A DNA stretch of 64,000 nucleotides, from positions 310,001-374,000 of the forward strand of contig NZ_JABEZU010000002.1 in NCBI RefSeq assembly GCF_013149785.1, read 5' to 3'. The stretch comes from Isoptericola halotolerans (GTDB taxonomy: Bacteria; Actinomycetota; Actinomycetes; Actinomycetales; Cellulomonadaceae). Under the pieces are notes generated by a model. That model searched no databases and was not told where the DNA came from. It saw nothing but the letters and a program-made list of their open reading frames with translations. Numbering within the stretch: position 1 is the first letter of the stretch; every line of letters begins with the position of its first letter. Below are positions 1 to 64,000 of this stretch, one piece after another. A program made the position numbers and the translations under genes.

Positions 1-517
1 GCTGGAGTGGGGTCCCGACACCCTGGACGAGGCCCGCGCCACCTGGGAGCGGCTGCGCGGGTTCGTCGGCCGCGCCACCGAGCGGGTCGGTGACGTGTCC
101 CGGGCGGAGGCCGCCGGCGCGATCCTCCCGCAGGCCTTCGCGGCTGCCATGGACGACGACCTCAACGTCCCCGCCGCGCTCGCCGTCGTGCACGAGACGT
201 TGCGCGCCGGCAACACGGCGCTCGCCGACGCGGACGACGACGGCGCGCGAGCCGCGCTCGTCGCGCTGCGGGGCATGCTGGACGTGCTGGGCCTGGACCC
301 GGCCGACCCCCAGTGGGTCGACACCACCGACACGAAGGTCGCCGACGCGCTGGACGCCGTCGTGCGTGCCGAGCTCGACGCCCGGGCCGCCGCACGTGCG
401 GCGAAGGACTGGGCGACCAGCGACGCGATCCGGGACCGCCTCGCGGCGGCCGGCGTCGTCGTGCAGGACTCACCCGACGGCGCCCGATGGACGCTGTCCA
501 CAGCCGAGGAGAACTGA
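1..517 (+). CDS. cysS: Cysteinyl-tRNA synthetase, C-terminal part (5' end outside window)
   Basis: The frame is open from base 2 and encodes the last 171 residues of a class I cysteinyl-tRNA synthetase, the cytoplasmic enzyme that charges tRNA-Cys. The visible part is the helical DALR-type anticodon-binding region and C-terminal tail: the 'AAMDDDLNVPAALAVV' stretch and the 'AKDWATSDAIRDRLAAAGV.VQDSPDGARW' tail are typical of CysS. The catalytic HIGH and KMSKS motifs lie upstream of the window. The stop codon overlaps the ATG of rlmB by one base (TGATG), implying translational coupling. The cysS-rlmB order is common in actinobacteria, which supports the call. Confidence 0.95.
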   Translation, partial: LEWGPDTLDEARATWERLRGFVGRATERVGDVSRAEAAGAILPQAFAAAMDDDLNVPAALAVVHETLRAGNTALADADDDGARAALVALRGMLDVLGLDPADPQWVDTTDTKVADALDAVVRAELDARAAARAAKDWATSDAIRDRLAAAGVVVQDSPDGARWTLSTAEEN

Positions 518-1503
518 TGGCGGGCAACTCGCAGCGACCGGGCGCGAAGCGCAAGGAAGGCACCAAGAAGGGTGCGCAGGTCGGCACCGGCGGTCACAGC
601 CGCAAGGCTCTGCAGGGCAAGGGACCGACGCCGAAGGCCGAGGACCGCACCTACCACCCCGCGCACAAGAAGAAGGTCGCCGCCGAGAAGCGCCAGGCCT
701 CGCAGAGCGCCCAGGGCGCCCGCAAGGGTGTCGCCCGCGGGACGCGCAAGGCCACCGGTGGCGCCGAGGTCGTGGCGGGCCGCAACGCCGTCCTGGAGGC
801 CCTGCGCACGCAGGCGCCGGTGACCGCGGTGCACATCGCCGACCGCATCGACCACGACGACCGCACCCGCGAGATCCTCGAGCTCGCGTCGATGCGCGGA
901 GCCCGGCTCCTGGAGTCCTCGAGGGGTGCGCTCGACCAGCTCACCGAGGGCTCCGTGCACCAGGGCGTGGCGCTGGAGGTGCCGCCGTACGAGTACGCGT
1001 CGGTCGACGACCTCCTCGACGCCGCCGCCGAGGCGGACGAGCCGCCGCTGATCGTGGCCCTCGACTCCGTGACGGACCCGCGCAACCTCGGTGCGGTGCT
1101 GCGGTCGGCCGGGGCGTTCGGGGCGCACGGCGTGCTGGTGCCCTCGCGACGCTCGGCCTCCATGACGGCGTCGGCCTGGAAGGTGTCGGCCGGGGCGGCG
1201 GCTCGGGTGCCGGTCGCCAAGGAGACGAACCTGGCGAGGACGCTGACCGAGCTCAAGAAGTCCGGCGTCTTCGTCGTGGGTCTCGACGCCGGGGGCGACA
1301 CCGCGGTGCGCGAGCTCGCCTTCGCCACGGACCCCCTGGTGATCGTCGTCGGGTCCGAGGGCAAGGGCCTGTCGCGGCTGGTCCGCGAGACGTGCGACGC
1401 CGTCGCGTCCATCCCGATCGCCTCGTCCGTGGAGTCGCTCAACGCCGGTGTGGCCGCGGGGATCGCGCTCTACGAGGTCGCCCAGGCCCGCACCTCGCGG
1501 TAG
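517..1503 (+). CDS. rlmB: 23S rRNA (guanosine-2'-O)-methyltransferase RlmB (SpoU family)
   Basis: 328-residue TrmH/SpoU (SPOUT) methyltransferase predicted to 2'-O-methylate a guanosine of 23S rRNA using SAM. Residues 1-82 are a Lys/Arg-rich tail typical of actinobacterial RlmB. The substrate-binding domain starts near 'VVAGRNAVLEAL' (about 85). The three SPOUT motifs follow: 'DSVTDPRNLGAVLRSAGAFG', 'VVGSEGKGLSRL' and 'ASSVESLNAGVAAGIALYE'. An ATG overlapping the cysS stop is chosen because it gives the basic tail; an in-frame start further upstream would run deep into cysS. The gene is probably co-transcribed with cysS. Assignment to RlmB rather than another SpoU enzyme rests on neighbourhood and length. 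Confidence 0.93.
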   Translation: MAGNSQRPGAKRKEGTKKGAQVGTGGHSRKALQGKGPTPKAEDRTYHPAHKKKVAAEKRQASQSAQGARKGVARGTRKATGGAEVVAGRNAVLEALRTQAPVTAVHIADRIDHDDRTREILELASMRGARLLESSRGALDQLTEGSVHQGVALEVPPYEYASVDDLLDAAAEADEPPLIVALDSVTDPRNLGAVLRSAGAFGAHGVLVPSRRSASMTASAWKVSAGAAARVPVAKETNLARTLTELKKSGVFVVGLDAGGDTAVRELAFATDPLVIVVGSEGKGLSRLVRETCDAVASIPIASSVESLNAGVAAGIALYEVAQARTSR

Positions 1504-1534
1504 CGGGGGTGACGCACGATCCGGCGCGGTGGGG

Positions 1535-2830
1535 TCAGCCCGCCGGGTCGTCGTCCGGGTCCGCCGCGGCGTAGTGGAAGTAGTCCGCCTCGGGCCCGGC
1601 CTCGGGCTCGTCGCCGGGCGCGAGGCCGAGGATCGCCTTCTCGTCAGGACGGTGCTGGAGCACGTTCTCGACGTACGAGGCGACCGTCTCGGGCATCGGC
1701 ACGTCGCGCTGCGCCCGCTCGGAGATGAACCAGCGGTGGTCGAGGATCTCGTGGTAGAGCTGGGCGGGCTCGAGCTTGCGGCGCAGCTCTCGCGGGACGG
1801 CGCGGATGGTCGGGTGGAAGACGTTCTGCAGCCAGTCGTGCGCGACGAGCTGCTCGTCCTCCTCCTGGCGCTCGGTCGCGGCCTGGTAGGAGTCGAGGTC
1901 GTTGAGCAGACGTCGCGCCTGGTTGTCCTGGACGTCCAGCCCGGTGAGCTTGAGCAGGCGCCGTGAGTGGTGCCCGGCGTCGACGACCTGGGGCTGGATC
2001 TGGACCGTGGTGCCGTCGATGTCGGTGGTGATGGACAGTTCGCCGACGTCGAAACCGAGCTCGTTGAGCTGGTCGATGCGGGCGGCGATCCGCCACCGCT
2101 CGTCGGTGTGGAAGGCCTCGACCCCGGTGAGGGCCTCCCAGAGCTCGGTGTACCGCTCGACGAGGGAGTTGCCGATCCCGATCTCGTCGACCTCGTCGTC
2201 GAGCAGCTCGCCCGCGGCGAGGTCCATGAGCTCACCGATGATGTTGACCCGGGCGAGCTCGAGGTCGTAGTCGCGCTGACCGGGGGTCAGCTCGCGGTGC
2301 AGGGCGCCGGTCTCGGCGTCGACCAGGTAGGCCGCGAACTGGTTGGCGTCGCGACGGAACAGGGTGTTCGACAGCGAGACGTCGCCCCAGAAGAACCCCG
2401 TCAGGTGCAGGCGGACGAGCAGCACGGCGAGGGCGTCGATGAGCCGGTTGGCGGTCTCGTCCCGCAGGGCCTGGCTGAAGACGGAGCGGTACGGCAGGGA
2501 GAACGCGAGGTGCTCGGTGATCAGCGCGGCCTCGAGGGGCTCGCCGGTGTCCGAGAGCCGGCCGGTGACGACGCCCACGGGCTTGACCGAGGGCACCTCC
2601 AGCTTGCGCAGCTGACGCAGCATCTCGTACTCGCGGAAGGCGATCGACTCGCTGGTCTCCTTGATCGCCAGCACCCGGCCGTCGAGGCGCACGAACCGCA
2701 CCACGTGCCGGGAGATGCCGCGAGGCAGCGCAGCCAGCACGTCGGCGGGCCATCCGGCGAGCGGCTGCCGCCAGGGGAGGTCGAGAAGCGCCGAGTTCGG
2801 CGTCGCCGAGGTGATCTGCAGCTGTTCCAT
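1535..2830 (-). CDS. DUF4032 protein with a lipopolysaccharide-kinase-like domain
   Basis: 431 residues. The N-terminal half resembles the protein-kinase/LPS-kinase fold: 'GRVLAIKETSESIAFREYEML' could supply the ATP-binding lysine, 'LTGFFWGDVSLSNTLF' looks like a catalytic loop and 'YLVDAETG' like the metal-binding Asp motif. The C-terminal half is the DUF4032 region known mainly from actinobacteria; its substrate is unknown. The ATG is preceded by a TACGCT -10-like box ending exactly 7 nt upstream, suggesting a leaderless mRNA. The last 20 residues are acidic. It lies downstream of the sugar-importer ATPase gene on the same strand, but a strong hairpin separates the two. Confidence 0.8.
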   Translation of the reverse strand: MEQLQITSATPNSALLDLPWRQPLAGWPADVLAALPRGISRHVVRFVRLDGRVLAIKETSESIAFREYEMLRQLRKLEVPSVKPVGVVTGRLSDTGEPLEAALITEHLAFSLPYRSVFSQALRDETANRLIDALAVLLVRLHLTGFFWGDVSLSNTLFRRDANQFAAYLVDAETGALHRELTPGQRDYDLELARVNIIGELMDLAAGELLDDEVDEIGIGNSLVERYTELWEALTGVEAFHTDERWRIAARIDQLNELGFDVGELSITTDIDGTTVQIQPQVVDAGHHSRRLLKLTGLDVQDNQARRLLNDLDSYQAATERQEEDEQLVAHDWLQNVFHPTIRAVPRELRRKLEPAQLYHEILDHRWFISERAQRDVPMPETVASYVENVLQHRPDEKAILGLAPGDEPEAGPEADYFHYAAADPDDDPAG

Positions 2831-2837
2831 CGGTGTC

Positions 2838-2843
2838 AGCGTA
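2838..2843 (-). promoter_or_regulatory. Leaderless-type -10 box of the DUF4032 gene
   Basis: On the minus strand TACGCT is followed by 7 nt and then the ATG at 2830, so transcription should begin at or next to the start codon. No clear -35 box is seen. Confidence 0.5.
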
Positions 2844-2849
2844 GACGAC

Positions 2850-2889
2850 GACGGGGGCGGGCCCGGCCGACGCCGGACCCGCCCCCGTC
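2850..2889 (-). terminator. GC-rich hairpin after the sugar-importer ATPase gene
   Basis: A 12-bp perfect stem (2850-2861 with 2878-2889), one C-A mismatch, then 5 more pairs and a 4-nt loop. It starts 24 nt after the stop of the minus-strand ATPase gene and lies before the DUF4032 promoter, as expected of a terminator. There is no long T tract, as is usual in high-GC genomes. Confidence 0.65.
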
Positions 2890-2913
2890 ACGCCTGTCGC
2901 GTGGTGCCGTCGG

Positions 2914-4029
<1,116 letters not shown>

Positions 4030-4101
4030 GGTGATTCCCTCCACCGGCAGGTACGTGCCGGACGATCCGTTGTGGTCGGGTGTCTTGCGTTCACGACTGG
4101 C

Positions 4102-4117
4102 GTGTCAGCGGTGACAC
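4102..4117. promoter_or_regulatory. Short inverted repeat upstream of the sugar-importer ATPase gene
   Basis: GTGTCA-N4-TGACAC lies 72 nt before the ATPase gene start, in the gap after otsB. It could be a regulator site, but no regulator gene is adjacent. Confidence 0.3.
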
Positions 4118-4210
4118 ATTCTGTTGTTCGCGCACGGGTGCCGGACCGTTCCGGCGGGTGGCGCTGCTCGATACTACATGGCCGTGACGGGGATCACGCC
4201 ATGACCCAGG

Positions 4211-5044
4211 TCACGATCCTGCGTCACCCTCGATGAGGTCCGCGAGCCGTCCCAGGAGGGCGGCCACGGCCTCCGGGTCCGTGACCCGCTGGTCCGCGAG
4301 CGTCTCCCCGGGACCGACCTTGACGGTCACGTCCCCGTCGCCGAGCACCGCGAAGGCCTTCTCGTCGGTGGTGTCGTCGCCCGCGTACAGCACCCGCACG
4401 GCCGGTGCGGCGAGATCCTCGGCCACGACGCGCCGCAACCGCCCCAGCGCTTCGCCCTTGGACGTGTGCAGCACGGCGGTCTCGACGACGTCCTTGCCGT
4501 GCATCGCCTCCAGCCCGAGCCGGGTGGCCGCTGCGTCGGCCGCCGCCACGGCCGCCGCGGTGTCCTCGGGACCGGCCTGGCGGGTGTGCAGGACGGCGGC
4601 GCTCGGCTTGCGCTGCACCCAGGCGCCCGGACGGCCGGCGACGGCCTCGTCGAGCGCGGCGGTCAGCTCGCCCAGGGTCGTGGCCTGCTCGTCGGTGAGG
4701 GTCAGAGGGACCGAGTCCAGGCCGTCGGGCGTGGCCCGGCCGGTCTGCGCGCCGTGGCTGCCGACGACGTACGCGCCCGCGGGCGGTTCGGCCAGCAGCG
4801 CGAGGTCGTCGAGGTCGCGGCCGGAGACGAAGGCCAGCCGCACGTTCGTCCCGTGCGCGGCAGCCAGTGCACCGATCCGGTCGACGGCGGCTCGCGCTCC
4901 CGCCGTCATGCGCGACGCCGCGGGGTCGTCCACGAGCGGGGCGAGCACGCCGTCGAAGTCGAGGGCGACGAGCAGCGCCGCGCCGTCGTCGGTGGCGAAG
5001 GCGGTCAGAGCGGTGCGCAGGGCGTCGTCGAGCACCTCAGACAT
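4211..5044 (-). CDS. otsB: Trehalose-6-phosphate phosphatase
   Basis: 277-residue HAD-superfamily enzyme that dephosphorylates trehalose-6-phosphate to trehalose. HAD motif I is 'VALDFDGVLAPLVDD' and motif IV is 'VLYAGDDTTDEKAF'. 'GSHGAQTGR' and 'VQRKPSAAVLHTRQ' are typical of OtsB. Its start overlaps the end of otsA by 8 bases, so the two genes are co-transcribed and probably translationally coupled. The product acts in the cytoplasm as the second step of compatible-solute synthesis. Confidence 0.93.
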   Translation of the reverse strand: MSEVLDDALRTALTAFATDDGAALLVALDFDGVLAPLVDDPAASRMTAGARAAVDRIGALAAAHGTNVRLAFVSGRDLDDLALLAEPPAGAYVVGSHGAQTGRATPDGLDSVPLTLTDEQATTLGELTAALDEAVAGRPGAWVQRKPSAAVLHTRQAGPEDTAAAVAAADAAATRLGLEAMHGKDVVETAVLHTSKGEALGRLRRVVAEDLAAPAVRVLYAGDDTTDEKAFAVLGDGDVTVKVGPGETLADQRVTDPEAVAALLGRLADLIEGDAGS

Positions 5045-6500
5045 GCGTGTCCCGGGAGGGCATCGCGGTGAGCACGCCGAGGAAGCTCTTCGACCACTTC
5101 GCGACGTCGTCGCCCATGACCTTGCGGCGCAGCCGGCGCATCCGGCGCCGCTTCTCCTTCGGGTCCAGGTGCGCGGCCGCCACGATCGTGTCCTTCATCC
5201 CGTCGATGTCGTGCGGGTTGACGAGCAGGGGGCCGGGGGCCAGCTCGTCGGCGGCACCGGTGAACTCGCTCAGGACGAGCACCCCGTCCAGGTCGGAGCG
5301 GGCGGCGATGTACTCCTTGGCGACCAGGTTCATGCCGTCCCGCAGCGACGTCACGAGCATGACGTCCGCCGCGAGGTAGAGGGCCGCCATCTCCTCGGGA
5401 GGGTAGGAGTGGTGGAGGTAGTGGATCGCCGAGTGCCCGATCTCGCCGAACTCCCCGTTGAGGCGCCCGACGAGGATCTCGACGTGCTCGCGCAGCTCCT
5501 GGTACGCGCCGACGTTCTCGCGCGAGGGGCTGGCCACCTGGACCAGCGTGGTGTGCGCCGCGTCGATCCGGCCGTCCTGGAGGATCTCGCCGTACGCCTT
5601 GATCCGGTGCCGGATGCCCTTGGTGTAGTCCAGCCGGTCGACACCGAGCATGACGACGTCCGGGTCGCCGAGGTCGGCGCGGATCTCCTTGGCCCGGGCC
5701 TGGACCTCGGGGCTGCGCGCCAGGTCGTCGAAGCGCTGGGTGTCGATGGAGATGGGGAACGCCGCCGCCCGCACGCGCCGGCCGGGGTTCCCGTCGGCGT
5801 CCTCCATGGAGACCACCGACCCGCGCGTCGGGTGGTCCGTGAGGCGCCGCACGGCGCGCACGAAGTTGGAGGCGTCGCCGCCGCGCTGGAACCCGATGAG
5901 GTCCGCACCGAGGAGCCCCTCGAGGATGTTCCGGCGCCACGGGAGCTGCTGGAACAGCTCGACCGGGGGGAACGGGATGTGGTCGAAGAACCCGATGCGC
6001 AGGTCTGGGCGCAGCTCCCGCAGCATCTTCGGGACGAGCTGGAGCTGGTAGTCGTGCACCCAGACGACGGCGCCGGGGGCCGCCTGGGCGGCAGCCGCTT
6101 CCGCGAAGCGCTGGTTGACCCGCCGGTAGGCGTCCCACCACTGCCGGTGGTAGGCGGGCGGGGCGATCACGTCGTGGTACAGCGGCCACAGGGTGTCGTT
6201 GGAGAAGCCCTCGTAGTACTTGCGGATCTCGCTCGCGGAGAGGGTGACGGGCACCAGCATCATGCCGTCGGCCTCGAACGGCTCGTGCGCCAGGTCGGGT
6301 GCTCCCGACCAGCCCACCCAGGCGCCCTCGTTCTCTTGCATGACCGGTTCGAGCGCCGAGACGAGCCCGCCGGGAGAGCGCTGCCAGTCGACCGCGCCGT
6401 CGTCGTCGACGGAGAAGTCGACCGGGAGCCTGTTGGCGACGACGACCAGGTCGTACCCCTGGCCGCCGGTGGAGCTGTGTACCGATCCTTGACCTGTCAA
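5037..6500 (-). CDS. otsA: Trehalose-6-phosphate synthase (GT20)
   Basis: Makes trehalose-6-phosphate from a nucleotide-glucose donor and glucose-6-phosphate. Retaining GT20 hallmarks are 'DLVVVANRLPVDFS', 'VVWVHDYQLQLVPKMLRE', 'GVDRLDYTKGIRHRIKAY' and 'LVTSLRDGMNLVAKEYIA'. A TTG at 6500 is preferred because GGGAGAG stands 8 nt upstream, giving 487 residues. A GTG at 6536 would add 12 residues but has no well-placed ribosome site, so the exact start is uncertain. The first gene of the otsA-otsB pair, it is transcribed away from the divergent kinase gene. Confidence 0.93.
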   Translation of the reverse strand: MTGQGSVHSSTGGQGYDLVVVANRLPVDFSVDDDGAVDWQRSPGGLVSALEPVMQENEGAWVGWSGAPDLAHEPFEADGMMLVPVTLSASEIRKYYEGFSNDTLWPLYHDVIAPPAYHRQWWDAYRRVNQRFAEAAAAQAAPGAVVWVHDYQLQLVPKMLRELRPDLRIGFFDHIPFPPVELFQQLPWRRNILEGLLGADLIGFQRGGDASNFVRAVRRLTDHPTRGSVVSMEDADGNPGRRVRAAAFPISIDTQRFDDLARSPEVQARAKEIRADLGDPDVVMLGVDRLDYTKGIRHRIKAYGEILQDGRIDAAHTTLVQVASPSRENVGAYQELREHVEILVGRLNGEFGEIGHSAIHYLHHSYPPEEMAALYLAADVMLVTSLRDGMNLVAKEYIAARSDLDGVLVLSEFTGAADELAPGPLLVNPHDIDGMKDTIVAAAHLDPKEKRRRMRRLRRKVMGDDVAKWSKSFLGVLTAMPSRDTHV

Positions 6501-6673
6501 CGGTTGTTCTCTCCCAAGGTTGGTGGCTCCCCGCACTGCCTTGACGGGGTGGCCAGACGCCCAGGGCGAACCTTACCGACCGCGCGTGCCGGGTGCGCGC
6601 GAAGCCCGGCGGGGCACGGCCGACACGTCTCGGTTCCGCGCCCTCGCGAGCGCGCGGAACCCCGCTGCGGCGC

Positions 6674-6679
6674 TACGGT
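6674..6679 (+). promoter_or_regulatory. Leaderless-type -10 box of the kinase gene
   Basis: TACGGT ends 7 nt before the ATG at 6687, which predicts transcription from the start codon and fixes the start of the kinase gene. Confidence 0.5.
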
Positions 6680-6686
6680 GTGGCCC

Positions 6687-8597
6687 ATGGGTGAGGGCGA
6701 CGAGGCGCAGGTGATGACGACGGGTGCCCCCGCGTCCGGAGCCGACGGGGCGCTCCCGGCGGGGGCGGACGTCGGAGGCTACTCGGTGGTCTCCCTGCTC
6801 GGCCGGGGGGCGATGGGGGCGGTCTACGAGGCGGTCGACGGCGGAGGGCAGCGGGTGGCGCTCAAGGTGCTGCACGCCCATGTGGACGCCAACCCCGCGG
6901 GCCGCCAGCGGCTGCGCCGTGAGGTCGCCGCGCTGCAGCGGCTGCGGCACCCCGCCGTGGCGCAGGTGCTCGACGCGGAGTTCGAGGGACCGCACGCGTT
7001 CGTCGTCACCGAGCTCGTCGAGGGCCTCACCCTCGAGGAGGAGGTCGACGCCCGCGGACCGCTGGACGTCGCCGACCTGTTCTCCCTGGCCGACCAGCTC
7101 GCCGACGCGCTGGAGTCGGTGCACGCCGCCGGCGTGGTGCACCGAGACCTCAAACCGTCGAACGTCATGGTCACGGGAGCCGGGCCCTCGCTCATCGACT
7201 TCGGCATCGCGCACAGCCCGGAGGACGCCCGCACGACCATGACCGGGTTCGTGATGGGTACACCGGGCTACATCGCCCCCGAGCTGCTCGACGGCGGCGA
7301 TCCCGTGCCCGAGACCGACTGGTGGAGCTGGGGGGCGCTGCTCGCCTTCGCGGCGACCGGCCGGTCGCCGTTCGGCGTGCGCCCCACCGACCTCGTGCTC
7401 CGCCGCTCCCGGGAGGGCCGGGCCGACCTGGTGGGTGTCCCGGCCCGCACCGGCCGGGCGCTGGCAGGTGCGCTGCACGCCGATCCGGCCCGGCGCTGGG
7501 GCCCCACCGACGTCGTCCGCGCGCTCCGCCGCGACCTCGAGGACGGTGCGCACGACGTCGTGGGGGTGCCGGCCGACCCGCAGGCCACCCAGCGCATCGT
7601 GGTCGCCGCCGGCGCCGCGACGGCGGCCCTCGCGGGAGCTGCCGGTGCCGGGGCGTCGTCCGGGTCCGGGGCGGACACGGCGGTCTCGGGGTCGTCGAGC
7701 GACGACGCTCCGGGCGCGATGGACCGGACGGAGGTCGTGCCGAGGGTGCCGGCAGGCGACGAGACCGCCGTCCTGGGTCCTCCGGTGCCGCCGCCGGACC
7801 CGCAGGACACCGCGCAGACGATGACGGCCGACGACCGTGAGCGTGCGCTCGCCCACGACGGCGTCACCCAGGCCGTTCCCGTCGGCGACCTGCGCTACCG
7901 CAGCTACGACGAGCTCGACGTCGCACCGGAGCCGGTCCCGGAGGTGCCCTCCGGTCCGTACGTGGCCCCGCGCCACCCGCGACGGTGGGGGACGGTGCTG
8001 GCGCTCGGCGTGCCCTTCGTGGTGCTGGCGGCGTTCTACCCGCTGATCGCCTTCGGTGTCTTCTGCGGCGTCACGGTGCTCTGCCGCATCGTGGGGACGG
8101 CGGGTCACCGGTTCCATGAGCGGCGCGAGCGTCACGGGGTGCGTCGGTCGGACGGCCTGATGGCGACGCTGCTGTTCCCCTACCACGCGGTGATCGGTGC
8201 GCTCGGCATCATCCCCGCGGCGCTGGTGGGAGGCTGTGTCGGGCTGCTCGCGATCATGGGGGGCTACTGGCTGTTCGGCGACGGCAACCTCATCGTCGCC
8301 CCGCTGACGGACGTCGAGTCGCGTTCCGTCGGCGGTCGCAACGCTCCGATCGTCTTCGGCCTGGTGCTCATGGCGGCGATGGTCGCGGCGGTCGTGGCGA
8401 CCTGGTTCGGACCGGCGGGCCGGACGGCGCGCGACGGCGCCCGGACGATCCTCGACAACCTGGCGCCGGGCCTGGTCGGCGCGGCCGTCGTGGTGGCGCT
8501 GTGCCTGATCGGGTCCTGGGTGCTGTACGGACAGCTCACCGGGGACCCGCACCCGATCGAGTGGTGGCCGATGGGTGGGCCGCCCGCGTTCCTCTGA
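6687..8597 (+). CDS. Serine/threonine protein kinase with multi-pass membrane tail
   Basis: 636 residues. The N-terminal Hanks-type kinase domain (about 31-290) has the glycine loop '[13 protein letters not shown]' (38-50), invariant Lys60, catalytic loop 'HRDLKPSNV' (152-160), 'DFG' (171-173) and 'GTPGYIAPE' (191-199). A low-complexity, partly acidic linker (about 300-430) follows. The C-terminal ~200 residues hold about five hydrophobic segments, unlike PknB-type kinases, which have one membrane helix and extracellular PASTA repeats. The subdomain IX sequence is 'DWWSWG', where 'D.(F/W)SLG' is usual. The kinase faces the cytoplasm; its ligand and targets are not evident. Confidence 0.88.
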
Positions 8598-8721
8598 GGG
8601 ACGCCCAGGTTCCTCCCAGCATCCATCGCTATGGTCGCGCGGTCCGACGCGTCCGCACGGGTAGGCTGACGCGCGGAGATCTGTCGCTCCGGACCCCACG
8701 AACCGAAGGACCTCTACCGAG

Positions 8722-9573
8722 ATGTCGAACAAGAACAAGGCGCAGCTCCGCGAGGAGGCGCGCCTCGAGGCGCTCGCGCTGCAGCAGAAGCAGGTGGCGC
8801 GCGACCGCCGCAACCGCATCCTCGTCTTCGGCGGCCTCGGTGTCGCGATCGCGGCGCTGGTCGCGGTGGCAGCGTTCATCCTCGTCAACGAGGGCGCGAA
8901 GAAGAGCGTCGACGACATCCCGCTGGCGGAGGTCTCCGACGTGCCGTCGACGGCACTGGAGAGCGGCGGCATCCCGGTCGGGTCCGACCTGGTGGCGGGC
9001 ACCGAGAACCCCGAGGCCACCGTGGTGGACGAGTACCTCGACTACATGTGCCCCGTGTGCGGCCAGTTCGAGCAGGTCAACGGTGCCGACGTCGAGGAGC
9101 TGCTCACCTCCGGCGACGCCACGGTCGTGTTCCACCCGGTGTCGATCCTCGACCGGCTGTCGAACAACACCGACTACTCGACGCGCGCGGCCTCGGCCGC
9201 CTACTGGGTGGCCGACCAGGCGCCGGCCGCCTTCTACGCGTTCAACGAGGCGCTGTTCGTCAACCAGCCGAGCGAGAACTCGCCGGGCCTCGACGACGAC
9301 GAGCTGGCCGCCCTCGCCGAGGAGGCCGGGGCCGACGCCGACGTCGCTGCCGGGATCGCGGACGGCACCGCCCGGGCCACGTTCGGGCAGTACGTGTACT
9401 CCCTGACCAACGACGCGACGGCGGACCCGTCGTTGGCCAACTCCGGCGGAGGTTTCGGGACGCCGACCATCCTCGTCGACGGCGAGCGCTTCGAGGGCTG
9501 GAACCAGCCTGGCGCGCTGCTCGCGGCCGTCCAGGGCGGCGAGGCCGCCGAGGAGGAGCCTGCCGAGGGCTGA
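8722..9573 (+). CDS. Membrane-anchored DsbA-family thiol:disulfide oxidoreductase
   Basis: 283 residues: a charged N-terminal cytoplasmic segment, one transmembrane helix (about 33-55) and an extracellular thioredoxin-fold domain with the active-site motif Cys-Pro-Val-Cys at 110-113. The 'GGGFGTPTILVDGERFEGW' stretch near the C-terminus holds the cis-Pro (Thr-Pro) expected of DsbA-like proteins. It probably assists disulfide formation or isomerisation in secreted proteins. A TAGGCT -10 candidate lies at 8662-8667. The start is the first Met of the highly charged 'MSNKNKAQLREEARLEAL' sequence. The last residues are a Glu/Ala tail. Confidence 0.88.
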   Translation: MSNKNKAQLREEARLEALALQQKQVARDRRNRILVFGGLGVAIAALVAVAAFILVNEGAKKSVDDIPLAEVSDVPSTALESGGIPVGSDLVAGTENPEATVVDEYLDYMCPVCGQFEQVNGADVEELLTSGDATVVFHPVSILDRLSNNTDYSTRAASAAYWVADQAPAAFYAFNEALFVNQPSENSPGLDDDELAALAEEAGADADVAAGIADGTARATFGQYVYSLTNDATADPSLANSGGGFGTPTILVDGERFEGWNQPGALLAAVQGGEAAEEEPAEG

Positions 9574-9635
9574 CGTGCCCTGGGGAACGGCCGGGGACCG
9601 GCCACCGCCCGCGCGGTAGGCTGGTCCCCGCCCTC

Positions 9636-9711
9636 GCCGCCTTAGCTCAGCTGGTAGAGCTCCCGTCTTGTAAACGGAAGGTCGTCGGTTCGAATCCGAC
9701 AGGCGGCTCCA
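9636..9711 (+). tRNA. tRNA-Thr (anticodon TGT)
   Basis: A full cloverleaf can be drawn: 7-bp acceptor stem (GCCGCCT with AGGCGGC), D arm with GCTC/GAGC, 7-nt anticodon loop CTTGTAA (anticodon TGT), 5-nt variable loop, and T arm GTCGG-TTCGAAT-CCGAC. The anticodon stem opens with a C-A mismatch. The discriminator base is T (9708) and CCA is genomically encoded (9709-9711). A TAGGCT -10 box (9617-9622) stands 13 nt upstream. A palindromic element follows 6 nt downstream. Confidence 0.96.
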
Positions 9712-9717
9712 CTCTCC

Positions 9718-9789
9718 GTTGTGGGCGCGATCTCTGGCCCGACTCGTCCCTCTCGGGACGATCTCGTGGCCAGAGATCGCGCCCACAGC
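9718..9789. repeat. Palindromic element, copy 1 (72 nt)
   Basis: Arms 9720-9739 and 9768-9787 are a perfect 20-bp inverted repeat beginning TGTGGGCGCGA; one more pair and a G-T wobble extend it outward. The 28-nt centre carries its own small hairpin (CGTCCC...GGGACG). It lies 6 nt after tRNA-Thr. Four relatives with the same TGTGGGCGC core occur at 21478, 37003, 61292 and 62321. Confidence 0.9.
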
Positions 9790-9817
9790 ACCGTGGTCGG
9801 GAGCGACGCCCCGCCCG

Positions 9818-10663
9818 TCAGCGCTCGGACGGCGGCCACGCCTTCGGCTCCGTCCACTTGGCCGGCCGGCCGTCACCGCTGGACGTACCGGTGATCCGCC
9901 GTCGGACCCAGGGTGCGACGTGCGTCCGCGCCCACTGCGCGTCCTCGCGGAGCCGCTGTCGCAGTCGCACCGACGGCGCGGCGTCCAGCGGGTCGTCGTA
10001 CGCCGGGTCGTCCGGGGCGAGTCCGAGCCCCACGAGCGCGGCGTTGGCGATGCGGCGGTGGCCCTCGTCGGTGAGGTGGATGCGGTCGTCGGACCACATC
10101 CGCCAGTCCTGCAGGCTGTGCAGCCCCCAGGTGTCCAGCACGTGGGCGCCGTGGCGCCGCGCGATCGACCAGATGTTCGCGTTGTAGACGCCCACGCGCC
10201 CCTGCGTCCAGTTCAGCGCCCCCTCCGTGCGGAAGCCGGTCGCCAGCAGGACGTCGGCCCCCGTCCCGCGGATCTGCGCGACCGCTCGCTCGAGCACGGT
10301 GGACAACGCGTGCACGTCGGCGTGCGGCCGCAGGATGTCGTTGCCCCCGCCGACCAGCGACACCAGGTCCGGCTCCATCGCGAGCGCGGAGGACACCTGC
10401 TCGGTGACGATCTGCCGCAGCTTGCGGCCCCGGATCGCCAGGTTGGCGTACTCGAACGGAGCGTCGCCACGGCGCTCGGCCAGGTGGTCGGCGAGGCGGT
10501 CGGCCCAGCCGCGCTGGACCCCCTCGGACTCCGTGCCGGGCGTCACCGGTGTGCCGTCCGTCCGGGGGTACGGGTCCCACAGGCCTTCGGAGAACGAGTC
10601 GCCGATCGCGACGTACCGGGACCAGTGCGGGGTGGCGTCAGGTGCGGGGGAGGGCGAGGTCAC
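9818..10663 (-). CDS. SGNH/GDSL-family hydrolase
   Basis: 281-residue SGNH esterase/lipase-like protein. Block I is 'YVAIGDSFSEGL' (nucleophile Ser in GDS, residues 21-23), block III is 'VSLVGGGNDILRP' and block V is 'DRIHLTDEGHRRIA' with the Asp-x-x-His pair. There is no signal peptide, so it is probably cytoplasmic. The GTG at 10663 is chosen because it lies 22 nt past the ung stop; an in-frame upstream codon would overlap the end of ung. The substrate is not predictable. Ung precedes it on the same strand, so the two may be co-transcribed. Confidence 0.85.
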   Translation of the reverse strand: MTSPSPAPDATPHWSRYVAIGDSFSEGLWDPYPRTDGTPVTPGTESEGVQRGWADRLADHLAERRGDAPFEYANLAIRGRKLRQIVTEQVSSALAMEPDLVSLVGGGNDILRPHADVHALSTVLERAVAQIRGTGADVLLATGFRTEGALNWTQGRVGVYNANIWSIARRHGAHVLDTWGLHSLQDWRMWSDDRIHLTDEGHRRIANAALVGLGLAPDDPAYDDPLDAAPSVRLRQRLREDAQWARTHVAPWVRRRITGTSSGDGRPAKWTEPKAWPPSER

Positions 10664-10685
10664 CCGGCCATTCTGCACCCGTCGC

Positions 10686-11378
10686 TCAGGGCAGGCGCCA
10701 GTCGACGGGTGCTGCACCCTGCTGGTCGAGGAGCGCGTTGACGCGGGAGAACGGCCTGGACCCGAAGAACCCGCGGTAGGCCGCCAGTGGGCTGGGATGG
10801 GCGGACTCCACCGTCGGGGTCGCGCCCAGCCAGGGCTTCAGCGACGCGGCGTCCCGACCCCACAGGATCGCCACCAGCGGGCCGCCGCGCGCCACGAGCG
10901 TCTTGATGGCGGCCTCGGTCACCTGCTCCCACCCCTTGCCGCGGTGCGACGCCGGCTCGCCCGGACGCACGGTGAGCACCCGGTTGAGCAGCATCACGCC
11001 CTGGTCGGCCCACGGGCTCAGGTCGCCCGACGACGGCGGGGGAGCGCCGACGTCGTCCGCGAGCTCCGTGTAGATGTTCGCCAGGGACTTGGGGATCGGG
11101 CGGACGTCCGGCTGCACCGAGAACGACAGCCCCATGGGATGGCCGGGCGTGGGGTACGGGTCCTGGCCCACGACGAGCACCCGGACGTCCGCGAGGGGGC
11201 GTCGGAACGCCGCGAAGACGTCCCCGGGAGCCGGGAGGTAGGTGCGCCCGGCGGCGACCTCGGCCCGCAGGAAGTCGCCCATCGCGTGGACCTGCGGCGC
11301 GACGTCCGCCAGGGCCGCTGCCCAGTCGGGCGCCATCACGGTGTCGAGTGCCGGTCGGGCCGTCGTCGAGGAGTCCAC
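10686..11378 (-). CDS. ung: Uracil-DNA glycosylase
   Basis: 230-residue family 1 UDG that removes uracil from DNA as the first step of base excision repair. The catalytic water-activating motif is 'GQDPYP' (71-76), followed by 'GLSFSV', '[16 protein letters not shown]' and the DNA-intercalation loop '[22 protein letters not shown]'. The GTG at 11378 gives an N-terminus ('[19 protein letters not shown]') collinear with known actinobacterial Ung proteins; a much longer open frame upstream is not needed. It is divergent from the DUF3263 gene. Confidence 0.95.
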
Positions 11379-11443
11379 GACCGCGACGCTAGCGCACCCG
11401 CGACGCGCGGCGACAGATGCCCGGGAGGATGCCCCAGGTGCCC

Positions 11444-11449
11444 CATACT
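11444..11449 (+). promoter_or_regulatory. Possible leaderless -10 box of the DUF3263 gene
   Basis: CATACT ends 7 nt before the ATG at 11457, matching the spacing of other leaderless genes here; its first base departs from the TANNNT consensus. Confidence 0.35.
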
Positions 11450-11456
11450 GGCCGCT

Positions 11457-11777
11457 ATGAGCGAGATGCTGGTCCAGGACATCGACACCACGACGGAGGC
11501 CCCGTCGTCGGCCACCGAACCCGGTGCGCTGACCGACAGGGACCGCGAGATCCTCGCCTTCGAGAAGCAGTGGTGGAAGTACGCCGGCTCCAAGGAGCAG
11601 GCGGTGCGCGAGCTCTTCGACATGTCGGCCACCCGCTACTACCAGGTGCTCAACGCACTGATCGACAGTCCGGCGGCGCTGGAGCACGACCCCATGCTCG
11701 TGAAGCGGTTGCGACGCATGCGCGCCACCCGCCAGCGGGCTCGCAGCGCACGGCGCCTCGACGGCACGAACGGCTGA
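11457..11777 (+). CDS. DUF3263 family small DNA-binding-like protein
   Basis: 106 residues. The central '[46 protein letters not shown]' region is the DUF3263 domain, a short helical module found almost only in actinobacteria. Its '[18 protein letters not shown]' portion reads like a helix-turn-helix. The C-terminus is strongly basic ([15 protein letters not shown]), consistent with nucleic-acid binding. The function is not established. It is divergent from ung, and probably leaderless given the -10 box 7 nt upstream. Confidence 0.85.
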
Positions 11778-11831
11778 CCTGCACCGGCGCGATCGTGAAC
11801 AAGGCCTGTAGGTCTCGCGGCGGGGAACCGC

Positions 11832-11837
11832 TACCCT
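11832..11837 (+). promoter_or_regulatory. Leaderless-type -10 box of the LytR_C gene
   Basis: TACCCT ends 7 nt before the GTG at 11845, which supports that start and a leaderless transcript. Confidence 0.5.
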
Positions 11838-11844
11838 GTCCGGC

Positions 11845-12555
11845 GTGACCAAGAGCCAGTACCCGTACCCGCCCGACGAGTTCGACGTCCGCGGTCCGGA
11901 GGGCGCGCCGGTGGGGGTCCACCGCGAGCCCCGGAGCGGGTGGAGCTCGGCCTGGCCCTTCCTGCTCGTCGCGGTGGTCTTCGCCGGTCTGGGCGTCGGC
12001 ATCATCTCCTACCTGTCCGACGGCGGCGAGTCGCCCACGGAGAACCCGCCCGCGGCGTCGGAGCAGTCGGCCGACCCGGAGGGCGGCGAGGGCTCCGGCG
12101 ACGGCGAGGAGGACCCGGAGGGCGACGAGGGCGCGGCGGGGGACGAGGACGCCGACAGTGAGGACGGCGCGTCCGAGGACGACGGGGACGACGCAGGATC
12201 CGAGGACGGCACCGAGGACGAGGCCGACGAAGAGGGCGACCTGGCCTCGCTCGTCGCGGCCGCCGACACCGGCGCGTTCGTCCGGGTGCTGAACGACGAC
12301 AGCGGGGTCGCCGGCGAGGCCGGTCGTGGGGCCGACGCTCTCGAGGCGATGGGCTTCTCGAACACGGAGGCGACCAACTACGACGGGGACTCGGGCCAGA
12401 CGACCAACGTCGTCTGGTACGCCGAGGGGCGTGCGGAGACCGCGGCCGCCGTGGCAGCCGCCCTGGGTGTGTCCGCCGAGCAGACGTCGCAGCAGCCGCT
12501 CGCCAACGGGGACGTCGTCGTCGTGGTCAAGGAAGCGCTCGCCATCGCGGAGTGA
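11845..12555 (+). CDS. Membrane-anchored LytR C-terminal domain protein
   Basis: 236 residues: a short cytoplasmic N-terminus, one transmembrane helix ('[20 protein letters not shown]', about 35-55), a roughly 75-residue Asp/Glu/Gly-rich low-complexity linker, then a C-terminal LytR_C-like domain ('[22 protein letters not shown]' to '[12 protein letters not shown]'). LytR_C domains accompany cell-wall glycopolymer attachment proteins in actinobacteria, but this protein lacks the catalytic LCP domain, so it is probably an accessory extracellular protein. The stop codon overlaps the -35 box of the downstream cold-shock gene. Confidence 0.8.
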
Positions 12556-12580
12556 CAGGCGTGACCTGCGCCACTATTCT
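12552..12580 (+). promoter_or_regulatory. Promoter of the cold-shock protein gene
   Basis: GTGACA (12552-12557), a 17-nt spacer and TATTCT (12575-12580) match a housekeeping-sigma promoter. The -35 box overlaps the stop codon of the preceding gene. The resulting leader is about 50 nt and ends with a GAGGAG ribosome site at 12624-12629. Confidence 0.6.
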
Positions 12581-12635
12581 CCTGTGCACGGCGGGGCGTC
12601 GGCCCCGTGCGTGCCGGAACGACGAGGAGAAGTAG

Positions 12636-12839
12636 ATGGCCCAGGGCACCGTCAAGTGGTTCAACGCCGAGAAGGGGTACGGCTTCGTGACGCCGGCCGA
12701 CGGCGGACAGGACCTGTTCGTCCACTTCAGCTCGATCCAGGCCGACGGGTACCGCAGCCTCGACGAGGGGCAGCAGGTGGAGTTCGAGGTCGGTCAGGGC
12801 CAGAAGGGCCCGCAGGCGGAGCAGGTCCGCCCGCTCTGA
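12636..12839 (+). CDS. Cold-shock protein (CspA family)
   Basis: 67-residue single OB-fold RNA/ssDNA-binding protein. RNP1 is 'KGYGFVTP' and RNP2 is 'DLFVHFSSI', with the start '[17 protein letters not shown]' typical of CspA. The length matches the family. It has its own promoter, a GAGGAG ribosome site, and a long hairpin terminator 26 nt after its stop, so it is probably monocistronic. A second, longer Csp is at 35074. Confidence 0.95.
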
Positions 12840-12865
12840 TCGTGCTGAGCTGACAGTTGCAGTGC

Positions 12866-12916
12866 CGGCGAGGGCCGGCGCCCGCGCAGGGATGCGTCGG
12901 GCGTCGGCCCTCGTCG
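12866..12916 (+). terminator. Terminator of the cold-shock gene
   Basis: Stem 12866-12884 with 12898-12916: 19 pairs including two G-T wobbles, around a 13-nt loop. It begins 26 nt after the csp stop codon. Confidence 0.7.
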
Positions 12917-12993
12917 CGCCGTGCTCGGTGCTGTGCCGCGCCCGGCGTCGTACCCCCGGTGTCGTGCAGCCGTTGTGCGCCGGTGGCGAACGT

Positions 12994-13020
12994 CTTGCAC
13001 TCTCGGGTCGAGAGTGCCAA
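12994..13020 (+). promoter_or_regulatory. CIRCE operator 1 overlapping the groL promoter
   Basis: CTTGCACTC-N9-GAGTGCCAA, a close match to the HrcA-binding CIRCE consensus (TTAGCACTC-N9-GAGTGCTAA). The TTGCAC in its left arm can act as the -35 box, with an AATAAT-like -10 at about 13019-13024 (18-nt spacer). Repressor binding would then block RNA polymerase directly. Confidence 0.85.
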
Positions 13021-13027
13021 TAATGGG

Positions 13028-13054
13028 TTAGCACTCTCGGCTGTCGAGTGACAG
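13028..13054 (+). promoter_or_regulatory. CIRCE operator 2 upstream of groL
   Basis: TTAGCACTC is a perfect left arm, followed by a 9-nt spacer and GAGTG, after which the right arm decays to ACAG. It sits 7 nt after operator 1. Two CIRCE sites imply HrcA heat-shock control; hrcA is not in this window. Confidence 0.8.
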
Positions 13055-13103
13055 TCGTGGTGAACAACCTTGGTCGAAAGGTGAGGCACGCCCGCGCCCG
13101 TGA

Positions 13104-14816
<1,713 letters not shown>

Positions 14817-14856
14817 CCCACGCTCGCCCGGTGCGGTAGCCCGCGCCCGGTACATG

Positions 14857-14898
14857 ACGGCGGCCGGTCGCTTCCTCAGGGAAGCGGCCGGCCGCCGT
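14857..14898 (+). terminator. Terminator of groL
   Basis: An 18-bp stem (14857-14874 with 14881-14898, one T-G wobble) with a 6-nt loop, 40 nt after the groL stop and followed by TTCTCGT. Confidence 0.8.
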
Positions 14899-14926
14899 TC
14901 TCGTCCGGTGCGCCCACGACGGAACC

Positions 14927-15214
14927 TCAGCGGGCGAAGAGCCGCGCTGCCTGCGTCTCGGCCTCGGCGTAGGTCGTCGAGGCCGACTGCAGCGCCGCCG
15001 TCACCGAGTCGAGAGCCGCCTCCACCTGCGTCTGGGCCGACTGCCACTGCGTCATGACGCCGGCGAACGACGTCGCCGCGCTGCCGTGCCAGCTCGCCTG
15101 GAGATCCTGCAGGTGCCGCATCATGGCGCCCACCTCGGCGCGGATGGCCCCGACGGAACCGTTCACCGCGGCGCTCGCCTGCGCCACCCGATCGCTGTCG
15201 ACCTCGTATCGCAC
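14927..15214 (-). CDS. WXG100 family (ESAT-6-like) protein
   Basis: 95 residues forming two predicted amphipathic helices around the Trp-x-Gly turn, here 'ASWHGSAATSF' near the middle. Size and layout fit WXG100 proteins exported by type VII (ESX) systems. No EccC or other ESX component gene lies in the window, so the export partner is unknown. Convergent with groL; upstream on the same strand is the HD-like gene's 3' side. A C-terminal YxxxD/E secretion signal may be present as 'YAEAE'. Confidence 0.85.
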   Translation of the reverse strand: MRYEVDSDRVAQASAAVNGSVGAIRAEVGAMMRHLQDLQASWHGSAATSFAGVMTQWQSAQTQVEAALDSVTAALQSASTTYAEAETQAARLFAR

Positions 15215-15320
15215 GTCCTGCTCCCTCGTCGTGGTTCCCGGTGGACCGGGCTGGCCACGACGCTAGGGGGCGTCGCGAGACGTGCGCCGCCGTCGTCCAC
15301 AGCCTGTGGACGACGGCGGG

Positions 15321-16049
15321 TCAGCGGCGCGCAGGACCGGCCGTCGCCTCCTCGCCCAGCCGGCGGCGTTCCTTGGTCAGGCGGTGGAGCTCCGCGTCGA
15401 GGTTCTGCCGTGCCGGTTGCTCCCAGGTCGCCCCGAGCGGGCTCGCGTACAGCCGCGGGCGGCCCAAGAGCTTGGTCAGCACCTTGATGCGGGCGTCCAG
15501 GTAGTCGGAGAGCGGGATGTGGGCGTACTCGGCGCGGATCGCCGCCACGTACTCCTTGTACCGCTGCGGTTCGGCGGCGAGCATGCCCAGGTCGGCGTCG
15601 TTGAGGACGGCGGAGTCGAAGTCCCCGGGCAGCGCCTTGTGCCGCGCGAGGCTGTCGACCAGCTCGCCGACCCGGTGCGCTGCCTCCGCGGAGACCCCGA
15701 TCTCGACGAGCTGGGTGCGCGCGAGCTCGGCGCTGAGCGTGGTCTGCTCACCGCCGCGGGTCGCATAGGCGACCTTGCGGTTCGCATCGAACACCGCCCC
15801 GTGGTACCAGGCGGCGAGCCGCACGAGGTCGGCCTGGTGCGTCTCGTGAGCGAGCTCGTCGACGCGGTGCAGGACGGCCGCGAGGTGGCGCAGGTTGTGG
15901 AAGTGACGGTCCGACCCCGACCAGCGCTCGATGAGCTCCGAGCCCACCGCGCGGACGGCCTCCTCGGGCTCGGTGGCACCGGCCCCCCGGCACGTACGGA
16001 CGAACGCCGAGAGGAACCACTGCGGCGCGTCGGCGCTGAGGACGCCCAT
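15321..16049 (-). CDS. HD-superfamily-like protein (COG4339-like)
   Basis: 242 residues. 'DRHFHNLRHLAAVLHRVDEL' and 'RLAAWYHGAVFD' match the predicted metal-dependent HD phosphohydrolases of the COG4339 type, with later 'LNDADLGMLA'. In the canonical family the second motif reads His-Asp (WFHDAVYD); here it is His-Gly, so one metal ligand may be replaced or lost. A TTG 9 nt upstream would be an alternative start, but the ATG at 16049 is better spaced from GAAGG. The substrate is unknown and no clear operon partner is seen. Confidence 0.7.
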   Translation of the reverse strand: MGVLSADAPQWFLSAFVRTCRGAGATEPEEAVRAVGSELIERWSGSDRHFHNLRHLAAVLHRVDELAHETHQADLVRLAAWYHGAVFDANRKVAYATRGGEQTTLSAELARTQLVEIGVSAEAAHRVGELVDSLARHKALPGDFDSAVLNDADLGMLAAEPQRYKEYVAAIRAEYAHIPLSDYLDARIKVLTKLLGRPRLYASPLGATWEQPARQNLDAELHRLTKERRRLGEEATAGPARR

Positions 16050-16156
16050 CGCTATCAAGACCTTCGCTTCTGTCCGAACGTGCTCTGTCTGCCTCCCAGC
16101 CTACGACCGGCGGCCGACAGTGGTGTCCGGTCGCGCGGCGTGGGCCGGCAGGGCCG

Positions 16157-17773
16157 TCACGAAGCGTAGTCCTCGGCGGACCTCAGGAGAACCCGCACGG
16201 TCATGCCGCCCCCCGGGGTCCGGCCGACGGAGGCCTTCCCGCCGTGCGCAGCGAGGATCGCCGCCACGATCGCGAGCCCCAGGCCCGACCCGCCCGACTC
16301 GCGGTTGCGCGAGGAGTCGGCCCGGTAGAACCGCTCGAAGATCCGGTCCGCCTGCTCCGGGGAGACGCCCGGTCCGTGGTCGCGCACCTCGACGGCCACG
16401 CCACCGTCCGCCACGGTCCCCAGGGCCAGCTCCGCGGGGGAGCCGGGTGGGGTGTGCCGTGCGACGTTGCCGACCAGGTTGGTCAGCACCTGCCGCAACC
16501 GGTCCGCGTCCCCGACGGTCCGCAGGGCCGACGGCGGTGCCTCGCCCGGGCCCAGGCCGGTCACCGAGACGGTGCGGGTCGGGTCCAGGGCGTGCAGGTC
16601 CTGGGCGGTCTCCTGCGCCAGGGCCACCAGGTCGACGACCTCGTGCTTCAGGGGGCGTCCCTCGTCGAGACGCGCCAGGACCAGGAGGTCGTTGACCAGC
16701 GCTCCCATCCGCCGCGCCGAGTCCTCGATGCGGACCATCGTGTCGTCGACCTTGTCGTCGGTGTCGAGCGCACCCATCCGGTAGAGCTCGCCGTAGCCGC
16801 GCACGGTCGCCAGCGGGGTGCGCAGCTCGTGGCTCGCGTCGGAGACGAAGCGGCGCATCCGCTGCTCCGACGCTTCCTGCGCGGCGAAGGCGGCCTCGAT
16901 CTGGGTGAGCATCGCGTTGAGCGAGTGCGACAGGGACCCCACCTCCGTCGACGCAGGCTGCTCCGGGACGCGGCGTGACAGGTCGCCGTCGGCGATCGCG
17001 GCGGCCGTGGCCTCGATCCGGCGCAGCGGGCGCAGGGAGTGCTGCACCAGCCAGAAGGCCAGGGTCCCGCCGAGCACCACGATGCCGATGCCGGACCAGA
17101 GCAGCGAGCTCGACAGGTAGGCGGTCGTCTTGTCGACACCGGCCATCGGCAGCGCGACGTACGCGGCACCCTCCACCGGGCTGCCCTGCGTCTGGCTGCA
17201 GGGGATGGACACGACACGCCACGGCGTCGGGTCGGTGCCCCCGGTCGACTCGACGGTGAACGGCTCCAGCCCGCGGTCGACCACGTCCTCCAGGGGCTCG
17301 TCCGGGACCTGCGGGGTTCCGTACCGGTCCAGAGTCCCGGGCCATCCGAGCGGTGGTCCCTCCAGACCGTTGCAGTTGCGCAGCGCGACGGCGTACTCGC
17401 TGGGGATGTACTGGGCGCCCTCGGTCGGGTTCAGCGCCGTCGCCCGCGCCACGCCCTGCGCCGACTGCTTGAGCTGCGTGTCGAGCTGGTCGATCAGGAA
17501 GTTCGACACGACGGTCCGGGTCGTGAGGCCGGCGAGGACCATCCCGGCACCGAGCAGGAGCACGATGATCGCCACGAGCCGTGCCCGCAGCGGCACGCGT
17601 GCGAGCCAGCCCGGGTGCCGCTGGGCCTCGTCCGGCGTATGGTCCGGCGCGAGCACCGTCGTCGTGCCCGACGGCGGTTCGCTCGTACCGTCCTCCCCGC
17701 CGTGAGGCGCGGCGTCCGGTACAGGGTCCGGCGCGGCGAACGTCGGCTCGTCGGGCAGGTCGCGAGAGGTCAT
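16157..17773 (-). CDS. HAMP-domain sensor histidine kinase
   Basis: 538 residues. A ~55-residue cytoplasmic N-terminus is followed by transmembrane helix 1, a ~120-residue extracellular sensor region, transmembrane helix 2 and a HAMP linker. The HisKA motif is 'SDASHELRTPLATVRGYGELY' and the HATPase motifs are 'TNLVGNVARHTPPG', 'VRDHGPGV' and 'GGSGLGLAIVAAI'. The ATG at 17773 overlaps the response-regulator stop by 4 bases (ATGA), so kinase and regulator are coupled. The pair resembles the MprB/TrcS group of actinobacterial envelope-stress kinases; the signal is not deducible. Confidence 0.92.
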   Translation of the reverse strand: MTSRDLPDEPTFAAPDPVPDAAPHGGEDGTSEPPSGTTTVLAPDHTPDEAQRHPGWLARVPLRARLVAIIVLLLGAGMVLAGLTTRTVVSNFLIDQLDTQLKQSAQGVARATALNPTEGAQYIPSEYAVALRNCNGLEGPPLGWPGTLDRYGTPQVPDEPLEDVVDRGLEPFTVESTGGTDPTPWRVVSIPCSQTQGSPVEGAAYVALPMAGVDKTTAYLSSSLLWSGIGIVVLGGTLAFWLVQHSLRPLRRIEATAAAIADGDLSRRVPEQPASTEVGSLSHSLNAMLTQIEAAFAAQEASEQRMRRFVSDASHELRTPLATVRGYGELYRMGALDTDDKVDDTMVRIEDSARRMGALVNDLLVLARLDEGRPLKHEVVDLVALAQETAQDLHALDPTRTVSVTGLGPGEAPPSALRTVGDADRLRQVLTNLVGNVARHTPPGSPAELALGTVADGGVAVEVRDHGPGVSPEQADRIFERFYRADSSRNRESGGSGLGLAIVAAILAAHGGKASVGRTPGGGMTVRVLLRSAEDYAS

Positions 17774-18513
17774 CGCTGCGGGGCTCGCAGCAGGTAGCCG
17801 ACGCCCCGCTTCGTGTGGATCAGGGGAGGCAGCTCGACGTCCGTCCCGTCGGGACCGGTCACGGTCAGGTGGTCGATCTTGCGCCGCAGGTACGAGATGT
17901 AGGACTCGACGATGTTCGCGTCGCCGCCCCAGTCGTACTGCCACACGTGGTCGAGGATCTGCGCCTTGGACAGCACGCGCCCGGCGTTGAGCATGAGGTA
18001 GCGCAGCAGCTTGAACTCGGTGGGGGACAGGTCGACCTCGATGCCGCTGCGGCGCACCTCGTGCGAGTCCTCGTCGAGCTCGAGGTCGCCGACCCGCACC
18101 ACGGCGTCGTCGTCGGGCTCGCCGCCCGCGGTGCGTCGCAGCACCGCGCGGATCCGGGCCACGACCTCCTCCAGGCTGAACGGCTTGGTGACGTAGTCGT
18201 CACCACCTACCGTCAGTCCCTGGATCTTGTCCTGGGTGTCGTCCCGTGCGGTGAGGAAGAGCACGGGCGTGTGCCGGCCCGTGGCACGCATCCGGCGGGT
18301 CACGGTGAAGCCGTCCATGTCGGGCAGCATCACGTCGAGCACCACGAGGTCCGGCTCGGTGTCACGGACCAGCTGCAGCGCGCTCCCGCCGTCGGCGGCG
18401 GCGTGCACCTCGAACCCCGCGAAGCGCAAGGACGTGGAGAGCAGCTCGCGGATGTTCGGCTCGTCGTCGACGACGACGAGCCGGGCTTCGGGGCTGTCGG
18501 AGGATGCGGCCAT
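17770..18513 (-). CDS. OmpR-family response regulator
   Basis: 247 residues: a receiver domain with 'VVVDDEPN', phospho-acceptor Asp60 in 'VLDVMLPDMDGF' and the conserved Lys in 'YVTKPF', then a winged-helix DNA-binding domain ('LSPTEFKLLRYLMLNAGRVLSKAQILDHVW' and 'VESYISYLRRKI'). First gene of the two-gene operon with the histidine kinase. The ATG at 18513 is chosen just before 'AASSDSPEARLVVVDDEP'; longer upstream reading would overlap the divergent gene's promoter region. Confidence 0.93.
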   Translation of the reverse strand: MAASSDSPEARLVVVDDEPNIRELLSTSLRFAGFEVHAAADGGSALQLVRDTEPDLVVLDVMLPDMDGFTVTRRMRATGRHTPVLFLTARDDTQDKIQGLTVGGDDYVTKPFSLEEVVARIRAVLRRTAGGEPDDDAVVRVGDLELDEDSHEVRRSGIEVDLSPTEFKLLRYLMLNAGRVLSKAQILDHVWQYDWGGDANIVESYISYLRRKIDHLTVTGPDGTDVELPPLIHTKRGVGYLLRAPQR

Positions 18514-18602
18514 GTCCCCAGTGTGCTCCCGGATCCTGGAGGTTTCCTGGACACGGGCCGCGTGGAGTCGCGCGACGGCCGGACCCTGGCCAAGGTGGGC
18601 AC

Positions 18603-19967
18603 GTGACAGCATCCGCTGCAGCACCTCCCGGTCTCAGCAGCCGGAGAGTCCTCGTACGCCGATGGGTCGGCGCCGTCCTCGTGGTCGTCACGACCGTGCT
18701 CGTCGTGGCGTCCAGCGTGGCCGTGTGGGCGCACCGCACCGTCTTCGACACCGACCAGTTCATGGCGACCGTCGGGCCGACGCTGGACGACCCGGCGTTC
18801 GACGCCGCGCTCGCGGACGACATCACCGAGCAGACCCTCGAGGCCCTCGACCTGGACACCCGTGTCTCCCGGCGGCTCGCCGAGCTCGACGAGGTCGTGG
18901 CGCTCGCCCTCGTCGAACGGCTGGACGTCGAGCCCGGGCCCCTGCTGGAGGCGCTGGGCTCCCGGGTCGACAGGCCGACGCTCGCCGTCCTCACGCCGAT
19001 GGTGGTCGAGAGTCTCGAGGGCCGCGTCGAGACGGTGGTCCACCGGCTCGTGACCTCCGAGGCCTTCGGGGCCCGGCTGCCCCGGCTGGTCGAGCGCGCG
19101 CACTCCGCCGTGACCGGGCTCGCGCGCGCCGACGTCGACGACTACCCGGACGTGTACCTCACCGAGGACGCGGTCATGCTGAACACGGTGCCGCTCGTGG
19201 TCGAGGCGCTGCGCGAGTCCCTCTCCGGCCTGGCCGACGTCGTGCCGGACGTCACGCTGCCCGAGGCCGTCGCCGAACGAGCCCCCGAGGTGCGCGCCCA
19301 GCTCGAGGAGGCCCTCGGCGCCCGCCTTCCCGCGGACCTCGGGCAGGTGGTGCTGATGGACCGGGAGATGTTCGACCTGGTCCAGACCTCCGTCGTGACG
19401 GTCGACCGTGCGGTGTGGCTGCTGCTCGCGCTCACCGTGGTCCTCGTCGTCGCGACCCTGCTGGTCGCGCCCGACCGGCGACGCGGCGCGATCCAGCTCG
19501 GGCTCGGCGTCGTGGCGGGTCTCGTGATCTCCGTCGCGCTGGTCGGCCGGCTCCGGGACCTGGTCGTGGACGTCGCCCGCACGCCCGACGGCGAACGGGT
19601 CGCCGAGGTGCTGTTCGACGCCGTCGCCGGCGGCCTGCACGAGATCGCCTGGCTGGTGGGCGTCCTGGCCGCCGTGACCGCCGTCGTCGGGACCCTGCTC
19701 GGGCGCCCCGCACGGCCCGCCCGGGCAGGTGAGCGGTGGCCGTGGCTGCGCGCCACGACCGGACAGGACGGCAGGCCGGCGCAGCTCGTCGCCCACCACG
19801 CCGACGCCCTGCGGGTGGTCGTCGTGGCCACCGCGGTGGTGACTGTGGTGGCCACCGGCTTCAGCTGGGTCGCGCTGGTGCTGGTGACGCTGCTCGGCAC
19901 GGTCTGCCTCGTCGGCATCTCGGTCGCGCAACGCACCGCCGACGTCCCCGGCCGCCGTCAGAGGTAG
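18603..19967 (+). CDS. Integral membrane protein of unknown function
   Basis: 454 residues. One transmembrane helix near the N-terminus ('VLVRRWVGAVLVVVTTVLVVASSVAVWA') is followed by a ~230-residue, acidic, helical extracellular region, then about four transmembrane helices in the C-terminal third. This one-plus-several layout is common in uncharacterised actinobacterial membrane proteins. The GTG at 18603 is used because it begins just before the first helix; an upstream in-frame start would overlap the divergent response-regulator gene. The 3' end overlaps the convergent NYN gene by 10 bases. Function unknown, though its position opposite a two-component system suggests it may be regulated by it. 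Confidence 0.7.
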   Translation: MTASAAAPPGLSSRRVLVRRWVGAVLVVVTTVLVVASSVAVWAHRTVFDTDQFMATVGPTLDDPAFDAALADDITEQTLEALDLDTRVSRRLAELDEVVALALVERLDVEPGPLLEALGSRVDRPTLAVLTPMVVESLEGRVETVVHRLVTSEAFGARLPRLVERAHSAVTGLARADVDDYPDVYLTEDAVMLNTVPLVVEALRESLSGLADVVPDVTLPEAVAERAPEVRAQLEEALGARLPADLGQVVLMDREMFDLVQTSVVTVDRAVWLLLALTVVLVVATLLVAPDRRRGAIQLGLGVVAGLVISVALVGRLRDLVVDVARTPDGERVAEVLFDAVAGGLHEIAWLVGVLAAVTAVVGTLLGRPARPARAGERWPWLRATTGQDGRPAQLVAHHADALRVVVVATAVVTVVATGFSWVALVLVTLLGTVCLVGISVAQRTADVPGRRQR

Positions 19968-20593
19968 CGCAGCGGGTCGAACTCGTCGATCGGGATGATC
20001 CGCACGCGCGGCAGCGGGCTGGTGAAGGCGTCGACGTCGCCCTCGAGGTCGAAGATCTCCAGCCCCTCGTCGGTGAGGGCGGTGAGCTGGCCGTTGACGA
20101 ACTCGCGGAAGGCCAGCAGGCCCACCCGCCGGTCGTCGTCGGCCAGCAGCCGCTCGACCTGGGGCAGGAAGTCGCCGTCGTGGCTGGCCAGGAGGACGTC
20201 GCCCTCACGACCGGCGATGGCCTCGAGCGTGCGCTGGATACCGAGGTCGACGACCTTCTCGTCACCGTTCGCCGCCAGCGGGATGGGCCGGTAGCCCATC
20301 GCGAGGAGAGCCTGGACGAACGACATCGGCATCTGGCCGCTGGTCGCGTTGAGGAAGAACAGCGGGACGACCTCGGAGCCCCACACCTTGCTCGCGAACT
20401 TCGTGATCCGGTCCCACCGCGGCCGCTCCTCCGGGTTCGGGCGGCGGTTGAGCACGTTCATGCCGAGCGTGGCGTCGATGTTCTCGCCGTCGACCAGCAG
20501 GTAGGTGGTGCGAGCCGGCTCGTCCGGCGACGCCGGGGTCGGCGCCGGCACCGGTGCAGGCGAGGCGGTCGGCGCGGTGAAGGGGGAGGCCAT
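19958..20593 (-). CDS. NYN-domain (PIN-like ribonuclease) protein
   Basis: 211 residues. After a Pro/Ala-rich N-terminus come 'TTYLLVDGENIDATLG', 'VPLFFLNATSG', 'GDEKVVDLGIQRTLEAIA' and 'VLLASHDGDFLPQVERLL', the spaced Asp residues that form the metal site of NYN/PIN nucleases (LabA/DUF88 type). It probably processes or degrades RNA. A TACCCT box ends 6 nt before the ATG, so the mRNA is likely leaderless. The gene overlaps the convergent membrane-protein gene by 10 bases. Confidence 0.85.
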   Translation of the reverse strand: MASPFTAPTASPAPVPAPTPASPDEPARTTYLLVDGENIDATLGMNVLNRRPNPEERPRWDRITKFASKVWGSEVVPLFFLNATSGQMPMSFVQALLAMGYRPIPLAANGDEKVVDLGIQRTLEAIAGREGDVLLASHDGDFLPQVERLLADDDRRVGLLAFREFVNGQLTALTDEGLEIFDLEGDVDAFTSPLPRVRIIPIDEFDPLRYL

Positions 20594-20599
20594 GCGCCC

Positions 20600-20605
20600 A
20601 GGGTA
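20600..20605 (-). promoter_or_regulatory. Leaderless-type -10 box of the NYN gene
   Basis: On the minus strand TACCCT ends 6 nt before the ATG at 20593. Confidence 0.45.
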
Positions 20606-20672
20606 CGCGCGACGACGTCGGTCCGGCGGTCAGGACGGTGGCCGGGGCATGGACCGCGGGCGCCCGGCGGAG

Positions 20673-20678
20673 TAATCT
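20673..20678 (+). promoter_or_regulatory. Leaderless-type -10 box of the amidotransferase gene
   Basis: TAATCT ends 8 nt before the GTG at 20687, favouring that start over the ATG four codons later. Confidence 0.45.
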
Positions 20679-20686
20679 CAGCGGCC

Positions 20687-21475
20687 GTGCCCGAGATCAT
20701 GAAGCCCGACCACCTCCGGGTGACCGTCCTGCAGCACGGCTCCGACGTCCCGCTGGACCGGTTCGCCCGGCCCCTCGCCGGGGCACGCGTGGTCCGGCTG
20801 TTCGCCGGAGAGCCCGTGCCGCGCCTCGAGGAGTGCGGGGATGCGCTGGTCGTCCTCGGCGGGCAGATGAACGCCTACGCGGACGCCGAGGCGCCGTGGC
20901 TGCCCGCGGTGCGGTCCCTGCTCGCCCACGCGGTCGGTGCCGGGCTGCCCACGCTCGGCATCTGCCTGGGCGCACAGCTCCTCGCGGTCGCCGGAGGCGG
21001 GGCCGTGCAGGTCGCCGCGCCCCCTGGCCGGGAGGCCGGGGTCGTCGACGTGCACTGGCGTGCCGCGGCGCTGCACGACCCGGTCCTGGGGCCCCTCGTC
21101 CGGGCCGCCGGAGCCACGGGCGACGACGGCGTCGAGCGGCTCGGCTGCGTGACCCCCGTGGTCTCCATGCACTCCGACGCCGTCATCGAGCTGCCGGCCG
21201 GGGCGCAGTGGCTCGCCTGGTCGGACACCTACCCCTATCAGGCGTTCCGCTGGGGCTCGGCCCTCGGGGTGCAGTTCCACCCCGAGGCGAGCCCGTCGCT
21301 GGCCGTGCGGTGGGCGCTGGGCGAGACGGACGTCGACACCGCCACGGTGCACGCCCAGGTGACCGCGCACGACGCCGGTCTGGCGCGGACCGCCGACCTG
21401 CTCGCCGCGGCGTTCCTCGAGCAGGCGCGTGCCGCCGTCGGCCGGACGCGCAGGCCCGAGGCCGCACCCGCCTGA
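20687..21475 (+). CDS. Class I glutamine amidotransferase-like protein
   Basis: 262 residues of the GuaA-GATase type. The nucleophile elbow is 'TLGICLGAQLLAVAGGG' (Cys in GICLGAQ), the His-Glu pair is in 'GVQFHPEAS', and 'LVVLGGQMNAYADAEAPWLPA' forms the oxyanion region. Stand-alone members of this family often hydrolyse glutamine or gamma-glutamyl compounds; the specific substrate is not evident. The C-terminus includes a short helical tail. A palindromic element starts 2 nt after the stop. Confidence 0.85.
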   Translation: MPEIMKPDHLRVTVLQHGSDVPLDRFARPLAGARVVRLFAGEPVPRLEECGDALVVLGGQMNAYADAEAPWLPAVRSLLAHAVGAGLPTLGICLGAQLLAVAGGGAVQVAAPPGREAGVVDVHWRAAALHDPVLGPLVRAAGATGDDGVERLGCVTPVVSMHSDAVIELPAGAQWLAWSDTYPYQAFRWGSALGVQFHPEASPSLAVRWALGETDVDTATVHAQVTAHDAGLARTADLLAAAFLEQARAAVGRTRRPEAAPA

Positions 21476-21477
21476 CG

Positions 21478-21551
21478 CTCAGTGCTGTGGGCGCACGACA
21501 CGCCGTCGGATGCCAACCGGCGACGGCGTGTCGTGCACCCACAGCACTGAG
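21478..21551. repeat. Palindromic element, copy 2 (74 nt), likely bidirectional terminator
   Basis: Arms 21478-21508 and 21521-21551 pair over 31 positions with a single C-A mismatch and a 12-nt loop. It contains the TGTGGGCGC core of the family, but the rest of the arm differs completely from the other copies while remaining complementary. It lies between the ends of two convergent genes (amidotransferase and pspA), so it could terminate both. Confidence 0.88.
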
Positions 21552-21567
21552 GGGGCGGGGTGAGGGG

Positions 21568-22305
21568 TCAGGACTCGATCTGGCCCGGCGTCGTGCCGGT
21601 CTTCAACGCGGCGAGGCGCGCCTCGAGCTCGACGTCCTGCATGGAGCCCTCGAGCTCGGCGAACTGCGAGTCCAGCGACGACGCCGCGATCTCCGCCTGG
21701 CCCATGGCCTGCGCCTCCTCGCGGCGCACGATCTCCTCGTACCGGCTGAGCTCGCTGGTCGGGTCCATGATGTTGATCGAGCTGATCGCACCCTGGACGG
21801 TCTGCTGCGCCACCGCGGCCTTCTGGCGGGCGACGAGCTGGTCGCGCCGGGACTTCAGGTCGACCAGCTTGTCCTTCATCTGCGCCAGCCCGGTCTTGAG
21901 CTTCTCGACCGTGACCTGCTGCTGCTCGATCATCGGGCGCGACGACGTCACCTCGCTCTCGGCGTCGAGCTGCTTGCGCAGCGCCACCCGGGTGAGCTGG
22001 TCGAACTTGTCGGCGTTGGCCTGGTCGCCGGCGGCACGACGCTCGTCGGCCTTGCGGGAGGCCGCCAGCGCCTTCGCGCCCCACTCCTGCACCGACTGGA
22101 CGTCCTCGTGGTAGTCCTGCTCCGCCAGACGCAGGTTGCCGATCGTCTGGGCGATCGCCTGCTCGGCCTCGGCGATGTTGCTCGTGTAGTCCCGGATGAG
22201 CTGGTCCAGCATCTTCTGCGGGTCCTCGGCGCGGTCGAGCAGCGCGTTGATGTTCGCCTTCGTGAGCTGGCTGATCCGCCCGAGGATGCTCTGCTTCTGC
22301 GTCAT
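21568..22305 (-). CDS. pspA: PspA/IM30 family envelope-stress protein
   Basis: 245 residues, almost wholly alpha-helical coiled coil, with the conserved start 'SILGRISQLTKANINALLDRAEDPQKMLDQLIRDY' of PspA/Vipp1. PspA-like proteins bind and stabilise the inner face of the stressed cytoplasmic membrane. It follows a TPM-domain membrane protein gene on the same strand after 88 nt, a pairing that suggests a joint envelope role. The ATG at 22305 is used; the frame is open further upstream but without family similarity. The GAAGGGC upstream is an acceptable ribosome site. Confidence 0.92.
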   Translation of the reverse strand: MTQKQSILGRISQLTKANINALLDRAEDPQKMLDQLIRDYTSNIAEAEQAIAQTIGNLRLAEQDYHEDVQSVQEWGAKALAASRKADERRAAGDQANADKFDQLTRVALRKQLDAESEVTSSRPMIEQQQVTVEKLKTGLAQMKDKLVDLKSRRDQLVARQKAAVAQQTVQGAISSINIMDPTSELSRYEEIVRREEAQAMGQAEIAASSLDSQFAELEGSMQDVELEARLAALKTGTTPGQIES

Positions 22306-22393
22306 GACGTGCCCTTCGTGGTCCGTGGTACCCGGTCGTTGCTGATGTGAAGAGGACGACGGCGCGGGCCCGGTAGTTCCCGCTCCGCCACGA

Positions 22394-24535
22394 TCAGAAG
22401 CGTCCGCCGGCCCCGCCGCGACCGCCACCGCCGAACCCGCCGCCGAACCCGCCGCGCGACCCCCCGCGCGAGCCTCCGCCGCCGCCGAAGCCGCCGCCGC
22501 CTCCTCCGAAGCCACCGGAGCCGCCCCTGCGGCGCCCGGAGCCGCCACGCAGCACCGCGTCGAGGACGATCCCCCCGAGGATCATGCCGCCGACGTCCGC
22601 CGACCGCCCGCTCGACCCGCCGAAACCACCCGGGCCGCCGTGGCGCATGTCCCAGCCGGAGGTGTCGGTCTGGGCCATCTGCGTGGCCTGCTGCGCGTAC
22701 CGCTCGGCCTGCTGGGCTGCCGCGAGGGCGGCGTGCGGGTCCGCCTGCTGCAGGGCACGCGACTCGCCGGCCAAGCGTTCCGCCTCGGCGAGCCGGGTCC
22801 GGGCGTCCGGTCCGACCGCGCCACGGCGCGTCGTCACATAGCTCTGCGCCGCCCGGAGCTGAGACTCGACCCGGCCCAGGACGTCACGCAGCAACGCACG
22901 CGCCCTCGCGTCCGACTCCGCCTGCTGCCGGGCGGGGGCGAGGGCGTCGTCGAGCGCGGCCTCGGCGGCCGTGAGCCGGGCGAGCGCGGCGAGGGGGTCG
23001 CCGCCCGTGCGGGCGGCGCTCGCCTGCTCGGCAGCGGAACGGGCCTCCGTGGCGGCCTGCTGCACCACGGGGTCCGAGGGCGCCAGGCGTTCGGCATCGA
23101 GGATGTCCTGGGTGATCGACGCGATGCCCTTGCCGAGGTTGGTCCCGGCCGACGCGAGGTCGACCTCGGCGCTCTCGACGGCGTCGAGCAGCGTCACGGC
23201 CTGGCCGAGGGCGTTCTGCGCGGCCCGGGCATCGGCGACCGCCACCGCCTTCTTGCGCTTCTGCACGGCCGTCCGCCCCGCCGTGACCGCGTCGCGGGCG
23301 TTCTCCACGAGGGCCGCGGCCTGGTCGGGGTTGTCCCGGACGGACGCCAGCGCGGAGGCGGGGTAGGTGGCGTTCAGCCCGGCGAGCGTGCGGCGCGCCA
23401 CCTCGATCCGGGCCTCGATCTCACCCGCGCGCTGCTCGGCCTCGTCGAGGACCTGCGGGGCGCGGGACTGCAGGCGGCGCAGGCCGTCGAACGACTCCGA
23501 CTGGGCGTCCAGGGCCGACGCGGCCGCCTCGCACCGCCGCACGACGTCGGCGAGCAGAGCCCGCCGACGCGCGGCGTCGGCCGGCGGGACCTCCCCCGGT
23601 GCGCCGTCGTCGATGCTCTGGCGGATCCGGAACGCCTCCGCGACGTCCTGGCGGGCCTGGTCGAGCACGGTGCCGAACTCTCGCGTCGCCTCGGTGCCGA
23701 ACTCGGCCTGCGCGAAGCCGAGCTCCTGCTCGGACGTGCGGATCGCGTCGTCGACGCTCACCAGGGCGCTGCCGGCGCGCTGGGCGAGCTCGGCGTCGGT
23801 GAGGTTCGCGAGCGGGTCCGGGTCCGGCCCGCCCGCGCCGGTGCGGGCGGCCGCCGCGGCGGCACCGCGGCGGGTCAGCTCCTTGTCGCGTCGGGAGCGG
23901 GTCCACAGGAGCGCCCCGAGCCCGACGACGGCGGCGAGCCCACCGATCAGCACCGGGCCGGACAGCGAGAAGCCGCCCGACGTGCCGGACGTCGCCGAGC
24001 CCGACGCGGCACCGCCGGATCCCGTCACGGCGAGCGTCGCGTCGACGGCTGCCACCGTGGCGCCGGCCCAGTCGTCGTCACGCAGCGCGTCGACCGTGGC
24101 GTCGCGGATGGCGTCGAGCTGCTCTTCGCTCAGGTCGACGTTGTTGTCCCAGCTCAACCCGTACAGGCGGTCCTCGGTGGCGACGGCGAGCAGCAGGTCG
24201 GAGGCGCCGAGCTGTGCGTTGGTCGCCGTGGAGTCCGCCCAGGCCCGGCCGTCGACGCCGTCGAACCGGTCCGTGTAGACGACGAACAGCTGGTAGGAGG
24301 TCTCGTCGGCCAGCTCGTCGAGGGCTTCCTGGACCTCCGCCAGCTCGCCGTCGCTGAGCACGTCCGCCGTGTCGGTGACGTCGCCGTCCAGGTCGGTCAG
24401 GGGAGGCTGCGCGTGCGAGACGCCGACGGCGAGGGTGAGGGCCACGGGCAGGGCGGCGACCAGCAGCAGCGTCCGGCGGGCGAGGACGGCCGTGCGTCGC
24501 CGCACGGCCTGGGGAGACGGGATCACGGAGTGCAT
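22394..24535 (-). CDS. TPM-domain membrane protein with coiled-coil and Gly-rich tail
   Basis: 713 residues. Signal sequence (about 1-43, ending 'SHAQPPL'), a TPM domain (about 45-165: 'VTDTADVLSDGELAEVQEALDELADETSYQLFVVYTDRFDG'), a transmembrane helix ('GPVLIGGLAAVVGLGALLW'), a ~430-residue helical region rich in Ala/Glu/Arg, and a C-terminal Phe/Gly/Arg/Ser-rich tail of repeated GGGFGGG units. TPM proteins are extracytoplasmic and linked to membrane-protein quality control or phosphatase activity. The gene precedes pspA, so the two likely act together in envelope stress. ATG 24535 is the first Met before the signal sequence. Confidence 0.88.
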   Translation of the reverse strand: MHSVIPSPQAVRRRTAVLARRTLLLVAALPVALTLAVGVSHAQPPLTDLDGDVTDTADVLSDGELAEVQEALDELADETSYQLFVVYTDRFDGVDGRAWADSTATNAQLGASDLLLAVATEDRLYGLSWDNNVDLSEEQLDAIRDATVDALRDDDWAGATVAAVDATLAVTGSGGAASGSATSGTSGGFSLSGPVLIGGLAAVVGLGALLWTRSRRDKELTRRGAAAAAARTGAGGPDPDPLANLTDAELAQRAGSALVSVDDAIRTSEQELGFAQAEFGTEATREFGTVLDQARQDVAEAFRIRQSIDDGAPGEVPPADAARRRALLADVVRRCEAAASALDAQSESFDGLRRLQSRAPQVLDEAEQRAGEIEARIEVARRTLAGLNATYPASALASVRDNPDQAAALVENARDAVTAGRTAVQKRKKAVAVADARAAQNALGQAVTLLDAVESAEVDLASAGTNLGKGIASITQDILDAERLAPSDPVVQQAATEARSAAEQASAARTGGDPLAALARLTAAEAALDDALAPARQQAESDARARALLRDVLGRVESQLRAAQSYVTTRRGAVGPDARTRLAEAERLAGESRALQQADPHAALAAAQQAERYAQQATQMAQTDTSGWDMRHGGPGGFGGSSGRSADVGGMILGGIVLDAVLRGGSGRRRGGSGGFGGGGGGFGGGGGSRGGSRGGFGGGFGGGGRGGAGGRF

Positions 24536-24768
24536 CGTTCCGCGCACGCGGGCGCTGCGCAATCCCGGGGTGGGTGACGTGCACACGGTCGGTGTCTACT
24601 CGAGCCCTTCCGCGGCGGCTGACGCTCGGGGTCGCGAGCAGGTCGGAGTCGACCAGCCCGTGCCGCGTCAGGTACGACGACGAAGCTCACCGCCGGGTTC
24701 GTCTCCAGGGCGCGGGAGAGATAGGCGCCGTAGGCCGTGACGGAGGCGTCCGCCCTGCGGCGGGTCAC
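24523..24768 (-). pseudogene. Possible frameshifted small gene between reductase and TPM gene
   Basis: A GTG at 24768 overlaps the reductase stop (GTGA) and opens an 81-codon frame that begins protein-like ('ASVTAYGAYLSRALETNPAVSF') with high GC at third positions, then loses that bias. At the same point the next frame becomes well coded ('SSYLTRHGLVDSDLLATPSVSRRGR'), preceded by a TGA. This looks like one coding region broken by a single-base frameshift, or by a sequencing error. No family is recognised. It ends inside the start of the TPM gene. Confidence 0.3.
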
Positions 24769-25676
24769 GACGCGGGCGAGCCGATCCTCCCGCGGAGCAC
24801 GTCCACGACCCGGGACCAGGAGTCACCGCCGTGCCCGGCGTCCACCGCGCTGCGCGCGAGCCGACGCATCAGCTCGGGCAGCGCGGGGTCGACGCCGGTG
24901 GACTCGCTGGTGGCGACCATGTGCTCCAGCGCCGCGAGCTCCATGGTGACCGTGTCCTCGTGCCCCGGGTGGGTGCCGGCGTCGACGTCCGCCGCGAGGC
25001 CGTCCACCGTGACCGGCAGCAGCTCGAGCACGCTGCGGGCGTGGACGGCGAACGTCCTGGCGTCGATGCCCTCGTGCGCGACCATGGCGGCCGCGTGCAG
25101 GAACGCGGTCATCCCGGCGAAGTAGACCTCGAGCATGGCCGTGTCCAGCAGGGACGCGTGGCCCGGGTTCTCGCCCACGTGCTCGGTGCGGCCGGCCAGC
25201 ATCTCCAGGACGTCACGGTGCTGCTCGACGAGTCCCGGGTCGCCCGCGTAGAGGATCTGCGCCTCCGCGGTGCCGATCAGCGGCACCGGGGCCATGATCG
25301 CGCCGAGCAGCACCGTGATCCCGTGCGCCGTGGCCCACGCGTGCGTGGTCCGGGCCTCGTCCGGCGTCGCCGAGGCGAGGACCACCACGGTCCGTCCGCG
25401 CAGGGCCTCCGGCGGCACGGTGGCCAGCAGGGCACGCGTGGTCTCGTGGTCACGCAGGCACGTGATCACCAGGTCGGCCGAACTGAGGGCCTCGGCGAGG
25501 TCGGTCGCCGGGACGGCGCCCTCGCCCGCGAGGGCCTCGGTGCGCGAGCGGGTGCGGTTCCAGACGGTCGGGGGTGTGGTGCCGGCGGCCAGGAGCGCTC
25601 GGGCGAGCGCCGTTCCCATGGGGCCGAGGCCGATGACTGCGGTGCGGGTCGGGGCAGGGGCGTGATCGAGGGTCAT
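24765..25676 (-). CDS. NAD(P)-dependent beta-hydroxyacid dehydrogenase / imine-reductase-like protein
   Basis: 303 residues. The N-terminal Rossmann fold has 'AVIGLGPMGTALARALLAAG' and 'VWNRTRSRTEALAG' (Arg suggests NADPH), followed by 'ADLVITCLRDHETTRALL'. The C-terminal helical half ('PGHASLLDTAMLEVYFAGMTAFLHAAAMVAHEGID') resembles imine reductases and 6-phosphogluconate-dehydrogenase-like enzymes, and lacks the usual catalytic Lys. The substrate is unknown. It is divergent from an HxlR regulator, the usual arrangement for redox- or aldehyde-induced oxidoreductases, so it is probably repressed by that regulator. Confidence 0.82.
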   Translation of the reverse strand: MTLDHAPAPTRTAVIGLGPMGTALARALLAAGTTPPTVWNRTRSRTEALAGEGAVPATDLAEALSSADLVITCLRDHETTRALLATVPPEALRGRTVVVLASATPDEARTTHAWATAHGITVLLGAIMAPVPLIGTAEAQILYAGDPGLVEQHRDVLEMLAGRTEHVGENPGHASLLDTAMLEVYFAGMTAFLHAAAMVAHEGIDARTFAVHARSVLELLPVTVDGLAADVDAGTHPGHEDTVTMELAALEHMVATSESTGVDPALPELMRRLARSAVDAGHGGDSWSRVVDVLRGRIGSPAS

Positions 25677-25707
25677 ACAGTGAGTCTCAGCAGAACCGTC
25701 CGTCAGC

Positions 25708-25744
25708 GGAAGTACCCACTTCCAGGTGCGTACCCACCACCTGG
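25708..25744. promoter_or_regulatory. Putative HxlR operator region
   Basis: Two overlapping inverted repeats, GGAAGT-N4-ACTTCC (25708-25723) and CCAGGT-N11-ACCTGG (25722-25744), plus a direct repeat GTACCCAC at 25712 and 25730 (18 nt apart). They lie between the divergent reductase and hxlR-type genes, where a shared operator is expected. Confidence 0.5.
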
Positions 25745-25770
25745 TGCGTGCCTGGTGCGAGGAGGAGAGC

Positions 25771-26103
25771 ATGACCGAGTTCCTGTGCGGCCTCGACGCG
25801 GCGGTCGCCGTCGTCGGCGGCAAGTGGAAGCCCCTGGTCCTGTGGGCGCTGTCGGTGCAGCCCCGCCGCACCGGTGAGCTGCGGCGAGAGCTGGCCGGCG
25901 TCTCCGAGAAGGTGCTGATCCAGCAGCTCCGCGAGCTGGAGCGCGACGGGGTGGTGCGCCGTGTGGTGCACGACCAGGTGCCACCCAAGGTCGTCTACAG
26001 CCTCACCGACGACGGCGCCGAGCTGGAGCGAGCGCTCCGACCGCTCGGGGACTGGGGCGAGGAGCGCATCGTCGAGATCAACTCGGCTCGACAGGGCGCG
26101 TGA
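25771..26103 (+). CDS. HxlR-family transcriptional regulator
   Basis: 110-residue winged-helix regulator. 'CGLDAAVAVVGGKWKPLVLWALS' with a Cys near the N-terminus, 'RRTGELRRELAGVSEKVLIQQLRELERDGVV' (recognition helix) and 'VVYSLTDDGAELERAL' are typical of HxlR/MarR-like sensors. Cys residues of this family can sense electrophiles or oxidants. The ATG at 25771 has GAGGAGAG upstream; an earlier in-frame start would cover the ribosome site. It is divergent from the reductase it probably regulates. Confidence 0.88.
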   Translation: MTEFLCGLDAAVAVVGGKWKPLVLWALSVQPRRTGELRRELAGVSEKVLIQQLRELERDGVVRRVVHDQVPPKVVYSLTDDGAELERALRPLGDWGEERIVEINSARQGA

Positions 26104-26121
26104 CGCCTCGCCTGGGGCGGG

Positions 26122-27120
26122 TCAGGCCGTCACGTGGTCGGGCGAGGCTGCCCGCAGCTTCTCGAGGAGCGGTCCGGCGGCCTCCGCGAGGAACTGCTCC
26201 TGCTTCTCGTCACCGATCTGGTGGATCACCAGGTCGGTGAAGCCTGCCTCCCAGTAGGCCGACGCCGCCTCGACCACGGCGTCGAGGTCCGGGCCGCACG
26301 GGATCGACCCTGTGACGTCCTCCGGCCGGACGAACGCGCTGGCGTCCTCGAACGCCTCGGTCGTGGGCAGGTTCGCGTTCACCGGCCAGCCGAGCCCGAA
26401 CCAGCGGAACTGGTCGTGCGCGCGTGCCACGGCGGTGTCGCGGTCCGGGTCCCAGGAGATCGGCATCTGCGCGATCTTCCGGGAGGCGGGCAGGTCGGCG
26501 TCCTCGCGCTCGCCGTCCCACTGCTCCAGCAGCCGGGCCTGCGGCTCGGTCGCGATCAGGTGGTCGGACAGCGTCGCGAAGTGACCCACCGACTGCGCGC
26601 CGGAGACGGCGACGCCGATCTCCACGGGGTGCTCCGGCAGGTCCCACAGCCGCGCCGAGTCCACCTGGAAGTGGTCGCCGCGGAAGCTCAGCAGGTCACC
26701 CCCGAACAGCGCGGAGATGATCTGCACCGCTTCGGAGAGCATCTCGTGACGCTCGTCGACGGCCGGCCAGCCGGCGCCCACCACGTGCTCGTTGAGGTTC
26801 TCCCCGGAACCGAGCCCCAGCGTGAACCGCCCGTCGGACAGCAGACCCATGGTGGCGGCCTTCTGGGCCACCACGGCAGGGTGGTACCGCAGTGTCGGGC
26901 AGGTCACGAACGACATCAGGCCCACCCGCTGTGTCGCCTGGGCCACGGCCCCCAGCACGCTCCACGCGTACGGCGAGTGGCCCTGGGAGTCCAGCCAGGG
27001 GAAGTAGTGGTCGCTCATCACCTCGAACTCGAAGCCGGCGTCCTCGGCCCGGACCGCGTAGTCGACGAGGCTCCGCGGACCGGACTGCTCGGTCATCAGG
27101 GTGTATCCGAACCTGGTCAC
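26122..27120 (-). CDS. LLM-class F420-dependent oxidoreductase (G6PDH-like subfamily)
   Basis: 332-residue TIM-barrel luciferase-like protein. 'FGYTLMTEQSGPRSLVDYAVRAEDAGFEFEVMSDHYFPWLDSQGHSPYAW' and 'LGLGSGENLNEHVVG' match the actinobacterial subfamily related to F420-dependent glucose-6-phosphate dehydrogenase. The cofactor F420 is inferred from the family; the substrate is unknown. The GTG at 27120 starts directly at the first beta-strand. A repeat element begins 53 nt upstream, and the frame's upstream extension through that repeat is an artefact. Confidence 0.85.
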   Translation of the reverse strand: MTRFGYTLMTEQSGPRSLVDYAVRAEDAGFEFEVMSDHYFPWLDSQGHSPYAWSVLGAVAQATQRVGLMSFVTCPTLRYHPAVVAQKAATMGLLSDGRFTLGLGSGENLNEHVVGAGWPAVDERHEMLSEAVQIISALFGGDLLSFRGDHFQVDSARLWDLPEHPVEIGVAVSGAQSVGHFATLSDHLIATEPQARLLEQWDGEREDADLPASRKIAQMPISWDPDRDTAVARAHDQFRWFGLGWPVNANLPTTEAFEDASAFVRPEDVTGSIPCGPDLDAVVEAASAYWEAGFTDLVIHQIGDEKQEQFLAEAAGPLLEKLRAASPDHVTA

Positions 27121-27173
27121 CCGACCACGGTGGGACGGATGTCGGATGCCCGCACCCCGACGACCTGACGGCT

Positions 27174-27260
27174 GCCCCCACCCGCTACTTCGCTCCGTCC
27201 AGCTCCTCGGTTCCCTCGGTCGGAGCCGGACTGCGCTGCGTAGCGGGCGGGATTCCTCGT
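27174..27260. repeat. 87-bp repeat, copy A
   Basis: Identical to copy B at 27323-27409 (offset 149). It contains a self-complementary pair CCCGCTAC (27181-27188) and GTAGCGGG (27240-27247), so it can fold back like a REP element. Confidence 0.9.
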
Positions 27261-27322
27261 GAGCCCTCGGTCGTGATCGACCTGCACTCGCAAGCTCGCT
27301 CCGGACGACCACTCGGGCCTCG

Positions 27323-27409
27323 GCCCCCACCCGCTACTTCGCTCCGTCCAGCTCCTCGGTTCCCTCGGTCGGAGCCGGACTGCGCTGCGTAGCGGGCGGG
27401 ATTCCTCGT
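27323..27409. repeat. 87-bp repeat, copy B
   Basis: Identical to copy A over 87 bp, separated from it by a 62-nt unrelated spacer. It stops 11 nt before a third partial copy that forms the end of the XPB helicase gene. Confidence 0.9.
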
Positions 27410-27420
27410 TCCTCGGCCCC

Positions 27421-27451
27421 ACCCGCTACTTCGCTCCGTCCAGCTCCTCGG
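27421..27451. repeat. Partial third copy of the repeat, forming the XPB gene 3' end
   Basis: 31 bp identical to the left end of copies A and B (27180-27210). It encodes the final residues Glu-Glu-Leu-Asp-Gly-Ala-Lys and the TAG stop of the helicase gene on the minus strand. Confidence 0.85.
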
Positions 27452-29105
27452 CGTCGACGATGCGGTAGGCGTAGCCCTGCTCCGCCAGGAACCGCTGGCG
27501 GTGGGCCGCGAAGTCCTGGTCGACCGTGTCCCGGGCGACGACGGCGTAGAAGTGCGCCGTGCGGCCGTCCTGCTTGGGCCGCATCACCCGGCCGAGCCGC
27601 TGCGCCTCCTCCTGGCGGGAACCGAACGACCCCGAGACCTGGATCGCCACGGAGGCCTCCGGCAGGTCGATGGAGAAGTTCGCGACCTTGGACACCACCA
27701 GCCGGGAGATCTCCCCGGACCGGAACGCGCCGAACAGCTTCTGGCGCTCGCGGACGGTCGTCGCGCCGGTGATCAACGGCGCGTCCAGGTGCTCGGCAAG
27801 CTCGGTGAGCTGGTCGATGTATTGCCCGATGACCAGCACCTGGTCGTCCGGGTGCTGTGCGACGAGCCGTTCCACCACGCGGTTCTTGCCCGGGGCGCAG
27901 GCCGCGAGCCGGTACTTGTCCTCCGGCTCGGCGGTGGCGTACACCATCCGCTCGTGCTCGGGCAGGGTCAGGCGCACCTCGACGCAGTCCGCCGGGGCGA
28001 TGTAGCCCTGCGCCTCGATGTCCTTCCACGGGGCGTCGTAGCGCTTGGGCCCGATGAGGGAGAACACCTCGTCCTCGCGGCCGTCCTCGCGCACCAGCGT
28101 CGCGGTCAGGCCGAGCCGACGTCGGGCCTGCAGGTCGGCGGTCATGCGGAAGATCGGGGCGGGCAGCAGGTGGACCTCGTCGTAGACGACGAGGCCCCAG
28201 TCGCGGGCGTCGAGCAGCTCCAGGTGCGTGTAGACGCCCTTCCGTCGGGTCGTGAGCACCTGGTACGTCGCGATCGTGACGGGCTTGATCTCCTTGCGCG
28301 CGCCCGAGTACTCGCCGATCTCGTCCTCCGTGAGCGAGGTGCGCCGGATCAGCTCGTCGCGCCACTGCCGGGCGCTGACGGTGTTCGTCACCAGGATGAG
28401 CGTCGTCGTGCCGGACTTCGCCATCGCCCCCGCGCCGACGATCGTCTTGCCGGCGCCGCAGGGCAGGACGACGACGCCGGACCCGCCGTGCCAGAACCCG
28501 TCGACGGCCTGTGCCTGGTACGGGCGCGGCTCCCAGTCGGAGGCCTCCTCGCCCGGGTGGACGGGCTTCGTCGTCGGCGACAGCGTGATCGGGTGCTTCT
28601 CGCCGTCGACGTAGCCGGCGAGGTCCTCGGCGGGCCAGCCGAGCTTGACCAGCGCCTGCTTGAGGTTCCCTCGCTCGGACGGGTGCACCGCCACGGTCGT
28701 GTCGTCGATCCGGTCGCCGACCAGCCCCTTGGTCCGCTTGGACTTGAGCACCTCGGCCAGCACGGCGGCGTCGGTGGACTCCAGCACGAGCCCGTGCGTG
28801 GGGTGGGCGGCGAGCGTGAGACGCCCGTAGCGGCCCATCGTCTCGGCGACGTCGATCAGCAGCGCGTGCGGCACGGGGTAGCGCGAGTACGCCATGAGCG
28901 TGTCGACGACCTGCTCGGCGTCGTGCCCGGCGGCGCGCGCGTTCCACAGACCGAGATTGGTCAGCCGGTACGTGTGCACGTGCTCGGGGGCGCGCTCGAG
29001 CTCGGCGAACGGGGCGATGGCGCGGCGCGCGTCCCCGGACTGCGGGTGCTCGACCTCCAGGAGGATCGACTTGTCGCTCTGGACGATGAGGGGGCCGTCG
29101 GGCAT
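27426..29105 (-). CDS. DNA repair helicase, XPB (ERCC3) type
   Basis: 559-residue SF2 helicase. A damage-recognition-like N-terminal domain (about 1-190) is followed by helicase motifs: Walker A 'PCGAGKTIVGAGAMA', DEVH box 'VVYDEVHLLPAP', motif III 'LTATLVREDGRE', and domain 2 with 'LVIGQYIDQ', 'SRLVVSKVANFSIDLPEASVAIQ' and 'QRLGRVMRPKQDG'. XPB helicases unwind DNA 3' to 5', probably in repair or transcription-coupled functions. The start at 29105 begins 'MPDGPLIVQSDKSILLEV', as in family members. The last seven codons are identical to a downstream repeat, so the C-terminus may derive from repeat insertion. Confidence 0.93.
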   Translation of the reverse strand: MPDGPLIVQSDKSILLEVEHPQSGDARRAIAPFAELERAPEHVHTYRLTNLGLWNARAAGHDAEQVVDTLMAYSRYPVPHALLIDVAETMGRYGRLTLAAHPTHGLVLESTDAAVLAEVLKSKRTKGLVGDRIDDTTVAVHPSERGNLKQALVKLGWPAEDLAGYVDGEKHPITLSPTTKPVHPGEEASDWEPRPYQAQAVDGFWHGGSGVVVLPCGAGKTIVGAGAMAKSGTTTLILVTNTVSARQWRDELIRRTSLTEDEIGEYSGARKEIKPVTIATYQVLTTRRKGVYTHLELLDARDWGLVVYDEVHLLPAPIFRMTADLQARRRLGLTATLVREDGREDEVFSLIGPKRYDAPWKDIEAQGYIAPADCVEVRLTLPEHERMVYATAEPEDKYRLAACAPGKNRVVERLVAQHPDDQVLVIGQYIDQLTELAEHLDAPLITGATTVRERQKLFGAFRSGEISRLVVSKVANFSIDLPEASVAIQVSGSFGSRQEEAQRLGRVMRPKQDGRTAHFYAVVARDTVDQDFAAHRQRFLAEQGYAYRIVDAEELDGAK

Positions 29106-29210
29106 GCGGGTCCTTCCGGTGGGTGTCCAGGGTGGCAACGCCGTGGGCCGTGCTGCTGTTCCGGCCCTCAGTGTGACTCGTCGGACGGTTCGCGGCGCGC
29201 GACCGCCGGG

Positions 29211-31511
29211 TCAGTCGAGGGGCTCCACCGACGCGATGCGGTGCACGGCGATCGTCAGCTCCGCCTCGCGCTGGGGGTCGAGCGCTCGCAGGCGCCCGCC
29301 GTCGAGCCGCATCGGCTTGAGCTCGCGCCGCACGAGGGTGCCGGACCCGCCGACCATCTCGATCAGGACCGTGCGGCCCTCGCGCAGCGCGTCGTGCAGC
29401 AGGGCCAGGGCGTCCCCGGGCTGGTTCGCCCCCTGCCCGACGGCGGCACCTGTCGAGGAGGGCACCTCGCCGGGCGAGGCGCTCACCCGCGCCGGGGTGC
29501 CGCCGTCGGGCGCGGCGTCCGCGGACGGCGCCGTGCCGCGCAGCCGGGCCACGAGCGCCGTGCGGGCCTCGGCCGTCGTGTCGCGGACAGCAGCTGCGGG
29601 GCGGCGTGACCACGCGGCCCGCTCGAGCCGCACGGTACGGCGCACCGGCCCCAGCGGCCGGCCGTCCGGGCCCTCCAGTCCGGACAGCAGGCCACGGTCG
29701 CGCAGCACGTCGTGCAGCTCGGCGGCCGGGACGGCGGCGGCGAGCACCGTCGGTGCGAGGCGCACGAGCCCCAGCCCGGCGAGGCGCGGGTCCTCCACGA
29801 GCCCGGCCAGCGCTGTCGGGTCGGCGGATCGCACGTACGACGTCGCCGACCCGACGCGCACGGCCTCGTGGCGACGTGCGGTGTCCTTGACCAGGTACTC
29901 CAGCGCCTGGGGCACGGGCACCGGCGACCGTGCGGAGAGCTCGGCGAGGAGCTCTGCACCGCTGCGACCGTGATCCAGCGCCCGGGTCACCGAGGTCGTG
30001 GAGAACCGGACGGTGGTGGCCGCCCCGCGGGACTCGACGTCGGCCGCCTGGTCCAGCAGCCGGGCGAGCGCCGGGGACGGGCGTCCGGGGACGATGCCGG
30101 TGAGGTCTCCCTGGAGCAGCACCTCGTCGACCTCGGCCGGGAGCACCGCGCGCAGCGCACGGGCGAGGTCCGCGTCCGGCGCGGCGACAGGCTCCGTGGA
30201 CGGGCTGCTGGCCGCCAGCGCGTGACCGGGGGAGGACAGCGCCCCCGCCCCGGTGACGCCGAGGAGCGACGCCTCGCGCAGCAGCCCGGCCAGGGCGGCC
30301 TCCGGGGGAACCGTGCGCGGCGAGTGCCACCGCAGCACGGCGAGCACGTCGTCGGCGTCCAGCGCCGTCCCGGGCTGTGCCGCCAGCACGTCGAGGACCT
30401 GTGCGCGCAGCCGGGGCACCCACGGGCGGTGCAGCTCCGGCGACAGGGGTGCGCGCAGGGCGCCCTTCTCGTCGCGTGAACCCACCTGCCACGGGGTCCG
30501 TCTCGACGTCCTCCAGGCAGCCGCCAGCCACGCCCATCGCCCCGCGTCGTCGGTCTCCTCCCACACGTCCGCCTTGGTGGTGGGCACGTACGACGCCGGG
30601 GCCTCGCCGTCGTCGGACACCAGGCCGGCGCTCGCCGCGAGCTCGACGACGAAGGCGGCCGTGGCCTCCTCGGTCTCCAGGAGCGCTGCTGTGCGGCGCA
30701 GGTCGCGGACCCCGAGCCCGCCGGCGCGCAGCACGGACGGCGGGCCGTCGTCCCAGGCGGTGATCAGCCGTGCGACCTGGCGGACGGTCTCCAGCGCGGC
30801 GACGGCCGACTCGGCGTCGGCTCCGGCGCGCGGCACCTCGCGGCCCGTCGGACGGGGCGGCGCGAGGTCTGGTGCCCGGTGCGTGCGCCCTCCGCGCAGG
30901 GCGAGCCCGACGTCGCGGGGGAGCAGCACGTGCCGGGCGTCGGAGCGCACCAGCAGACCCGCCTCGACGAGCTCGTCGACGGCCTGCCGCGGTGCGGTGC
31001 CGGGCGGTGGCACCACACCGACCGGGGGTCCCCAGGCGAGCGCGTCGAGGATCGGTCGCGCGCCGGGCGGGAGGTCGTCCGGCGACGCTGTCGGCACGGC
31101 GGCGTCGCGGGCCGGACCCAGCCCGGCGGGGTAGGGGCCGAGCACCTCGTCCAGCCCGGGTGCGGGGCGTACGCCCTGGCCCTCGTCCCACACCAGGGCG
31201 GCCGTGCGCGCGGTGTCGAGCACGCGGCCGACGGCGGCCCCCGCCTCCGGTGCGCCGAGCGCGGCCGCGACCCGGTCGGCGTCGACCGGGTCGCCGTCGT
31301 GGGAGAGGGCGAGCAGCGCCTCGAGCACCTGGAGGGTGCCGGCGTCGAGGTGGCCCAGGGCGCGGTCGAGGCTGGTCCGGCTGGCGGCCCGAGCTGCCAG
31401 CGAGCGCAGGGTGGACGGGGCGGGGGTGCCGAGGTCCGGTCGGGCGGCGAGCAGGGCGAGGAGCTCGTCCTCGGTGCGGGTGCGCACCCATTCGGTGTAG
31501 CTGCCGGCCAT
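29211..31511 (-). CDS. Helicase-associated domain protein (XPB_Ssl2-type)
   Basis: 766 residues. The central and C-terminal regions match the Helicase_C_3/'XPB-Ssl2' domain found alone in actinobacteria beside XPB helicases. The terminal 'VLIEMVGGSGTLVRRELKPMRLDGGRLRALD...ELTIAVHRIASVEPLD' is a WYL-like small beta fold. There are no helicase ATPase motifs, so it is probably an accessory factor to the XPB helicase encoded 105 nt downstream. The ATG at 31511 is chosen because a TAGCAT -10 box ends 7 nt upstream. A role as loading or damage-recognition partner is inference. Confidence 0.82.
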   Translation of the reverse strand: MAGSYTEWVRTRTEDELLALLAARPDLGTPAPSTLRSLAARAASRTSLDRALGHLDAGTLQVLEALLALSHDGDPVDADRVAAALGAPEAGAAVGRVLDTARTAALVWDEGQGVRPAPGLDEVLGPYPAGLGPARDAAVPTASPDDLPPGARPILDALAWGPPVGVVPPPGTAPRQAVDELVEAGLLVRSDARHVLLPRDVGLALRGGRTHRAPDLAPPRPTGREVPRAGADAESAVAALETVRQVARLITAWDDGPPSVLRAGGLGVRDLRRTAALLETEEATAAFVVELAASAGLVSDDGEAPASYVPTTKADVWEETDDAGRWAWLAAAWRTSRRTPWQVGSRDEKGALRAPLSPELHRPWVPRLRAQVLDVLAAQPGTALDADDVLAVLRWHSPRTVPPEAALAGLLREASLLGVTGAGALSSPGHALAASSPSTEPVAAPDADLARALRAVLPAEVDEVLLQGDLTGIVPGRPSPALARLLDQAADVESRGAATTVRFSTTSVTRALDHGRSGAELLAELSARSPVPVPQALEYLVKDTARRHEAVRVGSATSYVRSADPTALAGLVEDPRLAGLGLVRLAPTVLAAAVPAAELHDVLRDRGLLSGLEGPDGRPLGPVRRTVRLERAAWSRRPAAAVRDTTAEARTALVARLRGTAPSADAAPDGGTPARVSASPGEVPSSTGAAVGQGANQPGDALALLHDALREGRTVLIEMVGGSGTLVRRELKPMRLDGGRLRALDPQREAELTIAVHRIASVEPLD

Positions 31512-31518
31512 CTGCACG

Positions 31519-31524
31519 ATGCTA
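31519..31524 (-). promoter_or_regulatory. Leaderless-type -10 box of the helicase-associated gene
   Basis: On the minus strand TAGCAT ends 7 nt before the ATG at 31511, so the upstream in-frame codon at 31517 lies before the predicted transcription start. Confidence 0.5.
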
Positions 31525-31553
31525 CGCCCGCCCCCTGGGGCCGGGCGGGTCCG

Positions 31554-32471
31554 TCAGGCCCGCGCCGTGGCGCGGCACACCTCGTCCCACGGTGTCGGGG
31601 CGATGCCGAACCGCTCCTGGGCGGCGGAGGAGTCGAGCACGTAGGGCGCCTCCCACTGGTAGGCGAGCTGGTGCAGCTCGCGCAGCAGGGGGGAGAAGGC
31701 CGCCACGGCCGCCCAGGCCGGTCCGCGGAGCGACGACACGGGCACCGCCGGTCGTCCGGCGGTGGTCAGCACGTCGGTCAGCGCCTGGGCCTGCGTGACC
31801 GGCGGGTTGCTGGGGACGTGCCAGGTGCGGCCGTGGGCGCCCGGGTCCTCGGCGGCGGCGACGAGCGTCCGGGCGACGTCGCGCACGTCGGTGAAGGTGT
31901 GCGGCAGGTCGGTGCGTCCCAGCATCCAGGCCCGCTTCCCGCGCAGCGCCGTCGGCACCACGCGTGAGACGTGCCCGTTGGCCCCGACGCCGGGGCCCAT
32001 GTAGTCCGAGCCGCGGACCTCGACGGCGCGCAGCCGCCCGGCCTCGTGCGCGGCGCGGGCGTCGGCCCACATCCCGGCGCGCAGGCGGCCCTTGTGGTCG
32101 GTGGCGGCGTCGGGGAGGTCCTCGGTCATCGGGCCGTCGACGTGGCCGTACGGGTACAGGTTGCCGGTGAGGGCGTAGACGGCGCCGGTCCGCTCGACAG
32201 CCTCCAGGAACGACGCCGCCAGGGGCGGCCAGACGGTCGACCAGCGGGTGTAGTCGGTGGGGTTGGCGCAGTTGTAGACGACGGCCGCGTGCTCGGCGGC
32301 GCGGCTGAGGGCGTCGGGGTCGGCGGCGTCGAGCGCGAGGTGCTCCACGCCGTCGAGCCCGGTGGTGCGCCCGGACCGGGTGGCGACCGCGACGGACGTG
32401 CCTCGCTCGGCGAGCAGGGCGGCGACGTGTCGTCCGACAGGTCCGGCGCCGACGACGAGATGACGATCCAT
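31554..32471 (-). CDS. NAD(P)-binding epimerase/dehydratase-family protein
   Basis: 305 residues of the atypical/extended SDR type. The Rossmann start is 'LVVGAGPVGRHVAALLAERG', with 'VATRSGR', 'VVYNCANPTDYTRW' and 'VRGSDYMGPGVG'. The usual YxxxK catalytic pair is not clear; 'ALTGNLYPYG' occupies that region, so enzymatic chemistry is uncertain. An AAGGAG ribosome site precedes the ATG. It is divergent from the tetR-type gene at 32585, with repeated sequence between them, so it is likely a TetR target. Confidence 0.8.
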   Translation of the reverse strand: MDRHLVVGAGPVGRHVAALLAERGTSVAVATRSGRTTGLDGVEHLALDAADPDALSRAAEHAAVVYNCANPTDYTRWSTVWPPLAASFLEAVERTGAVYALTGNLYPYGHVDGPMTEDLPDAATDHKGRLRAGMWADARAAHEAGRLRAVEVRGSDYMGPGVGANGHVSRVVPTALRGKRAWMLGRTDLPHTFTDVRDVARTLVAAAEDPGAHGRTWHVPSNPPVTQAQALTDVLTTAGRPAVPVSSLRGPAWAAVAAFSPLLRELHQLAYQWEAPYVLDSSAAQERFGIAPTPWDEVCRATARA

Positions 32472-32493
32472 GATCAGTGCTCCTTGTTGTGAA

Positions 32494-32553
32494 CGGTGCT
32501 CTCGAACTCAGCATGGACCCCGACGCCGCCTTGCACAAGAGCGGTGCTCTCGA
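32494..32553. promoter_or_regulatory. Repeated CGGTGCTCTCGA boxes between epimerase and TetR genes
   Basis: The 12-mer CGGTGCTCTCGA occurs at 32494-32505 and again at 32542-32553, 48 nt apart, in the 113-bp divergent gap. Candidate operator sites for the adjacent TetR regulator. Confidence 0.5.
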
Positions 32554-32584
32554 GATGGAGCGCTGATCGTGGCACCATGTCGGG

Positions 32585-33322
32585 ATGACCGCCGCACCCC
32601 GGACCGCCCGCGCCCTCGCCCGGGCGACCATCACCCGCGAGATCGTGGCGGCGGCGCGGGCGCGCCTCGCCGCCGAGGGCCCGGCGTCGTTGTCGCTGCG
32701 TGCCGTCGCCCGCGACGTCGGCATGGTCTCCTCGGCCGTCTACCGCTACGTCGAGAACCGGGACGCGCTGCTGACCCTGCTGATCGTCGAGTGCTACGAC
32801 GAGCTGGGTGCCGCCGTCGAGCACGCCGATGCCCGGATCGCCGACCGGGGCGACGTCACCGCCCGCTGGCTCGCCGCCTGCCGGGCCGTGCGTGGGTGGT
32901 CCGTGGGGCACCCGGGCGAGTTCGCGCTGCTCTACGGCACCCCGGTCCCCGGCTACGCGGCCCCCCGGGACACGGTGGACCCGGCGATCCGCCTGGTGCT
33001 GGTCCTGGTCGGCATCGTGGCCGACGCCTACCGCGACGGGGCGGTGCCCCCGCTCGGCCCGACCGTCGAGAGCGGTCTGGCGACCCTCGTGGCCGGTGCG
33101 CGGGACGTCGTCGCGGCCCGCGGGCTGATCGACGACGCCCCGCCCGAGCTGGTGGTGCGGACCCTCATGGCGTGGACGACCGTGCTGGGCACGGTGTCGT
33201 TCGAGCTCTTCGGTCATCTGGCCGGGTCCGTCGACGATCCGGAGGCCTGGTTCGACGTCGTGTCGCTGCGTCTGGCGGCTGACCTGGGGATCGGCCTCGG
33301 GCAGGCGGTATCACCCGGGTGA
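32585..33322 (+). CDS. TetR-family transcriptional regulator
   Basis: 245 residues. The N-terminal helix-turn-helix is 'TREIVAAARARLAAEGPASLSLRAVARDVGMVSSAVYRYVENRDALLTLL'; the C-terminal ligand domain is of the WHG type ('WLAACRAVRGWSVGHPGEFALLYGTPVPGY', 'VRTLMAWTTVLGTVSFELFGHL'). It is divergent from the epimerase-like gene, which it probably represses together with itself. The ligand is unknown. Confidence 0.9.
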   Translation: MTAAPRTARALARATITREIVAAARARLAAEGPASLSLRAVARDVGMVSSAVYRYVENRDALLTLLIVECYDELGAAVEHADARIADRGDVTARWLAACRAVRGWSVGHPGEFALLYGTPVPGYAAPRDTVDPAIRLVLVLVGIVADAYRDGAVPPLGPTVESGLATLVAGARDVVAARGLIDDAPPELVVRTLMAWTTVLGTVSFELFGHLAGSVDDPEAWFDVVSLRLAADLGIGLGQAVSPG

Positions 33323-33381
33323 AATGGCCTCTGACCGGCGCTGATGGCGCCCCCGCGCAGGGGGTGAAAGAGGGGGTGAAA
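33317..33381 (+). promoter_or_regulatory. Three GGGTGAAA boxes upstream of the sugar transferase gene
   Basis: GGGTGAAA at 33317-33324, 33362-33369 and 33374-33381; the last two are 12 nt apart and the first forms part of the palindrome TCACCCGGGTGA. They precede the sugar transferase gene and could bind an activator or repressor, but no regulator is known for them. The rest of this 138-bp gap holds a short A-rich stretch and a GAGGAG ribosome site. Confidence 0.35.
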
Positions 33382-33460
33382 GGCCCTCGAAAAAGCACAT
33401 CGAAGCGTTTCTCCGCTCCTACAGTCATGACAGAACACGTCATCCCGAGGAGCCAGCATC

Positions 33461-34960
33461 GTGTCCATCACCGGAGCCCAGCAGCGCACCCGCAACGCGC
33501 TCGCCGGTGTGCGTGCTGCCCGGTTGCGGGAGGTGCGGGCGATCTTCCGGGCCGGGAGCTGGCAGACGGCGTACCGCCGCCGGCTCATGTGGTCCGACGG
33601 CCTGCTGGTCGCCCTGGCGGCCCTCCTGGCGGTCGTGGTCAACAACCTCGGCGACTGGATGCCCCTGGGAGGCGTCCGGGCGGACCAGCTGGTGTTCATC
33701 GCGGTGGTGTCGGTCGTGTGGCCGGTGTCCATCGCCCTGAGCCGCGGCTACGACGTCCGAGTCTTCGCGTCCGGGCCCCAGGAGTTCGAGCGCGTCTTCA
33801 ACGCGACCCTGCGGCTGTTCGCCGTGCTGGCCCTCGGGGCGTTCCTGCTCTCCTGGCCGGGGCTGCGTTCGTACCTGCTCGTGGCGTTCCCGGTCGGGCT
33901 CGTCCTGCTGCTCCTGGGGCGGTGGCAGTGGCGGGGCTGGCTGCGGCGCCGCCGCGCACGGGGCGAGTCGACGACCTCGGTGCTCGCCGTCGGGCTGCAC
34001 GACCAGACGGAACGTCTCGTCCGTGAGCTGAACGAGCGGCCGTCCGGGTACCGCGTGGTCGGGGTGTGCTGCCCGCCGGCCGAGGTCCGGCCGGGCCAGG
34101 AGGTGCTCGGGGTCCCGGTCCTCGGAGACCTGGACGGTGCCGCGACGATCGCGGCCCAGGTCGGCGCCGACTGCGTGGCCGTCGCCGGTTCGGACCACAT
34201 GACCGCCGACGCGGTGCGCCGGCTCGGGTGGGAGCTCGAGCCCGTCGGGGTCGACCTCATGCTCATGGCGGAGCTGGCCGACGTCGCGGGCCCGCGCATC
34301 ACGGTGACCCCGGAGCAGTCCGTCTCCCTGCTGCACGTCGACGCGCCGCGCTTCGTCGGGCCCAAGTACGTGGCCAAGACGATCATGGACTGGCTGGGAG
34401 CGGCCCTGATCACCCTCCTCGTGCTCCCCGTCCTGGTCGGCGTGGCGCTCGTCGTGGCGCTCACCAGCCGCGGGCCGGTGTTCTACCGGCAGCACCGGGT
34501 CGGCCGCGGCGGCCGGACCTTCCCCATGCTCAAGTTCCGCACCATGCGCGTCGGCGCCGACACCGAGACCACGGTGCTCGAGGCGGACCACGACGGCGCC
34601 GGGGTGCTCTTCAAGCGACGCGACGACCCGCGGATCACGCGTGCGGGCCGCACGCTGCGCCGCTACTCGTTGGACGAGCTGCCCCAGCTCTTCAACGTGC
34701 TGGCGGGCCAGATGTCGTTGGTCGGCCCCCGCCCGCCGCTCCCGCAGGAGGTCACCCGCTACGAGGCGCGCATGCGACGTCGGCTCCTCGTCAAGCCCGG
34801 GATCACGGGGCTCTGGCAGGTCGGCGGTCGGTCGGACCTGCCGTGGGAGGAGGCGGTCCGGCTGGACGTCTACTACGCCGAGAACTGGACCCCCTTCGGC
34901 GACCTGCTGATCCTGGCGCGCACGGCCAAGGTCGTGCTCGGCGCCCAGGGCGCCTACTGA
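33461..34960 (+). CDS. Polyprenyl-phosphate sugar-1-phosphate transferase (exopolysaccharide initiation)
   Basis: 499 residues of the WbaP/CpsE (polyisoprenyl-phosphate hexose-1-phosphate transferase) type. Four N-terminal transmembrane helices, a CoA-binding-like soluble domain (about 165-290), a fifth membrane helix ('AALITLLVLPVLVGVALVVAL') and the catalytic sugar transferase domain with 'FPMLKFRTMRVGAD', 'LDELPQLFNVLAGQMSLVGPRPPLP' and 'KPGITGLWQVGGRSDLPW'. It loads the first sugar phosphate on undecaprenyl phosphate at the inner membrane face. The GTG start at 33461 has GAGGAG upstream. It probably initiates the glycan whose other genes lie at 41-53 kb. Confidence 0.93.
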   Translation: MSITGAQQRTRNALAGVRAARLREVRAIFRAGSWQTAYRRRLMWSDGLLVALAALLAVVVNNLGDWMPLGGVRADQLVFIAVVSVVWPVSIALSRGYDVRVFASGPQEFERVFNATLRLFAVLALGAFLLSWPGLRSYLLVAFPVGLVLLLLGRWQWRGWLRRRRARGESTTSVLAVGLHDQTERLVRELNERPSGYRVVGVCCPPAEVRPGQEVLGVPVLGDLDGAATIAAQVGADCVAVAGSDHMTADAVRRLGWELEPVGVDLMLMAELADVAGPRITVTPEQSVSLLHVDAPRFVGPKYVAKTIMDWLGAALITLLVLPVLVGVALVVALTSRGPVFYRQHRVGRGGRTFPMLKFRTMRVGADTETTVLEADHDGAGVLFKRRDDPRITRAGRTLRRYSLDELPQLFNVLAGQMSLVGPRPPLPQEVTRYEARMRRRLLVKPGITGLWQVGGRSDLPWEEAVRLDVYYAENWTPFGDLLILARTAKVVLGAQGAY

Positions 34961-35073
34961 GCATCCTGAGAAACGCTGCGACGGAGCGTCGCCCAACTTC
35001 CCGGTACCCTGGGACACTGCCTCGGCCGCACCGGCCGGGCGCTGTGGAGAACGACGAGCACGAAGAGGTCCAG

Positions 35074-35457
35074 GTGCCTACCGGCAAGGTCAAGTGGTAC
35101 GACGCGGAGCGCGGTTTCGGTTTCATCGCCAACGACGACGGCGGTGAGGTCTTCCTGCACGCCTCCGCGCTGCCCGCGGACACCCCGAGCCCCAAGCCGG
35201 GTGCGCGGGTCGAGTTCGGGGTGGCTGACGGTCGCCGAGGCCCGTCCGCGCTGTCCGTGAAGCTCCTCGACCCGCAGCCGTCGGTGGTGAAGGCCAAGCG
35301 GCGGCCGCCGTCGGAGCTGGCGGGCATCGTCGAGGACCTGATCCGGGTGCTCGACCGCACGGGCGACCAGCTCAAGCGGGGCAAGTACCCCGAGGCCGAG
35401 GCCGGCAAGCGCGTCGCCACGATGCTCCGTGCCGTCGCAGACAACCTCGATTCCTGA
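35074..35457 (+). CDS. Cold-shock domain protein with C-terminal extension
   Basis: 127 residues: an N-terminal cold-shock fold ('TGKVKWYDAERGFGFIANDDGGEVFLHASAL', about 1-67) and an extra ~60-residue helical region ('LAGIVEDLIRVLDRTGDQLKRGKYPEAEAGKRVATMLRAVADNL'). This longer form, next to DUF3027, is typical of actinobacteria and differs from the 67-residue CspA at 12636. The GTG start follows AGAGG. It leads a run with the DUF3027 gene (13 nt later) and the sacsin-like ATPase, suggesting joint expression. Confidence 0.9.
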   Translation: MPTGKVKWYDAERGFGFIANDDGGEVFLHASALPADTPSPKPGARVEFGVADGRRGPSALSVKLLDPQPSVVKAKRRPPSELAGIVEDLIRVLDRTGDQLKRGKYPEAEAGKRVATMLRAVADNLDS

Positions 35458-35470
35458 GAGCGAGACGATC

Positions 35471-36319
35471 ATGGCAACCGCCGACGCGCCTGCCAGGGCA
35501 CGCCGCGTGAGCTCGCGCGCCCGCAACGACGCCGTCCTGCTGGGCGCCGTCGAGCTCGCGCGCGCCGCGGCGCTGGACGTGGCCTCGTCGCCGGAGGACG
35601 TCGGCGAGCACCTGGGCACGCAGGCCGAGGGCGAGCGCCTGATGTCGCACCGGTTCGCGGCCGGTATGAAGGGCTACCACGGGTGGCACTGGACGGTGAC
35701 GCTGGCTCGGGTGCCGCGCGGTCGGGTCGCGACCGTCTGCGAGGTCGAGCTGCTGCCCGGCGAGGACGCGATCCTCGCTCCGGAGTGGGTGCCCTGGTCC
35801 GAGCGGCTGCGCCCCGGCGACCTGCGTGCGGGGGACACCCTGCCGTTCCGTGCGGACGACCCGCGCCTGGAGCCCGGGTGGACGCCCACGGGTGACGAGG
35901 AGCTCGACGGCGTCGCGATCGAGGAGCTGGCGCTGGCCCGCCAGCGTGTCCTGTCCCCGCAGGGCCGCGACGAGGCGGCCGAGCGGTGGTACCGGGGGAC
36001 GCGCGGGCCGACGGCGCCGAACGCGGTCGCCTCGGCGTCCGAGTGCACCACGTGCGGGTTCCTCGTGCCGTTGCAGGGCCCGCTGGGCCAGCTCTTCGGC
36101 GTGTGCGCGAACGAGTGGTCCCCCGACGACGGCAAGGTCGTGTCGCTGGACCACGGCTGCGGTGCCCACTCCGAGACGGACGTGAGCCGTCGCGGGAGCG
36201 ACTGGCCGGCGCCCGCGCCGCTCATCGACGAGTCGTCCATCGAACGGGTGCAGGTCGAGACGGACACCGCGGCGCCGGCCTCGGCCGCCGGGACGACGGA
36301 AGGTACCGGGATCGCGTGA
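35471..36319 (+). CDS. DUF3027 family protein
   Basis: 282 residues. The core 'VGEHLGTQAEGERLMSHRFAAGMKGYHGWHWTVTLARVPRG' and 'EVELLPGEDAILAPEWVPWSERLRPGDL' identify DUF3027, an actinobacterial family of unknown function. A possible metal-binding cluster is seen as 'CTTCGFLVPLQGPLGQLFGVCANEWSPDDGKVVSLDHGCGAHSE' (Cys-x2-Cys ... Cys ... His-x-Cys-x2-His). It sits 13 nt after the cold-shock gene, and its stop overlaps the start of the sacsin-like gene (GTGA), so the three are probably one operon. Confidence 0.88.
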   Translation: MATADAPARARRVSSRARNDAVLLGAVELARAAALDVASSPEDVGEHLGTQAEGERLMSHRFAAGMKGYHGWHWTVTLARVPRGRVATVCEVELLPGEDAILAPEWVPWSERLRPGDLRAGDTLPFRADDPRLEPGWTPTGDEELDGVAIEELALARQRVLSPQGRDEAAERWYRGTRGPTAPNAVASASECTTCGFLVPLQGPLGQLFGVCANEWSPDDGKVVSLDHGCGAHSETDVSRRGSDWPAPAPLIDESSIERVQVETDTAAPASAAGTTEGTGIA

Positions 36320-39300
36320 CGGACGACGTCTTCGGGACCGCCGCGCTGCGGCACGCGGTCGCGGAGGCGTGGCTCGGGTCCGCGACACGCTTCCGTGAGG
36401 ACGCGAACAGCGAGGAGGACCACGCCCGCGGCCACTACCGCGACCGTGTCGTGGTCGAGCTGCTGCAGAACGCGGCCGACGCCGCGGCGCGTTCCGGGCT
36501 GCCCGGTCGTGTCGAGGTCCGTCTCGACCTGGGTGCACGCCGCCTGGTGGTGGCGAACACCGGTGCCTCGCTGGACGCCGACGGCGTCGCGTCCCTCTCC
36601 TCGCTGCGCGCCTCGGCGAAGTCCGGGCCGGGACAGGTGGGCCGCTTCGGCGTGGGGTTCGCCGCGGTGCGCTCGGTGTCGGACGAGGTGACGGTGCGCT
36701 CGCGCACCGGCGGCGTGCGGTTCTCGACCGTCGCGACGCGGGACGTGCTGGAGAAGCTGACCGCCGAGGACCGTCCGGGAGCGCAGCGTCTCGCGGCGGA
36801 CGTCGCGGACCGTGGGGACGACCTCCCGGTGCTGCGCCTGCCGGTGGAGGCCCCGGCCCTGCCCGCCGGCGTCGAGCACGACACGGAGGTCGAGCTGACG
36901 CTGCGCGACGACGCCGCGTCGGCGGCGGTCCGCGCCCAGCTCGCCGAGGTGGACGACGTCCTCCTGCTCGCCTTCCCCGCTCTCGACTCGGTCACCGTGA
37001 CCGTTGTGGGCGCGAATCCTGGGGTCCCAGAAGGGGATGAACGGCGCATTTCGGGCCAGGATTCGCGCCCACAACGAACGGCGGTGGGCCGGTTCGAGGA
37101 GTCGGAGGTCGCCGACCTGCCGAGGGAGCACCGCCGCCTCGACTGGTCGCTCACCTGGGCGCTGCTGCCCGACGGCGGCACCCCGGCAGCGCCGCGACGT
37201 CGCGTGCTCCACGCACCCACCCCCACGGACGTCCCGCTCGACCTGCCCGCGGTGCTGCTCGCCACCTTCCCCGTCGACGCGGGCCGGCGCACCGTCCTGC
37301 CCTGCGCGGCGACGGAGCGCCTCGCCGCGGAGGCCGGCCGGGAGTACGCGGCCCTGCTCGGCGACGTGGCCCGCCGCCGGTCCCGTGCCGACGCTCCCGT
37401 CCCCGACGACGTCGACGTGCTCGCCCTCGTACCCACCGGGCTGCCGGCCTCCGAGCTGGACGCCGCGATCCGCTCGGCAGCGGCCGAAGCGCTGTGCCGC
37501 ACCCCGCTCCTGGACGGCGGTGTGGCACCGGTCGACGCCCTCGTCGTGGCGGGCGAGCCCGGGGAGGACCACGACCTCGTGGCGGCCCTGGGGCCCGTCC
37601 TGCCCGGGCTCGTGGCCGTCCCGGTCCGGCCCCAGGCGACCGTACGGTCCCTGGGAGCCACCACCGCGTCGCTCGCCGACGTCGTCGACGACCTGCCGTC
37701 CGGGCTGCCGGCCGTGCGATGGCACGAGCTGCTGACCGCCCTGGAGCCGCACGCCGCCGAGCCGGGCGTGCTCGAGGCGCTCGCCGGTGCCCGCATCCCC
37801 CTGGCCGACGGTCGCGTCGCCGGGGTGCGTGGCGCCGTCGTCCTGCCCGAGTCCGCGGACGACGGCGACGAGGCCTCGCTCGCCGCGACGGCTCGTGCGC
37901 TGGGACTGCGGGTGGTGCACCCGGACGCGACGCACCCGCTCCTGCTCCGGGCGGGGGCCGTGGCCACCGACCCACGACGGCTGCTCCACGACGCGGAGGT
38001 GCGGGACGTGTCCCTCGCCGCCGCGGAGACCGTCCTCGACGGCGGGGACGACGACGGCGCGCGCGAGCTGGTGAGTCATGCCCTCGCGCTCGTCCGGCTG
38101 GCCGGCGGGACGGACGTGCCCTTCTGGACGGGCGAGCTGCCCGTGCCGACGGTGGACGGCGAGACCGTCGCGCTGCGCGACACCGTGCTCCCCGGCACGT
38201 GGGCGGCGGAGCTCTTCACCGGGCTGGTGCCCGTCGCGCCCGAGTTCGTCGCCCGGTACAGCGCACCCGTGCTCGCCGCGGCCGGTGCGCGCACCGAGCC
38301 CGCCGTCTACACGGTCCGAGACGTCGTGACCCCCGAGCCGGACGGCTCGGACGGGCCGGAGCTCGAGGGCACGGGCAGCGGCGGCGACCACGACCCGGAC
38401 GACCCGTCCGGCTGGCTCGCCGGGTGGTCGGACTACCTGAAGATGCTCGCCGGACGTCTCGGCGCCGGCGTGGCCGTGGGTGACCTGGTGGCCGTCGCGG
38501 ACCTCGACGCCGTCGGCGACGAGGCCTGGCCGAGCGTCCTGTCCCGGCTCTCCTCCGACCCGGACGCCCGCCACGCCCTGCTGGCACCGGTGCGCACCGG
38601 CCGCGCCTCCGCGCCCTCGTACACCGCGTGGTGGTTGCGCGAGCGCTTCGGAGCCCCCTTCGCGCTGCACGACGGCGTCCCGCTCCTGCCGACGGCACCG
38701 CGCGACCTGGCCGGGCTCGACGTCGCGACGCGGCGTGCGCTCGGCGGCGTGGAGGCGCTGACCGACCTCGACGCCGCCGACTGGCCCGCCGCGCTGGACC
38801 GGCTCCCGCCTGCGGGAGCGAGCCTGCCGCTGCGCGACGCCCTCGTGGTGTGGCGTGGTCTGGCGCGGCTCTCGGCGCGGCTCGACCCGTCCGACCGCTC
38901 CTCCGCCCTGGACCCGCTGCCCGACCGCCTGCCCGCGCTGGACGCGAGCGACGTCGTCGTGCAACGGGCAGAGGACGTCGAGGTCGCCGGGACGGCCCGC
39001 TGGGCGGCCCTCGGGGCGGTGCTGCCCGCGCCCGCTGCGGACGCCGAGGCGCTGGCCGACCTGCTCGACCTGCCGCTGGCGGGCGAGGACGGCCTGCCCG
39101 CCCCGGACATGCCTGGCACCGAGCGGGAGCTGGACCCTCGCCTCGCCGTGCTGGACCATCGCATGCCCGCCTCGTGGTTCGAGCACGAGCGCCTCTCGGT
39201 GGCCGGCCGGCCCGTGCCGTGGTGGGTCGACGCGACCGGGCGCGTGCACGCGACGTCGCCGGCGGGGCTCGCCGCGGGTGTCGCCGACGTGCTCGGGCGG

Positions 39301-39384
39301 CCCGACCGCACCGTGCTGGTGGGCGCCGTGCTCGCGGACCCGGAGCGCGCGGTGGCGCTCTGGGCGACGACCGCCTGGGGCTGA
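36316..39384 (+). CDS. Sacsin-like N-terminal ATPase (GHKL fold) protein
   Basis: 1022 residues. The N-terminal Hsp90-like ATPase has 'VVELLQNAADAAAR' (N-box Asn52), 'LVVANTGASLDADG' (81-90) and 'GRFGVGFAAVRS' (109-120). The rest, about 800 residues, has no recognised domain. Sacsin-like ATPases are presumed chaperone or nucleic-acid remodelling factors; the activity here is unknown. A 73-nt palindromic element is embedded in frame at residues 230-254 and raises A/T-ending codons locally (AAT, ATT, GAT, GAA, CAA). The reading frame is intact across it. The GTG start overlaps the DUF3027 stop by 4 bases. Confidence 0.82.
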   Translation: MTDDVFGTAALRHAVAEAWLGSATRFREDANSEEDHARGHYRDRVVVELLQNAADAAARSGLPGRVEVRLDLGARRLVVANTGASLDADGVASLSSLRASAKSGPGQVGRFGVGFAAVRSVSDEVTVRSRTGGVRFSTVATRDVLEKLTAEDRPGAQRLAADVADRGDDLPVLRLPVEAPALPAGVEHDTEVELTLRDDAASAAVRAQLAEVDDVLLLAFPALDSVTVTVVGANPGVPEGDERRISGQDSRPQRTAVGRFEESEVADLPREHRRLDWSLTWALLPDGGTPAAPRRRVLHAPTPTDVPLDLPAVLLATFPVDAGRRTVLPCAATERLAAEAGREYAALLGDVARRRSRADAPVPDDVDVLALVPTGLPASELDAAIRSAAAEALCRTPLLDGGVAPVDALVVAGEPGEDHDLVAALGPVLPGLVAVPVRPQATVRSLGATTASLADVVDDLPSGLPAVRWHELLTALEPHAAEPGVLEALAGARIPLADGRVAGVRGAVVLPESADDGDEASLAATARALGLRVVHPDATHPLLLRAGAVATDPRRLLHDAEVRDVSLAAAETVLDGGDDDGARELVSHALALVRLAGGTDVPFWTGELPVPTVDGETVALRDTVLPGTWAAELFTGLVPVAPEFVARYSAPVLAAAGARTEPAVYTVRDVVTPEPDGSDGPELEGTGSGGDHDPDDPSGWLAGWSDYLKMLAGRLGAGVAVGDLVAVADLDAVGDEAWPSVLSRLSSDPDARHALLAPVRTGRASAPSYTAWWLRERFGAPFALHDGVPLLPTAPRDLAGLDVATRRALGGVEALTDLDAADWPAALDRLPPAGASLPLRDALVVWRGLARLSARLDPSDRSSALDPLPDRLPALDASDVVVQRAEDVEVAGTARWAALGAVLPAPAADAEALADLLDLPLAGEDGLPAPDMPGTERELDPRLAVLDHRMPASWFEHERLSVAGRPVPWWVDATGRVHATSPAGLAAGVADVLGRPDRTVLVGAVLADPERAVALWATTAWG
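37003..37075. repeat. Palindromic element, copy 3 (73 nt), inside a coding region
   Basis: Perfect 20-bp inverted repeat (37003-37022 with 37056-37075) beginning GTTGTGGGCGCGA, with a 33-nt centre. It lies wholly within the sacsin-like ATPase gene and is translated, without introducing a stop. Confidence 0.92.
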
Positions 39385-39388
39385 GCCG

Positions 39389-39640
39389 TCAGTCCTCGGG
39401 GTCGTCGCGGTGACGGCGTGCCCAGAGCAGGCCGAGGCCACCCAGCGCGACACCGGCGAGGCACACACCCACGGCGTCGTCGGTGGGCTGTCCTGCCAGG
39501 GCGAGCACGCTCAGGGCGACCAGCACGACCGACCAGACGATGATGCCCAGCAGGATCACGCGCCGCAGGTCCACGCGCTCCGGCGGTGGCGTGGGGCGGC
39601 GTCGCTCCGGGTGGAGCAACAGGGACATCACGGTGGGCAC
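39389..39640 (-). CDS. DUF2530 family small membrane protein
   Basis: 83 residues with two hydrophobic helices ('LLGIIVWSVVLVALSVLALAG' and 'AVGVCLAGVALGGLGLLWA') and a charged 'RRHRDDPED' end, matching DUF2530 of actinobacteria. Function unknown. The GTG at 39640 is preferred because a TACGAT -10 box ends 6 nt upstream; an ATG four codons later is the alternative. It is convergent with the sacsin-like gene (stops 4 nt apart) and divergent from the cytidylyltransferase. Confidence 0.75.
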   Translation of the reverse strand: MPTVMSLLLHPERRRPTPPPERVDLRRVILLGIIVWSVVLVALSVLALAGQPTDDAVGVCLAGVALGGLGLLWARRHRDDPED

Positions 39641-39646
39641 GGGTCG

Positions 39647-39652
39647 ATCGTA
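39647..39652 (-). promoter_or_regulatory. Leaderless-type -10 box of the DUF2530 gene
   Basis: On the minus strand TACGAT ends 6 nt before the GTG at 39640. Confidence 0.4.
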
Positions 39653-39742
39653 CGTCGCGGACGCCCGGATACCCTCTCGCGGCGTAGGATGAACGACTGG
39701 CGAACGCAGTGCTGCGTGACGGTTACCGACGAGGGACGAGGA

Positions 39743-40135
39743 ATGAAGCGAGTCATCACCTACGGCACCTACGACCTGCTGCACTACGGGCACATCGAGC
39801 TGCTGCGCAGGGCGCGTGCGCTGGGCGACTACCTGATCGTGGCGCTGTCCACGGACGAGTTCAACGCGGGCAAGGGCAAGAAGTCGTACTTCTCGTTCGA
39901 GGAGCGCCGCCGCATGCTCGAGGCGATCCGCCACGTCGACCTCGTGATCCCCGAGAACACCTGGGAGCAGAAGTCCGAGGACATCAAGCTGTACCACGTG
40001 GACACGTTCGTCATCGGTGACGACTGGGCGGGCAAGTTCGACGAGCTCAAGGAGCACTGCGAGGTCGTCTACCTGGAGCGCACGCCGGAGATCTCCACCA
40101 CCCAGATCAAGGCGGGACTCGCCTCCAAGGCCTGA
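39743..40135 (+). CDS. tagD: Glycerol-3-phosphate cytidylyltransferase-like protein
   Basis: 130 residues, matching TagD in length. 'VITYGTYDLLHYGHIELLRRARALGDYLIVALSTDEFN' has the GTFD-like and HxGH nucleotide-binding motifs, with 'RTPEISTTQIK' (RTxxISTT) at the end. It would make CDP-glycerol from CTP and sn-glycerol-3-phosphate for teichoic-acid-like or glycerol-decorated polymers. Two GA-rich ribosome sites (GAGGGACGAGGA) precede the ATG. No tagF-like polymerase is in the window, so the pathway is inferred from the family and from the nearby glycan genes. Confidence 0.9.
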   Translation: MKRVITYGTYDLLHYGHIELLRRARALGDYLIVALSTDEFNAGKGKKSYFSFEERRRMLEAIRHVDLVIPENTWEQKSEDIKLYHVDTFVIGDDWAGKFDELKEHCEVVYLERTPEISTTQIKAGLASKA

Positions 40136-40176
40136 CCCTCCCCAGGACCTTCACATCTCTGGCACCATGGGTGCTC

Positions 40177-42628
<2,452 letters not shown>

Positions 42629-42633
42629 AGGCG

Positions 42634-43248
42634 TCAGCGCAGGCTCGCGAGGTAGGCGTTCACCGCATCGAGGGTGGGCAGTAGTCCTTGCTGCTCGGCC
42701 TCGACCAGGGTGGGCGCGGCGGTGTCCTTGTCCGAGAGCTGGGGGCTCAGGGGTGAACCGTCGCGGGCGGTGGTGGGCCAGTCGATGCCGATCGCCGGGT
42801 CGAGGGGGTGGATGCCGTGCTCGGCGCCGGGGTCGTAGCCGGTCGAGCACAGGTACATCACGGTGGAGGCGTCCTGCAGGGACATGAACGCGTGCCCGAG
42901 ACCCTCGCCGAGGTAGACGGCGCGCCGGTCGACGTCGTCCAGCAGGACCGAGTCCCACCGGCCGAAGGTGGGGGAGCCGACGCGCAGGTCGACCACGACG
43001 TCGAGGATCGCTCCGCGGGGGCAGGCGACGTACTTGGCCTGCCCGGGGGGGACGTCCGCGACGTGGATGCCGCGCAGCACCCCGGCCGCGGAGACCGACA
43101 GGTTGGCCTGGGCCAGGTCCAGCGGGTGGCCGACGGCCTCGGTGAACGGGCCGGTCTTGAACCACTCGAGGAACACCCCGCGCGGGTCGCCGTGCTGCAC
43201 CGGGGTGATCTCGAACGCGCCGGGCACGGACAGCTCACGGAACTGCAC
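42634..43248 (-). CDS. rfbC: dTDP-4-dehydrorhamnose 3,5-epimerase
   Basis: 204 residues of the RmlC cupin fold. 'GVFLEWFKTGPF', 'DLAQANLSVSAAGVLRGIHVADVPPGQAKYVACPRGAILDVVVDLRVGSPTFG' holds the catalytic His (RGIH) and 'GLGHAFMSLQDASTVMYLCSTGY' the Tyr. It epimerises C3 and C5 of dTDP-4-keto-6-deoxyglucose. It is on the strand opposite to rfbB and rfbD. It shares rfbB's codon habits in part. Confidence 0.95.
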   Translation of the reverse strand: MQFRELSVPGAFEITPVQHGDPRGVFLEWFKTGPFTEAVGHPLDLAQANLSVSAAGVLRGIHVADVPPGQAKYVACPRGAILDVVVDLRVGSPTFGRWDSVLLDDVDRRAVYLGEGLGHAFMSLQDASTVMYLCSTGYDPGAEHGIHPLDPAIGIDWPTTARDGSPLSPQLSDKDTAAPTLVEAEQQGLLPTLDAVNAYLASLR

Positions 43249-43283
43249 TGGGCGGCCTTCCGGTCGGGGACGGTGTCGCGCTC

Positions 43284-43289
43284 TAGGAT
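43284..43289 (+). promoter_or_regulatory. Leaderless-type -10 box of rfbD
   Basis: TAGGAT ends 7 nt before the GTG at 43297, and it covers the earlier in-frame ATG (43288), ruling that codon out as a start. Confidence 0.5.
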
Positions 43290-43296
43290 GCTACGG

Positions 43297-44181
43297 GTGA
43301 GCACCCTGGCGCGGTCGGGTCCCTGGGCGGTGGTCGGCGCCTCGGGGATGCTCGGGCGGGACCTGGTCGACCTGCTGGCCTCGCGGGGCATCGAGGTGAC
43401 AGCGCTGGGACGGACGGACCTCGACCTTACCGACGCCGGAGCGTCGCAGCGAGCGCTCGTCGGGGCCGCCGTCGTCGTCAACTGTGCGGCCTGGACCGCC
43501 GTGGACGACGCCGAGTCCCGCGAGGCAGAGGCGTTCGCCGTGAACGCGACGGGTGCGGCGAACCTGGCCCGGGCGGCGCGCGTGGCCGGTGCGAGGTTCG
43601 TGCACGTCTCGACGGACTACGTGTTCGACGGCGAGGCCACCGAGCCGTACGCCGAGGACGCACCGGTGGCGCCGCGCTCGGCCTACGGCCGCACCAAGGC
43701 GGCCGGGGAGCGGGCGGTGCGTGCGGAGGCACCGGACCACCTCATCGTGCGCACGGCGTGGTTGTACGGGGCGCACGGTGGTTGCTTCCCGAAGACCATG
43801 GCGCGTCTGGCCGCCGAGCGTGACCGGCTCACCGTCGTCGACGACCAGGTCGGCCAGCCGACGTGGGCCCGGGACCTGGCCGACCTCATCGTCCGACTGG
43901 TCGAGGCCGGCGCGCCGTCCGGGACCTATCACGGGACGTCGTCCGGCCGGACGTCGTGGTTCGGCTTCGCCCGGCGGATCGTGGCGGCCACCGGCCACCG
44001 CACGATCGTGGAGCCGACGACGAGCGAGGCGTTCCCGCGCCCGGCCCCCCGCCCGGCCTGCTCGGTGCTCGGGCATGACGCCCTGCACGCCGTGGGCGTC
44101 GAGCCGATCGGCGACTGGGCCGAGCGGTGGGATGTCGCGGCACCCGAGGTTCTCGCCCCGCTCAGTCCTCGAGCAGGCTGA
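43297..44181 (+). CDS. rfbD: dTDP-4-dehydrorhamnose reductase
   Basis: 294 residues. '[22 protein letters not shown]' binds NADPH, '[27 protein letters not shown]' and '[37 protein letters not shown]' contain the Ser/Tyr-x3-Lys catalytic set, and 'RTAWLYG' is typical of RmlD. It completes dTDP-L-rhamnose synthesis. The GTG at 43297 lies 7 nt after a TAGGAT -10 box, indicating a leaderless mRNA. Its 3' end overlaps that of rfbA on the other strand by 20 bases. Confidence 0.95.
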
Positions 44182-45025
44182 GCAGGTAGGCGCCGTAGCC
44201 GGACCTCACGAGCTTCTCGGCGCGGGCGCGCAGCTCGTCGTCGGAGAGGAACCCGCGCCGCCACGCGACCTCTTCCGGCGCTCCGACCTTGAGGCCCTGG
44301 CGCTGCTCGACGGTGCGCACGAAGTCGCCGGCATCGATCAGGGAGTCGAACGTGCCGGTGTCCAGCCACGCCGTGCCGCGCGGCAGCACCTCGACGTGCA
44401 GGCGGCCCTGGCGCAGGTAGGCGGCGTTGACGTCCGTGATCTCGTACTCACCTCGCGCCGAGGGCTCCAGGTCGCGGGCGATCCCCACGACGTCGTTGTC
44501 GTAGAAGTACAGCCCCGGCACCGCGTACCTCGACCTCGGCGCGGCAGGCTTCTCCTCCAGCGAGACCGCGCGACCCTCCTCGTCGAACTCCACCACCCCG
44601 TACGCGGACGGCTCGGCGACCCGGTAGGCGAAGATCGAGCCGCCGTCCACGCCGGTGAAGCGCTGGAGCTGGTCGCCCAGGCCCTGGCCGTAGAAGATGT
44701 TGTCGCCCAGCACCAGCGCCACCGACTCGCCGCCGATGAACTCCGCGCCCAGGACGAACGCCTGCGCGAGCCCGTTCGGCTGCTCCTGGACGGCGTACCG
44801 GATCGAGATGCCGAACTGCGAACCGTCACCGAGCAGGCGCTGGAACTGTGCCGCGTCGTGCGGGGTGGTGATCACCAGCACGTCGCGGATCCCGGCCAGC
44901 AGCAGCGTCGACAGCGGGTAGTAGATCATCGGCTTGTCGTAGACCGGCACGAGCTGCTTGCTCACGCCCAGGGTGATCGGGTGCAACCGGGTGCCGGAAC
45001 CGCCGGCCAGGATGATGCCGCGCAT
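44162..45025 (-). CDS. rfbA: Glucose-1-phosphate thymidylyltransferase
   Basis: 287 residues. The nucleotide-binding '[44 protein letters not shown]' and '[15 protein letters not shown]'-like region ('[16 protein letters not shown]') are diagnostic of RmlA. Also '[14 protein letters not shown]' and '[19 protein letters not shown]'. It makes dTDP-glucose, the first step of the rhamnose pathway, and is usually feedback-inhibited by dTDP-rhamnose. It overlaps convergently with rfbD by 20 bases. Confidence 0.96.
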
Positions 45026-45079
45026 GGCGTCGATGCTGTCACGACGGCGCCGGGCAGGCCGGGTGATTCCGTGGATGTG

Positions 45080-46393
45080 TCAGACCGCAGGTCCCGCGAG
45101 CAGCACTGCGCCGTGCGGGGGCAGCGCGAGATCGAGCGCCGCGCTGCCCGGCGCGACGCCCCGGGCGTCGTCGCTCTGCACGGGGACCTCCCGTCGGGGA
45201 AACGTCGCCCCGGTCCACAGCTCGCGGACCTCCGGGCCGCCGCTGGCGGCGAACCCGACCCGGGACACGTCCTGGCTGAGCGCCAGCGGCTCGTCGCCGA
45301 GGTTGAAGACGGCGGCGTAGGCGGTGCCGTCGTGCCCGTCGGCGGCCCACATCACCAGCGGTCCCTCGCGGAACACCTCGCGGTTGCGCCGGGAGTCGCG
45401 GTGCACGGCGAGCACGTCGGCGTTCTGCAGGAGCGCGACGGTCCCCGGGTCCGACGTCGGCAGGTCGCCGCCGAACATCAGGGGCGACCGGGCGATCACC
45501 CACAGGGTCAGCAGGCTGACCCGCTCGTCGGGCGTCAGGCCGTCGTCGCGCGGCTCGCCGCGTTCGGCGCGCAGCCCGATGCGGCCGAGCGGCAGCATGT
45601 CGCCGTCGGCCCAGCCGCCGTCGCCCGACAGCGGCGCCCAGCGGGCGAACCGCGCGAAGTTCGCCTCGACGTCCTCCCACCGGTCCCACAGGTCGTCGCA
45701 GATGCGCCACATCGTGGCGTGCTCGCGCAGGTGGGGCTCGTGCGTGGTCGACAGGTCACGGCCGGGGGAGAGGCTGAGCTCGATCGCGCGCCCGCTCCGC
45801 GCGATCGCCCGCGCGTACGCCTCGATGTCGGCCGCCTGGTAGGGCCAGAGCATGTCGTCGGCCTTGATGAAGTCCACGCCCCACGACGCGTAGAGGGCGA
45901 GCGTGGAGTCGTAGTAGGCCTGCGCGCCCGGGTGGGAGTGGTCGAGACCGACCATGTCCGGGTTCCACTCGCACGCGTTCGTCGGGTCGGCGATGTCCAC
46001 GGCGGTGGCCGTGGTGCCCGGCACCGGTGTCGCCCGATCGACCGCGAGCCGTGGCACGCCCCGCATCGTGTGGATGCCGAACCGTAGCCCCAGCTCGTGG
46101 ACCTGCGCGGCCAGCGGCGCGAACCCGCGGCCGTCCGCCGCGCTCGGGAACCGCCCAGGGTCCGGCAGGAGCCGCCCGTGGGTGTCCATCGTCAACGGTG
46201 CACCGGCGTTGTACCCGTGGGAGCGGGCTGTCGGGTCGGACCAGTCGATGTCGACCACCACGGTGTCCCAGCCGAAGGGCAGCAGGTGCTCGGCCATGAA
46301 CCGGGCGTTGGCCAGCACCTCGTCCTCGGTGACCGTGGTGCCGTAGCAGTCCCAGCTGTTCCAGCCCATCGGGGGGCGGGACGTCGTTCCCAT
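45080..46393 (-). CDS. Alpha-galactosidase-like glycoside hydrolase (GH27)
   Basis: 437 residues. 'PPMGWNSWDCYGTTV' and 'GFAPLAAQVHELGLRFGIHTMRGVPR' start the GH27 barrel. 'GVDFIKADDMLWPY' carries the nucleophile Asp, and 'MWRICDDLWDRWEDV' the acid/base Asp. A C-terminal beta domain (about 330-437) follows. There is no signal peptide, so it is likely cytoplasmic and degrades imported alpha-galactosides, or acts on another alpha-linked sugar. GAAGGAG precedes the ATG at 46393. It interrupts the glycan-synthesis genes. Confidence 0.9.
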   Translation of the reverse strand: MGTTSRPPMGWNSWDCYGTTVTEDEVLANARFMAEHLLPFGWDTVVVDIDWSDPTARSHGYNAGAPLTMDTHGRLLPDPGRFPSAADGRGFAPLAAQVHELGLRFGIHTMRGVPRLAVDRATPVPGTTATAVDIADPTNACEWNPDMVGLDHSHPGAQAYYDSTLALYASWGVDFIKADDMLWPYQAADIEAYARAIARSGRAIELSLSPGRDLSTTHEPHLREHATMWRICDDLWDRWEDVEANFARFARWAPLSGDGGWADGDMLPLGRIGLRAERGEPRDDGLTPDERVSLLTLWVIARSPLMFGGDLPTSDPGTVALLQNADVLAVHRDSRRNREVFREGPLVMWAADGHDGTAYAAVFNLGDEPLALSQDVSRVGFAASGGPEVRELWTGATFPRREVPVQSDDARGVAPGSAALDLALPPHGAVLLAGPAV

Positions 46394-46447
46394 CGTTGCT
46401 CCTTCGTCTCGTCGGGCGTCCCTAGCCTGGCCTGTCACAATGACCGG

Positions 46448-48040
46448 GTGACGCGTGACACGCCGCCGTGCGAGCGTGCCTACCGCCGCACCCTCGCCGT
46501 CCTGACGCTCGCCGTGGCGCTGTGGGCCGTGGCGTGGGCCGCGCTGACCCCGGGGTTCCGCTCGCCCGACGAGCAGAACCACCTGAACAGCGTGATCCGT
46601 GTCGCCTACGGCGGAGGATGGCCGGCGCCGGGGGACGCGTACTTCGCGCCGGTCACCGACCAGGCCGTCACCGAGGCCGCCTACCCGGCCGACCTGCCGG
46701 GACGCTGGCGGTACCGGGCCGACGAGGCGCAGTTCGTCGACGTCGTCCCCGTGCCCGCCGCCGAGCGCGTGCGGATCGACGCCGGCAACGCGCTGCCGGT
46801 CGAAGGCAGTGACGCGACCGTCGACCAGATGACGCAGCACCCGCCGGCCTACTACGTGCTGGGTGCGGGGGTGCTGCACGCCACGGGTACCGCGGACGCG
46901 CGCTGGGACGTCGCTCTGCTGACCCTGCGCCTGCTCGATGTCGTGCTGTTCGCGGCCACGGTGCCGCTCGCGGCGGCCACGGTGCGTCGGCTCACCGGGT
47001 CCCGGTCCGCCGCCCTGGTGGCCGCGCCGTTCCCGATGCTGATCCCGCAGGTCGGGCACATCATGGGCGCCGCGAACAACGATGCGCTCGTGGTGCTCAC
47101 CGGTGCCGGTGTCACCTACCTCGCCGCGCGCGTCGTCACCGGTGACCTGCGGTGGCGGGTCGCCGTGGCGCTCGGTCTGGTGCTGGGTGCCGGGCTGCTC
47201 ACCAAGGTGATGCTCGCGTTCGCGATCCCCACGGTCGTGCTCGCGTACCTGCTCGCTCCCGGGCCGCGCGCCCGTCCACGGGCGGGACCGACGGCGGTGG
47301 CCCGGAGCGCCCGCGGCCTCGTGGCGCTGTCGCTCGCCTTCGTCGTCGGCGGCTGGTGGTGGGCGCGCAACTGGATCGTCGACGGCGCCGTGCAGCCGGT
47401 CGGGCTGCCACGCGACTACTCGGGCATGACCCGGGTCCCTGCCGACGAGGTGTTCTCCGACGCGGTCGGGCGCACCGCGCAGGCGTTCTTCGGCAACCTC
47501 GGATGGCTGGAGGTGCGCCTGCCCGGCGACCTGGTGGCGCTCGGCTCGGTGCTCCTGATCGGCGCCACGCTGGTCGCGGTCGCGGTCCCCGGCGCACGGC
47601 GCGGCTCCCTGACGGTCGCGCTGCTGCCCGTCGGCCTGGTCGGCGGCGTGATCGCCAACGCGATGAGGAGCTGGTCCGAGTCGGGCGTGCTCGTCGCCCT
47701 GCAGGGCCGGTACGTGTTCGGGGGGCTGACGGCGCTGGCGGCGCTCGTGGCCGTCGCGGTCTGGCAGGGGTGCCGACGTCGGGAGCGTCGGACGGCCGTC
47801 GCGGTCCCGGTCGTCGCGGGCCTGGCGGTGGTCGCGGCCGCGTCGGGCCTGGTGTGGGCGTTCGGCGCGATGTACCGGGGGCCGGGAGAGAGTGCGGCTC
47901 GGGCGTGGGACCGCTGGGTGGCGTGGAGCCCTCTGGGCGAGCCGGCGCTGGTGGTCGTGCTGGTGGTGGTCGCCGTCGGTCTCGTGGCGTCCGTCGTCGC
48001 CGCCGTGCGGTGGTCGCTGCTCACGAGACCCGCCGAGTAG
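46448..48040 (+). CDS. DUF2142-like multi-pass membrane protein (glycosyltransferase-C-like)
   Basis: 530 residues with many transmembrane helices. Near the start, 'WAALTPGFRSPDEQNHLNSVIRVAYGGGWP' has the Pro-Asp-Glu...His signature of DUF2142, a family resembling polyprenyl-phosphate-sugar-using GT-C enzymes; an extracytoplasmic loop with 'QHPPAYYVLGA' follows. It probably uses lipid-linked sugars at the outer face of the membrane, fitting the glycan cluster. The GTG at 46448 is chosen; the upstream frame overlaps the divergent GH27 gene. Confidence 0.8.
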   Translation: MTRDTPPCERAYRRTLAVLTLAVALWAVAWAALTPGFRSPDEQNHLNSVIRVAYGGGWPAPGDAYFAPVTDQAVTEAAYPADLPGRWRYRADEAQFVDVVPVPAAERVRIDAGNALPVEGSDATVDQMTQHPPAYYVLGAGVLHATGTADARWDVALLTLRLLDVVLFAATVPLAAATVRRLTGSRSAALVAAPFPMLIPQVGHIMGAANNDALVVLTGAGVTYLAARVVTGDLRWRVAVALGLVLGAGLLTKVMLAFAIPTVVLAYLLAPGPRARPRAGPTAVARSARGLVALSLAFVVGGWWWARNWIVDGAVQPVGLPRDYSGMTRVPADEVFSDAVGRTAQAFFGNLGWLEVRLPGDLVALGSVLLIGATLVAVAVPGARRGSLTVALLPVGLVGGVIANAMRSWSESGVLVALQGRYVFGGLTALAALVAVAVWQGCRRRERRTAVAVPVVAGLAVVAAASGLVWAFGAMYRGPGESAARAWDRWVAWSPLGEPALVVVLVVVAVGLVASVVAAVRWSLLTRPAE

Positions 48041-48049
48041 GGGGCGGAC

Positions 48050-48499
48050 GTGTGCACCACGCTCGTCTGGGCGGTGAACCGGGCCGCCGACACCGAGGGC
48101 CTGCGCCGGTTCACGCACGAACGTCTCGGTGTCTCACCACGCCCGGCGGGCCGTCGGATCGTGGCCGACCAGGTGCGGCCGGGCGCCGTCACCTTCACGG
48201 TGACACCGAACCTGTGCGACTGCCGAGCGCTGATCGGCCTGCACGACGAGCCGGAGTCGCCCGGGGAGATCGGTGCGGGGGCGTGGCTCGGTTGGTTGCG
48301 GGACCTGCCTTCGGCCGCCCCGTACCTCACCCGGCTCGCGGTGCTGCGTGCCTGGAGCCCCGACGACACGGCGGCGCTCGTCCCGGTCGCCACCCGGTCG
48401 GTCGCCGTCGACGCGGTCGACGAGGCGACACTGCGCACGGTGCGCCACGACGCGCTGCTCGTCGTGGACTACCCGTGCACTCCCTGGTCCCGTCGTTAG
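48050..48499 (+). CDS. Hypothetical protein, 149 aa
   Basis: I do not recognise this protein. It starts with GTG 9 nt after the DUF2142 gene and ends 63 nt before the GT2 gene. It holds 'TPNLCDCRALIGLHDEPESPGEIGAGAWLGWLRDL' with a Cys-x-Cys pair, no membrane segment and no signal peptide. Third-position GC is high, supporting real coding. The tight spacing within the glycan run suggests co-expression, but nothing ties it to a function. Confidence 0.55.
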   Translation: MCTTLVWAVNRAADTEGLRRFTHERLGVSPRPAGRRIVADQVRPGAVTFTVTPNLCDCRALIGLHDEPESPGEIGAGAWLGWLRDLPSAAPYLTRLAVLRAWSPDDTAALVPVATRSVAVDAVDEATLRTVRHDALLVVDYPCTPWSRR

Positions 48500-48562
48500 A
48501 CTCGCGCCGTCAGCGCCTCCGCGCTGCTCGCAGTGCCGCCGTCGTCCCACCGAAGGGCCTCG

Positions 48563-49510
48563 ATGAAGCTCGTCGTCCAGATCCCGTGCCTCGACGAGGC
48601 CGAGACCCTGCCGCTCGTGCTGGCGAACCTGCCGCGTGAGGTGCCCGGCTTCGACGAGGTCGAGTGGCTCGTCATCGACGACGGGTCCAGCGACGGGACC
48701 GCGGAGGTCGCGAAGAACCTCGGTGTCGACCACGTGCTGCGGCACCGCAGCACGATGGGGCTGGCCCGGTCGTTCCGCGACGGCGTCGACTTCGCGCTCT
48801 CCCGCGGTGCCGACGTCGTGGTCAACACCGACGGCGACAACCAGTACCCGTCGGAGCGCGTCGGCGACCTGGTCGCCCCGATCCTGGCGGGGGACGCCGA
48901 CATCGTCGTGGGGGACCGGCAGACCGCCACCATCGAGCACTTCTCCCCGTTCAAGAAGCGGATGCAGCGGGTCGGCAGCCGGGTGGTCAGCGCCGCGGCC
49001 AAGGCCAGCCTGCCCGACGCCGCGAGCGGGTTCCGGGCGTACTCCCGCCAGGCGCTGCTGCGCCTCAACGTGGTCACCCAGTTCAGCTACACGATGGAGA
49101 CGATCATCCAGGCCGGCAACAAGGGGCTGCGGATCGCCTCGGTGCCGATCGTCACCAACCCCAAGACCCGCGAGTCACGGCTGTTCCGCAACATCTGGCA
49201 GCACATGGGCCGCTCGGCGCGCGCCATCGTGCGCAGCTGGATCATGTTCCGTCCCCACCTGGTGTTCCTCACCCTGGCGGCGCTGTTCTTCGTGGCGTCG
49301 GCGGTGCCCGCGGTCCGGTTCCTCGTGTTCTTCGTGCAGGGGCAGGGCTCCGGGAACGTACAGTCTCTGGTCTTCGCCGCGGCGATGCTGGTCGGCTCGC
49401 TGCTGTGCCTGGCCCTGCTGGTGATCGCCGACCTGCTGCGCACCAACCGCACGCTGCTGGAGGACTCCCTCGAACGGCTCAAGCAGCTGCAGTACGGGCG
49501 GGAGGAGTGA
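48563..49510 (+). CDS. GT2-family glycosyltransferase with membrane tail
   Basis: 315 residues. The GT-A fold starts 'LVVQIPCLDEAETLPLVLANL' with 'WLVIDDGSSDGTAEVAKNLG' and the DxD-like 'VVVNTDGDNQYPS'. The C-terminus has two transmembrane helices ('LVFLTLAALFFVASAVPAVRFLVFFV' and 'LVFAAAMLVGSLLCLALLVIADLL'). It resembles dolichyl-phosphate-mannose-synthase-like enzymes that load lipid carriers with sugar. Its stop overlaps the next gene's GTG (GTGA), so it heads a translationally coupled trio. The ATG at 48563 is chosen from the start of the fold. Confidence 0.9.
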   Translation: MKLVVQIPCLDEAETLPLVLANLPREVPGFDEVEWLVIDDGSSDGTAEVAKNLGVDHVLRHRSTMGLARSFRDGVDFALSRGADVVVNTDGDNQYPSERVGDLVAPILAGDADIVVGDRQTATIEHFSPFKKRMQRVGSRVVSAAAKASLPDAASGFRAYSRQALLRLNVVTQFSYTMETIIQAGNKGLRIASVPIVTNPKTRESRLFRNIWQHMGRSARAIVRSWIMFRPHLVFLTLAALFFVASAVPAVRFLVFFVQGQGSGNVQSLVFAAAMLVGSLLCLALLVIADLLRTNRTLLEDSLERLKQLQYGREE

Positions 49511-50679
49511 TCGTCGCGTTCGGCACGTACGACGCCGCCCGACACCCCCGCGCGGGGATCCTCGTCGCCGGGCTGCGCGACCACGGGTACGCCGTCGCCG
49601 AGCTGAACCGCCCCCTCGGGTTCAGCACCGCCGAGCGCGTCCGGATGCTCCGCCAACCGTGGCGGCTGCCCCTGCTGCTCGTCCGTCTCCTGGCCTGCTG
49701 GGCGCTGCTGGTCCGGGACGACCTCGCCCACCGCCGTGCCCACGGCTCCCCGGACGCCCTGCTGGTCGGCTACCTCGGTCACTTCGACGTGGTCCTCGCC
49801 CGCGTCCTGCATCCCCGCACCCCCGTGGTGCTCGACCACCTCGTCTTCGCCGCCGACACCGCCACCGACCGCGGCGCCACCGGCCTGCGCGTCCGACTCC
49901 TGCGGGGCCTGGACCGGCTCGCCCTGGCGTGCGCCGACGTCGTCGTGGTCGACACCGACGAGCACCGCGCCCTGCTTCCCGACGGGCGTCCCCGGCGCGA
50001 GCAGCGCGGCGTCGTCGTCCCGGTCGGGGCTCCGGACGTCTGGTTCGCCGCAGCGCCCGGGCCCGACGGCGGCACGCCACCCGGGAGCGCCGCGTCCGAC
50101 GGCGGCACCCCGGCCGAGACCGCGCCGCTGCGGGTCGTGTTCTTCGGCCTGTTCACTCCCTTGCAGGGTGCGGCCGTGGTGGCCGAGGCGCTCGCGGACG
50201 CGCTGCCTCGCGCCGCGGCGGCCGGCCGGGCGATCGAGGTCACCCTGGTGGGTCACGGCCAGGACCACGCCGCCGTGCGGGCCGTGCTCGGCGGTGTCCC
50301 GGGCGTGACGTGGCACGAGTGGGTCGAGCCGGCCGACCTGCCTGCCCTCGTGGCCCAGCACGACGTCTGCCTGGGCATCTTCTCCGACACGCCCAAGGGT
50401 CTGCGGGTGGTGCCGAACAAGGTGTTCCAGGGGCTCGCGGCCGGGTGCGTCGTGGTGACCTCCGACACCCCGCCGCAACGCCGGCTGCTCGGTGACCACC
50501 TCGAGCTGGTGCCTCCCGCGGATCCCGCCGCCCTCGCCCAGCGCCTCGACGAGCTCACCGACGCGGGCCGGCTCGCTGCCGCCCGGGCCCGCGCCGCCGC
50601 CGCACGCGAGCAGATCAGGCCGGCCGTCGTCGTCGGCTCCCTGCACACGGCGCTCGCCGCCCGCGGGGTGCGGCCGTGA
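49507..50679 (+). CDS. Glycosyltransferase (GT4-like, GT-B fold)
   Basis: 390 residues. N-terminal 'VAFGTYDAARHPRAGILVAGLRDHGYAVAELNRP' and C-terminal 'LRVVFFGLFTPLQGAAVVAEAL', 'DVCLGIFSDTPKGLRVVPNKVFQGLAAGCVVVTSDTPPQRRLLGD' match GT4 enzymes, with the second domain binding the sugar nucleotide. A low-complexity Gly/Pro/Ala-rich linker (about 180-205) joins the domains. The start GTG overlaps the GT2 stop (GTGA), and its own stop overlaps the next GTG, so the three genes are coupled. Confidence 0.88.
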   Translation: MIVAFGTYDAARHPRAGILVAGLRDHGYAVAELNRPLGFSTAERVRMLRQPWRLPLLLVRLLACWALLVRDDLAHRRAHGSPDALLVGYLGHFDVVLARVLHPRTPVVLDHLVFAADTATDRGATGLRVRLLRGLDRLALACADVVVVDTDEHRALLPDGRPRREQRGVVVPVGAPDVWFAAAPGPDGGTPPGSAASDGGTPAETAPLRVVFFGLFTPLQGAAVVAEALADALPRAAAAGRAIEVTLVGHGQDHAAVRAVLGGVPGVTWHEWVEPADLPALVAQHDVCLGIFSDTPKGLRVVPNKVFQGLAAGCVVVTSDTPPQRRLLGDHLELVPPADPAALAQRLDELTDAGRLAAARARAAAAREQIRPAVVVGSLHTALAARGVRP

Positions 50680-52391
50680 GCGCGGGCACGGGCTCGGCCA
50701 CCCGGTTGCTCGCCGTGCTGCGTTCTCCCTGGACGCGGTGGGGGTTCCTGCTGGTGGCCGTGGGGCTCGCCGTCTATGCGGTGGTCGCCGTGCGCGAGGA
50801 CCTGGTCGACGCCGCGCGGGCACTGTCCACGGCACGGATCTCCGTGGCGCTGGTGATCTCCCTGGCCTTCGTCGGCGCCACCCTGCTGTCCTGGCGCGCC
50901 GTGCTGGCCGACCTGGGGTCACCGCTGGGGACACGCGCTGCCGTCGCGGTGTTCGGCATCAGCCAGCTCGGCAAGTACGTGCCGGGGGGAGTGTGGAACA
51001 TCGTCGCCGCCGCCGAGGTGGGCGCGGACCACGGTGTGCCCCGTCGTCGCACGATGACGGCGACCGCCGTGGCCACCGGCGTCGGGGTGGTCTCCGGGGC
51101 GGTGGTCGGCCTCGTGGCGCTGCCCTTCCTCGCCGCCGACGCCCTCGGGTCCTGGGCCTGGACGCTCTGGCTGCTGCCCGCGGTCGTCGTGCTCCTCCTG
51201 CCGCCCGTCCTCAACCGGCTCCTCGCCGCTGCCCTGCGCCTCGCCCGGCGACCGCCCCTCGAGCACCCGCTGTCCTGGCGCGGGCTGGGCACGGCCGCCG
51301 CCTGGGCGGTGCTCGGCTGGGTGCTCGCCGGTGTCCAGGTGTGGCTGCTGGCCACCGGGCTCGGCATGGCGACCGGTGCGCGGACCCTGGCGCTCGCCGT
51401 CGGCGGCTACGCGCTCGCCTGGATGGTCGGCTTCCTGGTGGTGGTGGTGCCGGCGGGGGCCGGCGCTCGCGAGCTCGTCCTGCTCGCCGTCCTCGCCGGC
51501 ACGCTCCCGCACGCGGAGCTGCTCCTGGTGGTGCTGGTCAGCCGTGTGCTGGTGACCGCGGCCGACCTGGCGTTCGCCGGGGCGGGAACCCTCGTGCGAC
51601 GCCCCCCGTACCCCCCGTTGGCGCCGCGCGCCCGGCTGCGCTGGGACGTGCTGCGCCGCGCGTTGCCGCGCAGGCGTGCGCGGGTGCTCGAGGTCGGGTG
51701 CGGCCAGGGCGCCGTCGGGGCCCGCATCGCCGCCCGCCACGACTACACGGCGGTCGAGCTCGACGGCACCACCTGGGCGGTCGCGTCGGCGCGGATCGGC
51801 GAGGCGGCACCGGGGTCGCGGGTGCTGCACGGCGACCTGGCCGCGCTGGGGACGGGCGAGCAGTTCGACGTCGTGTGCGCCTTCGAGGTGGTCGAGCACG
51901 TCGCCGACGACGCCGGGGCGCTGGCCGCGTGGGTCGCCCGGGTGCGTCCCGGCGGCGAGCTGCTGCTGTCCACCCCTGCGTGGCCGGAGCGGTTCGGGCC
52001 GTGGGACACCCTGGCCGGGCACTACCGCCGCTACGAGCCCGACCACCTGCGCCGGCTCATGACCGAGGCCGGGCTCACGGACGTCGACGTGCGGCTCTAC
52101 GACGCTCCGCTGGGCTACCTCCTCGAGGCGGTGCGGGACCGGGTGGCGCAGCGGCGGGCCACCCGCCGGACGACGGCCGACCCGGCCGAGCAGACCGCCG
52201 GGAGCGGGCGTGTGCTGCAGCCCGCGTCGCCGGTCACCGGCGCGCTCGTCGCGCTCGCGGTGTGGCCGTTCTGCCTGCTGCAGCGGGCCCTGCCCCGGCA
52301 CGGCACGGGGATCGTCGCTCGCGGTCGGCGTCCGGAGAGCGCCTCGGCCACCGGCGAACATCGTCGTCCGGACCGCGACACGGCCGACTGA
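50676..52391 (+). CDS. Fusion: LPG-synthase-type membrane domain plus class I methyltransferase
   Basis: 571 residues. The N-terminal ~310 residues have eight or so transmembrane helices of the lysylphosphatidylglycerol synthase TM/flippase-like family ('ISQLGKYVPGGVWNIVAAAEV', 'VVVVPAGAGARELVLLAVL'). The C-terminal ~235 residues are a SAM methyltransferase ('RVLEVGCGQGAVGARIAARHDYTAVELD', 'FDVVCAFEVVEHVADDAGALAAWVARVRPGGELLLSTPAW'). It is followed 35 nt later by a free methyltransferase strongly similar to this domain. The membrane part may move or present a lipid-linked substrate to the methyltransferase; this is inference. The start overlaps the GT4 stop (GTGA). Confidence 0.88.
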   Translation: MSAGTGSATRLLAVLRSPWTRWGFLLVAVGLAVYAVVAVREDLVDAARALSTARISVALVISLAFVGATLLSWRAVLADLGSPLGTRAAVAVFGISQLGKYVPGGVWNIVAAAEVGADHGVPRRRTMTATAVATGVGVVSGAVVGLVALPFLAADALGSWAWTLWLLPAVVVLLLPPVLNRLLAAALRLARRPPLEHPLSWRGLGTAAAWAVLGWVLAGVQVWLLATGLGMATGARTLALAVGGYALAWMVGFLVVVVPAGAGARELVLLAVLAGTLPHAELLLVVLVSRVLVTAADLAFAGAGTLVRRPPYPPLAPRARLRWDVLRRALPRRRARVLEVGCGQGAVGARIAARHDYTAVELDGTTWAVASARIGEAAPGSRVLHGDLAALGTGEQFDVVCAFEVVEHVADDAGALAAWVARVRPGGELLLSTPAWPERFGPWDTLAGHYRRYEPDHLRRLMTEAGLTDVDVRLYDAPLGYLLEAVRDRVAQRRATRRTTADPAEQTAGSGRVLQPASPVTGALVALAVWPFCLLQRALPRHGTGIVARGRRPESASATGEHRRPDRDTAD

Positions 52392-52426
52392 CCGTCCGCA
52401 ACCATCTGCTCCACGGAGGATCTCTC

Positions 52427-53173
52427 GTGACGAAGCGCCCGCCCCTGACCCTGTTCGGTGCCCTGCGCTGGGACGTCGTGCGGCGGGTGCTGCCGCCGGA
52501 ACCGTCACGGGTGCTCGAGATCGGCTGCGGGCAGGGAGCCGTGGGTGTGCGGCTGGCGGCGGCGGGCCACCGGTATACCGGGGTCGAGCTCGACGCGACC
52601 AGCGCAGAGGTCGCGAGCGGCCGGCTGGCTGCCGCTGGGCTGGAGGGAGGGATCGTGCACGGCGACGCCGCCGAGCTCGCCCCGGGCGACGAGTTCGACG
52701 TCGTGTGTGCGTTCGAGGTCCTGGAGCATCTCGAGGACGACGCCGGCGCGTTGGCGCAGTGGGTACGGCTGCTGCGTCCCGGGGGTCTGGTCCTCGTCTC
52801 CACGCCTGCCTGGCCGGCCCGCTTCGGCCCCATGGACGCGGCCGTCGGCCACCATCGCCGCTACGAGCCCGCTCAGATGCGTGCGCTGCTCGCCGGGGCG
52901 GGGCTCACCGACGTCGGCGGCCGGTTGTACGGGGCGCCGCTCGGCTACGCGCTGGAGGCGGTGCGCAACCAGGTGGCCCGGCGTCGGCTGGAGGGCGACG
53001 GGACGACGACGGCGGAGCGCACCGCGCGCTCCGGCAGGCTGTTCCAGCCGGGATCGGCCGTCGGGGGCGCCGGGGTGGCGGTCGCGACCTGGCCGTTCCG
53101 CGTGGTGCAACGTGCCCTGCCCCGCACGGGGCCGGCCCTCGTCGCGTGGGGAAGGACGTCTCGGAGCGCGTAG
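52427..53173 (+). CDS. Class I SAM-dependent methyltransferase
   Basis: 248 residues. 'RVLEIGCGQGAVGVRLAAAGHRYTGVELD' binds SAM, with 'FDVVCAFEVLEHLEDDAGALAQWVRLLRPGGLVLVSTPAWPARFG'. It aligns along its whole length with the C-terminal domain of the preceding fusion gene (GCGQGAVG, EVxEH, STPAWPxRFGP, HxRRYEP, APLGYxLEAVR), so one is a duplicate of the other. GGAGGA stands 6 nt before the GTG at 52427. It probably methylates a lipid-linked or glycan intermediate together with the fusion. Confidence 0.88.
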   Translation: MTKRPPLTLFGALRWDVVRRVLPPEPSRVLEIGCGQGAVGVRLAAAGHRYTGVELDATSAEVASGRLAAAGLEGGIVHGDAAELAPGDEFDVVCAFEVLEHLEDDAGALAQWVRLLRPGGLVLVSTPAWPARFGPMDAAVGHHRRYEPAQMRALLAGAGLTDVGGRLYGAPLGYALEAVRNQVARRRLEGDGTTTAERTARSGRLFQPGSAVGGAGVAVATWPFRVVQRALPRTGPALVAWGRTSRSA

Positions 53174-53222
53174 CGGGTCCCGAGGGCGCCGGCGTGTGAT
53201 TGCCCCCACATATCATTTCGCG

Positions 53223-53238
53223 CGGTAATGACCTACCG
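53223..53238. promoter_or_regulatory. Inverted repeat in the MarR promoter
   Basis: CGGTA-N6-TACCG overlaps the TACCGT -10 box (53234-53239), which ends 7 nt before the GTG at 53247. Binding of the MarR product here would block its own leaderless promoter. Confidence 0.5.
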
Positions 53239-53246
53239 TAAGAACA

Positions 53247-53672
53247 GTGACCGACGACCCCGCCCAGCTCAGCAGCGAGCTCCGCGTCGCCCTCACCCGC
53301 GCGGCCCGCCGGCTGCGGACCCAGCGCGGCGAGGCGGACCTGCCCGAGGGGCAGTTCGGAGTCCTCGCCGTTCTCCACCGCCACGGGGAGATGAGCCCCG
53401 GCGCGCTCGCAGAGCACGAGCGCGTCCGTCCGCCGGCCATGACGCGTGCGGTGGCCGCGCTGGCCGAGCTCGGCCTCGTCGAGAAGGTCGACCACCCCAC
53501 CGACCGGCGTCAGGTCGTGGTACGCCTCACTGAGGCCGGGCGCCACGAGATCGCCGAGACGCGACGCCGTCGGGACGCCTGGCTCACCTGCCGCCTCGCC
53601 GAGCTCGACGCCGACGAGCGCGCCACCCTCGCCGCCGCCACGGAGATCCTGGCCAAGGTGGCCGCCGGATGA
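53247..53672 (+). CDS. MarR-family transcriptional regulator
   Basis: 141 residues, winged helix. 'GQFGVLAVLHRHGEMSPGALAEHERVRPPAMTRAVAALAELGLVEKVDHPTDRRQVVVRLTEAG' is a clear MarR recognition helix plus wing (DRRQ). The gene probably controls the MFS exporter whose start it overlaps by 4 bases (ATGA) and its own promoter. GTG 53247 follows a TACCGT -10 box by 7 nt. Confidence 0.9.
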   Translation: MTDDPAQLSSELRVALTRAARRLRTQRGEADLPEGQFGVLAVLHRHGEMSPGALAEHERVRPPAMTRAVAALAELGLVEKVDHPTDRRQVVVRLTEAGRHEIAETRRRRDAWLTCRLAELDADERATLAAATEILAKVAAG

Positions 53673-54964
53673 GCGCCACCTTCACCTCGCTGCGCTACCC
53701 CAACTACCGCCTCTGGTTCGGCGCCGCCCTGGTGGCGAACATCGGCACGTGGATGCAGCGGGTCGCCCAGGACTGGCTCGTGCTCACCGTCCTCACCGAC
53801 GACTCGGGGGTGGCGCTCGGCATCACCACCGCGCTGCAGTTCCTGCCCATGCTCCTGCTGGGGCCGTGGGCGGGCCTGCTCGCCGACCGCCTGCCACGCC
53901 GTCGGCTGCTCATGGTCACCCAGGGCGCGATGGGGGTCCTGGCGCTCGGGCTCGGGGCGCTCGTGCTGTCCGGGCACGCCCAGCTCTGGCAGGTCTACGC
54001 CTTCGCGCTGGGGCTCGGTGTCGTCACCGCCTTCGACAACCCGGTGCGCCAGACGTTCGTCGCCGAGCTGGTGCCCCCCGAGCGCCTCGCGAACGCCGTC
54101 GGGCTCAACTCGGCGTCCTTCAACGCCGCCCGGCTCGTCGGCCCCGGCGTCGCCGGGCTGCTGATCGCCGCCGTCGGCACCGGGTGGGTGTTCGTCATCA
54201 ACGGCGTCACCTTCGCAGCCACCATCGCGGCGGTCGCCCTCATGAAGGCCGAGGCGACCTGGTCGCGGGAGCCGACGCCGCGCGGCAAGGGGCAGATCCG
54301 TGAGGGGCTGCGCTACGTGCGGGGACGCTCGGACATCGTGGTGATCATGGTGGTCCTCGCCGTCGTGTCGATGTTCGGCCTCAACTTCCAGCTCACCTCG
54401 GCGATGATGGCGAGGGTCGAGTTCGAGCGCGGCGCCGGCGAGTTCGGGCTGCTCGGGTCGGTGCTCGCCATCGGGTCGCTCACGGGGGCGCTGCTGGCGG
54501 CCCGTCGCGACCGCCCCCGCGTGCGGCTGGTGATCGGGTCCGCCTTCGCCTTCGCCGTCGCCACGGCGGTCATGGCGCTCATGCCGACGTTCCCGGCGTT
54601 CGTCGTGGCGTGCGTCCCCGTCGGCCTCGCGTCGCTGACGATGATGACCGCCGCGAACTCCACCATCCAGACCTCGACCGACCCGGCCATGCGGGGACGT
54701 GTCATGGCGCTCTACATGATGGTGTTCCTCGGCGCGACGCCGATCGGTTCGCCGATCGTCGGCTGGGTCGGCGAGACGTTCGGTCCTCGCTGGGCGATCC
54801 TCATCGGGTCGATCGCGACGCTCCTCGTGGCGCTCGGTGCCACGGCGTGGGCCGTCCGGAACTGGCGCCTCAGGGTGCGCTACCGGCTGCTGCGGCGGCC
54901 GCACCTCGAGGTGGTCTACCTCGAGGCGCCCGCGGTCGACCAGGACCACGCCCGCGCGGCCTGA
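53669..54964 (+). CDS. MFS transporter (DHA3-like drug exporter)
   Basis: 431 residues with 12 predicted transmembrane helices. 'LRYPNYRLWFGAALVANIGTWMQRVAQDWLVL' and 'GLLADRLPRRRLLMVTQG' (loop 2-3 motif) are typical of the Enterobactin/DHA3-type (MdtH-like) exporters. It is coupled to the MarR gene, suggesting efflux of a compound that MarR senses. The substrate is unknown. Confidence 0.9.
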   Translation: MSATFTSLRYPNYRLWFGAALVANIGTWMQRVAQDWLVLTVLTDDSGVALGITTALQFLPMLLLGPWAGLLADRLPRRRLLMVTQGAMGVLALGLGALVLSGHAQLWQVYAFALGLGVVTAFDNPVRQTFVAELVPPERLANAVGLNSASFNAARLVGPGVAGLLIAAVGTGWVFVINGVTFAATIAAVALMKAEATWSREPTPRGKGQIREGLRYVRGRSDIVVIMVVLAVVSMFGLNFQLTSAMMARVEFERGAGEFGLLGSVLAIGSLTGALLAARRDRPRVRLVIGSAFAFAVATAVMALMPTFPAFVVACVPVGLASLTMMTAANSTIQTSTDPAMRGRVMALYMMVFLGATPIGSPIVGWVGETFGPRWAILIGSIATLLVALGATAWAVRNWRLRVRYRLLRRPHLEVVYLEAPAVDQDHARAA

Positions 54965-54987
54965 CGGCTTCGGCAGGCACGCCGGTC

Positions 54988-55767
54988 TCACCGGGACGTC
55001 GTGCCGGCGACCCGCTCCTCGAACGCCTGGCGCTCGCGCATCTCGTCCTCCGTCGGCCACATGAGCACGACGAACACCATCGCCACCGTGGTGAGGAAGA
55101 TCCCGGCGATCAGCGGGCCGAGCAGCTCGAGGGCGGAGGTGCCGCCGGGCGGCGTGCCTGCCGCACCGCTCATGTGCATGGCTGCCATGCCGGTGTAGTG
55201 CATGCCGGCGACGGCGGCGGCCATCACCAGGGCCGCGACCGACGCGAGCAGCCAACCCTTGACATGGACGCAGAGCCACAGCGCGGCGGTGCCCGCCACG
55301 ACGGCGATGACGAGCGAGACGCCCACGAGCACCGGGTCGTAGTGGATCTCGCCGCTCATCTCCATGGCGGCCATCCCGAGGTAGTGCATGCTCGCGACGC
55401 CCAGGCCGACGAAGAGCCCCCCGATGAGCAGGTACAGCAGCTTGTCACCGAGGAAGCCGACGAGGAACAGGCCTGCCGCCACCACGGCCATCGCCAGCAG
55501 CGCCGAGGCGATCGTCAGCGGCACGTCGTAGTTGATCGGCATCCCCTCGACGCTGAAGCCGAGCATGGCGATGAAGTGCATGACCCAGACACCGGTGCCG
55601 CCGATCGCGACGGCGCCGACGAGCAGCCAGGCGCTCTTGGCCCCGGCGCTCGTGGCCGCGCGTGCCCGAGAGGTCGCTGACAGGCCGGTGAGGCAGCCGA
55701 TGAAGGAAGCGATGTACCCGACCAGCGGGGTCAGCATCCCGTACGTGAAGTGGTCCATCTCGGGCAC
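54988..55767 (-). CDS. MHYT-domain membrane protein
   Basis: 259 residues with seven transmembrane helices. The MHYT signature repeats as 'WVMHFIAMLGFSVEG', 'SMHYLGMAAMEM' and 'GMHYTGMAAMHM', a Met/His-rich motif thought to bind copper and sense a diatomic gas or redox change. Here it is a stand-alone sensor without the usual GGDEF/EAL tail. The signal and partner are unknown. It is convergent with the MFS gene. Confidence 0.9.
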   Translation of the reverse strand: MPEMDHFTYGMLTPLVGYIASFIGCLTGLSATSRARAATSAGAKSAWLLVGAVAIGGTGVWVMHFIAMLGFSVEGMPINYDVPLTIASALLAMAVVAAGLFLVGFLGDKLLYLLIGGLFVGLGVASMHYLGMAAMEMSGEIHYDPVLVGVSLVIAVVAGTAALWLCVHVKGWLLASVAALVMAAAVAGMHYTGMAAMHMSGAAGTPPGGTSALELLGPLIAGIFLTTVAMVFVVLMWPTEDEMRERQAFEERVAGTTSR

Positions 55768-55850
55768 GCCACAGCTCCTTTGCCATCTGTCGGTTTTGAC
55801 TGAATCGCCCGAAGATTAGCAGCGGAGCGGGTGAAATTTCTCGATGAAGG

Positions 55851-56978
55851 CTACATGAGTTGATCCACCACGAAATCTATGCTCCCAGTCAGTGCCGCGA
55901 CGTCCTCCGGCTCGACGGCCGGGAACATCCCGACGCGGACCTGGTTGCGGCCCAGCTTGCGGTAGGGAAAGACGTCCAGGATCCCGTTGTCACGCAGGTG
56001 CCCGACGACGGCGGCGGCGTCGACGTGCTCGTCCAGGTCGACCGTCCCCACCACGGTGGAGCGTTCCGCCGGCTCGCTGACGAACGGAGAGGCCCACGCG
56101 CGGCGCTCCGCCCAGTCGTAGAGGATGCCCGCCGACGTCGCGCACCGCTCGCTCGACCACGCCAGCCCGCCCTGGGCGAGGATCCACTCGACCTGGTCCG
56201 CCAGCATCACCAGCGTGCCGACCGCGGGGGTGTTGAGCGTCTGGTCCAGGCGGGAGTTCGCCAGGGCGGTCGTCAGGGACAGGAACTCGGGGACCCACCG
56301 AGCGCCTCCGGAAGCCTCCACCTCCGCGGCCCGCTCGATCGCCGCCGGGCTGCACAGCGCGAGCCACAGCCCGCCGTCGGCCCCGAAGACCTTCTGCGGG
56401 CCGAAGTAGTACACGTCCGTCTCGCGCAGGTCCACGGGCAGGGCGCCCGCGCCGGACGTCGCGTCCGTCAGCACGAGCTGGTCGGTGCCGGCCGGTCGCC
56501 GCACCGGCGCCATCGCGCCGGTCGAGGTCTCGTTGTGCGGGCTGGCGTAGACGTCCACCGCCGCCGACGACGCGAGGTGGGCCACGCTCCCCGGCGCGGC
56601 CTCGACGACCTCCGGCTCGGCCAGGAACGGGGCGCGCCGCGTCGAGGCGGCGAACTTCGCCCCGAACTCGCCGAACACGGCGTGCTGAGCCCGTTCACGC
56701 ACGAGGCTGGCCGTGGCGACCTCCCAGAACGCCGTCGACCCACCGTTGCCCAGGGCCACCTCATAGCCCTCGGGGAGGTCGAACAGCTCGGCCAGCCCGT
56801 GGCGCACCCGGTGCACCAGGTCCTTCACGCCGGACTGCCGGTGCGACGTGCCGAGCACCGGGTGCGCCGGGTCCCCGGCCGACAGCAGGGCCCGGGCCTG
56901 GGCCGGGCGCACCTTCGAGGGGCCGGCGCCGAAGCGGCCGTCCGAGGGCAGCAGCGACGAGGGGATCTGGAGGGTCAT
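55851..56978 (-). CDS. serC: Phosphoserine aminotransferase
   Basis: 375 residues, the actinobacterial SerC type. 'LPSDGRFGAGPSKVRPAQARAL', 'LGTSHRQSGVKDLVHRVRHGLAELFDLPEGYEV' and the PLP lysine in 'YYFGPQKVFGADGG' are seen. It converts phosphohydroxypyruvate and glutamate to phosphoserine in serine biosynthesis. GGAG stands before the ATG. It is divergent from ideR. Confidence 0.94.
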   Translation of the reverse strand: MTLQIPSSLLPSDGRFGAGPSKVRPAQARALLSAGDPAHPVLGTSHRQSGVKDLVHRVRHGLAELFDLPEGYEVALGNGGSTAFWEVATASLVRERAQHAVFGEFGAKFAASTRRAPFLAEPEVVEAAPGSVAHLASSAAVDVYASPHNETSTGAMAPVRRPAGTDQLVLTDATSGAGALPVDLRETDVYYFGPQKVFGADGGLWLALCSPAAIERAAEVEASGGARWVPEFLSLTTALANSRLDQTLNTPAVGTLVMLADQVEWILAQGGLAWSSERCATSAGILYDWAERRAWASPFVSEPAERSTVVGTVDLDEHVDAAAVVGHLRDNGILDVFPYRKLGRNQVRVGMFPAVEPEDVAALTGSIDFVVDQLM

Positions 56979-57082
56979 GGCGACTCCGTGGCTGGCGAGG
57001 GAGGGGCGCCCGCGGGTCAGCGGGAGCCGTGACGGTGACGTGTGCGAATAGACTAGGCCCGGGCCTCAAGACGGGAGTGGAC

Positions 57083-57781
57083 GTGACCGACCTGATCGAC
57101 ACCACCGAGATGTATCTGAAGACGATCTACGAGCTCGGCGAGGAGGGCATCACGCCGCTCCGCGCGCGGATCGCGGAACGTCTCGGGCACTCGGGACCCA
57201 CCGTCTCGCAGACGATCGCCCGGATGGAGCGCGACGGGCTCGTGGTCGTCACCGGCGACCGCCACCTGGAGCTGACCGACGAGGGGCAGGCCAAGGCGAC
57301 CCGCGTGATGCGCAAGCACCGGTTGGCCGAACGCCTCCTGACGGACGTCATCAAGCTCGACTGGGAGCACGTCCACAACGAGGCCTGCCGCTGGGAGCAC
57401 GTGATGAGCGACCTCGTCGAGCGTCGCCTGGTCACGCTCCTCGACCACCCGCACCACGACCCGTACGGCAACCCGATCCCGGGCCTGTCCGAGCTCGGCG
57501 AGCAGTACGAGGACGTGCCGTTCCTCGAGGGCGTGCAGTCGCTGCCCTCGTTCCTGCGTGGCGGGACCGAGAACGTCGCGATCGTGCTCCAGCGGATCGC
57601 CGAACCGGTCCAGGTCGACGACGAGTTCCTCGCGCGACTCGAGGGCGTCGGGCTGGTGCCCGGGGCGCGGATCGAGGCGCGCGCGCTGGGCGACTACTAC
57701 GCCGTCCAGGCGGAGGGTGCCACCGAGGGCCTCGAGCTGCCCGACGACCTGGCCAAGCACCTCTTCGTCGCGGCCCGCTGA
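57083..57781 (+). CDS. ideR: Iron-dependent DtxR/IdeR-family repressor
   Basis: 232 residues. The winged helix is 'LVDTTEMYLKTIYELGEEGI'-like ('LIDTTEMYLKTIYELGEEGI'), with 'LGHSGPTVSQTIARMERDGL' as recognition helix. The metal sites use 'HRLAERLLTDVI' and 'EACRWEHVMS' (Cys-x-x-x-x-x-His-like), and an SH3-like C-terminal domain follows. It represses iron uptake genes when Fe2+ is plentiful. GGGAG precedes the GTG at 57083; an earlier GTG (57077) is less well placed. A TAGACT -10 candidate lies at 57049-57054. Confidence 0.93.
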   Translation: MTDLIDTTEMYLKTIYELGEEGITPLRARIAERLGHSGPTVSQTIARMERDGLVVVTGDRHLELTDEGQAKATRVMRKHRLAERLLTDVIKLDWEHVHNEACRWEHVMSDLVERRLVTLLDHPHHDPYGNPIPGLSELGEQYEDVPFLEGVQSLPSFLRGGTENVAIVLQRIAEPVQVDDEFLARLEGVGLVPGARIEARALGDYYAVQAEGATEGLELPDDLAKHLFVAAR

Positions 57782-57844
57782 CCTGCTCCTGGGACCTGCC
57801 GGTGGGGGGAGACCTGCGCCGGAACAGGACGGTGTGACCGGAAC

Positions 57845-57873
57845 GTGACATCGCCGGGCCGTTCCGGTACGGT
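57845..57873 (+). promoter_or_regulatory. Promoter of the first riboswitch/NlpC unit
   Basis: GTGACA (57845-57850), a 17-nt spacer and TACGGT (57868-57873). The second unit has the same boxes and spacing in otherwise unlike sequence (59096-59124). Confidence 0.6.
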
Positions 57874-57913
57874 CGGACTCGCTCGCGGGAGTCTCCTCCG
57901 GCGAGTGCCGGGG

Positions 57914-58090
57914 TGGACCGCCAAGTCCTGCCACCGCTCTGGCCCCACGGAAGACCGCCGGCAGGAGCGGGGGACCCATTTGTGGGCATCGGTGACGGTG
58001 TCCTTGGGGTGAAGTCGCACGGGGCCGTTGGTCTCGTGGGGCCGGGTGTTTCTCCCACCCGAACCCGACAGCTGACCTCGTAGGCGACAG
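57914..58090 (+). ncRNA. Cyclic di-AMP riboswitch (ydaO-yuaA type), copy 1
   Basis: The region before the NlpC/P60 gene has the conserved blocks of the ydaO c-di-AMP riboswitch in order: 'CCGCCAAGTCCTGCC', 'GGCAGGAGCGGGGGACCC', 'GGGGTGAAGTC', 'GGGGCC', 'CCCGAACCCGACAGCTGACC' and 'CTCGTAGGCG'. The outer GCC (57920-57922) can pair with GGC (58083-58085). In actinobacteria this riboswitch controls secreted cell-wall hydrolases and normally turns expression off when c-di-AMP is high. The gene's ribosome site (GGAGAGGG) follows directly. Confidence 0.9.
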
Positions 58091-58534
58091 GAGAGGGAAC
58101 ACGTGAACGCATCTACCAGGACGCGTGGCAAGCACCGCGCCGCTCGTCGTCCGATGTTGGCCGCCCCGTCGGCGGCTGCCGGTCGTCGGGCTGCTGTGGT
58201 CGCCACGGCCGGTGGTCTGCTGGTCTCGACGATCGGTGGGGCGACTGCGGCGCAGGCTGCCCCGGTCGACACCGACGCGGCGAAGAAGCTGAGCACGGTT
58301 GATCTGGGAGCTCTGACCGACCAGGCGCGGACCGCGCTGGAGGCTGCTCCGGTCGTGACCGTGGACTCCGAGGCCAAGGTCTCGGGTGAGCGGATCACGC
58401 CGAAGATCGCCGCGAAGGCCGAGATCAAGGCTGCGCCGGAGCCCGAGCCGGAGCCGGTTCGTGAGGTCGCTCCGTCGCGCTCGGCCGAGCGCACCGCGGT
58501 GCCGACGAGCACCGGGTCGTCGGAGTCGAGCACG
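57951..58534 (+). repeat. 584-nt duplicated block, copy 1
   Basis: Identical by eye to 59194-59777 (offset 1243): it covers most of the riboswitch, the signal peptide and the linker of the NlpC/P60 gene. Identity stops sharply at both ends. Confidence 0.88.
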
Positions 58535-58906
58535 GAGTCCGCCTCGACGCCCGCCGCCGCGCCGGCCTCGGCCAACGGGTCGAACATCATCTCGATCGCC
58601 TCGCGCTACGTCGGCGTCCCGTACGTCTCCGGTGGCACGACGCCGTCGGGCTTCGACTGCTCCGGCTTCACCTCCTACGTCTTCGCCCAGGCCGGCATCA
58701 CGCTGCCCCGCTCCTCCTCGGCACAGCGCGACGCCGGGACGGTCGTCTCGCGTGCCAACGCGCAGCCGGGCGACCTGATCTGGTCCCCGGGCCACATCGC
58801 CATCTACGCCGGCGGCAACTCGCAGATCGACGCCCCCCGTCCGGGCAAGACGATCCAGTTCCGCAGCATCTGGCAGTCGAACCCCACGTTCATCCGCGTG
58901 GGCTGA
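58103..58906 (+). CDS. Secreted NlpC/P60 peptidase (cell-wall hydrolase) 1
   Basis: 267 residues. Signal peptide (about 1-52: 'RRAAVVATAGGLLVSTIGGATAAQAAP'), a ~100-residue low-complexity Pro/Glu/Ser linker, then an NlpC/P60 domain (about 160-267) with catalytic Cys in 'GFDCSGFTSYVF' and His in 'GHIAIYAGG'. It cleaves peptidoglycan stem peptides outside the cell. The GTG at 58103 has GGAGAGGG upstream. Expression is under a c-di-AMP riboswitch. The first 144 or so residues are identical to those of the protein at 59346, but the catalytic domains differ widely. Confidence 0.93.
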   Translation: MNASTRTRGKHRAARRPMLAAPSAAAGRRAAVVATAGGLLVSTIGGATAAQAAPVDTDAAKKLSTVDLGALTDQARTALEAAPVVTVDSEAKVSGERITPKIAAKAEIKAAPEPEPEPVREVAPSRSAERTAVPTSTGSSESSTESASTPAAAPASANGSNIISIASRYVGVPYVSGGTTPSGFDCSGFTSYVFAQAGITLPRSSSAQRDAGTVVSRANAQPGDLIWSPGHIAIYAGGNSQIDAPRPGKTIQFRSIWQSNPTFIRVG

Positions 58907-58923
58907 CCTCCCCGGTCGGTCGT

Positions 58924-58969
58924 CGCCCGCAGGCCCTGTCGCAGATCGTCGCGACAGGGCCTGCGGGCG
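58924..58969 (+). terminator. Terminator of NlpC/P60 gene 1
   Basis: Perfect 19-bp stem (58924-58942 with 58951-58969) with an 8-nt loop, 17 nt after the stop and followed by TCTCTG. It separates the two tandem units. Confidence 0.85.
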
Positions 58970-59095
58970 TCTCTGCGCCGTGACCGACCGTCGGGCCCCC
59001 CTCTGCCCGGGAACGGTGACACGAGGCCTGAGGGGCCGCCGAGGGGCCTCTGGCGGCCTGTGACGGAGTCCACCGGTCGTTGTCGTGACCTAAAC

Positions 59096-59124
59096 GTGAC
59101 ATGGGCGCCGGGATCCGCTACGGT
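59096..59124 (+). promoter_or_regulatory. Promoter of the second riboswitch/NlpC unit
   Basis: GTGACA (59096-59101), 17-nt spacer, TACGGT (59119-59124), as in copy 1. Each unit thus has its own promoter. Confidence 0.6.
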
Positions 59125-59160
59125 TTCCACGTCCGGTGGAGGTTTCTGCCGGATCCTGAC

Positions 59161-59333
59161 CGGACGCCGAGTCCTGCCACCGGTCGGGGAACCAAGACCG
59201 CCGGCAGGAGCGGGGGACCCATTTGTGGGCATCGGTGACGGTGTCCTTGGGGTGAAGTCGCACGGGGCCGTTGGTCTCGTGGGGCCGGGTGTTTCTCCCA
59301 CCCGAACCCGACAGCTGACCTCGTAGGCGACAG
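59161..59333 (+). ncRNA. Cyclic di-AMP riboswitch (ydaO-yuaA type), copy 2
   Basis: Same conserved blocks as copy 1. From 59194 on the sequence is identical to copy 1; the 5' part ('ACGCCGAGTCCTGCCACCGG') differs yet keeps the conserved bases and pairings, evidence that structure has been maintained. It precedes the second NlpC/P60 gene. Confidence 0.9.
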
Positions 59334-59777
59334 GAGAGGGAACACGTGAACGCATCTACCAGGACGCGTGGCAAGCACCGCGCCGCTCGTCGTCCGATGT
59401 TGGCCGCCCCGTCGGCGGCTGCCGGTCGTCGGGCTGCTGTGGTCGCCACGGCCGGTGGTCTGCTGGTCTCGACGATCGGTGGGGCGACTGCGGCGCAGGC
59501 TGCCCCGGTCGACACCGACGCGGCGAAGAAGCTGAGCACGGTTGATCTGGGAGCTCTGACCGACCAGGCGCGGACCGCGCTGGAGGCTGCTCCGGTCGTG
59601 ACCGTGGACTCCGAGGCCAAGGTCTCGGGTGAGCGGATCACGCCGAAGATCGCCGCGAAGGCCGAGATCAAGGCTGCGCCGGAGCCCGAGCCGGAGCCGG
59701 TTCGTGAGGTCGCTCCGTCGCGCTCGGCCGAGCGCACCGCGGTGCCGACGAGCACCGGGTCGTCGGAGTCGAGCACG
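59194..59777 (+). repeat. 584-nt duplicated block, copy 2
   Basis: Matches 57951-58534 without a difference that I can see. It ends within the Ser-rich linker codons of the gene, after which the two genes part. Confidence 0.88.
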
Positions 59778-60185
59778 CCGTCGGCCGAGTCCACCAGCTC
59801 CGAGTCGACCTCCGCCGCACCCGCCGCCGACGGCTCGCGTGGCTCGCAGGTCGTCTCGATCGCCGCGCGCTACATCGGGACGAAGTATGTCGTCGGTGGT
59901 GCATCGCCGTCGGGCTTCGACTGCTCGGGTCTGGTGACCTATGCCTACGCCCAGGTCGGCGTGACCTCGCTGCCCCGGTCGTCGAGCCAGATGGTCGGCT
60001 CTTCCGCCACGACGCAGGTCTCGCGGGCCGAGGCTCAGCCCGGCGACCTCATCTGGTCGCCCGGCCACATCTCGATCTACATCGGGAACGGTCAGCAGAT
60101 CGAGGCGACGCGCCCCGGTGGCTGGACCGTGCGGCAGTCCGGCATCTGGCAGTCCAACCCGACCTTCCTGCGGGTCACCGGCTGA
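59346..60185 (+). CDS. Secreted NlpC/P60 peptidase (cell-wall hydrolase) 2
   Basis: 279 residues. Signal peptide and linker as in gene 1, with an extra Ser/Thr-rich stretch (about 145-165), then a catalytic domain (about 170-279) with Cys in 'GFDCSGLVTYAYAQVGV' and His in 'PGHISIYIGNG'. Compared with gene 1 the catalytic half is clearly different ('VVSIAARYIGTKYVVGGASPS' against 'IISIASRYVGVPYVSGGTTPS'), so the two may cut different bonds or act at different sites. It is under its own c-di-AMP riboswitch and promoter. Confidence 0.93.
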   Translation: MNASTRTRGKHRAARRPMLAAPSAAAGRRAAVVATAGGLLVSTIGGATAAQAAPVDTDAAKKLSTVDLGALTDQARTALEAAPVVTVDSEAKVSGERITPKIAAKAEIKAAPEPEPEPVREVAPSRSAERTAVPTSTGSSESSTPSAESTSSESTSAAPAADGSRGSQVVSIAARYIGTKYVVGGASPSGFDCSGLVTYAYAQVGVTSLPRSSSQMVGSSATTQVSRAEAQPGDLIWSPGHISIYIGNGQQIEATRPGGWTVRQSGIWQSNPTFLRVTG

Positions 60186-60205
60186 TCTGATCGCCCGCAG
60201 CATCC

Positions 60206-60243
60206 ACGACGCCCCGACATTCCCGTGAATGTCGGGGCGTCGT
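60206..60243 (+). terminator. Terminator of NlpC/P60 gene 2
   Basis: Perfect 17-bp stem (60206-60222 with 60227-60243) with a 4-nt loop, 20 nt after the stop, followed by GCTGTCCTTT. Confidence 0.85.
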
Positions 60244-60336
60244 GCTGTCCTTTGCTACACCTTGCGCCCGTCTTTCGTTACGCTTGAACCACAGCGGTCC
60301 CGGACGTCGAGGTCCGGGCATGACGGGAGGCGCGAC

Positions 60337-61278
60337 ATGACACGTCCAGAGGTCGTCCTGGTGGGCGTCGATGGTTCCACCGCGAGCATGCACGCCCTGG
60401 ACTGGGCGGCGTCCTACGCTCAGCGGGTCGGTTGGGGGCTGCACATCGTCTGTAGCTACTCGCTCCCGTCTTTCACTGCTGCTTCGCTCGACGGTGGCTA
60501 TGCAGCCCTCGACGACACGGCCATCTCCGAGGGCGCCAAGGCCGTCCTCGCCGAGGCGGAGGCGCGAGTCTCCGGCCTGGGGATCTCGGTCCAGGGCACC
60601 GTCGCCACCGGTGACGCGGCCGGGGTGCTGGTCGAGATGTCCAGCGACCACTCCCTCTCCGTCGTCGGCACCCGCGGGCGGGGCGGGTTCACCGAGCGTC
60701 TGCTGGGTACGGTGTCGTCCGCGTTGCCCGCGCACGCCCACTGCCCGACCGTCGTCGTCCCGCACCGCGCCGGCGCCGACGACCCGGAGCGTCGCGACGG
60801 GGACTTCGTGCACGACGTCCACCGGATCGTCGTCGGTGTCGACGGGTCTCCGACGTCCGAGGTCGCCCTGCGGTACGCCGTCGAACAGGCCGAGTCGTGG
60901 GATGCAGAGCTGGTCGCCGTCGCGGGGGTCCCGTTGGGTTCGGGGGCCGGCGTGCTGGCCTGGCTCCCGTCCCAGATCGATCATGAGCAGGTCCTGGCGG
61001 ACGTGCGGGCCGGGCTCGACGTGATCGTCGACCAGGTGGAGACCGAGCATCCGGGGCTGCGGATCAAGCGCCATGTGCTGGACGGCTCCGGTGCGGAGCT
61101 CCTGACCGAGTTCTCCTCGGCAGCCGACCTGGTGGTCGTCGGCTCGCGGGGGCGCGGAGGATTCCGCGGGCTGCTACTGGGTTCGACGAGCCAGGCGGTG
61201 CTGCACCATGCGCAGTGCCCGGTGCTGGTGGTCACCCGCAGGTGCGACGCGGAGATGCAGGCCGACCCCGCCGCCTGA
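60337..61278 (+). CDS. Universal stress protein, tandem UspA domains
   Basis: 313 residues with two UspA domains (about 4-148 and 165-305). Each has the ATP-binding Gly-x2-Gly-x9-Gly-Ser/Thr motif: 'VVGTRGRGGFTERLLGTVSSAL' and 'VVGSRGRGGFRGLLLGSTSQAV'. Tandem Usp proteins in actinobacteria bind ATP and respond to hypoxia, starvation or dormancy. The ATG at 60337 has GGGAGG upstream. A palindromic element begins 13 nt after the stop. Confidence 0.93.
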   Translation: MTRPEVVLVGVDGSTASMHALDWAASYAQRVGWGLHIVCSYSLPSFTAASLDGGYAALDDTAISEGAKAVLAEAEARVSGLGISVQGTVATGDAAGVLVEMSSDHSLSVVGTRGRGGFTERLLGTVSSALPAHAHCPTVVVPHRAGADDPERRDGDFVHDVHRIVVGVDGSPTSEVALRYAVEQAESWDAELVAVAGVPLGSGAGVLAWLPSQIDHEQVLADVRAGLDVIVDQVETEHPGLRIKRHVLDGSGAELLTEFSSAADLVVVGSRGRGGFRGLLLGSTSQAVLHHAQCPVLVVTRRCDAEMQADPAA

Positions 61279-61291
61279 CCGCACCCCTCCT

Positions 61292-61363
61292 GTTGTGGGC
61301 GCGATTTCTGGCCCGTTTTGTCGTTGATGGGCACCTTTTCGCCCCAGAAATCGCGCCCACAAC
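61292..61363. repeat. Palindromic element, copy 4 (72 nt)
   Basis: Perfect 20-bp inverted repeat (61292-61311 with 61344-61363) starting GTTGTGGGCGCGA and a 32-nt centre. It lies 13 nt after the Usp gene and 64 nt before the DUF559 gene. Confidence 0.92.
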
Positions 61364-61427
61364 CGATGGTTGCTCCGGGCTGTGGATAGACGGCCGTCTC
61401 AGGGGCTCATGCTGGCACGGTCGGTGC

Positions 61428-62318
61428 ATGTCGATGGCCGATCAGCGAGCAGCCGCCCCCTTCTCCGTGCGGTCGGCGATCGGCGACGGTGCGTCCGCCG
61501 AGTCGCTGCGCGTCGGCGACTCCCTGGCGGCCCCCTTCCACGGTGTCCGCGTCCCCGCGCCGTGGAACGGTGACTTTCTGGCCCGCTGCCGCGCACTCGC
61601 CACCGTGCTCGACGACTCCGTCGCCTTCAGCCACGGGACAGCGCTCCGCCTGCTCGGCGTCGACCTGCCCTGGACGATCGCAGGGGAGTCTGCGTTGCAC
61701 GTCATCTCGTCCGACCCGTCAGAACGCCCTCAGCGTCCCGGGGTGGTGGCGCACCGGAGCCGACAGGAGGGCCTCGAGGTCGTGGACGTCGGCGGGCTAC
61801 GAGTGACTGCGCCGGCGCAGACCTTCGTCCATGTGGGTGTCGGCCTGCGGCGGCCCGACGACGTCGTGGTCCTGGGCGACTCGTTCCTCCGCCGCCAGCA
61901 GGTGCTCACCACGGTGGCGGAGCTGACACGCAAGGCCGAGACGACCCGCAAGGTCAAGGGCATCGCGCAGGTGCGTGAACAGCTGTCCCGGGTCCGGCCG
62001 GGCACCGACTCGGTGATGGAGACGCGCACGCGGCTGCTCCTGACGAGCGCCGGCCTGCCCTGTCCCCTCGTGAACGAGGTGGTCCGGCTCGGCGACGGGA
62101 CGTACGTCAAGCGCTGCGACCTGCTCTACCCGGCCCAGAGGGTGGTGATCGAGTACGACGGTGACCAGCACCGGACCGACAAGGAGCAGTGGCGTGAGGA
62201 CATCCGCCGTCGGCGATGGCTCGAGGAGATCGGGTTCACGGTGATCGTCGCGGTGGCTGACGACGTCGTCCGGGACGGGACGAGGCTGGTGGGCCGCACC
62301 CGACAGGCTCTGCGATAG
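61428..62318 (+). CDS. DUF559 (Vsr-like endonuclease fold) domain protein
   Basis: 296 residues. The N-terminal ~170 residues ('GVRVPAPWNGDFLARCRALATVLDDSVAFSHGTALRLLGVDLP') match the variable region common in actinobacterial DUF559 proteins. The C-terminal DUF559 domain carries PD-(D/E)xK-like residues: 'YVKRCDLLYPAQRVVIEYDGDQHRTDKEQWREDIRRRRWLEEIGFTVIVAV'. This fold is related to very-short-patch repair endonucleases; the substrate is unknown. The gene is bracketed by two copies of a palindromic element, one 64 nt before the start and one 2 nt after the stop, which may link it to their spread. Two ATGs (61428, 61434) are possible starts. Confidence 0.82.
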   Translation: MSMADQRAAAPFSVRSAIGDGASAESLRVGDSLAAPFHGVRVPAPWNGDFLARCRALATVLDDSVAFSHGTALRLLGVDLPWTIAGESALHVISSDPSERPQRPGVVAHRSRQEGLEVVDVGGLRVTAPAQTFVHVGVGLRRPDDVVVLGDSFLRRQQVLTTVAELTRKAETTRKVKGIAQVREQLSRVRPGTDSVMETRTRLLLTSAGLPCPLVNEVVRLGDGTYVKRCDLLYPAQRVVIEYDGDQHRTDKEQWREDIRRRRWLEEIGFTVIVAVADDVVRDGTRLVGRTRQALR

Positions 62319-62320
62319 GC

Positions 62321-62392
62321 GTTGTGGGCGCGATCTCTGGCCTCTCCATGCCCCCACAAAGGGCGAACAGGGCCAGAGATCGCGCCCACAAC
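62321..62392. repeat. Palindromic element, copy 5 (72 nt)
   Basis: Perfect 22-bp inverted repeat (62321-62342 with 62371-62392) starting GTTGTGGGCGCGA and a 28-nt centre. It starts 2 nt after the DUF559 stop and ends 11 nt before the end of the convergent permease gene, so it could also terminate transcription from both sides. Confidence 0.92.
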
Positions 62393-62403
62393 ACGCCGAG
62401 TCG

Positions 62404-63228
62404 TCAGTGGCGGTTGCGGTAGAGGTACATCGTGATCGGGGCGAAGACCGCGGTCATGACGACGGCGGAGATCAGGACCGTCGTGACGTCGCCGATCCCG
62501 GCAGTGCCGGCCATCAGCCCTCGTACCGCGGTGACCAGGTGCGACACCGGGTTCACGTTCACGAAGGCCTGCAGTCCCGAGGGCATCGTGGACGGGTCCA
62601 CGAAGATGTTGGACGCGAACGTCAACGGCATGAGCACCATCATCGACACGCCCATCACGGCGTTCGGGGTGCGCAGCAGCAGCCCGAGGATCGTGAAGAT
62701 CCAGCTCAGCGCGAACGCGAACACCAGGAGCAGCGCGACGCCGGCGACGACCCCGAGCACTCCGCCGTCAGGCCGGAAGCCGATGATCAGCCCGAGCCCG
62801 ATGCACATGATCGAGGCGATGGTGTAGCGCACCGTGTCGCCCATCAGGGCACCCACGATCGGCGCCGGTCGCCAGATCGGCAGGGACCGGAACCGGTCGA
62901 ACACACCCTTGGTGATGTCGGTGTTGAGCGTGTAGCCCGTGTACACCGTCACGATGATGATGGTCTGCACCAGGATGCCCGGCAGCAGGAACTGGATGTA
63001 GGCATCCGTGGACCCCGCGAGCGCACCGCCGAACAGGTAGGTGAACATCAGGGTGAAGATGACGGGGGAGACCAGCACGTCGAAGAGCTGCTCCGGCACG
63101 TGCTTGATCTTCAGCAGGGCACGCCACGCGAAGGTGAACGAGCTGGCGACCGCCGAGGGACGCGACGGGCGCGACTCGAGCGCCACGGCCTCGCGCAGGG
63201 ACGTCGTGCTGATGTCGACGGCGCTCAT
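62404..63228 (-). CDS. ABC-2 type exporter permease
   Basis: 274 residues with six predicted transmembrane helices of the ABC2_membrane type: '[25 protein letters not shown]', '[42 protein letters not shown]' (conserved amphipathic segment) and '[43 protein letters not shown]'. It resembles DrrB-type exporters. GGAGGTGG stands before the ATG. The start overlaps the ATPase stop by 4 bases (ATGA), so the pair is coupled. Confidence 0.92.
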
Positions 63229-64000
63229 CGGGCCACCTCCTCCTCGACGGCAGCGCCGTCGTTCGTCTCGTCCGCGGGCAGCGGCTCGCCGGTCAAGGTC
63301 AGGAACACCTCGTCGAGGCTCGGCTGACCGAGAGAGAACTCGGGCACGGCGATCCCCGCCTCGCCGAGGGCTGGCAGGACCTGCGCCACGAGGTGGGCGC
63401 CGTCGTCGGGCACCCGGGCGTTGAGGGCGTACGGGTCCGTCGGCAGAGTCGGCTCGGTGCCCAGGACCCGATGCACGACGGCGGCGGCCTCGGCGCGCTG
63501 CGTGGCGTCCGCCAGGCGGAGGTCCACCGCACCCTGCCCGACGGACCGCTTGAGCTCGGTCGACGTGCCCTCGGCGATGAGCCTGCCGTGGTCGATCACG
63601 CCGATCCGGTCGGCGAGCTGGTCGGCCTCCTCGAGGTACTGCGTCGTGAGCAGCACGGTCGCCCCGTCCTCGACCAGCACCCGCACGATGTCCCACACCT
63701 GGTTGCGCGAGCGAGGGTCGAGGCCGGTGGTCGGCTCGTCGAGGAACAGCACCCGGGGCGAGAGCACGAGGGACGCGGCGAGGTCGATGCGCCGCCGCAT
63801 GCCGCCGGAGTACGTCTTGACCTGGCGGGAGCCGGCGTCGGTGAGGCTGAACGCCTCGAGCAGGTTCGCCACCCGCTGGGTCGCGGCCCGGCCGCGGAAA
63901 CCGTACAGCCGGGCGAGCATGAGCAGGTTCTCCGTGCCGGTCAGGTCCTCGTCGACCGAGGCGTACTGCCCGGTGAGCCCGACGGCGCCGCGGACGGCGT
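63225..64000 (-). CDS. ABC exporter ATP-binding protein (DrrA-like), partial
   Basis: C-terminal ~258 residues; the 5' end runs off the window. It shows '[17 protein letters not shown]' (signature), '[24 protein letters not shown]' (Walker B and D-loop) and '[23 protein letters not shown]' (H-loop region is 'TTQYLEEA', with Gln where His is usual, as in DrrA-like proteins). The C-terminal extension ('[21 protein letters not shown]') is typical of daunorubicin-resistance exporters. Walker A lies outside. It would drive export of a hydrophobic compound with the permease at 62404. Confidence 0.92.

Follow-up and report, generated by a model that had tools for sequence, protein, structure and literature searches.

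Evidence for recurrent gene conversion of a c-di-AMP riboswitch and export module between two old, catalytically distinct NlpC/P60 hydrolase genes of Isoptericola

Gene conversion between paralogues is known above all as a process that homogenises whole proteins or generates antigen variants. Previous work has established gene conversion itself, the occurrence of RF00379 elements in front of NlpC/P60 genes, and the maintenance of divergence despite conversion. A ydaO-type c-di-AMP riboswitch that precedes nlpC in C. glutamicum has been described as an OFF switch, most likely a translational one (PMC9960051). Long-lasting concerted evolution has been documented in prokaryotes, with tandem mtrA as one example (PMC4632066); 22 of the 26 genes in a survey of such cases encode proteins of stable complexes, which was explained by gene balance, and the term NlpC does not occur in the main text of that survey (PMC6053082). 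A divergence peak kept by selection is a known signature of conversion acting against selection (PMC3924837, which cites Teshima and Innan 2008 for the peak of divergence). As for the enzymes, RipA and RipB carry Glu, and RipC His, as the third catalytic residue (PMC12067865).

Here, we analysed a window of 64 kb (the whole stretch of DNA under study; G000:C2:310001-374000) from the genome of Isoptericola halotolerans (G000; 3.97 Mb, six contigs). It contains two neighbouring genes, A and B, each preceded by a c-di-AMP riboswitch leader and each predicted to encode an exported NlpC/P60 hydrolase. We consider it very probable that the regulatory and export module of these two old, catalytically distinct hydrolases has undergone recurrent gene conversion.

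Two neighbouring units with an identical front module

The full units start at about 57834 (A) and 59085 (B), and share a maximal exact match of 584 nt with zero mismatches and a start-to-start distance of 1243 nt (Table 1), a state that is based on one assembly (six contigs). Of the block, 152 nt belong to the leader and 432 nt (144 codons) to the coding sequence of either gene; the 3′ end of the block lies in frame, after codon 144 of each. On both sides, the copies diverge abruptly: their catalytic parts differ widely (Table 1), and the 90 nt upstream of the CGGGGGA core, the last 17 of which lie inside the block, are 0.62 identical over aligned columns. The sequence-only reading had reported the 584-nt identity, which is exact, as well as the divergence of the catalytic domains, which we likewise find. 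Its remark that the sequences before the block differ is borne out for the 90-nt stretch, but not for the promoter-like elements, which are of one type in both copies (GTGACA-N17-TACGGT).

Table 1. Coordinates of the features of units A and B within the window.
Feature	Position	Strand	Remarks
Promoter-like element, copy A	57834..57873	+	GTGACC-n5-GTGACA direct repeat 57834-57850; -35-like GTGACA 57845-57850; 17-nt spacer; -10-like TACGGT 57868-57873; putative function
c-di-AMP riboswitch leader, copy A	57919..58102	+	RF00379; Rfam match 57946-58102, 61.0 bits, gathering 38
P1 5′ strand, copy A, probably CGCC	57919-57922	+	read from sequence; cmscan placement differs
Converted block, copy A (recipient)	57951..58534	+	most of riboswitch, Shine-Dalgarno, start, signal peptide, linker
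P1 3′ strand GGCG, copy A	58083-58086	+	sequence and cmscan alignment
Shine-Dalgarno-like AGGAGAGG, copy A	58089..58096	+	two nt past P1 3′ strand; sequence and cmscan alignment; putative role
Gene A, predicted exported NlpC/P60 hydrolase, 267 aa, GTG start	58103..58906	+	PF00877 5.3e-22, residues 171-256; Cys186-His231-Asp243
Unconverted A part: remaining Ser/Thr linker and catalytic domain	58535..58903	+	nucleotide identity to B 0.682 (318 nt, catalytic part)
Promoter-like element, copy B	59085..59124	+	GTGACC-n5-GTGACA; -35-like 59096-59101; N17; -10-like TACGGT 59119-59124; putative function
c-di-AMP riboswitch leader, copy B	59155..59345	+	RF00379, 65.3 bits, gathering 38
Converted block, copy B (likely donor)	59194..59777	+	identity and diagnostic sites
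Gene B, predicted exported NlpC/P60 hydrolase, 279 aa, GTG start	59346..60185	+	PF00877 1.5e-19, residues 178-261; Cys193-His241-Glu253
Unconverted B part: remaining linker and catalytic domain	59778..60182	+	divergent from A

The 5′ end of the block lies within the riboswitch leader, between TCCTGCC (57926-57932) and GGCAGGA (57960-57966)—that is, between the two arms of the leader's first hairpin—so that the P1 5′ strand is probably outside the block yet conserved in both copies. The 3′ end falls in the Ser/Thr-rich linker, and a drop in identity at this place is also seen in the other pairs displayed (G009, G012, G017, and G011). In these four genomes, A/B identity also dips near the start codon (windows of 0.72–0.88), with the A and B types still distinct; among the five pairs displayed, the start-codon stretch has been overwritten in G000 only.

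Both leaders score well above the RF00379 gathering threshold (Table 1), and 20 loci of relatives yielded 37 matches over this threshold, the number of leaders expected. Genome-wide, G000 has four such matches: leaders A and B, one in front of a third NlpC/P60 gene (52% to B), and one in front of a further gene that, judging by its motifs, we take to resemble a D-Ala-D-Ala carboxypeptidase. As the P1 3′ strand ends two nt ahead of AGGAGAGG, there is no room for a terminator; by analogy with C. glutamicum nlpC, a translational OFF switch is likely. Upstream, GTGAC(A/T)-N17/18-TAC(G/C)GT was present in all 38 copies scanned, 246–269 nt before the start codon (a scan without a chance control), suggesting that each copy has its own promoter-like element. 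MtrA was considered as a regulator of the GTGAC repeat and rejected: the motif given for it (PMC9599347) is TCG-rich and lends no support.

On the enzyme side, the PF00877 domains scored 78.2 (A) and 70.3 bits (B) against a cut-off of 23. The catalytic Cys (DCSG) and His (GH motif) were found in 25/25 A, 25/25 B, and 8/8 single-copy proteins of this and related genomes (see below), His alone being an independent count since reading frames were chosen by DCSG. Twelve residues past this His, the third catalytic position is occupied by Asp in every A and every single-copy protein (25/25 and 8/8), and by Glu in 24 of the 25 B proteins (Asp in the remaining one); with this Asp/Glu difference, the A and B enzymes plausibly differ in function.

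Direction of transfer and exact runs in other genomes

To orient the exchange, we took as diagnostic those sites that have one state in the A copies of G008 and G011 and another in their B copies. Of 19 such sites inside the block, the G000 copies are B-type at 15, A-type at one, and neither at three, arguing that the tract was copied mainly from B to A. In the catalytic domain, 52 of 59 diagnostic sites retain the A state in A and the B state in B. The stretch before the block keeps type at 18 of 32 sites, with five B-type in both copies, three A-type in both, and six others.

Plain B-to-A conversion leaves one feature unexplained, namely an excess of private changes in the G000 block. The N-terminus has 41 such changes (G011 B, 10; G008 B, 19) and the leader 11 (G011 B, 2; G008 B, 3). 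Catalytic domains showed 22 (G000), 23 (G011), and 20 (G008) private changes for B and 9, 17, and 21, respectively, for A. Such an excess (52 in the block vs 12 in G011 B, with 22 vs 23 in catalytic B; Fisher p 0.0007) would be explained if the front module had been imported from an unsampled strain into one copy and then converted into the other, and the GC3 of the G000 N-terminal part (0.784) is the lowest among the 38 copies. Against this, the same test gave p 0.07 when G008 B served as the reference, and a search of 200 family genomes returned nothing closer than G011 (86%). We regard such an import as somewhat unlikely. GC-biased conversion is not indicated: private N-terminal changes in G000 comprise 16 from G/C to A/T and 7 from A/T to G/C.

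The longest exact A/B run was determined for 24 of the 25 pairs that we read, the pair of G103—whose A frame lacks the usual N-terminal motif—being left out. After the 584 nt of G000, the longest runs are 145 nt in G012, 130 nt in G009, and 98 nt in G017; each exceeds the respective between-genome maximum (59, 59, and 55 nt), and these three genomes are one-contig assemblies. The remaining 20 pairs have runs of 23–58 nt, within the between-genome range. With a between-genome maximum of 72 nt over all 24 pairs, the G000 run is far beyond what relatedness yields.

These data also speak to an assembly artefact, in which two similar front ends of G000 would have been collapsed to one consensus. 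The G000 draft has six contigs, and the two genes of the sister genome G008 sit at the ends of two contigs. However, shorter tracts occur in the three single-contig genomes, both ends of the block join distinct flanks, and the within-genome excess reported below persists without G000. We therefore hold a collapsed assembly to be very unlikely.

Age of the pair and conflict between front and catalytic parts

A search with the B protein found 13 named loci: 11 in Isoptericola, one in Krasilnikoviella flava, and one in a distant Chloroflexota MAG. All 18 genomes of the genus match the block at E 1e-20 or better, 17 of them (G000 included) with two matches. Reading of the loci revealed two complete genes in 16 of the 17 other genus members; G015, with no complete gene before its contig end, was dropped from all pair tests. 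Two genes are also present in eight further family members (G020, G035, G066, G072, G088, G103, G026, and G124), and one such gene within the 8 kb read in eight other family members selected from the matches. In all, 100 family genomes had a match and loci were read in 33 or fewer of them, giving 25 genomes with pairs, 19 of which (38 copies) were used for the DNA-based trees and for the permutations.

A protein tree was built from the catalytic domains of 25 A, 25 B, and eight single-copy proteins (109 columns; weakly resolved inside A). In it, all 25 B proteins form one clade (100/97), and A proteins are mixed with the single copies, arguing that A is the ancestral type. The eight single copies do not fall on one side of any branch. 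The A/B duplication is old. A recent tandem duplication of the whole gene followed by fast divergence of the catalytic domains—which is what identical leaders and N-termini would suggest if taken alone—is thus at odds with the occurrence of pairs both outside the genus and in 16 of its 17 other members, as well as with catalytic domains that are positional orthologues, and can be dismissed.

Front and catalytic parts have conflicting histories. In the 19 genomes, a single label change suffices to separate A from B in the DNA tree of the catalytic domain (98/97), whereas the tree of leader plus N-terminus needs 11 changes, eight of them forced by starred branches, and rejects monophyly of A (cost 233 log units; AU p 9.3e-5). 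Leader alone (nine changes; p 0.021) and N-terminus alone (ten changes; p 0.0014) also conflict. Identical front ends with different back ends might arise by domain swapping, in which duplicated front ends would have acquired catalytic domains from a foreign source or from paralogues. Yet in the tree the catalytic domains cluster across species by position, and a B-protein search of G000 (E up to 0.001) found A, B, and one relative at 52%, rendering this scenario extremely improbable.

In the absence of exchange, an A copy should be no nearer to the B of its own genome than to the B of other genomes. Permuting partners among the 19 genomes, we observed a within-genome excess of identity in the leader (+0.053), both N-terminal parts (N1, +0.073; N2, +0.107), and the linker (+0.098), each with none of 20,000 permutations as high. 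The upstream 90 nt showed no such excess (-0.009; 18,008/20,000), nor did the first catalytic segment (+0.006; 2,251/20,000); the second (+0.009; 342/20,000) is a point against conversion limited to the module. At third codon positions, the N-terminus retained an excess of +0.126 (0/20,000) and the whole catalytic domain had none (-0.001; 11,232/20,000). Leaving out G000 hardly changed the picture (N-terminal third positions, +0.103; leader, +0.047; both 0/20,000). Likewise, the own partner was the nearest B for 10/19 A leaders and 10/19 A N2 parts, as compared to 1/19 and 3/19 for the catalytic segments. In the four single-contig genomes alone, the excess amounted to +0.101 in the leader and +0.151 in N2 (catalytic segments, -0.007 and +0.010), with 834 to 867 of 20,000 permutations as high in leader, N-terminus, and linker—close to the minimum that 24 orderings permit.

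A first clade of eight genomes accounts for the excess. Clade 2 (six genomes) has no more than a weak one (leader, -0.011; N1, +0.004; N2, +0.014, 1,432/20,000; linker, +0.019, 538/20,000), and in clade 3, whose three genomes allow only six orderings, none is visible. The group of A front ends in clade 3 is sister to the group of B front ends (100/99), a pattern that fits an older exchange. On a stricter measure, N-region pS within a genome was below that to both nearest same-position orthologues in 3/19 genomes: G000 (0 vs 0.483 and 0.443; catalytic part, 0.445), G009 (0.133 vs 0.191 for A and 0.209 for B; catalytic, 0.354), and G017 (0.241 vs 0.244 and 0.310). In the other 16, exchange would accordingly be older, partial, or absent. 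A GENECONV-style fragment test per pair (p 0.0065 or less in 17/19) was discarded, as it is confounded by the more conserved N-terminus.

Could purifying selection on RNA structure and signal peptide mimic this pattern, with no exchange at all? The aptamer core and the protein start are indeed conserved in the aligned copies. However, the within-genome excess is carried by third codon positions, the G000 block shows 0/584 differences with all synonymous sites included, and A/B comparisons between genomes are less alike; selection alone is almost certainly not the explanation.

Taken together, conversion limited to the regulatory and export module, as the sequence-only reading had proposed, is supported by the 19 pairs, with a within-genome excess in the module and none in the whole catalytic domain. 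Its rejection of a simple recent duplication agrees with the pairs in 25 genomes and their positional catalytic orthologues, and the latter run counter to the domain swapping it had offered as an alternative. Its prediction that copies within a genome resemble each other more than their orthologues holds as a module excess over the 19 pairs; in the strict pS form it holds for three of them, and the excess stems from the one clade of eight genomes. Within that clade the module evolves in concert; the whole genes do not, their catalytic domains following position.

Proposed mechanism and comparison with known systems

Recurrent conversion of the front module may be pictured as follows. An old tandem duplication would have given rise to two exported NlpC/P60 hydrolases under c-di-AMP riboswitch control. 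A would retain the ancestral catalytic type, and B would have diverged once, including the change from Asp to Glu, before the four paired genera split. Homologous recombination between copies 1.2 kb apart may then repeatedly have transferred the front module between the genes, with its aptamer core, ribosome site, signal peptide, and initial stretch of linker, the latest event in G000 moving 584 nt mainly from B into A. An exchange may have been one gene conversion or a pair of unequal crossovers. Upstream, tracts probably stop where leader homology ends; downstream, they probably stop in the low-complexity linker, given that a tract reaching the catalytic domain would eliminate one of the enzymes and be disfavoured by selection, and cells that retain both enzyme types would be those with earlier-ending tracts. 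The outcome would be two different hydrolases with their own promoters sharing one c-di-AMP switch and export signal. Upon binding of c-di-AMP, P1 would close two nt before the Shine-Dalgarno sequence and turn translation off.

Concerted evolution of the module might even be adaptive, recombination being retained as it gives two functionally different hydrolases a common c-di-AMP set point and a common route of export; we consider this unlikely. If it were true, a regulatory and export cassette would evolve as one unit common to two genes. In any case, the 25 pairs, with and without exchange, constitute a natural experiment on whether recombination can keep paralogues co-regulated, and leader or N-terminal phylogenies of tandem paralogues may mislead orthology assignment. 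Among the open-licence matches listed, titles and abstract openings contained no report of a riboswitch-plus-export module converted between distinct hydrolases.

The closest regulatory relative is C. glutamicum nlpC (PMC9960051), with the same RNA family, the same kind of target, and no canonical terminator. There, however, a single riboswitch precedes nlpC, which forms an operon with a second nlpC-type gene, whereas each of the two genes studied here carries a separate switch, and their front ends have been homogenised. With respect to the enzymes, the mycobacterial RipA and RipB (PMC12067865) are NlpC/P60 proteins as well, and the Cys-His-Glu triad of B, with Glu 12 past His, corresponds to His432/Glu444 of RipA; A, in contrast, has Asp at the third catalytic position. 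With B alone as query, solved Rip structures were matched mostly in the catalytic part.

Regarding the evolutionary process, the long-lasting concerted evolution described in prokaryotes (PMC6053082) likewise involves recurrent conversion between old paralogues, some of them in tandem; what is homogenised here, by contrast, is a noncoding switch together with an export part, and the enzymes remain different. Human red and green opsins (PMC3924837) offer a parallel in that conversion homogenises the flanks and selection keeps a functional segment apart. In the opsins, this centres on two sites of one exon, whereas in our case a whole catalytic domain is divergent and the homogenised part includes a riboswitch. 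Conversion would here homogenise a ligand-sensing noncoding switch together with a secretion signal, with two enzymes retaining different active sites, and the two neighbouring hydrolase genes appear to be a clear example of partial concerted evolution in bacteria.

Private changes in the shared front end

The front end that copies A and B of the Isoptericola halotolerans genome have in common carries 52 private changes, that is, differences particular to this genome's copies, compared with 12 and 22 in the B copies of two relatives (G011 and G008, respectively). Within the part encoding the N-terminus, 31 of 41 such changes fall on third codon positions, and the GC3 of this part is the lowest among the 38 copies examined (19 A/B pairs). 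Import is a possible source of this shared front end.

Features of the window
Feature	Position	Strand	Remark
Front-end stretches with private changes, copy A	57951-58102; 58103-58435		
Front-end stretches with private changes, copy B	same stretches of copy B		
GTGACC-n5-GTGAC direct repeat, copy A	57834-57850		11-nt period; overlaps -35-like element
GTGACC-n5-GTGAC direct repeat, copy B	59085-59101		11-nt period; overlaps -35-like element
msiK RNA	4029-4088	minus	RF01747, 60.5 bits

Pair arrangement and exceptional copies in relatives

Adjacency of the two genes is not obligatory, since in the relative G014 they lie ~4.4 kb apart (locus L056, 2868-7253) with open frames in between, one of which resembles a copper-type P-ATPase. 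In G103 (L078) the N-terminus normally found is missing from the open frame of copy A, for which a frameshift or an assembly error is a possible cause. Among 25 B copies, only that of G003 (L044) has, from its sequence, Asp instead of Glu as the third catalytic residue, and its catalytic domain sits on a long branch (0.45) in the catalytic-domain tree.

Repeat at the promoter-like element, and RNA elements

A further riboswitch of the I. halotolerans genome (L002) is located 5′ of a gene other than NlpC/P60, which we take to be a probable D-Ala-D-Ala carboxypeptidase. Separately, the window holds an msiK RNA. As for the direct repeat at the promoter-like element, a 16-nt form of it finds matches in 18 of the 38 copies, and the repeat may serve as a response-regulator site.
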